Origin: Patescibacteria group bacterium
GTDB lineage: Bacteria > Patescibacteriota > JABMPQ01 > JAHIRA01
Direction: 5' to 3'
NCBI GenBank assembly: GCA_018818205.1
Contig: JAHISJ010000007.1
Location: 1 to 51,197 of the forward strand
DNA: 51,197 bases
The position numbers and the translations under genes were made by a program. Shown here piece after piece: positions 1-51,197 of the stretch (positions within the stretch are counted from its first letter, which is position 1; the number at the start of each line of letters is the position of its first letter). Below the pieces are notes generated by a model that worked only from the letters and a program-made list of their open reading frames with translations, was not told the origin of the DNA and did not search any database.

Positions 1-137
1 CTTCTTGTAAATGTAAGAGTTTGCTCATACAATTGTGAGTGAAGGTGTGCATTTCATTGAGGGTTAGCTGTCAACTAGCTACATTTTACCTCAATTATGC
101 CACCTTCTTTAGTTAGATCCCACACTGTTTAGTATAG

Positions 138-347
138 AGCCCAACTGAAATCTCAAAAAGCAAGAAACCAAAGGCTTTCAAGGGGAATAAAAAGGTTGCT
201 CGTGATGGTGTAAGAATCGCTGGGACAGCTAGGAAACAGATAGAGAAGAAATCGAAAAAAAGAGTGATTAGCAGGAAGAATTATAGGGCTATTTTGGAGG
301 AAAAAAAGAAGTTGGGGAATAAGTCCGGGCAGTTTCCGGGCGGGTAA
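138..347 (+). pseudogene. 3' remnant of a BRO/DinD-type (phage antirepressor-like) gene
   Basis: An open frame running from just after an in-frame TAG (135-137) to TAA at 345-347 has no convincing start codon. It encodes a lysine-rich peptide containing ARDGVRIAGTARKQIEKK and RVISRKNYRAI. This AGxARxxlExxxGxxVvsxxNy pattern resembles the C-terminal part of BRO-N, DinD and RhuM-like proteins, which are often phage- or plasmid-borne. I see no BRO N-terminal domain upstream, so this looks like the decayed 3' end of a larger gene. It lies directly upstream of a toxin-antitoxin operon, which fits an accessory island. The family assignment is by pattern recall only; the open frame itself is directly visible. 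Confidence 0.55.
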
Positions 348-393
348 ATAACAAAATGACGGGGGAATATCTTTGTCATTGTTAAAAATAAAG

Positions 394-442
394 TATAATA
401 TTTTTACATCTATATTGACAAAAAATTTTACATCGATATAAT
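394..442 (+). promoter_or_regulatory. Promoter with tandem operator-like direct repeats upstream of the Panacea antitoxin
   Basis: TTGACA (415-420), a 16-bp spacer and TATAAT (437-442) form a near-consensus sigma-70 promoter 27 bp before the antitoxin ATG. Two 14-bp direct repeats, TTTTACATCTATAT (402-415) and TTTTACATCGATAT (426-439), differ at one base and are 24 bp apart. One abuts the -35 element and the other runs into the -10 element. This is a likely binding site for the HTH antitoxin encoded downstream, acting as an autorepressor. A second TATAAT lies at 394-399 with a weak TTGTCA upstream. Confidence 0.7.
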
Positions 443-469
443 TAACGTAGAACCACGTTTAAAAAAACC

Positions 470-1249
470 ATGCTTGCAATATTCATTAAAAAACTAAGAA
501 AACAACATAGCCTCACGCAAGAATTTTTGGCGTCAAAGCTAGATATCTCAAGGCCAACGTATGCTCAAATTGAGGCTGGGACAAGAGAAATAACGTTAAC
601 AGAAGCAAGAAAGCTAGCGGATATTTTTGGGATTGATTTTAATGATTTCTTACAAGAAAAAGACAAGAAAACAGTCGTTACCATTAAAAAAGGAAAACAA
701 AAAGAACAATCTAAAAAAGAAGAGTTGAGAATTAGCATTCCGCAACAAAACATTGAAAAGTTTAAAGAAGTGTTGCTCTATGTCTTGTCTAGAGTTGGCG
801 GCAAGCCAAATGTTGGTGAAGCGGTCATTTACAAGCTTTTGTATTTTATTGACTTTGATTTTTATGAAAAGTATGAAGAGCAACTAATAGGCGCTACTTA
901 CATTAAAAATCACTATGGTCCGACTCCCGTTGAGTTTAAAAAAGTTGTCGATGGAATGATAAAACAAGGCGAGATAGTAAAGATAGCAGATAAATTTTTT
1001 GATTATCCTCAAAGAAAATACTTACCTAAGAGAGAGCCGGATTTAACAAAGCTAAAGGATGCGAGGGAATTGCATCATATAGATGACGTTTTAGATAGGC
1101 TTTCAGACAAAAACGCTACAGAAATGACTGAATATTCTCATCAGGATACCCCTTGGCTTATAGCAAAAGAGAATAAACCATTAGATTATGAAGCGGTTTT
1201 CTACAGGGCACCGGAAACCTCGGTAAGAAATTACGATGAAAACGATTAA
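470..1249 (+). CDS. HTH-Panacea (DUF4065) antitoxin
   Basis: 259 residues. Residues 1-60 form a Cro/C1-type helix-turn-helix (LRKQHSLTQEFLASKLDISR, then YAQIEAG). A lysine-rich linker follows, and residues ~95-250 form a Panacea/DUF4065 domain with KLLYFIDFDFYEKY, GATYIKNHYGPTPVEF, SHQDTPWLIA and LDYEAVFYR. Panacea domains are known to act as antitoxin modules that neutralise many unrelated toxins (PanAT systems). The HTH suggests the protein also represses its own operon through the repeated operator just upstream. The stop overlaps the start of the RelE-like gene by 14 bp, which is typical of antitoxin-toxin coupling. There is no clear Shine-Dalgarno sequence, and the leader is only about 20 nt. 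Confidence 0.85.
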   Translation: MLAIFIKKLRKQHSLTQEFLASKLDISRPTYAQIEAGTREITLTEARKLADIFGIDFNDFLQEKDKKTVVTIKKGKQKEQSKKEELRISIPQQNIEKFKEVLLYVLSRVGGKPNVGEAVIYKLLYFIDFDFYEKYEEQLIGATYIKNHYGPTPVEFKKVVDGMIKQGEIVKIADKFFDYPQRKYLPKREPDLTKLKDARELHHIDDVLDRLSDKNATEMTEYSHQDTPWLIAKENKPLDYEAVFYRAPETSVRNYDEND

Positions 1250-1625
1250 TTACTATGAAACGCCAGAGTTTAAAAAGGGTTTCAAGAAGCTTTTGAAAAA
1301 GTACAAAACGTTGGAAGAAGATTTTAAGCTGGTAAAAAAGGCAACAATAGAGCTGTTTCATGTTCAGGAGATAAACAATACAAGCGTTTTTCGAGTTTCC
1401 GGGCATTACTCAGAAGATGTACAAATATTCATCATAAAAAAGTTTGCGTGCAAAGCATTAAAAGGACGTGGCGCCAAAAGCGGTATTAGGGTTATTTATG
1501 CCTTGCATGTACAGAAATATAGAGTTGATTTTATTGAGATGTATTTTAAAGGTACAAAGGAGAATGAAGATCGGGTGAGAATAAAAATGTATCTTAAAGA
1601 CTTTTTTATGAAAACTACGAAATGA
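1236..1625 (+). CDS. RelE/ParE-like toxin partner of the Panacea antitoxin
   Basis: 129 residues. The sequence follows the RelE/ParE-fold pattern: an N-terminal strand (INYYETPEFKKGFKKLLKKY), paired helices, then a sheet with RVSGHY, SGIRVIYALHV and YRVDFIEMYFK, ending in a basic helix. Members of this fold are ribosome-dependent mRNA endonucleases or gyrase poisons; which applies here cannot be told from the sequence. It overlaps the antitoxin by 14 bp and the next gene by 4 bp (ATGA), so it sits inside a coupled operon. Position next to a Panacea protein strongly supports a toxin role. The antitoxin-first order is the common one. Confidence 0.75.
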   Translation: MKTINYYETPEFKKGFKKLLKKYKTLEEDFKLVKKATIELFHVQEINNTSVFRVSGHYSEDVQIFIIKKFACKALKGRGAKSGIRVIYALHVQKYRVDFIEMYFKGTKENEDRVRIKMYLKDFFMKTTK

Positions 1626-2113
1626 AAGATGATCATAAAAAAAGAATTAATCTTGATTTTGTTGCACTAAGCGCTGTTGTAGATGCATCCCATGCTAGTG
1701 AAACGAGGGGAAGTATGTCTGCGGTCAACTTATATTTTCTTGATAATTTGGGAAGAACTCACAAAGTTGATTTAGCAATTAAAGAGTTTAGTTCAGCAGA
1801 CAATAATGAAGCTGAAATAAAAGCAATTTTATTTTTTCTTCGTAAATTAGGCAATAAATATAAAATAATTTGGTTATTTACCGACAGTAATAGGGCAGCA
1901 AAATTAATTAACGGTAATCATGTTAATCACAAGTATCAATTCCTAATTTCTGAAATCAAAGAACTTATTTCCAAAAAGAAAAAAATGGGATCGAATATTA
2001 TGATAATCAAAAAACCCAGATCTGATGAAAAGATTATGGAAGTTAATAGTAGATTAAAACTAAAAAGAAAAGCAATATTAGTGAAGAGCACTAGCAGTAA
2101 TGGAAAAATGTAA
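1622..2113 (+). CDS. RNase H-fold protein, third gene of the toxin-antitoxin operon
   Basis: 163 residues, starting in an ATGA overlap with the toxin stop. The layout matches a ribonuclease H-like fold: VVDASHA on the first strand (Asp), SSADNNEAEIKAI on the first helix (Glu after NN), and WLFTDSNRAAKLI on the fourth strand (Asp-Ser). These are the first three acidic catalytic positions of RNase HI. The last helix has MEVNSRLKLKRKAI where the family usually has N-x-x-A-D-x-L-A, so the fourth acidic residue appears lost. It may be a weak or altered nuclease, or a nucleic-acid-binding accessory to the toxin pair. The fold is inferred from the motif pattern; the function is not established. Confidence 0.55.
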   Translation: MKDDHKKRINLDFVALSAVVDASHASETRGSMSAVNLYFLDNLGRTHKVDLAIKEFSSADNNEAEIKAILFFLRKLGNKYKIIWLFTDSNRAAKLINGNHVNHKYQFLISEIKELISKKKKMGSNIMIIKKPRSDEKIMEVNSRLKLKRKAILVKSTSSNGKM

Positions 2114-2123
2114 TCACACAATC

Positions 2124-2672
2124 ATGCCAGTAAAAATCACCTACTTTGTCCACGGCACAACAACCGATAACGAACAAGGCCTGGCCACCGGCTGGGCGCC
2201 TGGTGAACTTTCGGAAACAGGCATTGAGCAAGCTGAAAAACTTGGTCTTTTGGTTCAAGACAAAATTTTTGATAGTGTCTTTTGTTCTGATTTGAAGCGT
2301 GCAGTCGATACATCCCATAGTGCGTTTGAAGAAAAATATACAATAATTGAAGACGCAAGGCTTAGAGAAGCCAACTATGGTGATTTCACGCAGCAACCCT
2401 CCAAGGATTTTAAAGCAGACATGACAAAATGGATAGATACAAAGTATCCGGGTGGAGAAAGCTACAGAGATGTTGAAAATCGAATTGCGGATTTTGTGAA
2501 TTTCCTAAAAGAAAGCTATGAAGGGAAGCACATCGCCATAGTTGCTCACCAGGCGCCCCAACTGGCATTTGATGTTGTGCTAAAGGGAAAAACATGGGAA
2601 CAAGCAATTGCCGAGGACTGGAGGCACACAAAATCGTGGCAGCCGGGTTGGGAGTATGAAATAAGTGATTAA
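2124..2672 (+). CDS. Histidine phosphatase superfamily protein with altered RHG motif
   Basis: 182 residues from ATG 2124; the ORF track start at 2100 would overlap the previous gene by 14 bp and is also possible. I chose 2124 because the first core strand (VKITYFVHG) begins there. The family hallmark R-H-G-E is FVHGTT here: the nucleophilic His is kept but the phosphate-binding Arg is Val. Further motifs are GELSETGIEQAEKL, a VFCSDLKRAVDT segment (the second Arg is kept), LREANYGDF, and a second His in IAIVAHQAPQL. The fold is therefore clear, but the chemistry may differ from phosphoglycerate mutase-like phosphatases. The substrate is unknown. Confidence 0.8.
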   Translation: MPVKITYFVHGTTTDNEQGLATGWAPGELSETGIEQAEKLGLLVQDKIFDSVFCSDLKRAVDTSHSAFEEKYTIIEDARLREANYGDFTQQPSKDFKADMTKWIDTKYPGGESYRDVENRIADFVNFLKESYEGKHIAIVAHQAPQLAFDVVLKGKTWEQAIAEDWRHTKSWQPGWEYEISD

Positions 2673-2732
2673 TGCTTGTGCTGTAGTGTTTTAATCTGTA
2701 GACCCTATTCTTTACTTAGGACCACGGTATCT

Positions 2733-3302
2733 ATGAAAACAAGAGTAATTGTCAGTGCGGTAATAGAAGATGGTGACAATCTTCTATTTGCCAAGAAAAA
2801 AGAGAATGTTGGTCCATATCCAAATACGTGGCATTTAATTGGCGGTGGTATAGAGGAAGAGGAGTTACTTGAGGAGAGTATCAAGAGAGAGGTAAGAGAA
2901 GAAGCCAATACCGATGTTGAGATTATTGAAAAAGTAGGGTTTGACGATGATTTTGAACCTGATAAAAAAGGGGAACTGACACACTATATTTTTCTTACAA
3001 CAATTCAAAATAAACTGTACGAAACAGCTTTTGAGAAAGAAGGAATAATCTACGTAACACCAAATGACCTTGAACAAGCAAAAATAGGGAAGTGTATACT
3101 CAATCTAGAAACGGGGAAACAAAAAAATTCAGATAGAGAAGAACGTATTAAAATCATTAATAATTTTGAAAAGAAAAACGTAGATTGTGTAGCGCTAGCC
3201 TGCACAGACCTTCAATTATTGATTCCAAAACATCCAAGGGTACCAATATTTGACACCATAAAGCTCTTTGCTGATGCGACAGTTGAAAAAATAATGAAAT
3301 AA
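2733..3302 (+). CDS. NUDIX hydrolase fused to the C-terminal tail of an Asp/Glu racemase
   Basis: 189 residues from ATG 2733; the track start at 2676 is a TTG with extra unrelated residues. Residues 1-105 are a NUDIX domain with the box GGIEEEELLEESIKREVREE, matching Gx5Ex7REUxEE with Asn in place of the following Gly. NUDIX enzymes cleave nucleoside diphosphate-X compounds. From about residue 108 the sequence changes to REERIKIINNFEKKNVDCVALACTDLQLLI and VPIFDTIKLFADATVEKIM. This is the end of an Asp/Glu/hydantoin racemase, including the second catalytic cysteine (CTD) and the final helix. The N-terminal racemase half is absent. The join is in frame with no stop, so it is either a domain fusion or an in-frame deletion scar between two genes. 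Confidence 0.8.
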   Translation: MKTRVIVSAVIEDGDNLLFAKKKENVGPYPNTWHLIGGGIEEEELLEESIKREVREEANTDVEIIEKVGFDDDFEPDKKGELTHYIFLTTIQNKLYETAFEKEGIIYVTPNDLEQAKIGKCILNLETGKQKNSDREERIKIINNFEKKNVDCVALACTDLQLLIPKHPRVPIFDTIKLFADATVEKIMK

Positions 3303-3310
3303 AAAACAGC

Positions 3311-4549
3311 ATGAAAAAACTCATCATACTATCATCTCTCTTCTTAGTGCTAACGATTCTAGGTTGCCAAAAAACAACCTCAAATGATACAGACTCGAGT
3401 ACTGAAAATGAAAACTATCGATCTGAAGAAGATACAGACAGTTCAGAGATCTCTTGCACCGTGGTAGATACTGGACAAGAATCATGTTCAAACAATACAG
3501 ACAAAATGAAGTGCCCAAATAAAGGTAAGGCATTCTATGGGCAAGACGCACAGTATGTTGGTAATAAACTCTCATATAGGGACAATGGTGATGGCACGGT
3601 CACTGATGTAAACACTGGCCTTATGTGGCAGCAAGATCCCGGTGCAAAGAAGAGTTATGAGGAAGCTCAAGCAGGTGCACAATCGTTTGAGTTAGCAGGG
3701 CATGATGACTGGAGACTACCGACAATAAAAGAGCTGTATTCGTTAATGGATTTTAGAGGTATTGACCCGAGCTCAATGAATAGCGCTGAAGGACTCAGAC
3801 CATATATAGATGATGAATACTTTGGATTTGAGTATGGAGATCTAAGTACCGGAGACAGAATAATTGATTCTCAATGGGCTACCAGCTCTGTCTATAATGC
3901 AGATGTGATGAACAACCAGGAATGCTTTTTTGGTGTTAATTTTGCAGATGGCAGGATCAAATGTTACCCAACAAAGCGAGGCAAAGGCTACTTTACGATA
4001 TATGTCAGAGGAGATAGCTACGGGGAAAACAATTTAGTTAAAAACAGTGACACCATTTCTGATAAATCGACAGGGCTGACGTGGATGAAACAAGATAGTG
4101 GCAGCGGAATGAACTGGGAGGATGCACTTGCGTATTGTGAAGACCTGGAATTAGATGGAAAAAGTGATTGGAGACTACCAAATGCAAAAGAATTACACAG
4201 TATTGTAGATTACTCTCGGTCACCCGATGCAACCAATTCTGCAGCTATAGATCCACTATTTGAAGTAAGCTCAATAACGAATGAGGCAGGAAAAAAAGAC
4301 TACGCCTTTTTTTGGACAAGTACCACGCATATTAGTGAAAGAGGGTATGATAGAGCAGCGTATATTCCATTTGGCAGAGCACTTGGCTACATGAAGGAAT
4401 TTGGCGGTTGGGTTGATGTTCATGGTGCAGGAGCGCAAAGGAGTGATCCAAAAGCAGGAGATCCAGATGAGTACCCAACTGGCCTTGGTCCACAAGGAGA
4501 TGCAATACGGATTGATAATTATGTTAGGTGTGTGAGGAGCGAGGGCTAA
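3311..4549 (+). CDS. Lipoprotein with two DUF1566 (Lcl C-terminal-like) domains
   Basis: 412 residues. The N-terminus is a lipoprotein signal (MKKLIILSSLFLVLTILGC) with lipobox LGC, so Cys19 should be acylated and the protein anchored outside the membrane. A Ser/Thr/Glu/Asp-rich linker with a few cysteines follows. Two DUF1566 repeats come next: residues ~90-220 (YRDNGDGTVTDVNTGLMWQQ, DWRLPTIKELYSLMD) and ~243-410 (DKSTGLTWMKQ, DWRLPNAKELHSIVD, ending RIDNYVRCVR). DUF1566 occurs in surface adhesins and collagen-like-protein C-termini, often in proteins with low-complexity acidic linkers. It starts 8 nt after the NUDIX-racemase gene. An adhesion or substrate-binding role is an inference. Confidence 0.88.
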   Translation: MKKLIILSSLFLVLTILGCQKTTSNDTDSSTENENYRSEEDTDSSEISCTVVDTGQESCSNNTDKMKCPNKGKAFYGQDAQYVGNKLSYRDNGDGTVTDVNTGLMWQQDPGAKKSYEEAQAGAQSFELAGHDDWRLPTIKELYSLMDFRGIDPSSMNSAEGLRPYIDDEYFGFEYGDLSTGDRIIDSQWATSSVYNADVMNNQECFFGVNFADGRIKCYPTKRGKGYFTIYVRGDSYGENNLVKNSDTISDKSTGLTWMKQDSGSGMNWEDALAYCEDLELDGKSDWRLPNAKELHSIVDYSRSPDATNSAAIDPLFEVSSITNEAGKKDYAFFWTSTTHISERGYDRAAYIPFGRALGYMKEFGGWVDVHGAGAQRSDPKAGDPDEYPTGLGPQGDAIRIDNYVRCVRSEG

Positions 4550-4614
4550 TGCATCTCTTGGTTTCTCATTAAGGATCACTGTAGAATAAGCCGATTATCA
4601 CCCGTCTTGCACAG

Positions 4615-4647
4615 TATAAAAAAATCACCAGACGCGAACGCTGGTGA
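4615..4647 (-). terminator. Factor-independent terminator of the 4679-5371 minus-strand gene
   Basis: Read on the minus strand, TCACCAGCG, a TTCG loop and CGTCTGGTGA form a GC-rich hairpin followed by seven T residues. It sits about 30 nt after the stop of the minus-strand orphan gene. The plus-strand DUF1566 gene converges here, but the T-tract serves only the minus direction. Confidence 0.8.
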
Positions 4648-4678
4648 AGTAAATTGATGATAAAAAGATGCAACTTCA

Positions 4679-5371
4679 TTACAAGATAATAGTCATTTTG
4701 CTTTCCAAAGTAGACCCTGATACCTTTTCCTCTTTGCAAAGAATACTGATGCGGCAGCGGCCTATGATGTTGACTGCAGCGAATACAACAAAACAATGTG
4801 CTTTATGTTTGTTGCAGATGAATTTTGCGCTTTCAAATCTATTCGGATACACATCATGCTCTGCAAAGACCCACCGCTCAATTTTGGGATCTAAATAGAG
4901 AAACCCTCTCTTATTTATAAGAACAACATGCATGATACCGGGCGCGGGATTTTTCCAAACATGCATGCCTCTTCTTTTGAAATCAAGTGCCATACGAAAT
5001 TCATGTAAGCCAGCAGGTCGGGAATAAATACCTTTTTCTGTGATGATAAAGGTGGATTTTGTTGTTCCAACAATTTCATGAAATCGTTCATTGAAAGATC
5101 TAATTTTTTTACCGAATGGATCGTGTCTTACCTGGTAAAAAAGAAAGTATCTTTGTTCGGTATACGTACCTTCTGGTGTCTGATATGTAGTTAATGCCGG
5201 GTAATTTAAATAAATTATTGTTACAAGTCCCACAAGAAATAAAAGTCCATGGCTAATTTTATCGTTTACTGTTACTACTTTTTTCCCCTTAAATTCTAAA
5301 ATAATTCCAACGAGTATACGGCCTATCAATCCATGTATAATAAGCCATAGTACAAAAAGTTCTGTGTTCAT
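4679..5371 (-). CDS. Unrecognised membrane protein with two N-terminal transmembrane segments
   Basis: 230 residues; I do not recognise the family. Residues ~4-26 (TELFVLWLIIHGLIGRILVGIIL reading) and ~40-57 (SHGLLFLVGLVTIIYLNY) are hydrophobic helices. The remaining ~170 residues look like a soluble, mixed alpha/beta domain with several His, Cys and aromatic residues. Start support is strong: AAGGAGG, then TACT, then ATG. It has its own promoter (TTGATT-N16-TATACT) and its own terminator, so it is a single-gene unit. Confidence 0.7.
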   Translation of the reverse strand: MNTELFVLWLIIHGLIGRILVGIILEFKGKKVVTVNDKISHGLLFLVGLVTIIYLNYPALTTYQTPEGTYTEQRYFLFYQVRHDPFGKKIRSFNERFHEIVGTTKSTFIITEKGIYSRPAGLHEFRMALDFKRRGMHVWKNPAPGIMHVVLINKRGFLYLDPKIERWVFAEHDVYPNRFESAKFICNKHKAHCFVVFAAVNIIGRCRISILCKEEKVSGSTLESKMTIIL

Positions 5372-5410
5372 AGTACCTCCTTGAGTGTGAAAGTGTAATG
5401 TTCTAGTGGC

Positions 5411-5438
5411 AGTATAGTCGAATGCTGAATTTAATCAA
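5411..5438 (-). promoter_or_regulatory. Promoter of the minus-strand two-TM membrane protein
   Basis: On the minus strand TTGATT (5433-5438), a 16-bp spacer and TATACT (5411-5416) precede the gene. Predicted transcription starts near 5404, giving a leader of about 33 nt that contains AAGGAGG. Confidence 0.65.
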
Positions 5439-5511
5439 GAGCGGATTAAAGAAATGTAGATCGAAGATTTGTATTGTTTGTTAATATGCCTTCACTCTTT
5501 CACGCAAATTA

Positions 5512-5540
5512 TTGACACTTAACGCTATTTTCTGTACAGT
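5512..5540 (+). promoter_or_regulatory. Promoter of the orphan gene at 5581
   Basis: TTGACA (5512-5517), a spacer of exactly 17 bp and TACAGT (5535-5540). The predicted start near 5547 leaves a short leader carrying GGGAGG. Confidence 0.7.
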
Positions 5541-5580
5541 AAAGTGCTATCGTTTTTTTTGAAATTAGATGGGAGGACAA

Positions 5581-6033
5581 TTGTTAAGCATTTCTTTTGA
5601 CGGACGGTGGATTGCATGGGCGAGAATCATTTCCGAAAGTGATCCGAGCGTTGAGATTAAATTGTGGGACGTTTCTAGAAAACAAGTCCTATCATATTTG
5701 GCAATGCCTATCCAACTTAATGCCCCTGATTGCCTCGTGAGGTCGTTTGAACTTGGCAATGCAATAGAGCAGATCTCAAATGAACTTGCGGTTAATGTAC
5801 AATTTCCACATCTTGGAAGCAGTGCGTATGTGAGAGTGGCATACGGGAGAAGGCGATGGTATTTTGTTTTGAGTGTTTCAGAAAAAAGTACGTTTAGGCG
5901 TGCAAAAAAAATTCCCACTATTACTTTTTTGCCAAAGAAAATCGATTCAAACGGAGTTGTCATCGACAATGGCTACAGGATTCAGATACTGGAAAGCTTT
6001 CGATTTATTACCTCAGTTAAGAAGATTGAATAA
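5581..6033 (+). CDS. Unrecognised ~150-residue protein, probable TTG start
   Basis: The track gives ATG 5569, but that ATG overlaps a GGGAGG Shine-Dalgarno (5571-5576) that lies 4 nt before TTG 5581. The same AGGAGG-plus-4-nt spacing is seen at other non-ATG starts in this window, so I prefer TTG 5581 (150 residues). The first 40 residues (SISFDGRWIAWARI, VEIKLWDVSRKQVL) resemble one WD40-like beta-propeller blade, but no further blades follow. The rest appears strand-rich. It is a single-gene unit with its own promoter and terminator. Function unknown. Confidence 0.6.
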   Translation: MLSISFDGRWIAWARIISESDPSVEIKLWDVSRKQVLSYLAMPIQLNAPDCLVRSFELGNAIEQISNELAVNVQFPHLGSSAYVRVAYGRRRWYFVLSVSEKSTFRRAKKIPTITFLPKKIDSNGVVIDNGYRIQILESFRFITSVKKIE

Positions 6034-6036
6034 TTA

Positions 6037-6070
6037 TGGCTACACGGAACATCCGATGTAGCTTTTTTTC
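6037..6070 (+). terminator. Terminator after the 5581 orphan gene
   Basis: GCTACA/TGTAGC arms with an inner CGG/CCG pairing and a one-base bulge, followed by seven T residues, begin 5 nt after the stop codon. Confidence 0.7.
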
Positions 6071-6080
6071 TCCAAAATAA

Positions 6081-6109
6081 TTGACTTTGCTCTTTATCTA
6101 TGCTATAAT
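6081..6109 (+). promoter_or_regulatory. Promoter of the basic proline-tailed protein gene
   Basis: TTGACT (6081-6086), a 17-bp spacer and perfect TATAAT (6104-6109). The predicted transcript begins about 15 nt before the ATG, with no Shine-Dalgarno sequence in the leader. Confidence 0.75.
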
Positions 6110-6130
6110 TAAACTACATAAATACACTAT

Positions 6131-6667
6131 ATGGCTAAATTTACTTCACAAAGACTCACCCGTGACGTCAGTTATGACACAGGAGGGGAGCAGAAGTTCA
6201 AAAAAACATTAACAAAAAGTCCAAAAGCAAGTGGACTTCTTAAGGAATACCTTGGCCAAAGAGGAAAGCGTGGGTACTCTAAGAAGACGTGGAACAAGTT
6301 CATGCGTAAAAAGGGTCCGCGAGCTATGTCTCGAACGAGTAGAAAATCGATTGAGTCGTATCTTAACCCATACGGAAAAAGTTCAGACAGTGCAGCAAAA
6401 GCAGCTCAAGCACAGCCTTCAGCGGCTCCAAAGAAGTCATCATGGTTTAGTAAACCGTCGCTTAGCGATGCAGATAAGCAAAAAGTTGAAAAAAGATCAG
6501 ACGCTGCGTTAAAACGAGAGACACGAAGTTTGCGTAATCAATTTGGTTCAGGAAAGGCAAGTTTTACCCGTAGTGGAGGCTTTGATTCAGGGTCAAAAGG
6601 TCGTACAAATTTACCGCCACCACCGCGTATGCCTCCACCACCACCGAGACCGCCAAGTCTCGGATAA
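6131..6667 (+). CDS. Unrecognised very basic protein with a polyproline tail
   Basis: 178 residues, rich in Lys, Arg and Ser throughout. There are no membrane segments and little sign of a hydrophobic core. The middle is Ala/Gln/Pro-rich. The tail is a run of prolines broken by Arg and Met (LPPPPRMPPPPPRPPSLG). The composition suggests a disordered, nucleic-acid- or polymer-binding protein, but no known family is recognised. A consensus promoter directly precedes it, the leader is very short and there is no Shine-Dalgarno sequence. It lies immediately upstream of the rpoB promoter. The real reading frame is supported by the promoter and by its length in the absence of competing frames. Confidence 0.65.
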   Translation: MAKFTSQRLTRDVSYDTGGEQKFKKTLTKSPKASGLLKEYLGQRGKRGYSKKTWNKFMRKKGPRAMSRTSRKSIESYLNPYGKSSDSAAKAAQAQPSAAPKKSSWFSKPSLSDADKQKVEKRSDAALKRETRSLRNQFGSGKASFTRSGGFDSGSKGRTNLPPPPRMPPPPPRPPSLG

Positions 6668-6685
6668 AAATATCCACATAAGTAC

Positions 6686-6714
6686 TTGACAAAAGGTTTA
6701 AGGAATAGTACGGT
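6686..6714 (+). promoter_or_regulatory. rpoBC promoter
   Basis: TTGACA (6686-6691), a 17-bp spacer and TACGGT (6709-6714). The -10 element is weak, but the same TTGACA-N17-TACGGT arrangement occurs in front of the amidohydrolase gene (22370-22398, minus strand). The predicted leader is about 83 nt. Confidence 0.55.
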
Positions 6715-6748
6715 TACTGCATGAAAAATCTCAACCGGGGTTTTATTT

Positions 6749-6793
6749 GCCTTTTTAATAATTAAAAGGGCCTTTGTTAGTTAAAGACAAGGG
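6749..6793 (+). promoter_or_regulatory. Structured rpoB leader (two consecutive hairpins)
   Basis: GCCTTTTTA/TTAAAAGGGC (6749-6771) can form a 9-bp hairpin with one G-U pair. CCTTTGT (6771-6777) can pair with ACAAGGG (6787-6793), sharing base 6771 with the first hairpin. The two could be alternative folds ending 10 nt before the rpoB ATG. This is a candidate attenuator or translational control element; no known leader motif was recognised. Confidence 0.4.
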
Positions 6794-6803
6794 GCTTTGT
6801 TTT

Positions 6804-9800
6804 ATGTTAGAAAAAAATTCAATCAATGCGGCGCTTGTAGGAAAGCGCAAGTATTTTACGGACAAACATGAGGTTATAGACCTTCCTGACCTCATTGAAG
6901 TCCAGAAAAGTTCGTATGAATGGTTCATGGAAGAGGGTTTAAGAGAGCTCTTTGATGAGATATCACCCATCACCGATTTTACCGGGAAAGACCTTGAGCT
7001 CGTGGTAGGTGACTACTATCTTGATGAACCAAAGAATAGTGAGATGGTCGCAAAGTCAAGAAATGCAACGTATGAAGCGGCTGTGCGGGTTATGGTAGAG
7101 CTTAAGAATAAGCAAACGGGTGAGATTAAGGAGCAGGAAGTCTACTTGGGCGAGTTTCCTCTCATGACCGACAGAGGAACGTTCATTGTAAATGGCGTTG
7201 AGCGTGTGGTTGTTTCCCAGCTTATTAGGTCTCCGGGTGTCTTTTTTACTGAGACTGAAGTTAAGGGCGAGAAACTCTTTGGTGCAAAAGTTATTCCTAA
7301 CCGTGGTGCGTGGCTTGAGTTTGAAACAGATAGTCACGGTGTTATTTACGTAAAGATCGATAGAAAAAGAAAAGTAGCAGCCACGGCGCTTTTGAGAGCG
7401 TTTGGATTTGACAGTGACCGAGACATTTTAAAGCATTTTAAAGATGTTGATACACTTTCTGACAGAAAAATTATTGAAAACACGATCAAGAAGGACCCGT
7501 CATCAGACACAGCAGAAGGTCTTAAAGAGGTGTACAAGCGTATTAGACCGGGTGACCTTGCAACGGTAGACAACGCAAAATCACTGATTGAGGCGATGTT
7601 CTTTAATTTTGATCGGTACGACTTTGGTAAGGTTGGTCGGTACAAATTAAACCAGCGTCTAAAACTCGATGTTGAAAATACAAAAGAAAATAGAGTTTTT
7701 AGAACAGATGATCTTATAGAAATATTAAGAGAGCTAGTGAGACTCAACGTTAAGCAAGGTAAAGGCGATGATATTGATCACTTGGGAAACAGACGCGTTC
7801 GTGCCGTTGGAGAATTGCTCCAAAATAAAATGCGTGTAGGGTTGATGAGAATGGAACGTATCGCTAAAGACCGTATGAGTACCATGGATATTAACTTGGT
7901 AACACCGGCACAGCTTGTTAATGCAAGACCGGTTATTGCGGCAACACGCGAGTTCTTTACTTCATCACAGCTCTCACAGTTTATGGATCAAACAAACCCA
8001 CTCTCTGAATTAGCACATAAGAGACGCCTTTCTGCTATGGGTCCCGGTGGTCTTTCAAGAGAACGTGCAGGGTTTGACGTTCGCGATGTTCACAGATCTC
8101 ACTATGGACGTATCTGCCCGATTGCAACGCCTGAAGGTCCAAACATTGGACTTGTTGGGCACATGGCATGTTTTGCACATATTAACGAGTACGGATTTAT
8201 TGAAACACCATACAGAAAGGTGTTGCGGGAAGTCCCTATTAAACATGCAGAAAAAGCAAAAGGCGAGATTGCATATAAAAGTGGTATTAAAGATCCAAAC
8301 ACAGGAGAAGTGGTGATTAAAGGGGATACGGTCCTGACTGCAAATCATATAGCAACTCTTAAAAAACTTGAGAAAAAAGGTCTAAAAACAATCCCGGTTA
8401 AATCTAGGGTTACAAACGACATTATTCTCCTTGATGCGTTTGAAGAAGAGCTGTCAATTACCGCACCGGCAACGACTGACATTGATGAAAAGGGCTATTT
8501 TGAGCGCACGCGTGCAGAAGTACGCGTTAAGGGTGAACCGTCCATTGAACCAACAGGGCAGATCGAATATGTTGATGTATCACCAAAACAGATCGTTAGT
8601 GTTTCGACTTCACTCATTCCTTTTTTAGAGCACGACGATGCAAACCGAGCCCTTATGGGAACAAACATGCAACGTCAAGCTGTCCCGTGTATTCAGCCAC
8701 AGGCACCGCTTGTAGGTACTGGGTCAGAAGAGCGCGCAGCGAGAGATTCCGGTGCAGTTATTCTTGCGGGAGATGACGGAGAAGTAACACACGTTTCAGG
8801 ATCAAAGATCGTGGTAAAAGGAGATAAGAACAAAAAAGAGAATGAGTATGTTCTTCATAAGTTTTTGCGCTCCAATACATCAACGTGTATCAATCAACAT
8901 CCTATCTGTAACGTTGGTGATACAGTAAAAAAAGGAGACGTGCTTGCCGATGGTCCTGCAACGCATCATGGTGAACTCGCTATTGGACAAAACGTGTTGG
9001 TAGCCTTTATGTCATGGCAGGGCGGTAACTTTGAAGATGCTATTTTAGTTTCGGAGCGACTGGTGAGAGAAGATCGCTATACTTCAATTCACATTGAAGA
9101 CTTTTCGATTGACGTAAGAGACACAAAGCTTGGACCGGAAGTAGTCACCCGCGACATTCCAAATGTCAGTGAAGAAAAACTCAAAGATCTTGACGAAGAA
9201 GGTGTCATTCGTGTTGGTGCACAAGTGTCCTCGGGCGATATTCTCGTCGGAAAAATTACGCCAAAAGGTGAAACAGAACTTACCGCAGAAGAACGACTAC
9301 TCAGAGCAATTTTTGGTGAAAAAGCGCGTGATGTTAAAGATACGTCACTCTACTTGCAGCATGGTGAACATGGTAAAGTCGTTGATATTAAGATATTCAG
9401 TAGAGAAAATGGTGATAAACTCCAAACCGGTGTTATAAAGACGATTCAGGTTTCTGTCGCACAGCTCAGAAAAATCCAAGTTGGTGATAAAATTGCCGGA
9501 CGTCATGGTAATAAAGGAGTTATTTCAAAAATTGTGGCCACGGAAGATATGCCACATCTTCCTGACGGAAGAACGGTTGATATTATTCTAAATCCCCTTG
9601 GTGTTGCATCACGTATGAACATCGGACAGATTTTGGAGACACATCTTGGGTGGGCCGCTTGTGCGCTTGGGTACAAAATAGCGACGCCGGTTCTTGATGG
9701 TATTTCAGAAGACCAAATTAAGGGTGAGCTTAAAAAAGCCGGCATTGCTGAAGACGGAAAAGTTGATCTCATAGATGGTAGAACTGGTGAGCCGTTTAAA

Positions 9801-10277
9801 GAAAAAACAACTGTTGGGTATATGTATATTTTGAAGCTGTACCATTTGGTTGAAGATAAAATTCACCAGAGATCAATTGGACCGTACTCACTGGTAACGC
9901 AGCAGCCTCTTGGTGGTAAAGCACAGTTCGGTGGTCAGCGATTTGGAGAAATGGAAGTATGGGCGCTTGAGGGGTATGGTGCGGTACATACGCTCCAAGA
10001 AATGCTCACCATTAAGTCCGATGATGTTATTGGGCGTTCAAAAACGTACGAGAGCATTATTAAGGGCGAAGAAATCAGACAACCAAATATTCCTGAGTCC
10101 TTTAACGTGTTAGTTAAAGAGCTTAAAAGTTTGTCTCTTGAAGTAGAACTACTGGGAACCAAGGATGAATCAGAGGGAGGCGATGAAGATGAGGAGGAGC
10201 AGGAAAAATCGGAAAAGCCCGAGGTTCAAGAAGATAGTGAACCATCACAGGACCCCGTCAAAGAAGATGAAAAATAA
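6804..10277 (+). CDS. rpoB: DNA-directed RNA polymerase subunit beta
   Basis: 1157 residues from ATG 6804; the track start at 6774 adds ten residues without support. The protein catalyses transcription as part of the alpha2-beta-beta'-omega core. Visible landmarks include [13 protein letters not shown] near the N-terminus, the rifampicin region ([43 protein letters not shown]), GPNIGLV, and the conserved C-terminal [18 protein letters not shown]-type and [24 protein letters not shown] blocks. The tail after residue ~1115 is a Glu/Asp-rich extension of about 40 residues. rpoC follows after 42 nt. The usual rplJ-rplL genes are not upstream; instead there is an orphan basic gene. Confidence 0.98.
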
Positions 10278-10319
10278 TTACTTTCTTTCTTATCTAACTT
10301 CTCATTTTAAAGTCTATCT

Positions 10320-13300
10320 ATGTCTAATGTCCCAAATGATTTTTCTGGCATAAAGCTCAAACTTGCGTCGCCAGAAAAAGTCCTCGAATGGTCGCATGGC
10401 GAGGTAAAAAAGCCAGAGACGGTAAACTACCGTACTCAAAGACCAGAAAAAGATGGTCTCTTTTGCGAACGAATTTTTGGTCCAACCAAGGATTGGGAGT
10501 GCTATTGTGGAAAATATAAAAGAATTCGATATAAAGGCATTGTTTGTGACAAGTGTGGTGTTGAAGTAACCCGTTCTATCGTGAGACGAGAACGTATGGG
10601 ACACATCAGTCTTGCAGCACCGGTCACGCATGTATGGTTTTTACGTGGCATCCCTTCAAAAATTGGACTTATGCTCGACATTTCTGCACAAAACCTAGAA
10701 AAGGTGATTTATTTTGCGAGCTATATCATTACGTCAGTAGACTTAGAGGCAAAAGAAGATATGTTGTCTCAAGCTGCGGATGAGTTTAAAAAGAAAAAGA
10801 AAGGGCTAAAGAAAATATACGAGGCAAAGATTCAGGAGATAAGGAACGAAGCACTTGAGAAAAAGGCACAGAGCAAAGCAAAAAATATTGACGTACGAGC
10901 AGAAAAACAAGCCCTAAAGTTGGAAGAAGAAAAGGAAAAGCAATCAAAGGAGTTAGGTGATAAATACAATCAGGCTAAGAAAGAAATAGAAAATATTAAA
11001 AAGCTTTCTATTATTTCTGAAATTGAGTACCGTACACTTTCAATGAAGTACGGACATGTTTTTGAAGCAGGCATTGGTGCGGAAGCGGTAAGAAGGGCAC
11101 TTGAAGAGGTTGACCTTAAAGAAGGGATTGAGACACTTAAACAAAATCTTATTGACGCCCCTGCATCACAGAAGAAAAAAATCAGACGCAGGCTCAACCT
11201 GTATCAACATCTTAATAAAAATGAAATTAGACCAGAATGGACGGTACTTAACGTACTTCCAGTTATTCCTCCAGACCTGAGGCCAATGGTGCAGCTCGAT
11301 GGTGGTCGTTTTGCCGCGTCTGATCTTAACGATCTGTATAGACGAGTAATCAATCGTAACAATCGGTTAAAAAGGCTTATAGAAATAAATGCCCCCGAGG
11401 TTATTTGTAGGAATGAAAAGAGAATGTTGCAAGAAGCGGTTGATGCACTTATTGACAATAGCGCGAGACACGGGAAGGCAGTCGCCTCAACATCGGGTCA
11501 AAAGAGGGTGCTTAAGTCCCTTGCTGATATGCTGAGAGGTAAACAGGGTCGGTTTAGACAAAACCTGCTCGGTAAACGTGTTGATTATTCTGGACGAAGT
11601 GTGATTGTTATTGGTCCAAATCTCACTCTTGGTGAGTGTGGAATTCCAAAAACCATGGCACTTGAACTCTTTAAACCATTTGTGATTAACGAACTTATTG
11701 AACAAGAGCATGCACATAATATTAGAAGTGCATCAAGGCTTATAGAAGAAAAGTCGCCGGAAGTATGGGATATGCTTGAAGAGGTTATTAAGGGCCACTT
11801 CATTATGATCAACCGTGCGCCGACACTGCATAGACTAGGAATTCAGGCGTTTCAACCGGTGCTTATAGAAGGTAAGGCGATTCAGATTCACCCTATGGTA
11901 TGTACCGCGTTTAATGCAGACTTTGATGGTGACCAAATGGCCGTACATGTGCCGCTTACCGAGCCTGCACAAAAAGAAGCTCGTGAGATTATGAGCTCAA
12001 CGACCAATTTACTTAAACCGGCAACGGGAAAACCTATCGTGATTGCAACGCAGGACATTGTTTTGGGCTGTTACTACATCTCAACAATTAAGCCTGGTGA
12101 AAAGGGAGAAGGAAAATATTTTGCTTCCGTTGACGAAGCTATGATTGCGTTTGAACACGAACTTATTACACTCAGATCAAAAATTCATGTAAGAATAGCT
12201 CCAGGTGAAATAGTTGAAACATGTGTCGGTCGTATCTTCTTTAACACGATCCTTCCTAAAGAGATGGGATTTGTTAACGTAATACTTGATAAACGGGCCA
12301 TCTCTTCAGTTATTGCAAAGTGTTTAAACACGCTTGGAAATGAAGAAACTGTGGAAATTCTCGATAAACTCAAAGTACTAGGGTTTAAGTATCTCACTAA
12401 ATCAGGTCTTTCATGGGGTATGGATGATTTGCAAGTTCCCGTTGAAAAGAAAGAAATTCTAGGTGAGGCTGAAAAGCAAGTCGAAGAAATCAGACAACAA
12501 TACAAATCGGGATTTTTAACCGATAGTGAACGATACGTAAAAACGATTGAAACATGGGCAACGGCAAAGGATAATATTACTAAGGTATCGACAAAAACAC
12601 TTGATGAATACGGTCCGGTGTATGCCATGGTTGAATCGGGCGCTCGTGGATCCTGGCCGCAGATTGTTCAGATTATGGGTATGAGAGGTCTTATGGCAGC
12701 GCCATCAGGTAAAACTATTGAACTTCCGGTGCGTGATAGCTTTAAAGAAGGGCTTGGAGTGCTTGAGTACTTCATCTCGACGCATGGTGCTCGTAAAGGT
12801 CTTTCTGATACGGCGCTTAGGACTGCCAACGCTGGTTATTTGACGCGTCGTCTTATTGATGTTGCGCAAGATATGGTTGTTTTTGAAAAGAATTGCGGTG
12901 CAAAAGAGAGTATTGAGGTTAATAAAAAGGACAGTGATAGAATAAATGAAACAGTTGGTTCACGGTCTCTTGGTAGAACGGCAGCACAAGATATTGTTGA
13001 TCCAAAAACAGGTGAAGTCATCATCAAATCAGGAAAAATTGTGGGAGATGAAGAGGCAAAAAAGATCGATGATGCAGACATTGAGGCAGTAAACATAAGA
13101 TCAGTGATTACGTGCAAAGCATTAAGAGGTTTATGTAGCAAGTGCTATGGATGGGATTTGGGAAACAGAAAACAGGTCGAGATTGGCCAAGCGGTAGGTA
13201 TTGTCGCTGCACAGTCAATTGGTGAACCGGGCACACAGCTGACGATGCGTACCTTCCATACGGGTGGTGTTGCCGGTGATGGTGATATTACGCAGGGTCT

Positions 13301-14162
13301 TCCTCGGGTAGAAGAACTTTTTGAGGCTAGAAACATTAAAAAGCCGGCGGTAGTTGCTGAGCTTGATGGTGTGTGCCATGTTAAAGAAGAAGGTGAAAAG
13401 AAAATCATTAATATTGTTTCAAAAGACGTCAAAAAAGCTGATATTGAAAAGGACTTTAAGAAGGGATCAGCAAAAGTAAAAAATGATTCTGTGATAACCA
13501 AAGGAACACTTCTTGGCCTTTCAACAGAAGGAAAGCAGATTAAAGCACCGTTTGATGGTATTGTTCGTATAGAAAAGGACACATTTGCTCTCTTTAAAGA
13601 AGGCACGATTGAAAAGCAGTATACGCTTCCTAGTGATTCAATCCTTTGGGTGCAAGATGGTGATTTGGTTGTAAAAGGACAACAACTCACTGAAGGACAT
13701 GTAGATGTTCAGCATCTCTTTAAAGTCGCCGGAAGAAAAGTGGTGCAGAAGTATATACTTGGCGACGTGCAGTATATTTATGCAAGCCAAGGGCAAGAAG
13801 TGAATGACAAACACGTAGAAATCATTATTCGGCAGATGCTTTCAAAAGTGGTGATCAGAGAAGAAGGCGAAAGCGAGTTTTTGGTAGGAGACGTTATTAG
13901 CAGAGCACAATTCTTTAATGCGATAAGCGTGTTAAAGAAGGATAATAAGAAACCGCCGGTAGCGGAGGATTTGCTCCTTGGGATTACAAAGGCATCGCTT
14001 TCAACTGAGAGTTTCCTTGCCGGAGCATCGTTCCAAGAAACTGCCAAAGTATTGATTGACGCAGCAATCGCAGGGAAGGTTGATCACCTTAGAGGGCTAA
14101 AAGAAAACGTGATCATTGGTAAATTGATCCCGGTTGGTACAGCATTCAGAAAACCTGCGTAA
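10320..14162 (+). CDS. rpoC: DNA-directed RNA polymerase subunit beta'
   Basis: 1280 residues. The N-terminal zinc site [19 protein letters not shown] lies near residue 61. The catalytic metal loop NADFDGD is near residue 532, within [18 protein letters not shown]. The trigger-loop/bridge region ([19 protein letters not shown]) and the second zinc site ([16 protein letters not shown]) are all present. A lysine/glutamate-rich coiled insertion (residues ~145-230) occurs in the N-terminal third. It is co-transcribed with rpoB and followed by a strong terminator. Confidence 0.98.
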
Positions 14163-14186
14163 AAGAACCGTTGTATCGATTTCGTA

Positions 14187-14214
14187 GGGGTGGCACGTAT
14201 GCCACCCTTTTTTT
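14187..14214 (+). terminator. rpoBC terminator (GGGTGGCA palindrome)
   Basis: GGGTGGCA, loop CGTA, TGCCACCC and seven T residues, 25 nt after the rpoC stop. The flanking 12-mer CGTAGGGGTGGC recurs at 41462-41473, so this terminator is also a copy of a dispersed palindrome. Confidence 0.85.
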
Positions 14215-14251
14215 GAATGATTCCTCCTCTTTTCTAAGGGAGAGGAAAGAA

Positions 14252-14281
14252 CCTCCACCCCTTATTAAAGGGGAGGGAATA
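14252..14281. repeat. Dispersed palindrome, family B (copy 1)
   Basis: CCTCCACCCCTTATTAAAGGGGAGGG forms an imperfect palindrome. The 16-mer TAAAGGGGAGGGAATA (14266-14281) is identical to that at 50837-50852. A related palindrome (TCCTCTTTTCTAAGGGAGAGGA) lies immediately upstream. Confidence 0.6.
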
Positions 14282-14294
14282 ATAATATCTCTTT

Positions 14295-14323
14295 TTGACC
14301 ATAAAACCAAAGTAGTATACACT
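14295..14323 (+). promoter_or_regulatory. Candidate ftsK promoter
   Basis: TTGACC (14295-14300), a 17-bp spacer and TACACT (14318-14323), about 55 nt before the ftsK ATG. Confidence 0.55.
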
Positions 14324-14376
14324 GTAACTACACTTTACGTGACGAGGAGTCACATGCTTTCTAATCCACGCATTTC

Positions 14377-16611
14377 ATGGGAAGAAAAAGAAAAAGAGGA
14401 AGACCTCGGAAAAAAAGAAAGGTTGAGACACCAAAAGAAACACCACTCGGATTTATTTTCCAAAAGAAAATGAGTCCAGAGACGTTTTGGGGTATTATTA
14501 CAGTTGTCTTTTTTGTGCTAGGGCTTATAATCTTTTTAAGTCTTATTGGTGTTGCAGGGAGATTGGGTGATGTATTGGAAAAAGGACTTAAAGTGTCCTT
14601 TGGCTACGGAGCATATTTAATACCATTTGCGCTTATATGGGGCGCATATCTGCTTTTAAAAACGCAAAGAAATAAAGAGTATCAAATTAAGAACACGGAG
14701 ATTGTTGGTGTGGTACTTCTGTTTATTTGTCTTGGTGGATTTTTCCATTCTTTGTCAAAACCTACTGAGTATTTACACAATGCTCAAGCGGGACTTGGCG
14801 GTGGTTATGTAGGATATATAGTACTTTTCCCGCTTGAGAAAGTGATTGGTATTTGGGCGTCGTTTGTGGTGCTTATTGCGTGCGGCATAGTAGGCGTTGT
14901 TTTAGTGCTTAATAAAACACCGGGAGAGCTTGTTGATCTACTCATACAGTTTAAAAAGTTTAGTGTTTCATTTTTTGATAAATTTAGAAAGAGAAAAGCA
15001 ATCCAAAGTGCAGGGCTTAGGGTAAAAGGGCTTGATAATAATTATGATGGTGACATAGACGGGGAAGGACAAAAAAAGGAGGCAGGAACATCACTTTTTA
15101 AGACAAAGTCGTTTCCTGCCCTTTCATTCAAAAAGAAAAAGGAAAAGCAGGATTCGCCTGTTCAGACATCTAGAGCAGAAAGCAACTACAAGCCGTATCC
15201 GTTGTCTCTTCTTGATACTAAAGGAGGCCGGCCGGAAAGTGGTGATATACGGGCAAATGCACAAATTATTGAGCAAACGCTTAAAAGCTTTGACATTGGG
15301 GTTTCTATGGAGGAAGTTAATATTGGTCCAACGGTGACGCAGTATACTTTTAGGCCGCGGAAGGGTGTTAAACTTCATCAAATTACGACTCTTCAAAATG
15401 ATCTCTCACTTGCTCTTGCCGCACATCCTTTAAGAATAGAAGCACCTATTCCCGGAAGATCACTCGTAGGTATAGAAATTCCAAACAAGAAAGTAGCGCT
15501 CGTAAGACTCAGAGAGATATTAGAAAGTCCTGAATATCAAAAGGCGCCGGGAATGTTAAATGTTTCGCTTGGGCGTGATGTCTCAGGAAACCCAAACGTA
15601 TCAGATATCAGTAAAATGCCTCATCTCTTGATTGCCGGTGCAACGGGAAGCGGTAAATCGGTTGCTATTCATGTCATTGTCTTGTCTCTTCTTGCACAAA
15701 ACAGTCCTGAGGATTTGCGTCTTATTCTGGTTGACCCAAAGAAGGTTGAGCTGACTTGTTACAATGATGTCCCGCATCTTCTTACTCCCGTTATTACTGA
15801 TGTTGACAAGACGATTAATTCGCTCAGATGGACGGTTGCAGAGATGGAGCGGCGCTTTATACTTCTTTCCGAAAGCGGTAAGCGTGATATTCAGTCCTAC
15901 AACAAAGCGTATCCGGACAATAAGCTTCCTTACATTGTTGCGGTTATTGATGAACTTGCTGATCTTATGTCTGTTGCCGCAAATGAGGTGGAGGCAGCGG
16001 TCGTGCGGCTTGCTCAAATGTCTCGAGCGGTGGGAATTCACTTAATACTGGCGACCCAGAGACCATCGGTAAATATTATCACGGGTCTTATTAAAGCAAA
16101 CATTACCGCACGAATTGCGTTTACCGTTGCGTCTCAAGTAGATTCACGAACCATTATTGACTCTGCCGGCGCAGAGAAGCTGCTTGGAAAGGGTGATATG
16201 CTGTATGTGGCAAGTGAACTAGGAAAACCTCGACGAATTCAAGGCGCGTATATTACTGAAAATGAAATCGGTAAAGTTGTTTCGTATATAAAAGAGCAAG
16301 GGGAGCCTGAGTATAATGAAGAGGTGGTTGAAAAAAATAAGACGTCGCGCGTTGTTGGCGCTACTCAGTCTATGGATGATGAAGACGATTATTTTGATGA
16401 GGCACGAACCATTGTAATACAAGCGGGTAAGGCATCTGCATCGCTGCTCCAGCGGCGTCTTAAAGTAGGATACGCGCGCGCGGCAAGATTACTTGATTCT
16501 TTGGAGGAGCAAGGTATAGTAGGACCTGCGGATGGTGCAAAGCCACGTGAAGTGTTTGTGCAAACAAATGATGATATGGGTGATGATATGCCCCCGGCTG
16601 ATTTAGCGTAA
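14377..16611 (+). CDS. ftsK: DNA translocase FtsK/SpoIIIE
   Basis: 744 residues. A short basic N-terminus (GRKRKRGRPRKKRK) is followed by about four transmembrane helices (residues ~32-190), a short linker, and the motor: Walker A GATGSGKS near residue 420, VDPKKVELTCYNDVPHLLTPV, Walker B-like VAVIDELADLM, ATQRPSVNIITGLIKANI, and a C-terminal winged-helix gamma domain (LLQRRLKVGYARAARLLDSLEEQGIVG). FtsK pumps chromosomal DNA through the closing septum. ATG 14377 lacks a good Shine-Dalgarno sequence. A good one (GAGGAG) serves an ATG at 14354 in another frame, whose ORF ends in an ATGA overlap at 14470, so an alternative start at 14470 (MSPETFW) cannot be excluded. Confidence 0.95.
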   Translation: MGRKRKRGRPRKKRKVETPKETPLGFIFQKKMSPETFWGIITVVFFVLGLIIFLSLIGVAGRLGDVLEKGLKVSFGYGAYLIPFALIWGAYLLLKTQRNKEYQIKNTEIVGVVLLFICLGGFFHSLSKPTEYLHNAQAGLGGGYVGYIVLFPLEKVIGIWASFVVLIACGIVGVVLVLNKTPGELVDLLIQFKKFSVSFFDKFRKRKAIQSAGLRVKGLDNNYDGDIDGEGQKKEAGTSLFKTKSFPALSFKKKKEKQDSPVQTSRAESNYKPYPLSLLDTKGGRPESGDIRANAQIIEQTLKSFDIGVSMEEVNIGPTVTQYTFRPRKGVKLHQITTLQNDLSLALAAHPLRIEAPIPGRSLVGIEIPNKKVALVRLREILESPEYQKAPGMLNVSLGRDVSGNPNVSDISKMPHLLIAGATGSGKSVAIHVIVLSLLAQNSPEDLRLILVDPKKVELTCYNDVPHLLTPVITDVDKTINSLRWTVAEMERRFILLSESGKRDIQSYNKAYPDNKLPYIVAVIDELADLMSVAANEVEAAVVRLAQMSRAVGIHLILATQRPSVNIITGLIKANITARIAFTVASQVDSRTIIDSAGAEKLLGKGDMLYVASELGKPRRIQGAYITENEIGKVVSYIKEQGEPEYNEEVVEKNKTSRVVGATQSMDDEDDYFDEARTIVIQAGKASASLLQRRLKVGYARAARLLDSLEEQGIVGPADGAKPREVFVQTNDDMGDDMPPADLA

Positions 16612-16622
16612 TTTCTCACAAC

Positions 16623-17309
16623 ATGGCAAATAGGGATTTTTCAAGCAAAGGAGAAGCGGTTCCCCATACTATTGGGGAAATTTTTTACTATGAAAGAAAC
16701 AGAAGACGCTACACTCTTAGTCAAATAGCAAAAGAATTAAATATTCGCAAAACGTACTTGGAACTTTTGGAGGATGATGCACTCGACAAGCTTCCTGCAG
16801 ACGTGTATACCAAAAACTACGTAAAGCGCTATGCTGATTTTCTTCACGTAGATAGTGATGCGATGATTGAGCTCTATGAAAAGGAAAAAAACGTGGTTAA
16901 GAAGGTACGTGATGAAGACGACCCGGGTAAAGTATTTTCTGAAAAGAAACGAAAGTTCTCTTTTATACTAACACCAAAAATAGCGAGGCGCTTTGGCATT
17001 CTTCTCCTTGTTGTCGTTTTTCTTTTTTATATTTGGTATCAAGTGAGTGATCTCTCTGCTCCACCGGAACTGACCATTATTGAGCCATCACAAAACGAAA
17101 CAACAATCACAGAAACATCTGTATTAGTAATTGGTGAGACAAGTCAAGACGCAGCTTTGACGATTAATGGCGAGCCTATTCATTTAACCAGTGATGGTAC
17201 GTTTCAGGAGACTATTGCACTTCAAAAAGGAATTAATGAGCTCAAGTTTGAGGTGGTAAATAAGCTCGGGAAGAAACGAGAGGTTGAAAAGAAAGTCTAT
17301 GTAGAATAA
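16623..17309 (+). CDS. RodZ-like membrane protein (HTH, TM, beta domain)
   Basis: 228 residues. Residues ~12-80 are a RodZ-type HTH_25 domain (IGEIFYYERNRRRYTLSQIAKELNI, YLELLEDDALDKLPADVYTKNYVKRYA). A basic segment precedes a single transmembrane helix (residues ~119-140, RRFGILLLVVVFLFYIWY). An extracytoplasmic Ig-like strand-rich domain follows (PPELTIIEPSQNETTITETS, INELKFEVVNKLGKKREVEKKVYVE). RodZ links MreB to the cell-wall elongation machinery; small cells lacking mre genes may use it differently. It follows ftsK after 11 nt, so the two are probably co-transcribed. Confidence 0.85.
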   Translation: MANRDFSSKGEAVPHTIGEIFYYERNRRRYTLSQIAKELNIRKTYLELLEDDALDKLPADVYTKNYVKRYADFLHVDSDAMIELYEKEKNVVKKVRDEDDPGKVFSEKKRKFSFILTPKIARRFGILLLVVVFLFYIWYQVSDLSAPPELTIIEPSQNETTITETSVLVIGETSQDAALTINGEPIHLTSDGTFQETIALQKGINELKFEVVNKLGKKREVEKKVYVE

Positions 17310-17341
17310 AATAAGAGTAAGGGTAATAAATAATAAATAAC

Positions 17342-17366
17342 GTTTATCAAAGGCGGATAGATAAAC
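17342..17366 (+). promoter_or_regulatory. Hairpin in the recA leader
   Basis: GTTTATC (17342-17348) and GATAAAC (17360-17366) are exact inverted arms just upstream of recA, ending 17 nt before its ATG. There is no T-tract, so it is not a standard terminator. It could be an operator or an mRNA leader structure. I could not identify a recognisable LexA site. Confidence 0.35.
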
Positions 17367-17383
17367 AGAAAGGGAAGAATCTC

Positions 17384-18421
17384 ATGCCCAAAAAAAAGGC
17401 GACAGTAAAAGTGGAGAAAAAGAATCCAAAAGAGGAGGCAGTCCAAAACGCCATTGATCAAATCAAAGAACGATATGGCGATGGCGCTATCATGAAGTTA
17501 GGTGACGTGCGTACTATTGATGTTGATGCAATCCCAACAGGGTCAATCTCACTTGATATTGCACTCGGTGTTGGCGGCATACCTAAGGGACGTGTCATTG
17601 AGATATTTGGACCAGAGAGTTCCGGTAAAACAACACTTGCTGAGCACATTGTAGCGAGCGTTCAAAAGCGCGGTGGTGTTGCTGCATATGTAGATGCAGA
17701 GCATGCGCTTGATCCGGACTATGCAAAAAAGATTGGCGTGGACATAGAAAAACTGCTTATCTCACAGCCAGAGACGGGGGAGCAAGCGCTCGAGATCGTT
17801 GAGACACTTGTTCGCTCAAATGCAGTGGATATTGTGGTGATTGACTCAGTTGCAGCGCTCACTCCTCGCGCTGAGATTGAGGGCGAAATGGGAGACTCGC
17901 ATATGGGTCTTCAGGCAAGGCTTATGTCACAAGCGTTAAGAAAACTTACCGGCGTTGTGTCAAAATCACGAACCACCGTTATCTTCATTAATCAAATCAG
18001 AATGAAGATTGGGATTATGTTTGGAAATCCTGAAGAAACTCCCGGTGGTAAAGCACTTAAGTTTTATTCGTCAGTCAGAATTGACTTGAGACGATCTGCA
18101 CAGATTAAGCTTGGTGAGAAGATTATTGGAAACAGAGTAAAAGTAAAAGTGGTAAAGAATAAAGTAGCGCCACCGTTCCAAACAGCAGAATTTGACATTA
18201 TGTATAATGAAGGAATTTCACGAATGGGAGATCTCCTTGATACTGGTGTTAGAATGAAGATCGTTGATAAGAGCGGTGCATGGTTTACGTATAATGGTGA
18301 ACAGCTTGGTCAAGGGAGAGAAGCATCAAAAATCTATCTCAAAGAACACAAAAAAGTTGCCAAAGAAATAGAAAAGAAAGTATGGGAGTACATTAAGGCT
18401 GAGGCAAAAGAAGAAGAATAA
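17384..18421 (+). CDS. recA: Recombinase RecA
   Basis: 345 residues, the usual length. Walker [14 protein letters not shown] lies near residue 76. Other landmarks are [24 protein letters not shown], the Walker B strand [69 protein letters not shown], and a Lys/Glu-rich C-terminal tail. RecA forms filaments on single-stranded DNA for homologous recombination and controls LexA-type responses where they exist. The ATG is preceded by GGGAAG at 6 nt. Confidence 0.98.
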
Positions 18422-18438
18422 GTATAACGTGCCAAATC

Positions 18439-19020
18439 ATGGCGCAAACACAAAACTCAAAGTACAGAGGTCCGCTTAAGGCTGCGCCTTTAGATATGGT
18501 GAGACCACAAAGAAAAAGCATATCTAGCCAAAGCAGGCAGACTTCTTATGAAATGCGAAGAAGACGCGTGCAAAAACCGGTAAGTGAGACTCCACAGGAG
18601 CCTCACTTACCCAGGCGGGATCAAGCAAAGCCTGCAAATCGCTCTGAAGAGGCTCCTCGTGTACTAAGCGATCCAGCACCTCGAGTGGCAAAACAACCAG
18701 AGCAAAAAACGCAGTCACCGCATACATTCAAAAAGAACCATGATCGTGAAACCAAACGGCCAAAACGAGGACGACGTTTTTTTGGCACGTGCTCTGTGCT
18801 CCTTGCACTCAATATAATTGTGCTTGGCGTGTTAATTTATTATGTGAGCAAAGTAGCACGAACGGTTGAAGCGTGGGACACGGAAGACATAAAAAATCAC
18901 ATTACTGAGACGTTGAATTTTCAGGAAGAAGCGCCGTCACAAAACGATGAGTTTTTTAACAAGATCATGGAGTCATCCGATCTTGAAAATGCAGTAAATA
19001 CCAACACAAAAGCAGAATAA
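18439..19020 (+). CDS. Unrecognised single-pass membrane protein with a long basic cytoplasmic N-terminus
   Basis: 193 residues. Residues 1-113 are Arg/Gln/Pro/Lys-rich and look disordered. Residues ~117-138 (CSVLLALNIIVLGVLIYYVS) form one transmembrane helix. The C-terminal 55 residues are acidic. The positive-inside rule places the long N-terminus in the cytoplasm. The gene follows recA after 17 nt and probably shares its transcript. No family recognised. Confidence 0.7.
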   Translation: MAQTQNSKYRGPLKAAPLDMVRPQRKSISSQSRQTSYEMRRRRVQKPVSETPQEPHLPRRDQAKPANRSEEAPRVLSDPAPRVAKQPEQKTQSPHTFKKNHDRETKRPKRGRRFFGTCSVLLALNIIVLGVLIYYVSKVARTVEAWDTEDIKNHITETLNFQEEAPSQNDEFFNKIMESSDLENAVNTNTKAE

Positions 19021-19024
19021 AACA

Positions 19025-19053
19025 TTGACGCATTCCTCTTTTTCTGGTTCAAT
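19025..19053 (+). promoter_or_regulatory. Candidate promoter of the 19087 orphan gene
   Basis: TTGACG (19025-19030), a 17-bp spacer and TTCAAT (19048-19053). The -10 element is moderate (4 of 6). The leader carries AGGAGG. Confidence 0.45.
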
Positions 19054-19086
19054 TAAAGGTCTGAACGTCTTTTTTTAGGAGGAATA

Positions 19087-19515
19087 GTGGAAAAAGTTAT
19101 TATAGGCGCCTCGATTTTTTACTATTGGACGCATTTTAGTAATGATTTATTGAGAGAAGTACTCATTTCTTGCGGAGGGGATAAAGCACTTATTTTTTTG
19201 GGAGAAGTAACCGATGTTCGATTAGTCCATCTGCTGCAGTGGGGTTATTTATCCCGCAAAGGAAAAACGTGGGAAGTTGTAGTTAAAGGCGAAACGACGT
19301 GGAATGAAAGAGATCAGTTTGCATCGTTTTTACAGATTTGGACTTCGGGTTATGAAGTTAATTTCTGTGGAATGCCGTATGAATCTTTGGGGACTATCTC
19401 TAAAGAAGTTCATGAGGAAGTTCATGGAGCAGACATTGCATGTGAGCAAGCAATTTTTTTAATCCCGCCAGAGACATATTATGCATCAGGCGAAACAACC
19501 ATTCAGTTTGAGTAA
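19087..19515 (+). CDS. Unrecognised 142-residue protein with a GTG start
   Basis: The GTG is preceded by AGGAGG and a 4-nt gap (AATA), the same geometry as at several other orphan genes here. The protein has an alternating hydrophobic/hydrophilic pattern consistent with a small alpha/beta fold, with motifs IIGASIFYYWTHFSNDLLRE and CGMPYESLGTISKEVHEEVHGADIACEQAIFLI. No signal peptide, membrane helix or known family is visible. It is a single-gene unit followed directly by a long hairpin. Confidence 0.65.
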   Translation: MEKVIIGASIFYYWTHFSNDLLREVLISCGGDKALIFLGEVTDVRLVHLLQWGYLSRKGKTWEVVVKGETTWNERDQFASFLQIWTSGYEVNFCGMPYESLGTISKEVHEEVHGADIACEQAIFLIPPETYYASGETTIQFE

Positions 19516-19516
19516 G

Positions 19517-19564
19517 GCACAAGCTTTACTCTTTTTTGATGGAAAAAAAGAGCATTTCTTGTGC
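19517..19564 (+). terminator. Long two-tier hairpin directly after the 19087 gene
   Basis: Outer arms GCACAAG (19517-19523) and CTTGTGC (19558-19564) enclose a symmetric internal loop and an inner 9-bp stem, CTCTTTTTT (19529-19537) with AAAAAAGAG (19544-19552). It begins two bases after the stop codon. There is no T-run directly after it, so it may be an mRNA 3'-end stabiliser rather than a classical terminator. Confidence 0.45.
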
Positions 19565-19640
19565 AAGCGGTGTTTTAGGGTCTTTTATGAGAACGCAGGA
19601 TGCAGTACAATAAAGATATACGTTACAAATAACAACATGT

Positions 19641-20600
19641 ATGAAGTATACTTGCCTTTTTTCTGAAATAGGTAAAAAAGATGTGGCACGTGCCGGCGGT
19701 AAGGGTGCGTCGCTTGGAGAAATGACTAAAAAGGGATTCCCCGTACCTCCCGGTTTTGTTGTTGTAAGTTTTGCGTTTGAGAGTTTTTTGAAAGTAACAG
19801 ATTTACATGTAGAAATCAGCGCATTACTTGACACGGTCAATATACATGAAATACATACTGTTGAGAACGCTGCGTCAAAAATACAGAATTTGATTCTTCA
19901 AGCATATATGCCACATGAAATAGAAGAACACATTTTATGTTCTTTCAAAAAACTTAATACACCTTATGTCGCGGTGAGATCAAGTGCTACCGCGGAAGAT
20001 TCTTTAGAAGCTGCGTGGGCGGGCCAGCTTGAAAGTTATTTAAACACAACAGAAAAAACACTACTTTTGCATGTTCAGAAATGTTGGGCGTCACTTTTTA
20101 CACCACGAGCCATTTTTTATCGCTTAGAAAAAAATCTTATAAAAAATCCAATTTCCGTTGCAGTTGTTGTGCAAAAGATGATTCAAAGTGACGCGTCAGG
20201 TGTTGCGTTTTCTGTTCATCCTGTGACAGAAGATAAAAATCAGATGATTGTAGAAGCGTCGTATGGTTTGGGTGAGGCGGTTGTGTCAGGGAGTGTAACC
20301 CCGGATAGCTATGTGGTTCAAAAAAAGCCTCTTGCTCTATATGATATAAACGTGTGCGTTCAAACAAAGGGATTGTATCGTGGAAAAGAGGGTAATGAAT
20401 GGAAAAAAATCCCCCAAAAAAAAGGAGAGAGACAAGTACTTTTAGATAAAGAAATTCTTGAGCTTGCAAGAATTATTATGACCCAAGAAGAACATTGTGG
20501 CTTTCCGGTGGATGTTGAATGGGCGCTGGAAAAAGGAAAATTTTACGTCTTACAAAGTCGCCCCATCACTACACTAAAAAACAAAAAGCTCGCTTCATAA
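19641..20600 (+). CDS. Stand-alone PEP-synthase/PPDK-type ATP-grasp domain
   Basis: 319 residues, equal to only the N-terminal PPDK_N (PF01326-type) domain. Motifs: AGGKGASLGEMTKKGFPVPPGFVV (residues ~14-37), VAVRSSATAEDSLEAAWAGQLESYL, DASGVAFSVHPVT, EASYGLGEAVVSGSVTPDSYVV, and the terminal VDVEWALEKGKFYVLQSRPITTL. In PEP synthase and rifampicin phosphotransferase this domain binds ATP and phosphorylates a His on a swivelling domain in the same chain. That swivelling domain is absent here; the ORF stops cleanly at the domain boundary. Three separate proteins carrying the missing middle and His domains are encoded 3-8 kb away on the other strand, so this looks like the kinase half of a split enzyme. 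Confidence 0.88.
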   Translation: MKYTCLFSEIGKKDVARAGGKGASLGEMTKKGFPVPPGFVVVSFAFESFLKVTDLHVEISALLDTVNIHEIHTVENAASKIQNLILQAYMPHEIEEHILCSFKKLNTPYVAVRSSATAEDSLEAAWAGQLESYLNTTEKTLLLHVQKCWASLFTPRAIFYRLEKNLIKNPISVAVVVQKMIQSDASGVAFSVHPVTEDKNQMIVEASYGLGEAVVSGSVTPDSYVVQKKPLALYDINVCVQTKGLYRGKEGNEWKKIPQKKGERQVLLDKEILELARIIMTQEEHCGFPVDVEWALEKGKFYVLQSRPITTLKNKKLAS

Positions 20601-20610
20601 AGAAACGAGC
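20575..20610 (-). terminator. Terminator of the amidohydrolase gene/operon
   Basis: On the minus strand GCTCG...CGAGC with an inner TTC/GAA pairing is followed by TTTTTGTTTTTT. It overlaps the end of the convergent ATP-grasp gene, so the two transcripts overlap at their 3' ends. Confidence 0.7.
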
Positions 20611-20627
20611 ATCATACAATAAAGTGG

Positions 20628-22325
20628 TTAGCTTACCAGTTGCCCCTGACGATAAATGCGGGCAATGCCATGTTCTAAGTCTTCAACTTTGGCAGTGAGC
20701 TTTTTTGAGTCGGAAGCCAACGTTGCAAACTCTTCTTTGGTTCCTCCATGGGCGAGGAGTGTGCCGAACGTTTCTTTGTTAATGACTACAATATCTGCGG
20801 GCGCGCCTTCTATGAGTTTTCCCCGCATGCCATGGCCTGCCTCGTGCTCATAATCTGCTGCCATCAAGGAATACGCACTCAAGGCTTGCTCAAAAGAAAT
20901 ACGTTCTTTGGGGTTAGGGTGGTGGGTTGCTGCCCAGATGCCAAAGAGCGCTGACGGCGGCATGCCATCAGAGCCAAACATCATTTGTACTCCTTCTTGA
21001 AGCATTTCTGCGTGTGGACACAGTTGTGTAACGCGTCCATCAAGCCTGTCTTGATAGACCACATCGGTTAAGAAGTTAGGTTGAGATGATACCCATGCTC
21101 CAACAGAAGCTATCTCAGGAGAAAGTCCTTGGCTGAGCTCACAATGTTCTATTCTAAACTTTCCTGGATCAAGCTTGGCTTCTTTAGCAAGGTTTCTCCA
21201 TGATTTGGCTGTCTCAATCGCTCGTGCAACAGCTTTGTCACCAATTGCATGCATGGCAATTTTATTGAGCCCCATCGTGCGTGCATCTCCAATGGCTTGA
21301 TTTATTTCTTGCAAGGTATGATACTCCACTCCAACATTGTCTGATTTTTCGTACGGTTTTTTCATTAGAGCAGTGTGTGAACCAAAGCTTCCATCAGCAA
21401 GGAGCTTGAGACCGACAAGCGGTAAATCTTGAGCTCTATCAAATAATCCTTGTTTTTGAAGTGTGTCCAGATTTGAATAAAATTCCTTCATAATTTCTGG
21501 CGCCAAAAATACTTGTCTTACCGGAAATTCAGTGCCTCGTTCCTTTTGCCAGCTTTTTCGGGCCATAAGTAGTGCAACAACATCTCCATAGGAATAAGAG
21601 TACATATCGTGAATATTGGTGATTCCCTGTGAAATCCACGAGTCAAGTGTTGTTTCCATACCTTCAGCGATTCGTTCAACGCCATAATGACTTTCGGCAA
21701 TTTGAATGGCAAGAATAGCATGTCCTTCTGTTGCAAGTCCCTTTTTTGCATCAATATGTCCGGTAGTTCTCTTACCCAGACCCTTTTCCTCATGGACTTT
21801 TTTTGAAAGGAGGTCAATCATTGGTGTGTTGAGCCTGGCTCCATGAAAGCTGGAATCAATCATGCAATAGGGACGTTTGGTATCTACTCGGTCAAGATCT
21901 TCAAGAGAAATCTCTGCATTAGGGACGCTTTGTGTGTTATGTCCTAATATGACTTTTGGAAGAGCAAGATCTCCTGACCCCGTTTGTTCACGAAGCATTC
22001 TCATAATCTGATCTTTTGTTTTTCCTTCGCTGACATTGCCTGCATCAATAACTTCCATTGTTCCATAAGCAAGGTGATTGTGAGTATCGGTAAATGCAGG
22101 AAGTGCAACGCCACCTTCGTAGCGATCAAACAAAAGACTTGGCCTTCTTTCCTTTTCTGCATCTATCCATTGTCTAACGTCTCGTGGATCACCAATTTTA
22201 ACAATAGTTCCAGATTTCGGATCTAAAACCATTTGAATCTCGGTTTTTTTTTGAAGCTCTCTGCTTTCCGGTGAAGTTGGCACAAACGCCGCTTCCGGAT
22301 GCAGATGGGAGAGTTTTTCAGGCAT
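20628..22325 (-). CDS. YtcJ-like amidohydrolase (amidohydrolase family 3)
   Basis: 565 residues. Metal-binding and family motifs are visible in order: LPAFTDTHNHLAYG (HxH-type site, residues ~75-88), LKLLADGSFGSHTALM, KIAMHAIGDKAVARAI, FRIEHCE and MMFGSDGMPPSALFG. The C-terminal strand domain (GKLIEGAPADIVVINKE) is typical of the fold. No signal peptide is visible, so it is probably cytoplasmic. Family members hydrolyse amide or related C-N bonds of small molecules; the substrate is unknown. It has its own promoter embedded in a large palindrome and GGAGG 8 nt before the ATG. It lies 83 nt after the carbamoyltransferase gene. Confidence 0.9.
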   Translation of the reverse strand: MPEKLSHLHPEAAFVPTSPESRELQKKTEIQMVLDPKSGTIVKIGDPRDVRQWIDAEKERRPSLLFDRYEGGVALPAFTDTHNHLAYGTMEVIDAGNVSEGKTKDQIMRMLREQTGSGDLALPKVILGHNTQSVPNAEISLEDLDRVDTKRPYCMIDSSFHGARLNTPMIDLLSKKVHEEKGLGKRTTGHIDAKKGLATEGHAILAIQIAESHYGVERIAEGMETTLDSWISQGITNIHDMYSYSYGDVVALLMARKSWQKERGTEFPVRQVFLAPEIMKEFYSNLDTLQKQGLFDRAQDLPLVGLKLLADGSFGSHTALMKKPYEKSDNVGVEYHTLQEINQAIGDARTMGLNKIAMHAIGDKAVARAIETAKSWRNLAKEAKLDPGKFRIEHCELSQGLSPEIASVGAWVSSQPNFLTDVVYQDRLDGRVTQLCPHAEMLQEGVQMMFGSDGMPPSALFGIWAATHHPNPKERISFEQALSAYSLMAADYEHEAGHGMRGKLIEGAPADIVVINKETFGTLLAHGGTKEEFATLASDSKKLTAKVEDLEHGIARIYRQGQLVS

Positions 22326-22351
22326 ATTGAATTCCTCCGTAAATGTTTTTT

Positions 22352-22398
22352 ACATTAGTGTGCTTTTTTACCGTAGTGTAAAAAAGTACTAATGTCAA
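22352..22398 (-). promoter_or_regulatory. Amidohydrolase promoter embedded in a 44-bp inverted repeat
   Basis: On the minus strand TTGACA (22393-22398), a 17-bp spacer and TACGGT (22370-22375) form a promoter of the same type as the rpoB one. It lies inside an inverted repeat. Outer arms ACATTAGT (22352-22359) and ACTAATGT (22388-22395), and inner arms CTTTTTTAC (22363-22371) and GTAAAAAAG (22378-22386), surround a 6-nt centre at the -10 element. This could be a repressor operator or a hairpin in read-through RNA from the upstream operon. Confidence 0.65.
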
Positions 22399-22408
22399 TG
22401 TATTTGGC

Positions 22409-23362
22409 TTAAATACGGTCTGTAACAGGAATGTCCAGAAGATACGTAACAAGCGCCATATTTGTATAGATTGCCGCTTCCAGCATTTCGTTTACAACCA
22501 TGCGGGGGTCATCATCCGTTTCTTTAAGTGCTGTAAGACGGCTGTCTGCGGTAGCCCTAGGTTCAAAGACACATACTGGCACGTTTTCTCGCATTTTTTC
22601 TAACTGTGTATTAGAGAAAGGAACAAAGTTTTTATTAAACTCAGCAACCAACGATTCATCTTCACCTGATTGTGGTAGTCCTTCTACAATAAACAAGAAA
22701 TCAACGTGATCGAGCATATCATCAAGTTTTGCTTGCTCATAGGTGCTACCATGTTCTTGAACGAGAGTTTGATTTTTTTCTGGAAGTGCCATCTCAGGAA
22801 TAATTGAATCCTCAATGAAGCTAACATCAAAATGACTTAGTACGTTTGAAACAGCTTTCATTGGCCGGGATGATTTGCTCATGCCATACACTCCAATTTT
22901 TTTACCCTTAAGATCTTCTAGGTGCTTCATGACTGTATACACGCAAAATAGTGCGCCAATAGCGTGTTCTTTGTCACCACACATAGCGTTTATTAGTGGA
23001 ATCGGATATCCTTTTTTGGCAAATGCAGATAAATCAAATGTTTTATGTCGAATTGCTAGAATATCACACAAAGGTGCAATAGAAGTAAGCGTATCGTCTA
23101 TATCTTCTTCACCTGTTTCAAGATAGGTGCCTTTGATCCCAGAGATACCAAACCATCCACCACCGAGTTTGATCATGGCGCTTTGCAAGCTTGCTGAGGT
23201 CCTGGTGCTTTCTTGAAAAAAATATGTAGCAATGACTTTTCCCGGGCATAGATTCGTGAAGTTTCTTTTTTCTTTAAGTCCGGTTTCAAAAATTTCTGCA
23301 CGACGAAACAGTTCAAGGTATTCTTCTTTAGTAAGATCTTGTGTTCTAGTAAAATGTTTCAT
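22409..23362 (-). CDS. Divergent aspartate/ornithine carbamoyltransferase-family protein
   Basis: 317 residues, the family's usual length. The carbamoyl-phosphate loop is present in changed form (FFQESTRTSASLQSAMIKLGG, with STRTS rather than STRTR). The second domain's Rossmann-like start (GKKIGVYGMSKSSRPMKAV) is also present. The usual HPxQ motif is EHAIGA, keeping only the His, and the amino-acid-binding PLPR-type loop is CVFEPRATADSRL. The fold is therefore safe, but the second substrate is probably not plain aspartate or ornithine. The gene begins 4 nt after the last of three tandem His-domain genes, so it belongs to that operon. No other pyrimidine or arginine genes are nearby. Confidence 0.75.
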   Translation of the reverse strand: MKHFTRTQDLTKEEYLELFRRAEIFETGLKEKRNFTNLCPGKVIATYFFQESTRTSASLQSAMIKLGGGWFGISGIKGTYLETGEEDIDDTLTSIAPLCDILAIRHKTFDLSAFAKKGYPIPLINAMCGDKEHAIGALFCVYTVMKHLEDLKGKKIGVYGMSKSSRPMKAVSNVLSHFDVSFIEDSIIPEMALPEKNQTLVQEHGSTYEQAKLDDMLDHVDFLFIVEGLPQSGEDESLVAEFNKNFVPFSNTQLEKMRENVPVCVFEPRATADSRLTALKETDDDPRMVVNEMLEAAIYTNMALVTYLLDIPVTDRI

Positions 23363-23366
23363 ATTT

Positions 23367-24821
23367 TTACTGGTACTCTTTTAAGATTTTAACTTCACCT
23401 TTTGTTGCATTTACTTTGACGAGGTCCCCATCAGAAAGAACGTACGTTGCTTTTTTTGTGCCTACAACACAAGGAATTTCTAGTTCACGCGATATTATTG
23501 CTGCGTGACACGTGAGCCCACCTTCATCCGTAATAATGGCAGCTGCTTTTTCCATGGCGGGAACATAGTCGGGCAGTGTCATGCCACAGACTAGTATATC
23601 TCCTTTTTTTACTTTTTTTAGTGCGTCTTTGGCACCACAGCAAACTTTAACTCTTGCACGAGCTTGTCCTTTTGAAGCAGCTATTCCTGTAAGTAGCAAT
23701 TCATGACTACATTCTACATCTAATTCTTGTTGTGCGGCTGTTTGAGCTTCTCTACCGCTTAACGTTTTAATGCTATTTTTTTGCAATAGCACAAAGGTAG
23801 CTTTTTTTCTTTTTTCAATTTCCTTTTTATTTGCTGTGCCTCCACGTAAAATCTGCTTGATTTCATCATACCAGAGCCACTCAAAATCGTCTGTATTCAT
23901 TTTATAGCGTTTTGACACTTCCTTTCCCAATAGGTGGGCGGCATACACAGTCTTAACTTGCATTTCTTTTCGGAGATCAAGGTAGTGACAAAATTTGTCC
24001 ATTATCCAGAGCGTATGCTTAATCTTGTCTGAAAGAAAGTAATCTCTACAAAGTGTATCTCTTCTTTGCTTTATCTCCTTTGTTTTTTCTTGTAAGGCTA
24101 GCAATTCTTTTTTAGTCGAATTTTTGTTCTTTTTAACCTGATTTGAAAAATAAGCAATAGTATGTGGTGTCATGTTTTCCCAACCAAGCTTTGTCCACCA
24201 AAACTTTTTATGGATATTTTGAACATCTAACAGATCAGTTTTCTTCTTCTGAGCAACAGTCATTATTGCTTCTTTTTCTAGATTGATGTAAGAACGATAC
24301 TGTGGCGTGGTTATTTCTTGATACAGATTCATGAACTCTTCATTATCTAGATCACTCTTTTTGTTTGCCAACTCTTCTTTTATTATTATTTTCAGATAAT
24401 TGTCAAAAACGACATCAAAAGCATCAATGGCTAAGGTTAGCAAAGCGTGCGCAGAAGAAGATTCCTTGGATAAATAGTCGTAATAATATATTAATTCTTG
24501 GTTTGTACAATTACTAAGATTTTGTTTTTTTATTTTTCTTGCTGCTGCAAGCGCTCTCTTGGTGCAGTCATCAAATTGAGCAAATAGAGTAAGCGCTTTT
24601 GTTTTATTTGTGCAATCGCGTACGATTTGTTTGCCAATATCTTTAATCTCTGTGCCCCAAGCGCACCAGAGTTTGGGATCTTCGTTGTAATACAAGACTG
24701 AACAGAAGGAATTATCAAAGAACGTGCGCGCATGTTTATAAATACTAGTAAACATTATTGCCATACGATTAAGTTCAATGGTCCCGCGTGTGTAGATAAT
24801 CCATTGTGTTTTATCTTTCAT
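23367..24821 (-). CDS. PEP-utilising His-domain protein, paralogue 1 (no ATP-grasp domain)
   Basis: 484 residues from ATG 24821 (MKDKTQWIIY); the track's longer start lies deep inside the upstream gene. Residues ~1-390 are a helical domain with FWWTKLGWENMTPHT and LDLRKEMQVKTVYAAHLL, resembling the middle (substrate) region of rifampicin phosphotransferase/PEP synthase proteins. Residues ~395-484 are the swivelling phospho-His domain: LLTGIAASKGQARARV, GDILVCGMTLPDYVPAM, then ITDEGGLTCHAAIISRELEIPCVVGT with the catalytic His in TCHAA. It overlaps the upstream paralogue by 11 bp. It lacks the ATP-grasp part needed to charge the His. Confidence 0.85.
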   Translation of the reverse strand: MKDKTQWIIYTRGTIELNRMAIMFTSIYKHARTFFDNSFCSVLYYNEDPKLWCAWGTEIKDIGKQIVRDCTNKTKALTLFAQFDDCTKRALAAARKIKKQNLSNCTNQELIYYYDYLSKESSSAHALLTLAIDAFDVVFDNYLKIIIKEELANKKSDLDNEEFMNLYQEITTPQYRSYINLEKEAIMTVAQKKKTDLLDVQNIHKKFWWTKLGWENMTPHTIAYFSNQVKKNKNSTKKELLALQEKTKEIKQRRDTLCRDYFLSDKIKHTLWIMDKFCHYLDLRKEMQVKTVYAAHLLGKEVSKRYKMNTDDFEWLWYDEIKQILRGGTANKKEIEKRKKATFVLLQKNSIKTLSGREAQTAAQQELDVECSHELLLTGIAASKGQARARVKVCCGAKDALKKVKKGDILVCGMTLPDYVPAMEKAAAIITDEGGLTCHAAIISRELEIPCVVGTKKATYVLSDGDLVKVNATKGEVKILKEYQ

Positions 24822-26301
24822 AGCTCGATCTTTTAGTAATCTTAATGACACCGTGATTAGCATTAACTTCAACGGAATCTCCGTCGCGTAGAATCTTTGT
24901 GGCCGATTTAGTTCCTACAACGCACGGGATAGAAAGTTCTCTACAAATAATTGCCGCATGACACGTAAGCCCACCTTCGTCGGTTACAACGGCGGCGGCC
25001 TTTTTCATAGCTGGAACAAACTCCGGCATGGTCATACCGGTTACTAAAATATCTCCCTCAGCTATCCGATCGTTTGCATCTTTTGAGCTTAAACAAATGC
25101 GTGCCGTACCGGTGACGCGCCCTGTTGATGCTGTAACCCCGCAAAACTCTTTGTCGCGTACTATTTTTTCAAAATCGGTTAAGGCGTTTCTTTTTTGTTG
25201 TGCTTCTTCTCCGTACCATTCCTTGAATGTACCATCATTTGAATATTCATAAAACCACTTTGCGTGTCTTTTTTGAGCAAGCTCAACATCGATCTTATTT
25301 TTTTTATATGCTATTGAGGCTGCTTCTTGGGGCCAAAAGTAGTATAAAATAGAGGCATCAGTTCCTATTTTCTTGCTTAGTTCTTTGTACAGTTTTCTAA
25401 GCAGCGCAACGGCTTTTACCTGGCCTTCTTTGCGTAAATCATGAAAAACGGCATAAGCGTCAAAAATTTCTAAATACGTGGTAACGATAGGATTTCTTTG
25501 CCCAATAATATGAACAATTTGTTTTTTTTGGCGTAGAGAGTTAGAAATAGAGGCTTTAATTTTTTGAATTTCTGGAATAATACTTTTTTTGTTTGATTTT
25601 TTATAATCAGAAAGAAGATTCTTTTTTGTATATACCCTTGCTTGTTCCCAACTGAAGTTAATCCAAAAATATTTTTTAATAAAAGTGTCGATACGTTTTT
25701 CTGATTTCTTTATACCGTTTTTGGTAATGAAATCAAACAGTTTGAGTTTTTCCAAATAAAACCTGTTTACATAACTTAAAACATTAGGATATGTTAACGT
25801 ATTTTTTATTTTTGCCTTTTTTGATTCTTTTGCATTTGGATATGTCGTGTCTATAAGGGGGTCAAAAAGAGGGTTGAGCATGACGTCGATTGCGTCAACG
25901 TTATACGTAATGCCGTGCCATAGGAGGGTCTTTTTGTATACCTGCAAAATGAGATCAGCAAGTTCTATTTTTGTTAGGGTAGAGAAATCTGTTTTGTTTG
26001 TTTTGGTAAAAAAAGAATCCAATAACGCAAATTCTTTATGCCAAAAGGCACAATAGTTTTTAAATGTTTTGTGACTTTTTAAGAATGTTTTTAAACAATA
26101 TGTTCCAACACGAGCATGGTCGGAGAAATTTTCGTAATAATAGGCGACGGTATTCTCAAGGTACAGACAAATTTTTTGATATTTTGGACCGTTTAAAAAC
26201 CGATTAGAATACTGAATGGAGTGTATAGGTATAGAAACGTTAAACGGATATAGCCCTGTTCTAATAAGCTCTTCCCACTCTGATGTCTTTTTTTTGGCCA
26301 T
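24811..26301 (-). CDS. PEP-utilising His-domain protein, paralogue 2 (no ATP-grasp domain)
   Basis: 496 residues. Same architecture as its neighbours: a divergent helical N-terminal ~400 residues (KYFWINFSWEQARVYTKK, HDLRKEGQVKAVALLRKLYKELSKKIG), then a well-conserved swivelling domain (GVTASTGRVTGTARICL, GDILVTGMTMPEFVPAM, VTDEGGLTCHAAIICRELSIPCVVGT). The phospho-acceptor His is present. The helical parts of the three paralogues look far less alike than the His domains, which is expected if each recognises a different substrate. It ends inside the start of paralogue 1 and starts 9 nt after paralogue 3. Confidence 0.85.
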   Translation of the reverse strand: MAKKKTSEWEELIRTGLYPFNVSIPIHSIQYSNRFLNGPKYQKICLYLENTVAYYYENFSDHARVGTYCLKTFLKSHKTFKNYCAFWHKEFALLDSFFTKTNKTDFSTLTKIELADLILQVYKKTLLWHGITYNVDAIDVMLNPLFDPLIDTTYPNAKESKKAKIKNTLTYPNVLSYVNRFYLEKLKLFDFITKNGIKKSEKRIDTFIKKYFWINFSWEQARVYTKKNLLSDYKKSNKKSIIPEIQKIKASISNSLRQKKQIVHIIGQRNPIVTTYLEIFDAYAVFHDLRKEGQVKAVALLRKLYKELSKKIGTDASILYYFWPQEAASIAYKKNKIDVELAQKRHAKWFYEYSNDGTFKEWYGEEAQQKRNALTDFEKIVRDKEFCGVTASTGRVTGTARICLSSKDANDRIAEGDILVTGMTMPEFVPAMKKAAAVVTDEGGLTCHAAIICRELSIPCVVGTKSATKILRDGDSVEVNANHGVIKITKRSSYER

Positions 26302-26310
26302 GTATAAAGG

Positions 26311-27807
26311 TTATTTCTTTTTCTTCTTTTGAATTATCGTTACTATTCCAAGGTTAGCATCAACTTTAATTATATCACCATGCGCAATTGTTTTGGTAGC
26401 AGTTTGGGTTCCAATAATGCAAGGAATCTGCAATTCTCGCGCGATAATTGCTGCATGGCAGGTAAGACCGCCTTCATCGGTAACAATAGCCGAAGCTTTT
26501 TTCATAATGGGAACATATTCTGGTCGTGTCATGGGAGCAATAAGTATATCTCCAGTGTTCATTTTTGAAAAATCCTCTTGATTGAGAATGATTTTTGCTT
26601 TGCCAGAAGCTTTGCCAAAGCTCGCACACGTGCCGGCAACTGTTTTGTTTTTGGCGATACTGTTTTCAATAAGTGTATGGTATTCTTTTACCACTGAACC
26701 TGAATAAATGGTGGGTCTGTTTTTTTGTGGGGGAGTGGCACTAAGAGAGATCATAACTCCTCCTTTTGTTCTTTTTTGTAGTGTGGATAGGATGTGTGCA
26801 GTGTCGGAAAGAAGCAGTGTGACCTCGTCGGGTAATGTATATTTTAAGAGTTCGAGATCAAGATTTTTCTCATTTGCTATTTTTTCCATGACGGAGATAA
26901 TGTAATAATTGCTGATTTGGTTATATTTTTTTCGTTCATCTCTAAACTCAGAAATCCAGGAAAAGAATCGCAACCGGTCCTTTTCTTCTAAGGTCAGATC
27001 GTATTTTTGTATTTTTTGTTGTTTCAACGCTCTATTTTTTGTAAAGGTATCCAGAGTCTTTTGAATCAAAGTGATTTTTTCTTTATGGTAAGTAACGTCA
27101 ACCAGTTTCTTGGTGTAGTAATCAGAGTCAAGAAAGTACACTTTCTCGTAATCATTTTTTAACCAAAAGTAACGTTTAGCGTGTTCTTTTAAAGCCTTTT
27201 TAACGTTACTTGATGTTATTTTGTATTTTTGTGCGAGCGAAACAATCGTAAGAAAATCTTTTTGTTCTTGCATGTACAGTGGTAGATTATCCGGGCCGAG
27301 AAGTATGTGAAGATCGTTTTGTGTGAGTTTGTTTTTTTTAGATCCGAAGATAAAAGAAATAATTTCTTTGTCAAATGGATCAAGTAAGTCTATAAAAATA
27401 GAATGTTGCCAAAAGGTGAACGACTGTTCCAAAAAATCTTGATAGGTATATAGAAATGTTTCAGAAGATACTGGCAGTTGAATTAGGTTCAGGCCACTTT
27501 TTTCCATTTTTTTGCCGGCAGTAATAAAATGTTCGTAATGTGATTCAAAAAAATGGTCGTGCGCTTTTACATGGGAGAGTATTTTTTTAACTTCAGGTAA
27601 TGCACGAGTTTGATCGAAGTAATGATACAAACTAAAGCCTGAGGAAGTTTTTAAACACATTGACACGTCGTAAGGAAAGAACAATCCGGTCGTTACAACC
27701 ATTCTTCTTGATGACAAGGTTAAGAACGGTAAAAAAGCACAAAGTGGTATAGCTGCACCTGCCTGTTTGTACCAGTTGGTTGAACGAATTTTTTCTTTTT
27801 TAAGCAT
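26311..27807 (-). CDS. PEP-utilising His-domain protein, paralogue 3 (first gene of the operon)
   Basis: 498 residues from ATG 27807 (MLKKEKIRS), which lies 8 nt after GAGGAG; the ATG at 27813 would leave only 2 nt. The helical region includes RYFWLKNDYEKVYFL and FRDERKKYNQISNYY. The C-terminal swivelling domain has GTCASFGKASGKAKIIL, GDILIAPMTRPEYVPIM and VTDEGGLTCHAAIIARELQIPCIIGT. As in the other two, the ATP-grasp domain is absent. It leads a four-gene minus-strand operon (paralogues 3, 2, 1, carbamoyltransferase) transcribed from a TTGTTC-N17-TATTCT promoter. Confidence 0.85.
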   Translation of the reverse strand: MLKKEKIRSTNWYKQAGAAIPLCAFLPFLTLSSRRMVVTTGLFFPYDVSMCLKTSSGFSLYHYFDQTRALPEVKKILSHVKAHDHFFESHYEHFITAGKKMEKSGLNLIQLPVSSETFLYTYQDFLEQSFTFWQHSIFIDLLDPFDKEIISFIFGSKKNKLTQNDLHILLGPDNLPLYMQEQKDFLTIVSLAQKYKITSSNVKKALKEHAKRYFWLKNDYEKVYFLDSDYYTKKLVDVTYHKEKITLIQKTLDTFTKNRALKQQKIQKYDLTLEEKDRLRFFSWISEFRDERKKYNQISNYYIISVMEKIANEKNLDLELLKYTLPDEVTLLLSDTAHILSTLQKRTKGGVMISLSATPPQKNRPTIYSGSVVKEYHTLIENSIAKNKTVAGTCASFGKASGKAKIILNQEDFSKMNTGDILIAPMTRPEYVPIMKKASAIVTDEGGLTCHAAIIARELQIPCIIGTQTATKTIAHGDIIKVDANLGIVTIIQKKKKK

Positions 27808-27828
27808 ATTCATTACTCCTCTGTTTTT

Positions 27829-27857
27829 AGAATAGCAAATGATTGTAATAAGAACAA
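27829..27857 (-). promoter_or_regulatory. Promoter of the His-domain operon
   Basis: On the minus strand TTGTTC (27852-27857), a 17-bp spacer and TATTCT (27829-27834) with an extended TGC before the -10. The leader is about 15 nt and contains GAGGAG. Confidence 0.5.
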
Positions 27858-27889
27858 ACAAAAGTGCTATGTACTTTTTTTATATTATA

Positions 27890-27898
27890 TGCTATAAT
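27890..27898 (+). promoter_or_regulatory. Extended -10 promoter of the 27926 gene
   Basis: TGCTATAAT is an extended -10 element with perfect TATAAT (27893-27898). The -35 region is poor (TGTACT at 17 bp). It is divergent from the His-domain operon promoter. Confidence 0.55.
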
Positions 27899-27925
27899 TT
27901 AAACAAGAATTTAACGAAAAAAAAT

Positions 27926-28564
27926 ATGGGTATTGAAGGCGTGCGTGGACCAGGAGGGTATGCTGACTGGAAAGCTCCTGAAACGGAAGGTATTCAGGAA
28001 GCAAAAAAGCCATCTGGTGATACAAAGAAAGAACAACATGGCGATAAGCAAGCTGCCGATGCTGACAGAAAAGCACGCCAAGTGAGCTGGAATGAGGCCA
28101 TGAAACGTGCGGAAGATACCGGTGGGCACCATCCACAAGAAGAAGCGGATAGACAGGCAGAACAGCAGGCCCAAGGAGTTCCCGGAGGAGTGGATAGTGG
28201 AGTAGTGGCAGAACGGTATGGCAGCGGTGTTTCACGGCAGGAACTTGAGTCACAGTTACCTCCTCAAGCTCAAAGTCAATCACGAGCTGATAGATGGGCA
28301 CAGTATGGGACAGAGCAAGAACCAGCGCAAGGAGAAACTACGGAGGGAGTGGATCAAGCAAAGGCACTGATTGGCCAAATGCAAAGTACAGATGTGCCAG
28401 CATACTTTAAAAGACAAGTAGATGCTGCTTCAAATGTGAGTACGGCAGAAGAGGCTGCACAGGCGCTTAAAAAGCTTTCAGCTACTATTGAAAATTATCC
28501 TGATAGACGTATTAATCAGTTTAAGGATCAAATCGATACGGCTCTATCAACTCTTGAGCAGTAA
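27926..28564 (+). CDS. Unrecognised Gln/Ala/Glu-rich soluble protein
   Basis: 212 residues from ATG 27926 (MGIEGVRGPGGYADWKAPE); the track's start at 27839 includes promoter sequence. Residues 1-145 are hydrophilic and low-complexity (Gln, Glu, Gly, Arg, Pro). The last ~70 residues (DQAKALIGQMQSTDVPAYFKRQVDAASNVSTAEEAAQALKKL) look like a compact helical domain. There is no signal peptide or membrane helix. It is a single-gene unit with its own promoter and terminator. No family recognised. Confidence 0.7.
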   Translation: MGIEGVRGPGGYADWKAPETEGIQEAKKPSGDTKKEQHGDKQAADADRKARQVSWNEAMKRAEDTGGHHPQEEADRQAEQQAQGVPGGVDSGVVAERYGSGVSRQELESQLPPQAQSQSRADRWAQYGTEQEPAQGETTEGVDQAKALIGQMQSTDVPAYFKRQVDAASNVSTAEEAAQALKKLSATIENYPDRRINQFKDQIDTALSTLEQ

Positions 28565-28579
28565 AAAAAGAAACAAAAA

Positions 28580-28604
28580 AGTCCCTTAGAAAGGGGCTTT
28601 TTTT
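28580..28604 (+). terminator. Terminator after the Gln-rich orphan gene
   Basis: AGTCCCTT, loop AGA, AAGGGGCT and a run of seven T residues, 15 nt after the stop codon. Confidence 0.85.
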
Positions 28605-28613
28605 ATATAAAGA

Positions 28614-29678
28614 TTATCCTGCAAGAAAATGCATGACATCACCATCGCGGACAGTGTAGTCTTTTCCCTCAACACGCATAACCCCTGCTTCTTTGGCACC
28701 CTTTTCGCCACCTAGTGCTACATAATCATCAAAAGAAATAACTTCAGCGCGGATAAAGTTCTTCTCAAAATCACTATGAATGACGCCCGCAGCTTCAGGT
28801 GCTTTTGCTCCTCTTTTTACGGTCCATGCACGACTCTCTTCTGGACCAGAGGTAAGAAAGGTTATAAGATCCAAAAGCTCGTATGATTTTTTTATTAAGC
28901 GCACCAAGCCTGATTCGGTTAAATTATACTCTTTGAGATACTCTGTAGCTTCTTCATCAGTAAAGCTGGCAAGATCTGCTTCAACCTTTGCTGAAATGGG
29001 TATAAAAGGCTTAAGAGGAAAATCGACTCCACTTGCTAGTTGCTTTTCTGAAACGTTTAAGACATACAAAATAGGCTTGAGTGTTAAAAAGGTATAGTCA
29101 TTAAGGAGCTCCGATTCCTCTTCTTCAAAGGTAACGGTTCTTAAGGGAACATTTTTTTCAAGATTTTCAGTAATTTTGGTGAGTAACTCTCTTTTTTGGA
29201 TCCATTCTTTATCACCTGAACGTGCTTGTTTAGTTGCTTTAGAAAGAGATGATTCAGCAACTGAAAGATCTCTAAGAAGCAGTTCTGTTTCTATCGTTTC
29301 TGCGTCGCGAACAGGGTCAATGGAGCCATCAACATGCGTAACGTTGCCATCATCAAAGAGACGAACAACGTGTAAAATCGCTTTTACTTCTGCGATGTGG
29401 CTTAAAAAAGCATTTCCGAGCCCCTCACCTTTGTGTGCACCTTTTACCAGTCCTGCAATGTCACAAAACTCAATAGCCGTTGGAATGATTTTTTTTGGGG
29501 AGTCAATCGCAGCAAGTTTATTGAGACGCTCGTCTGGTACATCAACGATGCCCACATTTGGATCAATAGTACAAAACGGGTAGTTGGATGCTTCTGCTTG
29601 CGTATTTTTAAGGAGTGCATTAAAAAGCGTTGATTTACCAACGTTGGGGAGCCCTACGATGCCGAGTGAAAATGACAT
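28614..29678 (-). CDS. ychF: Redox-regulated/ribosome-associated ATPase YchF
   Basis: 354 residues. G1 motif GLPNVGKSTLFNAL (residues ~8-21), NYPFCTIDPNVGIVDVPDERL, G3 region DIAGLVKGAHKGEGLGNAFLSHI, a coiled-coil insertion, an NKxD-like region changed to YVLNVSEK (YchF prefers ATP), and a C-terminal TGS domain (HSDFEKNFIRAEVISFDDY, MRVEGKDYTVRDGDVMHF). YchF binds ribosomes and is near-universal. A TATAAT lies upstream (ATTATA at 29703-29708 on the plus strand). Confidence 0.95.
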   Translation of the reverse strand: MSFSLGIVGLPNVGKSTLFNALLKNTQAEASNYPFCTIDPNVGIVDVPDERLNKLAAIDSPKKIIPTAIEFCDIAGLVKGAHKGEGLGNAFLSHIAEVKAILHVVRLFDDGNVTHVDGSIDPVRDAETIETELLLRDLSVAESSLSKATKQARSGDKEWIQKRELLTKITENLEKNVPLRTVTFEEEESELLNDYTFLTLKPILYVLNVSEKQLASGVDFPLKPFIPISAKVEADLASFTDEEATEYLKEYNLTESGLVRLIKKSYELLDLITFLTSGPEESRAWTVKRGAKAPEAAGVIHSDFEKNFIRAEVISFDDYVALGGEKGAKEAGVMRVEGKDYTVRDGDVMHFLAG

Positions 29679-29734
29679 GAATGTGTTGTTATGGTAATGC
29701 CCATTATACTACCGTAAGTAAGCACAGATTTCAA

Positions 29735-29770
29735 TAAAAAAAGCCTCCGAGCCGTAAAAAGCTGGAGGCA
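29735..29770 (-). terminator. Terminator of the 29792-30427 gene
   Basis: On the minus strand GCCTCCAGC...GCTCGGAGGC forms a hairpin with one bulge, followed by seven T residues. Confidence 0.8.
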
Positions 29771-29791
29771 AAATTGAAGTAATTGAAAACA

Positions 29792-30427
29792 TCAGGAAAT
29801 CGACCTGAAGTAGACGCCAATACCTATGATCTGAACCATGAGGTATGACCATTTGAATGTAGTGAGTCCAGAGCGAGTATAATAAATACCAGGAACATAT
29901 CTAATCCCCGTTTCAACTTTTATTCCAATAGTTGTTCCTGCAAAGAGAGGGTTAATACTCAGATTAATTCCCAAAGGAAACCCAACTAGCACACGCTTGG
30001 GTGAATCTTGAATGTCATGAAAATAAGTGATAAAGCCAGCAGTGAGATTGACATGAAGGTTAAGTAGAGGGGGTATATACCATACCGTATACTTGGCATC
30101 ACCACCAAGAATAGTGTGAAACCCTCGTTTGGATGATCCGCCAAATCCAACGTACCCTTCCATGCTAAAATCAGTTTTGGTGAAAACAAAGCCACCAACC
30201 ATACGGGCAAACCACCCGTCACGGTACTTTTGAGCTATGTCACCAATCCATACAAAGTCAACTTCAGGATACGCAAGATACGTAAATTGTGGAACTTGTG
30301 TGCTTCCCCCATAACCAACTTGGTTGTAAATCGGACTTTTTGTCCATGTGAATAGCTTGTCTGCGTGCGCAAATGAGGGTAGTAATGTGAGTAAAAAAAT
30401 TAAAAGGATGATATAGGTTCTTTTCAC
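29792..30427 (-). CDS. Secreted, strand-rich protein of unknown function (GTG start)
   Basis: 211 residues. The GTG start follows AGGAGG with a 4-nt gap. Residues 1-22 are a signal peptide (KRTYIILLIFLLTLLPSFAHA, cleavage near AHA-D). The mature chain alternates aromatic and polar residues (VQIIGIGVYFRSIS at the end, GFHTILGGDAKYTVWY, HVNLTAGFITYFHD) in a way typical of beta-barrels or beta-sandwiches, and ends in an aromatic-x-x-x-Ser rather than a classical terminal Phe. Patescibacteria are not thought to have a normal outer membrane, so a barrel would be odd. A surface beta-sandwich is the alternative. It is a single-gene unit with a consensus promoter. Confidence 0.65.
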   Translation of the reverse strand: MKRTYIILLIFLLTLLPSFAHADKLFTWTKSPIYNQVGYGGSTQVPQFTYLAYPEVDFVWIGDIAQKYRDGWFARMVGGFVFTKTDFSMEGYVGFGGSSKRGFHTILGGDAKYTVWYIPPLLNLHVNLTAGFITYFHDIQDSPKRVLVGFPLGINLSINPLFAGTTIGIKVETGIRYVPGIYYTRSGLTTFKWSYLMVQIIGIGVYFRSIS

Positions 30428-30449
30428 GATTCCTCCTCATATTTTAGCC

Positions 30450-30495
30450 ATAGTACAAAGCGTACTATTATAGTATAGATCTATAGTATTGTCAA
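30450..30495 (-). promoter_or_regulatory. Consensus promoter with two palindromes (29792-30427 gene)
   Basis: On the minus strand TTGACA (30490-30495), a 17-bp spacer and TATAAT (30467-30472) are a perfect sigma-70 promoter. The spacer holds the exact palindrome TATAGATCTATA (30474-30485). A second inverted repeat ATAGTAC/GTACTAT (30450-30456, 30462-30468) overlaps the -10 and start site. Both are plausible operator sites. Confidence 0.75.
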
Positions 30496-30517
30496 CTTTT
30501 TTTTGTTTTTTTGTATT

Positions 30518-30553
30518 GGAAAAAGCCATCAACCAACTAAATGGGTCAATGGC
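30518..30553 (-). terminator. Terminator of the 30588-30992 gene
   Basis: On the minus strand GCCATTGACC pairs fully with GGTTGATGGC (two G-U pairs) and is followed by TTTTT. Confidence 0.7.
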
Positions 30554-30587
30554 CTGCTAGTGTTTTAGGGTGTTATACTAATACGGT

Positions 30588-30992
30588 TTAAGCGAGAAGA
30601 GCAAAGTTTGCTTTGAGCTCTTCCATGTCAATGTCAACGCAGATGATAAGGCCTGCAACATTAGTAAGGACGAATTCACCACCCGAAGTGCTCATAACAT
30701 ACCACTTTTCAGGATCAAACATATCTTCAATGACTGTATCAACGAGTGTACAAAGGCTATTCACAGGATTGTGCAGTAATTTCTGGCAAAATTCCTTTGA
30801 AAGTTTAGAGAGCGAGGGATGTTTAATATCGGGAAAGAAAATTTCAGCTTCCTGTTGAACTTCAAATACCACTTCAATGATAGGTAGATCGCTTTGCGGG
30901 ATCTCAATAACAAGGGTGAAGTGCAAAACAATAAATTTTCCGAATTTGTAGGTAATAATATTGTCCACGAGGGACAGGTTTACTTTAGTCAA
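30588..30992 (-). CDS. Unrecognised 134-residue protein with a TTG start
   Basis: The track's ATG at 31019 lies upstream of the Shine-Dalgarno sequence. Minus-strand AGGAGG, a 4-nt gap (AATT) and TTG at 30992 give a better start (product TKVNLSLVDNII...). The sequence has long amphipathic strands and helices and the end motif GLIICVDIDMEELKANFALLA, with no signal peptide. I recognise no family. It has its own promoter (TTGACA-N17-TATACT) and terminator. It belongs to the set of small single-gene units that use GTG/TTG starts behind strong Shine-Dalgarno sites. Confidence 0.65.
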   Translation of the reverse strand: MTKVNLSLVDNIITYKFGKFIVLHFTLVIEIPQSDLPIIEVVFEVQQEAEIFFPDIKHPSLSKLSKEFCQKLLHNPVNSLCTLVDTVIEDMFDPEKWYVMSTSGGEFVLTNVAGLIICVDIDMEELKANFALLA

Positions 30993-31029
30993 AATTCCTC
31001 CTAAAAAATAAAAAAACAACTAGCAAAGC

Positions 31030-31058
31030 AGTATATATGTTTGTTGTCTTTTTGTCAA
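31030..31058 (-). promoter_or_regulatory. Promoter of the 30992 gene
   Basis: On the minus strand TTGACA (31053-31058), a 17-bp spacer and TATACT (31030-31035). Confidence 0.75.
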
Positions 31059-31076
31059 GCCCCCATTTGCGCAATA

Positions 31077-33248
31077 CTACATCTTCCACTCAGGAAGAGT
31101 TTTGTCTTTTTCTCCAGAAGCAAGAAGCAAGCCCCTGTTTACATTATACTCTCTTTTATTTCTTTCTGCTTCTATATCTAGCTTAGCAATTTCTTTTTGG
31201 AACTGACTTTTGAGATTTTCAAGAATCTCTGTTACTTCTCGTGGAGTTCTTGTTTCACCATATACTTCTTTAGGAAGGCTTTCATCTTCGAGTGTTGTTT
31301 TTTGTTTTCCGTGAAGCAGTACGTCAACTTCTAGACTGTCTAGGTGGCCAGATCTAAAGAGAGTGTTAATTGCGTTTGTGTAGCGCTCGTATTGCTCTTT
31401 CCATACGGGGTCTGCTTCTCTTTCTGCATGAGCCTCAACATCCTTTCTTCCAAATCCTCCAAAGCCTTTTTCAACATTTTTTCTAAAAAGCCTATCGTAT
31501 GTTCTTCTCATGACACCAGAAACGGATGACGAATTAAAATAGTCATTGCCTTGTATCTCAAAGATGGTGAGAACATTGTTAAGATCAGTATTTATAGTCT
31601 CGATTTCTTTGTCTGCCTCTCTAGCCTCTTTTTTTGCACGTTCCATTTTTTCTCGGAGCGTAATGTTTTGTTCTTGCGTTAACGTGGGTATGGTCTCAAT
31701 TGCTTGCAGTGCATCTTCTTCAGAAAAGCCAACGTCTAGCAGTCTTACTGCCATTTCTCCAGGAGTGATTTTTTCTGCCCGTTCCAGTTCTTGTAGTTGC
31801 AGCGAAGCTTCAATAAAGCGTTTTTTGTCATAGAGATCAATCATAAGCCCTTCAAAGAGTGCTTTTTCTACCTCCTCACATTTTTCATGGACTAAAAGGT
31901 CAAAAGGATAATCAGAAAGTTCTATAACATCGACGCGGTCGTGTACTAGCTTTTCAATTTCTGTATCAATGATGCGAAGTTGATTTTTTGGAGCGAGATC
32001 TTCAATGATAAACAATGCTCGTTCAACTCTGTCATTTGCATCATAGAGAATTGAATCAAGTTCTTCAGTAATGTCTTCCTTAATTTTGACTATTTCTGAA
32101 TCTGCATAATCTATTTCCTTGCTTTCTTCTCTGTATCTTTTTCTTATTGCTAAATATTCCTTTGCTTTTTCTGCAGTAAAGGTGCTGTAATAATTATGTT
32201 TAAACTCTCGTGAAAGGTGGAGTGCTTGTTCTAATTTTATTTTATACTGTTCTTTAAGGGGGTCATCACTTGCTACGCGTTCGTATTGACTTAAGAAGTT
32301 GACATACTGATTATAATAATGGTCGGAAAGGGTAAGGTCGTCTTCTGGAGCAGATTGTTCTGAATCTTGCTCTGTTTCTTGGGTTTCTGTATCTTCTCCA
32401 GTCTCTGGTGTTTCTTGCTCTTGTTGCTCTGCTAAATCAGGTACATCTTCTGGTGTGTCGATTTGCTCTTTGCGGGATAGTATCGGATCATCAATAGAAA
32501 GGGGAATAGCTGGTGCAATGAAATTCTCATCCAAAATCTGCGCTTCTGCCATGGCGGGGAAATCATCTCGGTAAATACGCATAGCTTCTTTTGCTCTCAT
32601 AATAAGATCGGCCGTATCGTACCATTCGGGTGATCCCTTTTCAAACTCATCTAACTTTGTGCGTGCCTCTTTTGCAATTTCCAAAATATCGAGCCACGCT
32701 GAATATGATGCCTCAACTTTTCTAAGAGGTTCAACGAGTGCGCCGGAACTGGCTTTTTCTTCAAAATCACCAATAATTGTGTTGAGCTTTTGAGCAATTT
32801 CTTGTCCGTATTCTGTGTGTTCGATAGTGCTTTCTTGGGTAGATTCTGGAACTTCAGGAGCAGTCACTTCGAGTTCAGGTGATGCAGGCTTAGCAGGTTC
32901 GGTCACTAGTGTTTCAGGAGGAGACTCGGCTAGTGGAGCATTCTCGGGTGCCGTAGGCGATGTTACTTTTTTTTGGCTTAAGGTGTGTTTTTTCGATTTC
33001 TTACTTTGTTTTGGTGTTGGCTCAGCTTCGTCAACACTGTATTTTTCACGTATTCGAGCTCTCTTCACTTCTCTTCCTGTTGCTCCTTTTCTTTCAGGCC
33101 GGGCAGTGGAATTTTCCTTTTGCTCCTGCCTTTTTCTCTTTTTTGCATCTCGTTGTTCTTTTATTCGTTGCTTATAGCTTTTCTCCTGAGGTTCAGCTTC
33201 TGGTTCGTGAGACGGTTCAAATCCTTGTTGTTCATCTACACCAGACAT
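31077..33248 (-). CDS. Unrecognised large charged, coiled-coil-rich protein
   Basis: 723 residues. Residues 1-100 are Lys/Arg/Glu-rich and disordered-looking; ~100-330 are Pro/Glu/Thr-rich with helical stretches; ~330-720 are dominated by charged heptad-like helices (RKRYREESKEIDYADSEIVKIKEDI, ITLREKMERAKKEAREADKEIETINTDL). One segment (KNVEKGFGGFGRKDVEAHAEREADPVW) breaks the pattern. There are no membrane segments or signal peptide, so a cytoplasmic scaffold or filament-like role is possible but unproven. A TGATATAAT extended -10 element lies upstream (ATTATA at 33279-33284), divergent from the rpsF promoter. Confidence 0.7.
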   Translation of the reverse strand: MSGVDEQQGFEPSHEPEAEPQEKSYKQRIKEQRDAKKRKRQEQKENSTARPERKGATGREVKRARIREKYSVDEAEPTPKQSKKSKKHTLSQKKVTSPTAPENAPLAESPPETLVTEPAKPASPELEVTAPEVPESTQESTIEHTEYGQEIAQKLNTIIGDFEEKASSGALVEPLRKVEASYSAWLDILEIAKEARTKLDEFEKGSPEWYDTADLIMRAKEAMRIYRDDFPAMAEAQILDENFIAPAIPLSIDDPILSRKEQIDTPEDVPDLAEQQEQETPETGEDTETQETEQDSEQSAPEDDLTLSDHYYNQYVNFLSQYERVASDDPLKEQYKIKLEQALHLSREFKHNYYSTFTAEKAKEYLAIRKRYREESKEIDYADSEIVKIKEDITEELDSILYDANDRVERALFIIEDLAPKNQLRIIDTEIEKLVHDRVDVIELSDYPFDLLVHEKCEEVEKALFEGLMIDLYDKKRFIEASLQLQELERAEKITPGEMAVRLLDVGFSEEDALQAIETIPTLTQEQNITLREKMERAKKEAREADKEIETINTDLNNVLTIFEIQGNDYFNSSSVSGVMRRTYDRLFRKNVEKGFGGFGRKDVEAHAEREADPVWKEQYERYTNAINTLFRSGHLDSLEVDVLLHGKQKTTLEDESLPKEVYGETRTPREVTEILENLKSQFQKEIAKLDIEAERNKREYNVNRGLLLASGEKDKTLPEWKM

Positions 33249-33278
33249 ACGCTTGAAGTTATGATATTATTTATTATC

Positions 33279-33287
33279 ATTATATCA
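33279..33287 (-). promoter_or_regulatory. Extended -10 element of the large coiled-coil gene
   Basis: On the minus strand TGATATAAT is an extended -10 (TGnTATAAT) about 30 nt before the ATG. The -35 region is weak. Confidence 0.5.
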
Positions 33288-33323
33288 CAGTGTCTCAGTT
33301 TCTAAAAAAAATATGTTTTTGAC

Positions 33324-33352
33324 TTGCACCGTTTCAAATTAAGTGGTACATT
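33324..33352 (+). promoter_or_regulatory. rpsF operon promoter
   Basis: TTGCAC (33324-33329), a 17-bp spacer and TACATT (33347-33352), with a hairpin directly downstream. Confidence 0.55.
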
Positions 33353-33387
33353 AATCCTACCCATAGAGTACTGATATGGGTAGGATT
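33353..33387 (+). promoter_or_regulatory. Exact 12-bp hairpin at the start of the rpsF leader
   Basis: AATCCTACCCAT (33353-33364) and ATGGGTAGGATT (33376-33387) are exact inverted arms around an 11-nt loop. It starts at the predicted transcript 5' end and lies 27 nt before the rpsF ATG. It lacks an obvious CCG bulge, so it does not match the known S6:S18-binding leader motif as I recall it. It could be an autoregulatory or 5'-stabilising structure, or an operator. Confidence 0.55.
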
Positions 33388-33414
33388 TTAGGTTGAATAA
33401 TATAAAACACTCGG

Positions 33415-34113
33415 ATGAAATACGAATTAGTTTACATTTTAACTCCTAAACTGTCAGAAGAAGATGCAAAAGCAGAAGCGGACGCACTTCTAAAGAAAAT
33501 GGAAGAAAAGGGCGTAAATAGTGAGCGTCAAGATTTTTGGGGTAGGAGAAAACTTGCATATGAGATAAATCATCTTGATCATGGCTATTATGTGTTATCT
33601 GTATTTGAGTCTGCTCCAAGCGTGCCCGGCGAGATTGAGCATATGCTTCAAATTGAAAAAAATGTGCTGAGAAGTCTCATTGTTCAGTATGAAAAAGAAG
33701 CACAAGGAACACCAACTGATGAAGTAAAAGAAGAGCAAAAAGAGGGTGAAGAGAAAGAGGAGTCTAAGGAAGAAAAGACTGATAAAGAGAAAAAGGAAAC
33801 TGCAAAAGAACCTCAAAAGAAAGAAGAGCCAAAGCAAGAGGAACTAGAGAAAGAAGAAGAAACTACTGAAGAAAAAGGTGAATCATCGGAAGAGGAACCA
33901 AAAGAAGAGAAGGAAGAGAAAGAAAAATCAGTTGTGAAGCCAGTAAAAGAAGAGGAAGTAGAGGAAAAAAGCGAAGAAAAGAAAGAGTCGGAAGAGAAGA
34001 CAGAAAAAACTGAAGAACCGGAAAAGAAGAAGAAAAATGAGGAAAAGAAGTCAAAAGACGAATTAGAAATAGATATTGATAAGCGTCTTGATGACATTTT
34101 GGATAAGATTTAG
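33415..34113 (+). CDS. rpsF: Ribosomal protein S6 with a long Lys/Glu-rich C-terminal extension
   Basis: 232 residues against the usual 95-135. Residues 1-95 are a normal S6 domain (MKYELVYILTPKLSEEDAKAE, RRKLAYEINHLDHGYYVLSVFE, LQIEKNVLRSLIVQYE). Residues ~97-232 are nearly all Glu, Lys, Ser, Thr and Pro, ending in the ordered-looking DELEIDIDKRLDDILDKI. S6 binds 16S rRNA with S18, encoded two genes downstream. Glu-rich tails occur on some S6 proteins, but this one is longer than the core domain. The tail makes a purine-only-like DNA tract on the plus strand. Confidence 0.95.
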   Translation: MKYELVYILTPKLSEEDAKAEADALLKKMEEKGVNSERQDFWGRRKLAYEINHLDHGYYVLSVFESAPSVPGEIEHMLQIEKNVLRSLIVQYEKEAQGTPTDEVKEEQKEGEEKEESKEEKTDKEKKETAKEPQKKEEPKQEELEKEEETTEEKGESSEEEPKEEKEEKEKSVVKPVKEEEVEEKSEEKKESEEKTEKTEEPEKKKKNEEKKSKDELEIDIDKRLDDILDKI

Positions 34114-34174
34114 GGAAGAGCGGGGAATAGTAATTTAATGTTCCTGCAGGGAAACGCAGGATAATCAGAAAACT

Positions 34175-34648
34175 ATGGATCTAAATAAAGCGATGGTTAT
34201 AGGGAGACTCACCAGAGATCCCGAATCACGCACAACCCCGTCCGGTCAAACAGTGACCAACTTTTCAGTCGCAACGAACTTCAAATGGACTGATCAAAGT
34301 GGGCAAAAGCAAGAGCGAGTTGAGTATCATGACGTAGTAGCCTGGCGAAAGCTTGCTGAGATCTGCGCTCAGTATCTTGAAAAGGGACGACGCGTGTATG
34401 TTGAGGGAAGACTCCAGACACGTGATTGGGAAGGACAAGATGGCGTAAAACGATACAGAACAGAGATCGTTACTGATAATATGATTATGCTTGATGGCGG
34501 AGGCGGTCAAGGGTCAGGTCAAAGTAAAGGTGAGCCTGCTCCTGCAATAGAAAACAAGCCGCAAGAGACACCAAAGAAAGATGATGCGCCAAAACCTGCA
34601 TCAAATACCTCTGAAGAAGAGGTAAGTATTGAAGATATACCTTTTTAA
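34175..34648 (+). CDS. ssb: Single-stranded DNA-binding protein
   Basis: 157 residues. An OB-fold occupies residues 1-108 ([73 protein letters not shown]). A Gly/Pro-rich linker follows, then the acidic interaction tip [11 protein letters not shown], which recruits repair and replication partners. Standard position between rpsF and rpsR. Confidence 0.97.
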
Positions 34649-34661
34649 CCTAAAGATACGT

Positions 34662-34880
34662 ATGGCAAACGGATTTAAAAAAAGACAATGCTATTTCTGT
34701 GCCGAGAATATTAAGTGTATTGACTACAAAGATGTTAATTTACTTGAGCGATATCTCTCACAGTACGGTAAGATTGTCTGCAAAAGAAGAACAGGTACGT
34801 GTGCACGGCATCAACGAATGCTTGCCAAAGCAATGAAACGAGCGCGGCACATTGCACTTTTGCCTTTTGTGGTAAGATAG
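34662..34880 (+). CDS. rpsR: Ribosomal protein S18
   Basis: 72 residues from ATG 34662; the track's start at 34629 overlaps ssb without support. [38 protein letters not shown] and [30 protein letters not shown] are diagnostic. Cysteines in CYFC, KC and TC are of the metal-binding (C+) type. A strong terminator follows 21 nt downstream. Confidence 0.97.
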
Positions 34881-34901
34881 TATCGTTTAAAGCACTATTA
34901 A

Positions 34902-34932
34902 AAACGCCCATGCAAGTTGCATGGGCGTTTGT
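34902..34932 (+). terminator. rpsF-ssb-rpsR operon terminator
   Basis: AAACGCCCATGCA (34902-34914), loop AGT and TGCATGGGCGTTT (34918-34930) form an exact 13-bp stem ending in TTT. Confidence 0.85.
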
Positions 34933-34954
34933 TGTGCGTAAGGGTGGATTGAAC

Positions 34955-35011
34955 ATGAAAGCTATAAATGGTACAGTAGTAACGATCAAAGAATCAAAAT
35001 TAACAGTATAA
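34955..35011 (+). CDS. Possible 18-residue leader peptide before the phosphohexomutase gene
   Basis: ATG 34955 encodes MKAINGTVVTIKESKLTV and stops 2 nt before the next ATG. A GGGTGG lies 7 nt upstream. It may couple translation into the next gene, or be a chance ORF or a relic of a longer gene. Low certainty. Confidence 0.3.
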   Translation: MKAINGTVVTIKESKLTV

Positions 35012-35013
35012 CA

Positions 35014-36402
35014 ATGACCGATATAAACAAATCGATTTTTAGAGAGTATGATATTAGAGGTATCGTAGGAAGTGATCTTACTGAGGAAAATGTTGAGGTA
35101 CTCGGGAAAGCGCTTGGTACGTACTTTAAGGGAAAAGAGGAAGGTACGGTTGTAGTTGGTAGAGATAATAGACTCTCATCAGAAAGCTACGCAACGGCGT
35201 TAAATAAAGGCCTTAAAAGCACCGGAATGACGGTGATTGATATCGGGCTTGTTGTGACACCCATGTGCTACTATGCAGCAAAGATGAAGGAAGCTGCTGG
35301 CGTTATGATCACTGCGTCACATAATCCAAAAGAGTACAACGGGTTTAAAATTCAAACGAGCACTGATTCAGTATGTGGTGATGAACTGCAAAAAGTGTAT
35401 GAGATTATGGTATCTGGCGAATATGCTGAAGGTGAGGGTATGATTGAACTGTGGGACGTGGTGCCAGAATATTATGCCATGCTCAAAGACAAGATTACGC
35501 TTGAAAGGCCGCTAAAAGTGGTCATTGATTGTGGCAATGGAACGGCATCTCTCTTTGCCCAAGATATTTTAGAAGCATGGGGGTGCGAGGTTGTCTCGCA
35601 GTACTGTGAATCGGATGGTAATTTCCCACACCACACTCCAGACCCCGTAAAAGTAGAGAATGCAAAGATCTTAGCTGAGAAGGTGCGTGAAGAAAATGCA
35701 GACCTTGGGATTGGGTTTGATGGGGACGGAGACCGGCTTGGCGTTGTTGATGAAAAAGGAACTATGATTTATGGTGATGTGTTAATGGTCCTGTTTTATG
35801 ATGAAATCCTTAAAGATAATGAAGGCATGACGTGTTTAATTGAGGTAAAATGTTCTGAAGCGCTCTACAAGGAGTGTGAAAAAAGAGGCGGTGTGCCAGA
35901 ATTTTCACGCACGGGGCACTCACTTATTAAGGCGCGCATGAAGGAAACGGGGTCTCGCTTTGCTGGTGAGATGTCGGGCCATATGTTTTTTGCTGATGAA
36001 TACTATGGATTTGACGATGCATTCTATGCAGCGGGAAGACTCCTGAGGATTCTTGCCGGGAGTGGCGGGACATTTTCTGAGTTACTCTCGGACGTCCCTG
36101 CATATGTATCTACTCCTGAAGTACGGGTGAAAACAACGGATGATGACAAGTTTACTATAGTGTCTGACGTGCAGGACTATTTTAAGAATGACTACGATGT
36201 GGTTGATGTTGATGGTGCACGTATTAATTTCCCCTTTGGTGGATGGGGTCTGGTGCGGGCTTCAAATACCCAGCCGGTACTTGTGGTAAGGGCGGAAGCC
36301 AAAAATGAGGAAGACCTTGAGAAAATAAAATCGATACTTGAAGAAAAGTTAACTACCTATGAATCTATAGACCATATTGATTGGACGGGTAGCGAGGAGT
36401 AA
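35014..36402 (+). CDS. Phosphomannomutase/phosphoglucomutase (alpha-D-phosphohexomutase)
   Basis: 462 residues. The catalytic phosphoserine loop is TASHNP (Ser near residue 102), the metal loop is FDGDGDRLGVVDEKG (near 235-248), the sugar-specificity loop is AGEMSGHMFF, and the phosphate-binding loop is VRASNTQPVLVVRAEA. It interconverts hexose-1- and hexose-6-phosphates, feeding sugar-nucleotide and cell-surface glycan synthesis. The GEMSGH signature with a bacterial PMM/PGM-like layout suggests dual glucose/mannose specificity. It leads a five-gene sugar-phosphate operon. Confidence 0.95.
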   Translation: MTDINKSIFREYDIRGIVGSDLTEENVEVLGKALGTYFKGKEEGTVVVGRDNRLSSESYATALNKGLKSTGMTVIDIGLVVTPMCYYAAKMKEAAGVMITASHNPKEYNGFKIQTSTDSVCGDELQKVYEIMVSGEYAEGEGMIELWDVVPEYYAMLKDKITLERPLKVVIDCGNGTASLFAQDILEAWGCEVVSQYCESDGNFPHHTPDPVKVENAKILAEKVREENADLGIGFDGDGDRLGVVDEKGTMIYGDVLMVLFYDEILKDNEGMTCLIEVKCSEALYKECEKRGGVPEFSRTGHSLIKARMKETGSRFAGEMSGHMFFADEYYGFDDAFYAAGRLLRILAGSGGTFSELLSDVPAYVSTPEVRVKTTDDDKFTIVSDVQDYFKNDYDVVDVDGARINFPFGGWGLVRASNTQPVLVVRAEAKNEEDLEKIKSILEEKLTTYESIDHIDWTGSEE

Positions 36403-36406
36403 CTAT

Positions 36407-37198
36407 ATGAACCTTCATGAACAACTTGTTGTTGCAAAGGATGCAGCAACAAAAGCAGGAGATATTCAGATTCAGCATTTTGGAAAGAAGCATGATATAA
36501 CGTACAAAGGGAGCAATGACTTTGTTACCAATGTAGATTTATTGTGCGAAGAGGCTATTATTGATCGAATTCATGAGACAAATCCTGACCATGTAGTACT
36601 TTCAGAAGAAAAGGGGAAAGGGAATGGATCGTCACGGTATTTGTGGGTCGTGGATCCACTGGATGGAACAGTGAATTATGAACACGGGTTCCCCTATTTT
36701 TGTACAATAGTATCTCTTTTTGACAAAGAAACAGAAGATATTTTGGTTGGGGTAGTGTATAATCCTCTCGAAGATGTTATGTATTGGGCGATAAAAGGAG
36801 AAGGCGCATATAAAGGGGATAAAAAGGTTCGAGTAAGCACTAGAAAGGATCTTGCGCAGAGCTTCTTAACGTTTGGATCCTTTTACGTAACGAGAGGGCC
36901 TATAGAGAGTCCGTATAAGAGTCAAAACGAGTCAGCCGATTTTAGAGATGCTTTTTTACGCACGCGTGTTATTGGTTCTGCGGGGCTTGATTTAGCGCAT
37001 ATTGCAGAAGGTGTTGCGGATGTACATATTAGTTTTGGAGCAAAGCCATGGGATATATTTGGTTCGTCTCTTCTTGTAACTGAAGCGGGAGGAAGTGTAG
37101 TGGATGAGCAAGGGGGAAAGATAACCCTTGCTAGTAAAGGAATCATTGCAACGGGAGAAGACTTGATTGACGATGTGTTATCGCTTCTAAAAAAGTAA
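36407..37198 (+). CDS. Inositol monophosphatase family phosphatase
   Basis: 263 residues from ATG 36407; the track's start at 36377 overlaps the previous gene without need. Metal sites are intact: a KGSNDFVTNVDLLCEEAI first motif, LSEEKGKG (Glu), WVVDPLDGTVNYEHG (Asp-Asp) near residue 80, and the C-terminal KPWDIFGSSLLVTEAGG (Asp). Such enzymes dephosphorylate inositol phosphates, sugar phosphates or PAP. It begins 4 nt after the mutase gene and is followed by gpmI after 4 nt. Confidence 0.93.
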   Translation: MNLHEQLVVAKDAATKAGDIQIQHFGKKHDITYKGSNDFVTNVDLLCEEAIIDRIHETNPDHVVLSEEKGKGNGSSRYLWVVDPLDGTVNYEHGFPYFCTIVSLFDKETEDILVGVVYNPLEDVMYWAIKGEGAYKGDKKVRVSTRKDLAQSFLTFGSFYVTRGPIESPYKSQNESADFRDAFLRTRVIGSAGLDLAHIAEGVADVHISFGAKPWDIFGSSLLVTEAGGSVVDEQGGKITLASKGIIATGEDLIDDVLSLLKK

Positions 37199-37202
37199 GC
37201 AT

Positions 37203-38771
37203 ATGAAAAAACCGGTAGTACTTGCCATTCTTGATGGATGGGGTATTGGTGATGACTGGGAACACAATCCCATTTTTTTAGCTAAAACGCCTGTTATTGA
37301 CGATTTGTTTTCACATTTCAAAAGCACTCAAATTGGTGCGTCGGGAACAAAGGTAGGACTGACCATAGGACACCAGGGTTCTTCTGAAATTGGTCATTTA
37401 ATTATGGGAGCGGGAAGAAACGTATTACTTCCTCAGACTATGGTTAAGACGGCGGTTGAGTCAGGCAATTTATTCAAAAATCCCGCGTATAAAAAGGCAT
37501 TTGAGAATGCAAAGATGAACAAATCTAGTGTTCATATGATTGGACTTCTTTCTGACAAGGGCGTGCATGCGTACGACACCTTTTGCCACGCGCTTCTAAA
37601 AATGGCAGTAAAGGAAGGTCTTGCAGATTCGGTATATGTACACGTGTTTGCCGATGGTCGTGACGTTGCACCAAAATCAGTTGAAGAATTTTTGAGAAGA
37701 CTTGATCAAAAGAAAGAAGAGTTGGGAATAAAAAGACCAATCGTTGCATCAGTGATGGGGCGGTACTTTGCGATGGATAGAGATCATAGATGGGAGCGGA
37801 CAGAAAAAGCGTTTAAGACGCTCGTGCATGGCAGAGCCGATTTTGAAGCACATGACGCGTTTGATGCAGTAAAAAAAGCATACAAACGAGGTGAAACCGA
37901 TGAATTTATTAGGCCGACGATTGTTCTAAATGAAAAACAAAAACCTCTCGCAGAAATAAAAAAGCACGATTCGGTAATTCATTTTAACTACCGTGTTGAT
38001 AGAGCGATTCAATTGAGCCAGGCATTTGTTGAAAAGAACTTTGAAGGGTTCCCAAGGGAAGAAGGGATCTCGGAAGTAACATTTGTTGCAACGACAAAAT
38101 ACTATGAAGGAATGGACGCTCCTGTGGCGTTTAATCGGCCAGTAGTCAAAAATACACTTGGTGAGGTGTTAAGTAATCACCAAAAAACACAACTCAGAAT
38201 TTCTGAGACGGAAAAGTGGGTGTACTTAACGACAATCTTTAATGGCATACACGAGGTAACATTTGAAGGAGAAGAGCGGGTATTGATTCCCTCTGATAAA
38301 GTTGCAACGTATGATCTGGCACCTCAGATGCAAGCACAAAAAATTGCTAATACGGTAATAAAAAAACTTGATGAGGATCGTTTTGATGCAGTGTTTATGA
38401 ACCTTGCAAATCCAGACATGCTTGGCCATACGGGTAAAAAAGAAGCGATTATTAAAGGTATTGAAGCGGTAGATGAAGCATTGGGCAGGGTAGTGCATGA
38501 GACTTTGCAAAGAGAAGGAACCGTATTTATTACTGCTGACCATGGTGATGCAGAGCTTTGCTTTGATGAAGAGTCGGGTCAGCCCCATACGTCACACACC
38601 ACTGCTGATGTCCCCTTTATTTTTGCAACAAAGGACGTACGGTTTAGCAATGCGTCACTCAGACCAAATGGCATTTTGGCGGACATTGCACCGACGTTTT
38701 TGGATGTAATGGATCTTCCTGTTCCAAAAGAGATGACGGGAAAGACACTGATAACACGGAAAAATGAATGA
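37203..38771 (+). CDS. gpmI: 2,3-bisphosphoglycerate-independent phosphoglycerate mutase
   Basis: 522 residues, the normal size. Metal and catalytic motifs: LDGWGIGDDWEHN near the start, GHQGSSEIGHLIMGAGR with the phosphoserine nucleophile (usual form GNSEVGH, here GSSEIGH), FADGRDVAPKS, SVMGRYFAMDRDHRWER, FNYRVDRAIQL, MNLANPDMLGHTG and VFITADHGDAELCFD. It interconverts 3- and 2-phosphoglycerate in glycolysis. It overlaps the next gene by 8 bp. Confidence 0.96.
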   Translation: MKKPVVLAILDGWGIGDDWEHNPIFLAKTPVIDDLFSHFKSTQIGASGTKVGLTIGHQGSSEIGHLIMGAGRNVLLPQTMVKTAVESGNLFKNPAYKKAFENAKMNKSSVHMIGLLSDKGVHAYDTFCHALLKMAVKEGLADSVYVHVFADGRDVAPKSVEEFLRRLDQKKEELGIKRPIVASVMGRYFAMDRDHRWERTEKAFKTLVHGRADFEAHDAFDAVKKAYKRGETDEFIRPTIVLNEKQKPLAEIKKHDSVIHFNYRVDRAIQLSQAFVEKNFEGFPREEGISEVTFVATTKYYEGMDAPVAFNRPVVKNTLGEVLSNHQKTQLRISETEKWVYLTTIFNGIHEVTFEGEERVLIPSDKVATYDLAPQMQAQKIANTVIKKLDEDRFDAVFMNLANPDMLGHTGKKEAIIKGIEAVDEALGRVVHETLQREGTVFITADHGDAELCFDEESGQPHTSHTTADVPFIFATKDVRFSNASLRPNGILADIAPTFLDVMDLPVPKEMTGKTLITRKNE

Positions 38772-39537
38772 GCTTTTTCTAGAGATAGGGGAAAGAGCGG
38801 TACGAGAGGCGGGGAGTATTCTTATTAAGCGCTATGGAAAGGAAGTTTCAGTCAAAACAAAAAAAGATGGTACACAAGTATCCAAACTAGATATTCTTTC
38901 TGAGCAGAGTATTATTCGGACACTTACAGAAAGCGATATGGGTTTTTCTATTAGAGGAGAGGAGACTAATGCAATCCATAGCGGCAGTGATTATACCTGG
39001 ATTATTGATCCACTTTCAAACACCAAAGGATATTTACAAAAAAATGGTGACTTTGCAATTAGCCTAGCACTTCTTGATAAAACAGGAGTGTTTTTAGGGT
39101 TTGTGTTTGATCCGATGCATGATGATTTGTATATCGCTCAACGAAATTCCGGATCATTTTTAAATAAGGAGAAAATTCAGACAGTAAAAAAACGGCAAAA
39201 AAATCCATCAGTTTTCATTAACCGTTGGTGTAAAGAGTCATTTCCTGATATGATGAAATTAACAAGCGACGTGACTGTTTTAAGCGATTCGATAGCACTT
39301 GCAATGTGTAGAAATAGTACTTCCAATAAGCCGCACACTCTTGTGCTTTATAGCGATGTATTTAGTACAGCAGCAGCTTCACTTTTCTTAAAAGAGACAG
39401 GGTGCGTTTGCACTGATATGCAGGGCAACGAACTCGATTTTAATGGTATGTCTTCAAAAAAGGAGTATGGCATTATCTGTTCTGCTGACAAAATGTTTCA
39501 TGCGCATATTATGAAAACAATAACCAACTTTTTATGA
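38764..39537 (+). CDS. IMPase-like protein with an altered catalytic site
   Basis: 257 residues. It has the overall order of the IMPase family: an N-terminal helix pair, then RGEET (the usual metal Glu), WIIDPLSNTKGYLQ, GFVFDPMHDDLYIAQ, and a C-terminal YSDVFSTAAASLFLKETGCV. The core metal motif, normally DPLDGT, is DPLSNT, which loses the second Asp and the Gly. The usual C-terminal W-D is S-D. It may be a catalytically weak paralogue of the IMPase two genes upstream, or a regulatory subunit. It overlaps gpmI by 8 bp and the HAD gene by an ATGA, so it is translationally coupled on both sides. Confidence 0.8.
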   Translation: MNELFLEIGERAVREAGSILIKRYGKEVSVKTKKDGTQVSKLDILSEQSIIRTLTESDMGFSIRGEETNAIHSGSDYTWIIDPLSNTKGYLQKNGDFAISLALLDKTGVFLGFVFDPMHDDLYIAQRNSGSFLNKEKIQTVKKRQKNPSVFINRWCKESFPDMMKLTSDVTVLSDSIALAMCRNSTSNKPHTLVLYSDVFSTAAASLFLKETGCVCTDMQGNELDFNGMSSKKEYGIICSADKMFHAHIMKTITNFL

Positions 39538-40199
39538 TCACAAATCAAAAGAACATTATATTTGATCTCGATGGCGTGGTTATTGATAGCAATCCGTCGT
39601 GGACAAGAGGGGTTGAGCAATTTACTCAGGAGCTTGGCGTACCAAAGGGGATACCTTTTGAACTCAGAAAAAAAATGCATGGTATGCGCGTGTTTGAGGC
39701 AGTAACATTGTTAAAAGCGAAATTTGGTTTTAAGCCTAAAGTTGATGATCTTATGGATAGAATAGATGCGATTATGCGAAACCTGCACGCAGAAAAGACT
39801 ACACTGTTTCCCGGTACCAGAGATCTTCTCTCTGAACTTGAAGCAAACCATTTTACCACGGCTCTAGCAACAAGTTCGACTCGGTCACTTACAGAATACG
39901 TACTTTCAAGGTTCAATCTAAAGCCGTATTTTGATTATGTAACAACGGGAGAAGATGTACTCAAAAGCAAACCAGACCCAGAAATCTTTTTGCTAACTGC
40001 TGCGCATATGCAAAAAGACCCAAAAGACTGTATTGTTGTTGAAGATTCGCTTTTAGGCTTGCAGGCCGCAAAAGATGCTGGTATGGACGTTATTGCGGTT
40101 TCGAATAATGGAGATTTTGATCCTGAGGAAATTACACAGATTAAGCCGACTCATGTGGTTAAGGATCTTAGTGATATTGATTTGGGGATGCTTGGGTAG
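39534..40199 (+). CDS. HAD-superfamily phosphatase (beta-phosphoglucomutase-like)
   Basis: 221 residues. Motif I DLDGVVIDS (residues ~11-19), a helical cap inserted after it, motif II ALATSSTRSLTEYVL, motif III KSKPDPEIFLL, and motif IV VVEDSLLGLQAAKDAGMDVIAV. The motifs fit a sugar-phosphate phosphatase or phosphoglucomutase of this subgroup. It is last in the mutase-IMPase-gpmI-IMPase-like operon and is followed by a terminator. Confidence 0.93.
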   Translation: MITNQKNIIFDLDGVVIDSNPSWTRGVEQFTQELGVPKGIPFELRKKMHGMRVFEAVTLLKAKFGFKPKVDDLMDRIDAIMRNLHAEKTTLFPGTRDLLSELEANHFTTALATSSTRSLTEYVLSRFNLKPYFDYVTTGEDVLKSKPDPEIFLLTAAHMQKDPKDCIVVEDSLLGLQAAKDAGMDVIAVSNNGDFDPEEITQIKPTHVVKDLSDIDLGMLG

Positions 40200-40222
40200 G
40201 ACGGTAAAAAACATTTTATTCA

Positions 40223-40250
40223 AAAAAACTGCTGAGATGAGCAGTTTTTT
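40223..40250 (+). terminator. Terminator of the sugar-phosphate operon
   Basis: AAAAAACTGCT, loop GAGATG, AGCAGTTTTTT, directly after the HAD gene. The A/T arms allow function in both directions. Confidence 0.85.
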
Positions 40251-40271
40251 GATTTGTGACTTGTTTGGTCA

Positions 40272-40370
40272 AAATGAATACTCGAGCAACTTCTTTTCAA
40301 ACAGTACACTTCGTTCTGATTTTTAAGAAAAAATAGCCTGTTTGAAAAGAAGTTGCTCGAGTATTCATTT
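40272..40370. repeat. Exact 33-bp inverted repeat around a 33-nt spacer
   Basis: Left arm 40272-40304 (AAATGAATACTCGAGCAACT...) and right arm 40338-40370 are perfect reverse complements over all 33 positions. The spacer 40305-40337 is also 33 nt and contains TTTTTAAGAAAAA. No coding frame is present. It is not a terminator, because no T-tract follows either arm. Candidates are a small mobile element end pair, a recombination site, or a long structured RNA between two convergent genes. Confidence 0.9.
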
Positions 40371-40379
40371 CTAGGTTTG

Positions 40380-40407
40380 AAAGTGATGCTGCTATTTCTA
40401 TCACTTT
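40380..40407 (-). other. 8-bp hairpin just downstream of trpS
   Basis: AAAGTGAT (40380-40387) and ATCACTTT (40400-40407) lie 12-40 nt beyond the trpS stop. There is no T-run, so terminator function is uncertain. Confidence 0.4.
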
Positions 40408-40418
40408 GTGGGAAATGG

Positions 40419-41393
40419 CTACCGCAGTCCGCACGCTTTTCTTATCTCTCGCATATTCTTTTCGGCAATACGTCTAGCTTCTGTTGTACCCTTTTCTAAA
40501 ATGTCATCAACCTTTTTTGGGTTTTCTAGAAGTTCCGCGCGTTTTTCTCTAAATGGCGCAAAGTAGTCTGCGATGTCTTTTGCGAGCGTTTCTTTCAGAT
40601 CGGAGTATTTGAGATCACCTTTATTATGTGCATCTTGGAACTCAGCAAACGTAGATGGTTTTGAAAATTCGGCAAGAAGGGTAAAAAGGTTTGCGACGCC
40701 GGGACTTTTTGTCTGAGTATTATCTCCAGTGTCAGTCACTGCCCGTTTAATTTTATGTTTAATTTCTTCTGGTGTATCTGAGAGTGCAATGCCATCATCG
40801 CCTGTTTTGCTCATTTTTTGGTCAGGATGTTTAAGTGACATAATACGTTTACCTTGTGAGAGAATCGGTTTTGGGTAGGGGAATAAATCGGCAAACGTTG
40901 TATTAAACTTTTTTGCAATCTGACGGGTGAGCTCAATATGAGGAACCTGGTCTTCACCAACCGGGACTTCTTCAGCTTTGTAAAGAAGGATGTCTGCAGC
41001 CATGAGGACGGGGTAAGAAAAGAGACCAAGATTTACAAAGTCCGGGTGCTTTTCCACTTTTTCTTTGAACGTGGGGACCCGCTCGAGCCATGAAACCGGC
41101 GTTATGGAGCCCAAAATCCATGCAAGCTCAACGTGCTCTGGAACATGTGATTGTACAAAAATAATACACTTGTCTGGGTCGAGTCCTGCGGCAAGGTAGT
41201 CTATAACGACTTCTCTAATTTCTTCTTGGCGTTTGGATGGGTCGTAAGGAGTGGTCATGCCATGAAGATCCACAACGGAGTAAATGGCATGATGCGTCTC
41301 TTGCATCAAAACCCAGTTTTTAATGGCACCAAGGTAGTTGCCAAGATGAATTCTTCCTGAAGGTCTGAGGCCTGAAAAGAGTGTTTTTTCCAT
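40419..41393 (-). CDS. trpS: Tryptophanyl-tRNA synthetase
   Basis: 324 residues, a class I synthetase. The HIGH-type motif is SGRIHLGNYLGAI (residues ~12-24), with YSVVDLHGMTTPYD, MAADILLYKAEEVPVGEDQVPHIELTRQIA, and the KMSKT loop near residue 195. It charges tRNA-Trp. A TTGTCG-N18-TACAAT promoter lies upstream (41421-41450, minus strand). Confidence 0.97.
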   Translation of the reverse strand: MEKTLFSGLRPSGRIHLGNYLGAIKNWVLMQETHHAIYSVVDLHGMTTPYDPSKRQEEIREVVIDYLAAGLDPDKCIIFVQSHVPEHVELAWILGSITPVSWLERVPTFKEKVEKHPDFVNLGLFSYPVLMAADILLYKAEEVPVGEDQVPHIELTRQIAKKFNTTFADLFPYPKPILSQGKRIMSLKHPDQKMSKTGDDGIALSDTPEEIKHKIKRAVTDTGDNTQTKSPGVANLFTLLAEFSKPSTFAEFQDAHNKGDLKYSDLKETLAKDIADYFAPFREKRAELLENPKKVDDILEKGTTEARRIAEKNMREIRKACGLR

Positions 41394-41420
41394 GATATGT
41401 GTGATTATTATTGTGCATGT

Positions 41421-41450
41421 ATTGTAACATTTTGTGTTGATTTACGACAA
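41421..41450 (-). promoter_or_regulatory. trpS promoter
   Basis: On the minus strand TTGTCG (41445-41450), an 18-bp spacer and TACAAT (41421-41426). Confidence 0.5.
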
Positions 41451-41461
41451 TAAAACGTTCC

Positions 41462-41487
41462 CGTAGGGGTGGCCTTTATGGCCACCC
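41462..41487. repeat. Dispersed palindrome, family A (copy 2)
   Basis: CGTAGGGGTGGCC, spacer TTTAT, GGCCACCC. It shares the 12-mer CGTAGGGGTGGC with the rpoBC terminator region (14183-14194). There is no T-tract here, so this copy is not acting as a terminator. Confidence 0.6.
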
Positions 41488-41519
41488 TGAAATTGCATTT
41501 CCATATCAACCCGTTTTTT

Positions 41520-41579
41520 ATAATAAAAAAAATCCTCCAACACGTGCAAGAGACAGTCGTGATCTCTCGTGTGGGAGGA
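41520..41579 (-). terminator. Terminator of the cysteine-repeat lipoprotein gene
   Basis: On the minus strand TCCTCCCACACG...CGTGTTGGAGGA with an inner AGAGA/TCTCT stem is followed by eight T residues. Confidence 0.85.
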
Positions 41580-41602
41580 ATATAATATAGTTTTTCGAAT
41601 AA

Positions 41603-43870
41603 TTATTTCTCGTGGAACCAGGTGGAAGCACCTGCTCTGCGAGGAATTTTTTCCATTTTCAGACTCACTTTGTAGTGAGCAATGGTTGGAATCCAACCTG
41701 ACGAATTTTGCTTCACCATGTAGATGAACAATTTGTCACGTTCAATTGTGGTGTCAACTTTGACCCAAGTTTTCTCTTTGAACTGGACGTGTGTTACGGC
41801 GAACCGTTTGGTTCCGCCATCACTCTCAATCCGCGCCCATGAGAATGTGGGGTCAACGCCTTCAACATAGATATAGCGATCGTTTCCAGCAACTTTGAGT
41901 ACGACGATGTACTTATCTGTCGGTAGGAACTCCTTGTAACAAACAGTATCAATCATCTTGCCGGTGCAGGTTTGCACGGTGCAACGTCCAGACTTACAAG
42001 TCTCGCTTGTCTTGCAATCGGCGTTGGTTTTGCAACCGGCCACGCATTTGGTTGCTGTGCAAATGTAATGAACTCCAAGTGGTTTGCAAATGGTATCGTT
42101 TGAGCACGCAAAGGCCGTGCAACGACCTGACATGCACATTTGTCCGGAGCACGCAGCGTTTGTGGTGCAGCCGGCCACGCACTTGCTTGAAGTGCAAATG
42201 TAATGAGCGCCAAGTTGTTTGCAAATGGTATCGTTTGAGCACACTTGGGCTGTGCAACGACCAGAAACACAAATTTGTCCGGAGCACGCAGCGTTTGTTA
42301 TGCACCCAGCAATACACTTGGCACTTGTACAGATGTACTGCGCACCAAAGATTTTACAATCGGTGTCTTTTGAGCAGATCTTTGCTTTGCAGCGGCCGCT
42401 TTGACACGTTTCGCCAGCTTTGCAAGAAGCATTGCTGATGCATCCCAGCACACATTTACCGCTTACACAGATGTAATTTGGTCCCTTTGCTTTGCAACTG
42501 GTGTCAAAAGTGCAGGGTTTTGATTCGGGAAGAAGCTCTGGCTGTGGTTCTGGACCGAGACCACCGTCATCGACAACTGGTTCCGGTTGTGGCTCAGGCC
42601 CAGGTTCCGGCCTGGGAGGTTCTGTGTAGATCGATTTGCAGTGCTTAGTAGCACTGTCACACAAGTAGCCGCCGACCAAACAGTCAGCGTGCGTTTTGCA
42701 ATTATTGACACACGCATTGAAATGCGGGTGGCAATATTCCGCTGCATAACAATCGGTGTGCATAGCACACATCAAAGCACAATTCTGTTTGGCGCAAGTG
42801 TATCCTGACGGACAGTCCGTCACAGTTTTACAAGATGGAATTTTAAGGCATTTGCCTTTTTTAATGTCGCAGTAGTATCCTTCAACACAATCAAATGGAT
42901 TAACGCATTCCGGTTTCTCGGAACACATACTGTTAAGGCAAACTAATTTTGAATCGTTGCACTCTGCATCATTGTTGCACAGACGCAGACATTTTGAATC
43001 ACGACAACCATAAGCACTCGGGCAGTCAGACAATGATTTACAGGTTGGTAGCGAAACACATTTTTCTTTAACACAATGAAATCCTGTTTTACACTCGAAT
43101 GAGTTAAAACATTCAATTTTGAAGCCGCACATCATATCCGCGCGGCAGATAAAGGGTTTTGTGCAATCACTGTTTAAAGCGCAAAGTTTCCAGCAATGCC
43201 CGTCACGGCAGCTGTAGCCCGGATCGCAATCCGTGGCATTGGTGCATGATTTCATTTCCGGCAAAACAATTTCAGGAACAACTTCGCCAACTTGTTCGGT
43301 CAGTTCAGTGGGCTCCACGTTTTCCGGCGGAGACTCCTCTGGATTTTCCGGCAAGTTTTCACCAGCGTCGCCTTCGGTGACTTCTGCTGGCTCGATGTTT
43401 TCAATGAGAGTTCGATCACCACCACCATCTTCTGGCGTGGTTTCTTTGATGATAACATCCTGGCACTTGCCATTCACACAAACCTGACCGCCAGTGCAGT
43501 CAGTGTTTGCGTTACAAGTATTGCTGTTGCCGGGAGGCAAGCACAAATTCTTTTGGCACGTGAAGTCTTTATCAATTTTTGCGCACTCGGTGTGCTGCTC
43601 ACAATTTTGTGCGATGTCGCAAAAGCCTTTGTAGCAAAATCCTTCCTTGGCACCCAAATGGGCGCAGTCAGAGGATTTTGTACATTTTTTGGTGCAATAT
43701 TTCTTATTCGCCTTGTGGGCGACTTGGATACAAACATTCGGCGCATCACAATCTTCTTTCGATTCGCATTCCTGCAAGTTTTTTCCGCAGCTGGGCAGAA
43801 TAATGATAGCAAAAAATAAGGACAACAATAATGATAGAATTGTTTGGGTCTTGTGGTGTTTATACCACAT
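41603..43870 (-). CDS. Large cysteine-repeat (Dickkopf/EB-like) surface lipoprotein
   Basis: 755 residues from ATG 43870 (MWYKHHKTQTIL), which follows AGGAGG by 5 nt; the track's start is 13 codons upstream. A lipoprotein signal ends in IILPSCGKN. The chain is a series of small disulfide-type modules of the form CxxxxDCxxGxxCxxxxCxxxC. It is interrupted by a Pro/Glu linker (PPRPEPGPEPQPEP), then by tandem 45-residue repeats (ICTSSKCVAGCTTNAACSGQ). A non-repeat domain of ~105 residues closes it. Modules like this are common in Myxococcota and Bradymonadales surface proteins and rare, to my knowledge, in Patescibacteria. Binding or attachment is the likely role. Confidence 0.82.
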   Translation of the reverse strand: MWYKHHKTQTILSLLLSLFFAIIILPSCGKNLQECESKEDCDAPNVCIQVAHKANKKYCTKKCTKSSDCAHLGAKEGFCYKGFCDIAQNCEQHTECAKIDKDFTCQKNLCLPPGNSNTCNANTDCTGGQVCVNGKCQDVIIKETTPEDGGGDRTLIENIEPAEVTEGDAGENLPENPEESPPENVEPTELTEQVGEVVPEIVLPEMKSCTNATDCDPGYSCRDGHCWKLCALNSDCTKPFICRADMMCGFKIECFNSFECKTGFHCVKEKCVSLPTCKSLSDCPSAYGCRDSKCLRLCNNDAECNDSKLVCLNSMCSEKPECVNPFDCVEGYYCDIKKGKCLKIPSCKTVTDCPSGYTCAKQNCALMCAMHTDCYAAEYCHPHFNACVNNCKTHADCLVGGYLCDSATKHCKSIYTEPPRPEPGPEPQPEPVVDDGGLGPEPQPELLPESKPCTFDTSCKAKGPNYICVSGKCVLGCISNASCKAGETCQSGRCKAKICSKDTDCKIFGAQYICTSAKCIAGCITNAACSGQICVSGRCTAQVCSNDTICKQLGAHYICTSSKCVAGCTTNAACSGQMCMSGRCTAFACSNDTICKPLGVHYICTATKCVAGCKTNADCKTSETCKSGRCTVQTCTGKMIDTVCYKEFLPTDKYIVVLKVAGNDRYIYVEGVDPTFSWARIESDGGTKRFAVTHVQFKEKTWVKVDTTIERDKLFIYMVKQNSSGWIPTIAHYKVSLKMEKIPRRAGASTWFHEK
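42010..42420 (-). repeat. 135-bp tandem coding repeats in the cysteine-repeat lipoprotein
   Basis: Nearly identical segments recur every 135 bp (45 codons). For example TCCGGAGCACGCAGCGTTTG is at 42143 and 42278 on the plus strand. About three units are clear. The low divergence points to recent duplication within the gene. Confidence 0.75.
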
Positions 43871-44027
43871 AGTTTCCTCCTGCATGGTGAAAAAGTACGA
43901 GATCCCCACGAGGAGCGCGAGGATTGTACACGTTACCCTAGAAAAAAGTAACGTTTAAGCAAAAAAATGTTTTTTTAAGCCTGAAACAATACTTTTTTAC
44001 AAAGGTACGAAAAACGGATAGCCTGTT

Positions 44028-44056
44028 ATAATAAAACGGGAAGTGTAATTTGTCAA
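44028..44056 (-). promoter_or_regulatory. Promoter of the cysteine-repeat lipoprotein
   Basis: On the minus strand TTGACA (44051-44056), a 17-bp spacer and TATTAT (44028-44033). It implies an untranslated leader of about 150 nt. The 293-nt gap between the lipoprotein and the TPM gene otherwise holds only a short CGTTAC/GTAACG hairpin (43929-43955). Confidence 0.65.
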
Positions 44057-44150
44057 CATAGTTTTTGAAAAAACCTTATTTTAAGCGATTCATCGAAGTA
44101 TCCATTGAATTCCACCATTGCATACTCTAGAATTCTTCCCATATAACCGC

Positions 44151-44156
44151 TATACT
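44151..44156 (+). promoter_or_regulatory. -10 element implying a leaderless TPM-gene transcript
   Basis: TATACT lies 7 nt before the ATG at 44164, so transcription would begin at or next to the start codon. The -35 region is weak. Confidence 0.4.
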
Positions 44157-44163
44157 ATAGCAT

Positions 44164-44955
44164 ATGAAAAACCATTCAAAAACAATGTATTTAACCATTT
44201 TTTCTTTTGTAGTAGGAATCGTGAGTGTATTGTTTTTTCCGCTTAAAGCTCAAGCGGCAGAGTATCCAAAACCTGAGGGGTATGTAAATGATTATGCACA
44301 CATGCTCTCTCCTGAAGCAAAAACAGGTCTTGAAGAAAAGCTCGACACGCTTGAAAAAGATACCGGAGCTGAACTTACAGTTGTTACCATTGATACATTA
44401 AACGGTGAGCCTATAGAAAACTACGCTGAAGGGTTGTTCCAGGAATGGGGCATTGGTAAAGAGGGCGAGGATAATGGCGTACTCTTTATTATGGCGATTG
44501 ATGAAAAGAAAATGCGTATTGAGGTAGGGTATGGCTTTGAGGGAGCGCTAACCGATGCAGAAACTAAACTTATTTTAGAAAAGGACGTAAAGCCTTACTT
44601 TAAGGAAGGCGACTATCAAAAGGGAATTGAGGAGGGAGTAAACAGAATAGGGGGACGAATAAAAGATGAAGTGCCAGCATATTCTGAAGAAGAAGTTACC
44701 AATTCACCTATAGCATTTTTTGATATAGTGTGGTGGCTATGGCGGACATTTGGGTCAATAGTTGTGGTGATAATCATTGTGATACTAATAAGTAGAAAAA
44801 AAGGGGGAGGAGTAGGAGGCGCTGCAGCAGGAATGTTTCTTGGTGGTCTTGGAGGAGGTAGAGGTAGATTTGGGGGAGGTAGCGGCGGCGGAAGTAGTTT
44901 TGGTGGTTTTGGGGGAGGATCGTCGGGAGGCGGTGGGTCGAGTTCGGATTGGTAA
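44164..44955 (+). CDS. TPM-domain (YgcG-like) membrane protein with a Gly/Ser tail
   Basis: 263 residues. Signal peptide or signal anchor at residues ~8-32 (FSFVVGIVSVLFFPLKAQAAE). A TPM/Psb32 domain covers ~35-165 (YPKPEGYVNDYAHMLSPEAKTGLEEKL, GIGKEGEDNGVLFIMAIDEKKMRIEVGYGFEGALTDA). A transmembrane helix at ~190-212 is followed by a Gly-rich cytoplasmic tail ending in SSSDW. TPM proteins are membrane-anchored with the domain outside. Functions proposed for the family are linked to photosystem repair or phosphatase activity; the bacterial role is unclear. Confidence 0.92.
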   Translation: MKNHSKTMYLTIFSFVVGIVSVLFFPLKAQAAEYPKPEGYVNDYAHMLSPEAKTGLEEKLDTLEKDTGAELTVVTIDTLNGEPIENYAEGLFQEWGIGKEGEDNGVLFIMAIDEKKMRIEVGYGFEGALTDAETKLILEKDVKPYFKEGDYQKGIEEGVNRIGGRIKDEVPAYSEEEVTNSPIAFFDIVWWLWRTFGSIVVVIIIVILISRKKGGGVGGAAAGMFLGGLGGGRGRFGGGSGGGSSFGGFGGGSSGGGGSSSDW

Positions 44956-44963
44956 ATATGCAA

Positions 44964-44999
44964 AAAGTAGAGGCGTAAAATCTTACGCCTCTACTTTAT
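44964..44999 (+). terminator. Terminator of the TPM gene
   Basis: AAAGTAGAGGCGTAA and TTACGCCTCTACTTT are exact 15-bp arms around a 4-nt loop, ending in a short T-rich tail. Confidence 0.8.
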
Positions 45000-45006
45000 T
45001 TTGCAC

Positions 45007-45037
45007 AAAAAAGGTGGCATGTATGCCACCTTTTTTT
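45007..45037 (-). terminator. Bidirectional terminator between TPM and RNase J genes
   Basis: AAAAAAGGTGGCA, TGTA, TGCCACCTTTTTTT. The hairpin core GGTGGCA/TGCCACC is the same as in the rpoBC terminator. A- and T-tracts on both sides allow use in both directions. Confidence 0.8.
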
Positions 45038-45039
45038 AC

Positions 45040-46719
45040 TTACACATCAATAATCACCGGAAGCACCATTGGCCGTTTCTCTGTCTTTTGAAACAGAAAC
45101 TGACCAATGCCATCACGAATCTTTTTCTTGAGATACGTTTCATTTGCAGCCATTTTGGGGTCTTTGTCGATTAAGATCTTTTTGACCTTGCTTCTAGTCT
45201 CCTCAATGAGTTTCTTGTTCTCTTTGAGGTAGACAAACCCACGTGAAATGATGTCAGGATTGCCAATCAGCTTACCGGTTTTTACTTCAATGGACGCAAT
45301 AACCACGAGCATGCCGTCATTTGCCATGTGTTGCCTGTCTCTCAGAACGATGTTTGTAGCATCAGCCTCACCAAGTCCATCTACAAAAACATATGACGCA
45401 GGAACGTGTTTTTTTAGTAGTTGTCCCTCACCGTTTTTGTACTCCATGATCTGTCCGTTGTTTGCAACAAAACAGTTCTTTTTAGGAATACCCACACTTT
45501 CTGCAATATTTGCGTGAAGCTGCAAGAAATAGCGGTTACCGTGGATCGGGATGAAGTACTTAGGTTTAGTCAACTGAAGCATCATTTTTAAATCTTCAAT
45601 GTGCCCATGACCACCGGTATGCACGTCCATCAATTTATAATGGACAATGTGCGCTCCCTCACGTGAGAGTGAGTCCTTAAGTCGTTGGACGGTAGCCTCG
45701 TTTCCTGGGATAACGGAGGAGGAAAAGATAACCGTATCATTTTTCTCAATTGCTAAGAACCGGTGTTCCTTGTTTGCAATACGCATCAATACAGCGTTGT
45801 CTTCACCTTGCGCACCCGTGCACATAATAATCACTTTCTTTGGATCCATAGAGAGCGATTCTTTGACATCAATAATGAGTCCCTTTGGCACCTTTAAGTA
45901 TCCCAGTTCTTGGGCAATTGCCGCGGTTGTTTTCATGCTATAGCCCTCAATAACGATCTTTCGCTTATACTTTGAGGCGATATTGATTGTCTGCTGAATA
46001 CGTGAGATAAGTGTGGAGAATGTTCCTATAATCACTCTTCCCGGTGCTTGCGCGATAATTCTGTCTAACGTCTCAGCAATCGTTTTTTCTGAAATAGAGT
46101 AGCCAGGCACTTCTGCGTTTGTACTGTCAGAAAAAAGGGCAAGTATGCCTTGCGCACCAAGTCTCGCTATTTTTCCGACTTCGACCGGTTTTTCGTTAAC
46201 CGGGGAGTGGTCAAACTTAAAGTCACCAGTGTGAAGGAGTGTTCCTTCTGGGGTGTGAATAGCGACACCAACACCATCAGGGATGTTGTGGTTTACTCTA
46301 AAAAATTCAATTTTAAAGATACCAAGCTTAATTTTATCGTCAGGGTCGATTGTGTAGCAGTTAAGTTTTTCCTTAACATTCTTGTAATCAAGCTGACGCT
46401 TTTCAATAATCGCACGGGTAAGCTTTGTCGCAAACAGTGTGGGGTTCCCGAGCTTAGGAATAAGATGAGGGATTCCACCGACATGATCAAGGTGACCGTG
46501 GGTTATAATAACACCGCGGATGTTTTGTTCACGTCCTTTTAAATAGCCAATGTTAGGAATTATATAGTCGATTCCATGCATTTCTTCTTCGGGGAACTGA
46601 AGCCCCATGTCAATTATGATAATATCATGATCATATTCAATGACCATCATATTACGTCCGACTTCTTCGAAACCTGAAATAGGAATCACACGAAGTCGCG
46701 ATTCATTCTTTTTTATCAT
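45040..46719 (-). CDS. rnj: Ribonuclease J
   Basis: 559 residues. A metallo-beta-lactamase fold with HGHLDH at residues 74-79, VGGIPHLIPKLG, HTGDFKFDHSPV, SDSTNAEVPG and the beta-CASP region (GEDNAVLMRIAN, HTGGHGHIEDLKMML, IPIHGNRYFL), plus a C-terminal domain. RNase J combines 5' exonuclease and endonuclease activity in mRNA decay and rRNA maturation. A TTGTAA-N17-TATAAC promoter lies upstream. Confidence 0.96.
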   Translation of the reverse strand: MIKKNESRLRVIPISGFEEVGRNMMVIEYDHDIIIIDMGLQFPEEEMHGIDYIIPNIGYLKGREQNIRGVIITHGHLDHVGGIPHLIPKLGNPTLFATKLTRAIIEKRQLDYKNVKEKLNCYTIDPDDKIKLGIFKIEFFRVNHNIPDGVGVAIHTPEGTLLHTGDFKFDHSPVNEKPVEVGKIARLGAQGILALFSDSTNAEVPGYSISEKTIAETLDRIIAQAPGRVIIGTFSTLISRIQQTINIASKYKRKIVIEGYSMKTTAAIAQELGYLKVPKGLIIDVKESLSMDPKKVIIMCTGAQGEDNAVLMRIANKEHRFLAIEKNDTVIFSSSVIPGNEATVQRLKDSLSREGAHIVHYKLMDVHTGGHGHIEDLKMMLQLTKPKYFIPIHGNRYFLQLHANIAESVGIPKKNCFVANNGQIMEYKNGEGQLLKKHVPASYVFVDGLGEADATNIVLRDRQHMANDGMLVVIASIEVKTGKLIGNPDIISRGFVYLKENKKLIEETRSKVKKILIDKDPKMAANETYLKKKIRDGIGQFLFQKTEKRPMVLPVIIDV

Positions 46720-46751
46720 TCTTTTTTAATTTGTTCTCTTTACTAGTTAGA

Positions 46752-46780
46752 GTTATATTAATTAGTTAGATGGTTTACAA
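46752..46780 (-). promoter_or_regulatory. RNase J promoter
   Basis: On the minus strand TTGTAA (46775-46780), a 17-bp spacer and TATAAC (46752-46757). A GGAGATTTTCTCC hairpin sits just upstream of the -35, probably at the end of the oppA-like transcript. Confidence 0.55.
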
Positions 46781-46811
46781 GGAGAAAATCTCCTAGTTAC
46801 ATTTAAAGTTA

Positions 46812-48578
46812 TTACTCCTTTACAATAACCGGTTTTGTCTTAATATACCATGACTGTATCTCTGCAAACCGGTCAGGTGGGAGTGTAATGTATTCTAATT
46901 CCGCACCATGTACTTTTTTAGACATACTATAAAGGTAAGTTGGGCTGTAAAGAAATATCGCTGGAAGCTCTTCACCCATGATATTTTGAAAGTGGAGATA
47001 CTTTCTCACCCGTTCGTTTTCATCAGTTTCTTTTCTGGCTGTTTCAAGCAAATCGTCAATGGTTGGATTATTGTATGAGGTTAAGTTTAGACCCGGTTCT
47101 TTTCTAGCACTTGAGTGCCAAAAAGGATAGGGGTCAGGATCATGCAAGAGTAGTTGACCGTATAGTAGCGCGTCGTAGCTTCGAGGCATGATATATTCTG
47201 TTTGCAGCGTTTGCGCGTCGAGTGACTCGATGTTCATAGTTATACCAACTGCGGCTAAATCCTCACTCATAATCTCGGCTATATCTATGAAGTGTTGCTT
47301 ATCAGTAACCGCAAGGGTGAATTCGAGCTTCTGATTATCTTTATAGCGCATGCCGTCTTCTTCATGTACCTTCCAGCCAGCCTTCTCAAGCTCTTCTTTT
47401 GCCTTATCATGGTTATATTCATATGCACCAATTTCAGGGTTATGACCCATGAAATTTGGTAAAATAGCAGTATTTACCGGGTATGCCTCGCCGTCAAGGG
47501 CCTCATTTATAATCCGTTCTTGGTCAATAGTATGCGCAATGGCGCGACGTACGTTTCTTTCTTTGAGGACAGGGTTTTCACTCCAGTTAAAAAATAATGC
47601 ATAGTAGCGAGGAAGCTTTAAATGATAGTAGTTTATGTCCTTTTCAAAATCGTCTGTAATGAGATCTTTTGACTCCTCTGGAATAAAGCTAATACCGAGC
47701 ACATCACCTTTCCTATAGGCCTCAAGCGCCATATCCCAGTCGTTAAAGAACGTAAAGGTTATGTATTCAATACGAGGCTTTTCGCCAAAATAATCGGGGT
47801 TTCTCTCGAGGGTATAGCTTAAAAGGGCACCGTTTTTCTTGTCTTTCTTGTATTCTTTAAACTTGTATGGACCAGTACCAATGGGTTTTAAATTGAGTTC
47901 AGAGAGCGGGAGAGCATCTGGTGTAATCTCACTCCAGATGTGTTTAGCAAGAATACCGAACGTTGCGTTTTCATATAAAAAGGGAGAGTAGACGTCTTTT
48001 GTGAGCGTAAATTTGACAGTATAATCGTCTAATTTCTCTACGGCAACACTGTTAAAGCTCGAGAACAATGGACTTTTTACCTCAGGATTTTTAATCATTT
48101 GAATGGTAAAAACAACATCGTCCGCGGTAAGCGGTGTACCATCAGACCATTTCACATCTTTTCTCAGGAAAAAGGTATAGTTTTTCTTGTCTTCACTTAT
48201 TTCGTATCGCTCCGCAATACTAGGGGTAAGTTCATGGTTTTTGTTGTACGTAAGCAGCCCGGCAAAGATAAGTGAACTGATATCTTGGTCAACGTCCTTG
48301 ATTTGAGACAAAATGGGGTTTATGTATTCCGGTTCACCAACTGCTGCTTCCGTATAGTGGCCGCCATCAACAGGGATGGTGTTAACTTTGTAACCAGCTT
48401 CATTAACCCAAAAGAAAACGCTGGCAAGAGCAATCATGACTATAAGCAAAAGAGCCAGTTTTTTTTCGTTTCGCGTGAGAAGCTTAGGAATATATAAAAG
48501 CTTCTTAAACGTAAACGATTTTTTTGAGGAGTTCGTTTTTAAAGAGAGGTTCTGGTTTTTTTGTTCGCTTGTGTTCAT
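46812..48578 (-). CDS. Peptide ABC transporter substrate-binding protein (family 5)
   Basis: 588 residues. An N-terminal membrane anchor (residues ~40-57, KLALLLIVMIALASVFFWV) replaces a lipoprotein signal. The SBP_bac_5 domain shows YTEAAVGEPEYINPIL, FAGLLTYNKNHELTPSIAERYEIS, FFLRKDVKWSDGTPLTADDVVFTI, RRAIAHTIDQERIINEAL and a C-terminal ERVRKYLHFQNIMGEELPAIFLY. It should bind oligopeptides outside the membrane for an ABC importer; the permease and ATPase genes are not in this window. It follows secG by 34 nt and is probably co-transcribed. Confidence 0.93.
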   Translation of the reverse strand: MNTSEQKNQNLSLKTNSSKKSFTFKKLLYIPKLLTRNEKKLALLLIVMIALASVFFWVNEAGYKVNTIPVDGGHYTEAAVGEPEYINPILSQIKDVDQDISSLIFAGLLTYNKNHELTPSIAERYEISEDKKNYTFFLRKDVKWSDGTPLTADDVVFTIQMIKNPEVKSPLFSSFNSVAVEKLDDYTVKFTLTKDVYSPFLYENATFGILAKHIWSEITPDALPLSELNLKPIGTGPYKFKEYKKDKKNGALLSYTLERNPDYFGEKPRIEYITFTFFNDWDMALEAYRKGDVLGISFIPEESKDLITDDFEKDINYYHLKLPRYYALFFNWSENPVLKERNVRRAIAHTIDQERIINEALDGEAYPVNTAILPNFMGHNPEIGAYEYNHDKAKEELEKAGWKVHEEDGMRYKDNQKLEFTLAVTDKQHFIDIAEIMSEDLAAVGITMNIESLDAQTLQTEYIMPRSYDALLYGQLLLHDPDPYPFWHSSARKEPGLNLTSYNNPTIDDLLETARKETDENERVRKYLHFQNIMGEELPAIFLYSPTYLYSMSKKVHGAELEYITLPPDRFAEIQSWYIKTKPVIVKE

Positions 48579-48612
48579 GGTTCTTTTGTTACACGTAAGT
48601 AGCCACAGGGCA

Positions 48613-48837
48613 CTACTGAATGAACAAATGCGCTATAGATAAACCGACGAACAAAGCGGCACACACTATAGTTGCCATGAATACTGATTTTTCAGCACCT
48701 CTTTTGGTACTGTACACATTTCCTTCTCCACCAAATGAAGAGGAAAGCCCAGTGCCTTTATTTTGGACAAGAATAAGTCCGATTAATACTACGGAGATTA
48801 CCACTTGAATAATGGTTAAGATTGTCGTTGTTTCCAT
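48613..48837 (-). CDS. secG: Preprotein translocase subunit SecG
   Basis: 74 residues. Two transmembrane helices (LTIIQVVISVVLIGLILVQ and VFMATIVCAALFVGLSIAHLF) flank the conserved loop GTGLSSSFGGEGNVYSTKRGAEK. SecG assists SecYEG-dependent protein export. Confidence 0.92.
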   Translation of the reverse strand: METTTILTIIQVVISVVLIGLILVQNKGTGLSSSFGGEGNVYSTKRGAEKSVFMATIVCAALFVGLSIAHLFIQ

Positions 48838-48860
48838 TCGTGTTGTTTACTAGTACAGCA

Positions 48861-48889
48861 AGAGTATCATTATTATCAGAAAATGTCAA
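48861..48889 (-). promoter_or_regulatory. secG-oppA-like promoter
   Basis: On the minus strand TTGACA (48884-48889), a 17-bp spacer and TACTCT (48861-48866). Confidence 0.6.
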
Positions 48890-48909
48890 TGCCTGAACAC
48901 CATTTTTAC

Positions 48910-50757
48910 TCACTTTTTCTTTTTGTAGGAATTTTCTTTAATTTTTTCTTCAAGTGCGTGTGCCTGTTTTTTAGGCAAGATTTTCTCAAGTTCTATAAGC
49001 GGTGCCTTCTCAATCTTCCGAATATCGCCAAAATGTTTAATGAGCTGTTTTTTTCTGGCAGGGCCAATGCCGGGGACCGTATCTAAAATGGAGACGTGCG
49101 AGTTAGTACTTCTTAAGTTTCTGTGATACGCGACCGCGAACCTATGTGCTTCATCTCGGAGTTGCTGGAGGAGTCTAAGTCCCTCTGATTTTTTTGAAAA
49201 AATAAGAGGTAGTTTCCTTCCCGGCATAAAGATTTCCTCTTCTCTCTTTGCAAGCGAAATAATCGGCAGATCAACGTCATACTTCTTTAGTGCTCTAAGA
49301 GCTGCGTTTAGTTGTCCTTTCCCACCATCAATAACAATAAGATCCGGCTCTGGCCATTTCTTTTCTTTGTATGTTTTTGCAAAGCGCCTGGAAAGTGTTT
49401 CATAGAGCATTCCGGTATCATCGGGGCCAATGACACTTTTTATTCTAAATCGTCTGTATTCGCTTTTTTTTGCGTGGCCATCTATAAAGACGACCATTGA
49501 TGCGGTCGGATTGGTCCCTTGAATATTTGAAATATCAAAGCATTCCATACGTATAGGTACAGTGGGAAGAGCTAAGGCGCTTTTTAGATCATGCAAAGTG
49601 AGAGTCAAATCTTTTTTTGCATGGGAAATTTTGGAAAGAAACAGTCTTGCATTCTTCTCTCCGAGGGCAAGCATTTTTTTCTTTTTCCCACGTTTAGCAA
49701 CAAAAAAAGTAAGCTTATGTATGGTTTTTGGGGAGATATTTCTTTTCTCGAGAAGCGTTTTGATATAGGAAAAGGGAAACGTAAGGGTATCTTCAGCAAT
49801 GATTGTTTTAGGAAAGGTATGTGTTTTTGAGTAGTAACTGACTACAAAAGATGAAAGGATCTCCGGAAGTGTGCTGTCTATGGGAGCGTTTACAATAAAG
49901 TTTTCTTGACCGATCAACTTGCCGCAACGAACCAGCATAAGGGACACCACAAGCTCTTTGCCCCGATACACTGAAATATAGTCTTCATTACTATTTTTAG
50001 AAGAAACAACTTTTTGCTCGGCAAGAATCTTTTTAATCGACCGTATCTGATCACGTCTGATAGCCGCTTTTTCATAGTCTTTAAGCAGTGAAGCTTCAGT
50101 CATCTCTTTGTTGAGCAATGCCATAACATCAGTGCTTTTGCCACTTAAAAAGAGCATGCATTTCTCAATTATTGCGTTGTATTCTTGGGTAGAGACTGCG
50201 CCAATGCATGGTCCCAAACAGAGGCTTATGTGATATTTTAGACACGCTCTGTTTTTTGGCCCTTTGCTCACTTTTCCATCCACAATCTTTACCGGACAAT
50301 CACGGTACGGAAACATTTTTCTGAGCAAGCCAAGCGTTTGTTTTACCGCTTTGCCATCAGTAAAAGGGCCAAAATACTGACTTTTTGAGTCGGTTATTTT
50401 TCGTGTGGTGGATATTTTGGGATAATCGTCAGCATACTCTATTTTGATGAAAAGGTGACTTTTATCGTCCTTAAAAATAACATTGTACTGTGGCCTGTAT
50501 TTTTTTATGAGGTTTGCCTCAAGGAGGAGCGCTTCAAACTCTGAATCGGTAACAATCGTTTTAATATCAGAAATCTGAGTAACCATCTGTTTTTTGCTGT
50601 TTTCAAGCGAGGCACTCTTTTGGAAGTATGAGGATACTCTGCTTTTGAGTTGTTTTGCCTTTCCCACATACAAAACAGTGCCACTTGGATCTTTAAAGAG
50701 ATAGACACCAGGAAGCTTGGGGAGGGTAGAAAGAATTTTTTTGATTTGTGAAGTCAT
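48910..50757 (-). CDS. uvrC: UvrABC excision nuclease subunit C
   Basis: 615 residues. An N-terminal GIY-YIG domain (LPGVYLFKDPSGTVLYVGKAKQLKSRVSSYF), a cysteine-containing centre (CLKYHISLCLGPCIG), a UvrB-binding UVR motif (MTEASLLKDYEKAAIRRDQIRSI), an RNase H-like 5'-nuclease domain (MECFDISNIQGTNPTASMVVFIDG, LIVIDGGKGQLNAAL), and a helix-hairpin-helix end (SILDTVPGIGPARKKQLIKHFGDI). It makes both incisions in nucleotide-excision repair. Confidence 0.97.
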   Translation of the reverse strand: MTSQIKKILSTLPKLPGVYLFKDPSGTVLYVGKAKQLKSRVSSYFQKSASLENSKKQMVTQISDIKTIVTDSEFEALLLEANLIKKYRPQYNVIFKDDKSHLFIKIEYADDYPKISTTRKITDSKSQYFGPFTDGKAVKQTLGLLRKMFPYRDCPVKIVDGKVSKGPKNRACLKYHISLCLGPCIGAVSTQEYNAIIEKCMLFLSGKSTDVMALLNKEMTEASLLKDYEKAAIRRDQIRSIKKILAEQKVVSSKNSNEDYISVYRGKELVVSLMLVRCGKLIGQENFIVNAPIDSTLPEILSSFVVSYYSKTHTFPKTIIAEDTLTFPFSYIKTLLEKRNISPKTIHKLTFFVAKRGKKKKMLALGEKNARLFLSKISHAKKDLTLTLHDLKSALALPTVPIRMECFDISNIQGTNPTASMVVFIDGHAKKSEYRRFRIKSVIGPDDTGMLYETLSRRFAKTYKEKKWPEPDLIVIDGGKGQLNAALRALKKYDVDLPIISLAKREEEIFMPGRKLPLIFSKKSEGLRLLQQLRDEAHRFAVAYHRNLRSTNSHVSILDTVPGIGPARKKQLIKHFGDIRKIEKAPLIELEKILPKKQAHALEEKIKENSYKKKK

Positions 50758-50824
50758 GGAATTCTCCGCTTATCTGTATTATACATAGAGCGTGTTATTC
50801 CGGACAGTCTTTCCGAATTTAGGT

Positions 50825-50852
50825 CCCTCCCCCTAGTAAAGGGGAGGGAATA
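50825..50852. repeat. Dispersed palindrome, family B (copy 2)
   Basis: CCCTCCCCCTAGTAAAGGGGAGGGAATA. The last 16 bases are identical to 14266-14281. No T-tract follows. Confidence 0.6.
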
Positions 50853-50871
50853 CGATATGTAATTTTTGACA

Positions 50872-50900
50872 TTGTTTTTTGCATTATCTTTTGCTACAAT
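50872..50900 (+). promoter_or_regulatory. Promoter in the uvrC upstream region (plus strand)
   Basis: TTGTTT (50872-50877), a 17-bp spacer and TACAAT (50895-50900) with an extended TGC. It reads toward two short ORFs and the truncated gene at the window end. Confidence 0.5.
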
Positions 50901-50937
50901 TACTATAGGCACATTGATAGAATCAGTAACAGTATGT

Positions 50938-51107
50938 ATGAAGGAGTCTGACACAAAAGCTTGTTTTAATGCTTTCTTTTTAACAAAGAGAGGAGACCTT
51001 ACTCAATGTTTATAAATAAAACTAAGCTTACCCTCAGACTTTTTTTGTGCGGAAAAGCTGACCCGCCTGCACTTTTACCACATCAAAAAAAGCAAGGTTT
51101 TTGCTAG
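50938..51107 (+). other. Transcribed-looking region with two overlapping short ORFs
   Basis: ATG 50938 opens a 25-residue frame (MKESDTKACFNAFFLT...) ending at 51015. ATG 51006, 10 nt after GAGGAG, opens a 33-residue frame (MFINKTKLTLRLFLCG...KKQGFC) ending at 51107. Neither matches a family I recognise. They could be leader peptides, parts of a broken gene or chance ORFs. Confidence 0.3.
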
Positions 51108-51147
51108 AATGTTTGTATACACATAACAAACATAAAAAAACCTTGCT
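51091..51147 (+). promoter_or_regulatory. Nested inverted repeat abutting the start codon of a truncated gene
   Basis: Outer exact 12-bp arms AGCAAGGTTTTT (51091-51102) and AAAAACCTTGCT (51136-51147) enclose inner arms GTTTGT (51111-51116) and ACAAAC (51126-51131). A TGCTAGAAT -10-like element lies inside. The right arm ends exactly at the next ATG, so it could be an operator, a translation-blocking hairpin, or the structured end of a mobile element. Confidence 0.6.
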
Positions 51148-51197
51148 ATGAACATTGTAAAACAAAAATGGGACTATTTAAATGCTACTTTAGATCA
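51148..51197 (+). CDS. Truncated gene at window end (product unrecognised)
   Basis: ATG 51148 opens a frame running off the window: MNIVKQKWDYLNATLDQ. Seventeen residues are too few to assign. Its start directly follows the nested inverted repeat. Confidence 0.4.
   Translation, partial: MNIVKQKWDYLNATLD

Follow-up and report, generated by a model that had tools for sequence, protein, structure and literature searches.

A perfect inverted repeat between two convergent genes, found in the 51,197-nt stretch of patescibacterial DNA analysed here (the window), is one of five hairpins dispersed in its genome that share their loop and the innermost base pairs of their stem but not their outer arms. 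We propose, with about an even chance of being right, that a non-coding intergenic core of ~45 nt has been dispersed and that its outer arms were made or overwritten at each locus by snap-back (template-switch) copying. The dispersal of the core over five loci, which is read directly from the family and from the contrast between loop and arms, is well supported by the sequences, and we infer that the core has moved.

In the window sequence, the two 33-nt arms (40272-40304 and 40338-40370) are 100% complementary and enclose 33 nt. From its base composition, the window would be expected to contain ~2e-13 inverted repeats whose 33-bp arms are perfect and lie 0-100 nt apart; the inverted repeat at 40272-40370 is real and not a product of chance. 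This confirms the initial annotation, in which the 33-33-33 arrangement was described as beyond chance and devoid of any gene or T-tract, both of which are indeed absent from 40272-40370. The features of this region are the following:

39534-40199, plus strand, left neighbour, HAD-family hydrolase (PF13419, 1.7e-33)
40223-40250, no strand assigned, ordinary bidirectional terminator-like hairpin AAAAAACTGCT-gagatg-AGCAGTTTTTT, with 11-bp arms, an A-run and a T-run, read in the sequence
40272-40304, no strand assigned, arm 1 of the perfect inverted repeat, of which the outer 27 nt (40272-40298) are locus-specific
40299-40343, minus strand, conserved 45-nt core made of the inner 6-bp stem AAACAG/CTGTTT and the loop, recurring at four other loci
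40305-40337, minus strand, conserved 33-nt loop, reading GCTATTTTTTCTTAAAAATCAGAACGAAGTGTA on the minus strand
40338-40370, no strand assigned, arm 2, exact reverse complement of arm 1
40419-41393, minus strand, right neighbour, tryptophanyl-tRNA synthetase, trpS (PF00579, 1.2e-65; the Trp assignment comes from sequence resemblance)

The hydrolase (stop at 40199) and trpS (stop at 40419) converge around the hairpin, which lies 72 nt past the stop of the former and 48 nt past that of the latter. The terminator-like hairpin at 40223-40250 adjoins the element but is separate from it.

The host genome, a patescibacterial draft of 1.41 Mb in 29 contigs, was searched with the window region as query. 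Four more loci, two on C5 and one each on C7 and C8, match the region by its centre alone, and each match is the middle of an inverted repeat of its own:

C5:63939-64033 (C5a), arms of 31 nt with 3 mismatches
C7:24777-24865, arms of 27 nt with 3 mismatches
C8:1914-1997, arms of 25 nt with 1 mismatch
near C5:84378-84466, second C5 copy, decayed

Under a covariance model of the five, the copies score 75.7-93.6 bits and the next real locus of the genome 18.9 bits; weak model matches at C6, C23 and window position 20091 were set aside, as they are not hairpins with the core. An inverted-repeat census was made over 272 kb (C5, C7, C8 and the window) of the 1.41-Mb genome. There, the inverted repeats that combine arms of ≥20 nt with a loop of ≥30 nt and score above 14 for the arms all belong to this family, and the window copy is the longest perfect inverted repeat. 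The whole family is described from five copies in one draft genome. The initial annotation had recommended a search for other genomic copies, and the four found are copies of the centre and not of the arms. Its suggestion of a minimal mobile element comes close, given five copies dispersed in the genome, but only the centre is repeated, without the 33-bp arms, hence the element is not bounded by terminal inverted repeats (TIRs).

The recurring unit comprises a loop of 33-35 nt, with the pattern GCYATTTTTTCT-N-AAAAATCAGARCRAAGTGTA, and the innermost 6 bp of the stem, AAAYAG/CTRTTT, which are kept with one T-A to C-G exchange. In contrast, the remaining 19-27 bp on the outside of each stem have no relationship from copy to copy, although they are self-complementary inside each. 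When the next 20 nt of the outer arms are compared between copies without gaps, 2-9 positions agree 5' of the core and 3-11 positions 3' of it, with scores mostly at the level of shuffled sequences. The loops differ among copies by 1-9 alignment positions; that of the window is identical to C5:63970-64002 at 32 of 33 positions and matches the remaining copies at 26-30 of 33-35. For the same window/C5a pair, just 6 of 20 outer-arm positions are identical, no better than shuffled sequences, and the C7 copy behaves likewise (loop 30/35, outer arm 2/20). At the rate of the loop, taken at its upper 95% bound, 14 or more differences in 20 between the window and C5a would have a probability of ~1e-8, such pairwise rate contrasts presuming that the loops are not kept alike via gene conversion or strong selection. 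Because the window and C5a differ so little in the loop (32/33) and so much in the outer arm (6/20), the making or replacement of the arms at each locus is favoured, and a separate origin of the outer arms at each locus is well supported. That the arms arose recently or are actively maintained, as put forward in the initial annotation, is likewise supported, since they are locus-specific and perfect around a shared loop. The 5' arms are pyrimidine-rich close to the core, and the stems could on this account be partly inherited.

In the snap-back scheme, the inherited unit would be the ~45-nt core, that is the AAAYAG/CTRTTT inner stem around its 33-35-nt loop, and the outer arms, not being inherited, would form afresh or be replaced in full at every locus. 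Having reached a new intergenic site, the core would fold through pairing of its 6-bp inner stem while DNA is being synthesised, the nascent 3' end would prime snap-back copying (template switching) of the DNA immediately outside the core, and the reverse complement of 20-27 nt of flank would be written on the opposite side of the core. Repeated rounds would erase mismatches; a young copy, such as that of the window, would be perfect, and an old one (C5:84378-84466) would decay. Arms produced by template switching are expected to be perfect, of limited length and of locus-specific sequence, as observed, and differences in age would fit the graded states of the copies, from 33/33 perfect through 1-3 mismatches to decayed. 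As in hairpins of template-switch origin, the arms are locus-specific, mutually complementary and not inherited with the core. We infer template switching as the source of the arms and, in the same way, which arm served as the template. As a tentative extension, we suggest a mobile 45-nt core that supplies itself with a stem wherever it lands, the inner 6 bp serving as a built-in primer.

Template switching can create a perfect stem in a single event and repair later mismatches (PMC8794818), and the quasipalindromes it leaves (PMC8794818; PMC7202029) resemble the present hairpins in their perfect, locus-specific reverse-complement arms, made or repaired in one copying event. They start, however, from a local quasipalindrome, whereas here the same 45-nt core centres five unrelated loci. 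The process has also been proposed for the perfect coding palindromes of hairworm mitochondria (PMC6649704), where long perfect arms vary in sequence while keeping their identity to each other; those repeats are coding and mitochondrial, and the element described here is non-coding, bacterial and endowed with a conserved loop.

Selection on a structured non-coding element, RNA or DNA, with a protein-bound loop and a stem that drifted by compensatory changes from a common ancestor, is a possible but unlikely explanation. It would account for the strong covariation of the stems, in which 12 of 18 pairs are changed on both sides (score of 0.728, against 0.259 for shuffled sequences and at most 0.222 for slid partners), as well as for the conserved loop and for the inner 6 bp conserved with their T-A to C-G exchange. 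Further folding of the loop is possible in all copies, either as two mini-hairpins, an A/T one and a two-pair one around GAA or AAA (97.5% of cells paired), or as one extended RNA hairpin (90% of cells paired). Covariation within the loop, however, does not rise above shuffles in the five copies under either fold, and no Rfam family matches the window at gathering score. The pairwise contrast weighs further against selection, the window and C5a differing at 1 of 33 loop positions and at 14 of 20 outer-arm positions with pairing kept: since compensatory drift takes two matching changes per pair, it ought to lag behind single substitutions and not to outpace them manyfold. This argument would fail if the loop were extremely constrained or had repeatedly been converted from one copy to another. 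The mixed orientations of the neighbouring genes offer no regulatory logic. The reading of the window element as a hairpin RNA, one of the options of the initial annotation, is possible.

Distinctly less probable is a mobile element that duplicates its target inversely during insertion itself, for example by a single-strand mechanism of the HUH/Y1 type, and not through later replication errors. It predicts the same arm anatomy as snap-back copying, and the genome holds two Y1-domain genes, one for an IS200-like transposase of 147 aa and one for a longer Y1-domain protein. Against it, the core does not lie near either of them (the element is absent from the 1.5-kb flanks of both) and no reverse transcriptase domain was detected in the genome. 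IS200/IS605 elements are not known to yield an inverted-duplication product of this sort. As a separate observation, the 147-aa transposase gene (L098:1471-1914, on C23) has CCGC-rich hairpins on either side and directly follows a truncated nucleotide-sugar epimerase-like frame, an arrangement suggestive of a gene interrupted by an insertion.

A classical MITE, with terminal inverted repeats and mobilised by a transposase, is improbable. The element is small, dispersed, intergenic and carries an inverted repeat, and like MITEs (reviewed in PMC10969869) it is non-coding and present in several copies. The terminal repeats of a MITE should nevertheless be its shared part, whereas here the arms differ in all copies (5' outer arms 2-9/20) and the centre alone is common, so that the reading would hold only if the TIR were redefined as the inner 6 bp. 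Target-site duplications, which the initial annotation had proposed to look for, are not evident on inspection at the arm edges of the five copies.

In families of the REP/BIME, ERIC and Bcr type, the stem sequence is common to the members. Here the stems are unrelated, the loop and the inner 6 bp are common and the copy number is very low (5). The element resembles these and other bacterial stem-loop families (PMC2817692, PMC2267715) in being short, dispersed, intergenic and hairpin-forming. A RAYT-linked REP/BIME assignment is likewise not borne out by five copies without a shared stem, none of them in the 1.5-kb flanks of the two Y1 genes. Repetitive, mobile-looking small intergenic hairpins are also known from organelle genomes (PMC2800124, where the double-hairpin elements of Allomyces are cited), but in the sponge elements the stems are conserved and the loops vary (PMC2800124), the reverse of the present element. 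The same reversal separates it from integron attC sites, which have conserved outer core sites (RYYYAAC/GTTRRRY) and a variable loop.

All five copies are wholly intergenic, compared with ~7% of 99-nt stretches in these contigs. The flanking genes converge on two of them (the window and queA/gyrA), run in the same direction around one, just after tyrS, and diverge from the other two, of which one is upstream of cysS and one on C8. These mixed orientations argue against a terminator or a single fixed regulatory role. A bidirectional terminator, or a stabiliser of mRNA 3' ends between convergent genes, is thus as improbable as the MITE: the two convergent gaps and the position just after tyrS would suit it, but two copies sit between divergent genes, the stems are not followed by a T-tract, and separate ordinary terminator-like hairpins adjoin the window copy and C5a. 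The features of an intrinsic terminator, with a T-tract after a GC-rich stem located 3' of genes, are not seen here; the initial annotation had likewise noted that the repeat is not a terminator. Genes for aminoacyl-tRNA synthetases (trpS, tyrS, cysS) adjoin three of the five copies and queA a fourth, a post hoc observation that may be due to chance. Regulation of these synthetases was considered and dropped, the copies lying downstream of two such genes and upstream of one.

An artefact of assembly or library preparation, by fold-back or a hairpin adapter, is very improbable. An overlooked hairpin adapter would leave just such a constant loop between inverted flanks, and the loops of the window and C5a have 9 nt (ACTTCGTTC) in common with an ONT adapter. 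Yet this word is present in only 2 of the 5 copies, with an uncorrected p of 0.02-0.03 among 25 comparisons, the PacBio, Illumina and Nextera adapters are unmatched, the loops vary between copies, and the arms end after 25-33 nt and give way to different genes. Five intergenic copies out of five, against the ~7% background, make a random artefact unlikely. The assembly fold-back, named in the initial annotation as the finding that would undo its reading, is disfavoured by five loci that share a non-adapter loop, all intergenic and with different intact genes on each side. Least credible of all, and also raised there, is a site at which a recombinase or invertase flips the 33-nt centre: perfect arms do flank a central segment, but they offer no common sequence for recognition by a recombinase, the centre is non-coding, and there is no evidence of both orientations.

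Outside this genome, the core was searched for on several scales. No match was found in phages and plasmids with blastn, nor in viral contigs with two core patterns; the strict core pattern has no copy in 85k genomes, and the pattern of the two mini-hairpins revealed no wider family in 380 genomes. Relatives within the family, order and class have no copy, the nearest relatives compared being of the same family or order. The window arm has no further copy in its own genome (241-nt query), in viral contigs, or in phages or plasmids, and its use as a guide to a known phage was disfavoured, as it is unmatched in viral contigs. A loose core pattern gave 54 matches; the only ones in comparable hairpins are that of RA.bin39, a single imperfect AT-rich match, and a few with arms of just 7-9 bp. 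Model searches matched this genome only among 7 genomes of the class, and this genome and RA.bin39 (G160) only among 287 of the phylum. The RA.bin39 hairpin (JAKLGL010000001.1; L063:1744-1806) scores 40.9 bits, with an E of 9.7e-5 per genome among the 287 searched. Like the family, it encloses an A/T mini-hairpin and a GCGAAGC mini-hairpin between its arms, the 3' arm starting with CTATTT; unlike it, it is a single copy with a loop of 29 nt and is only partly alike. Common descent of the two is possible.

If snap-back copying around a mobile core is correct, each insertion would turn the neighbouring DNA into a perfect site-specific hairpin, and the core would represent minimal mobile elements of a class whose defining part is the loop and not the ends. 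Dispersed palindromes of bacteria are usually detected through stems or ends that the copies have in common. A family recognisable by its loop alone, with stems re-made at each locus, would escape the usual repeat finders. It would also supply a natural set of dated template-switch products, the shared core marking the same element and each pair of arms recording a separate event. A mutational mechanism could then generate covariation, which is usually taken to prove that an RNA structure is selected, and this would be a warning for the interpretation of covariation.

Some minor observations were made on the same contigs. In the window, the region 41603-43909 (minus strand) encodes a protein of 768 aa that is rich in cysteine and repeats short cysteine modules; its only Pfam match is DUF7107, and our impression is that it is atypical for Patescibacteria and may conceivably have been acquired from another group. 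The 272-kb census revealed a second, unrelated dispersed palindromic repeat (ACCCCCTCCTAACCTCCCCCTT...AAGGGG) at C5:21229-21328 and C7:75748-75835, in which the arms are shared and the loops different, the opposite of the loop-conserved family. It also revealed, near a contig end (C7:210-309), a 20-bp imperfect stem enclosing two apparent strong hairpins, CATCTGC/GCAGATG and GCTTTGTGC/GCACAAAGC, in the layout of a three-way junction.
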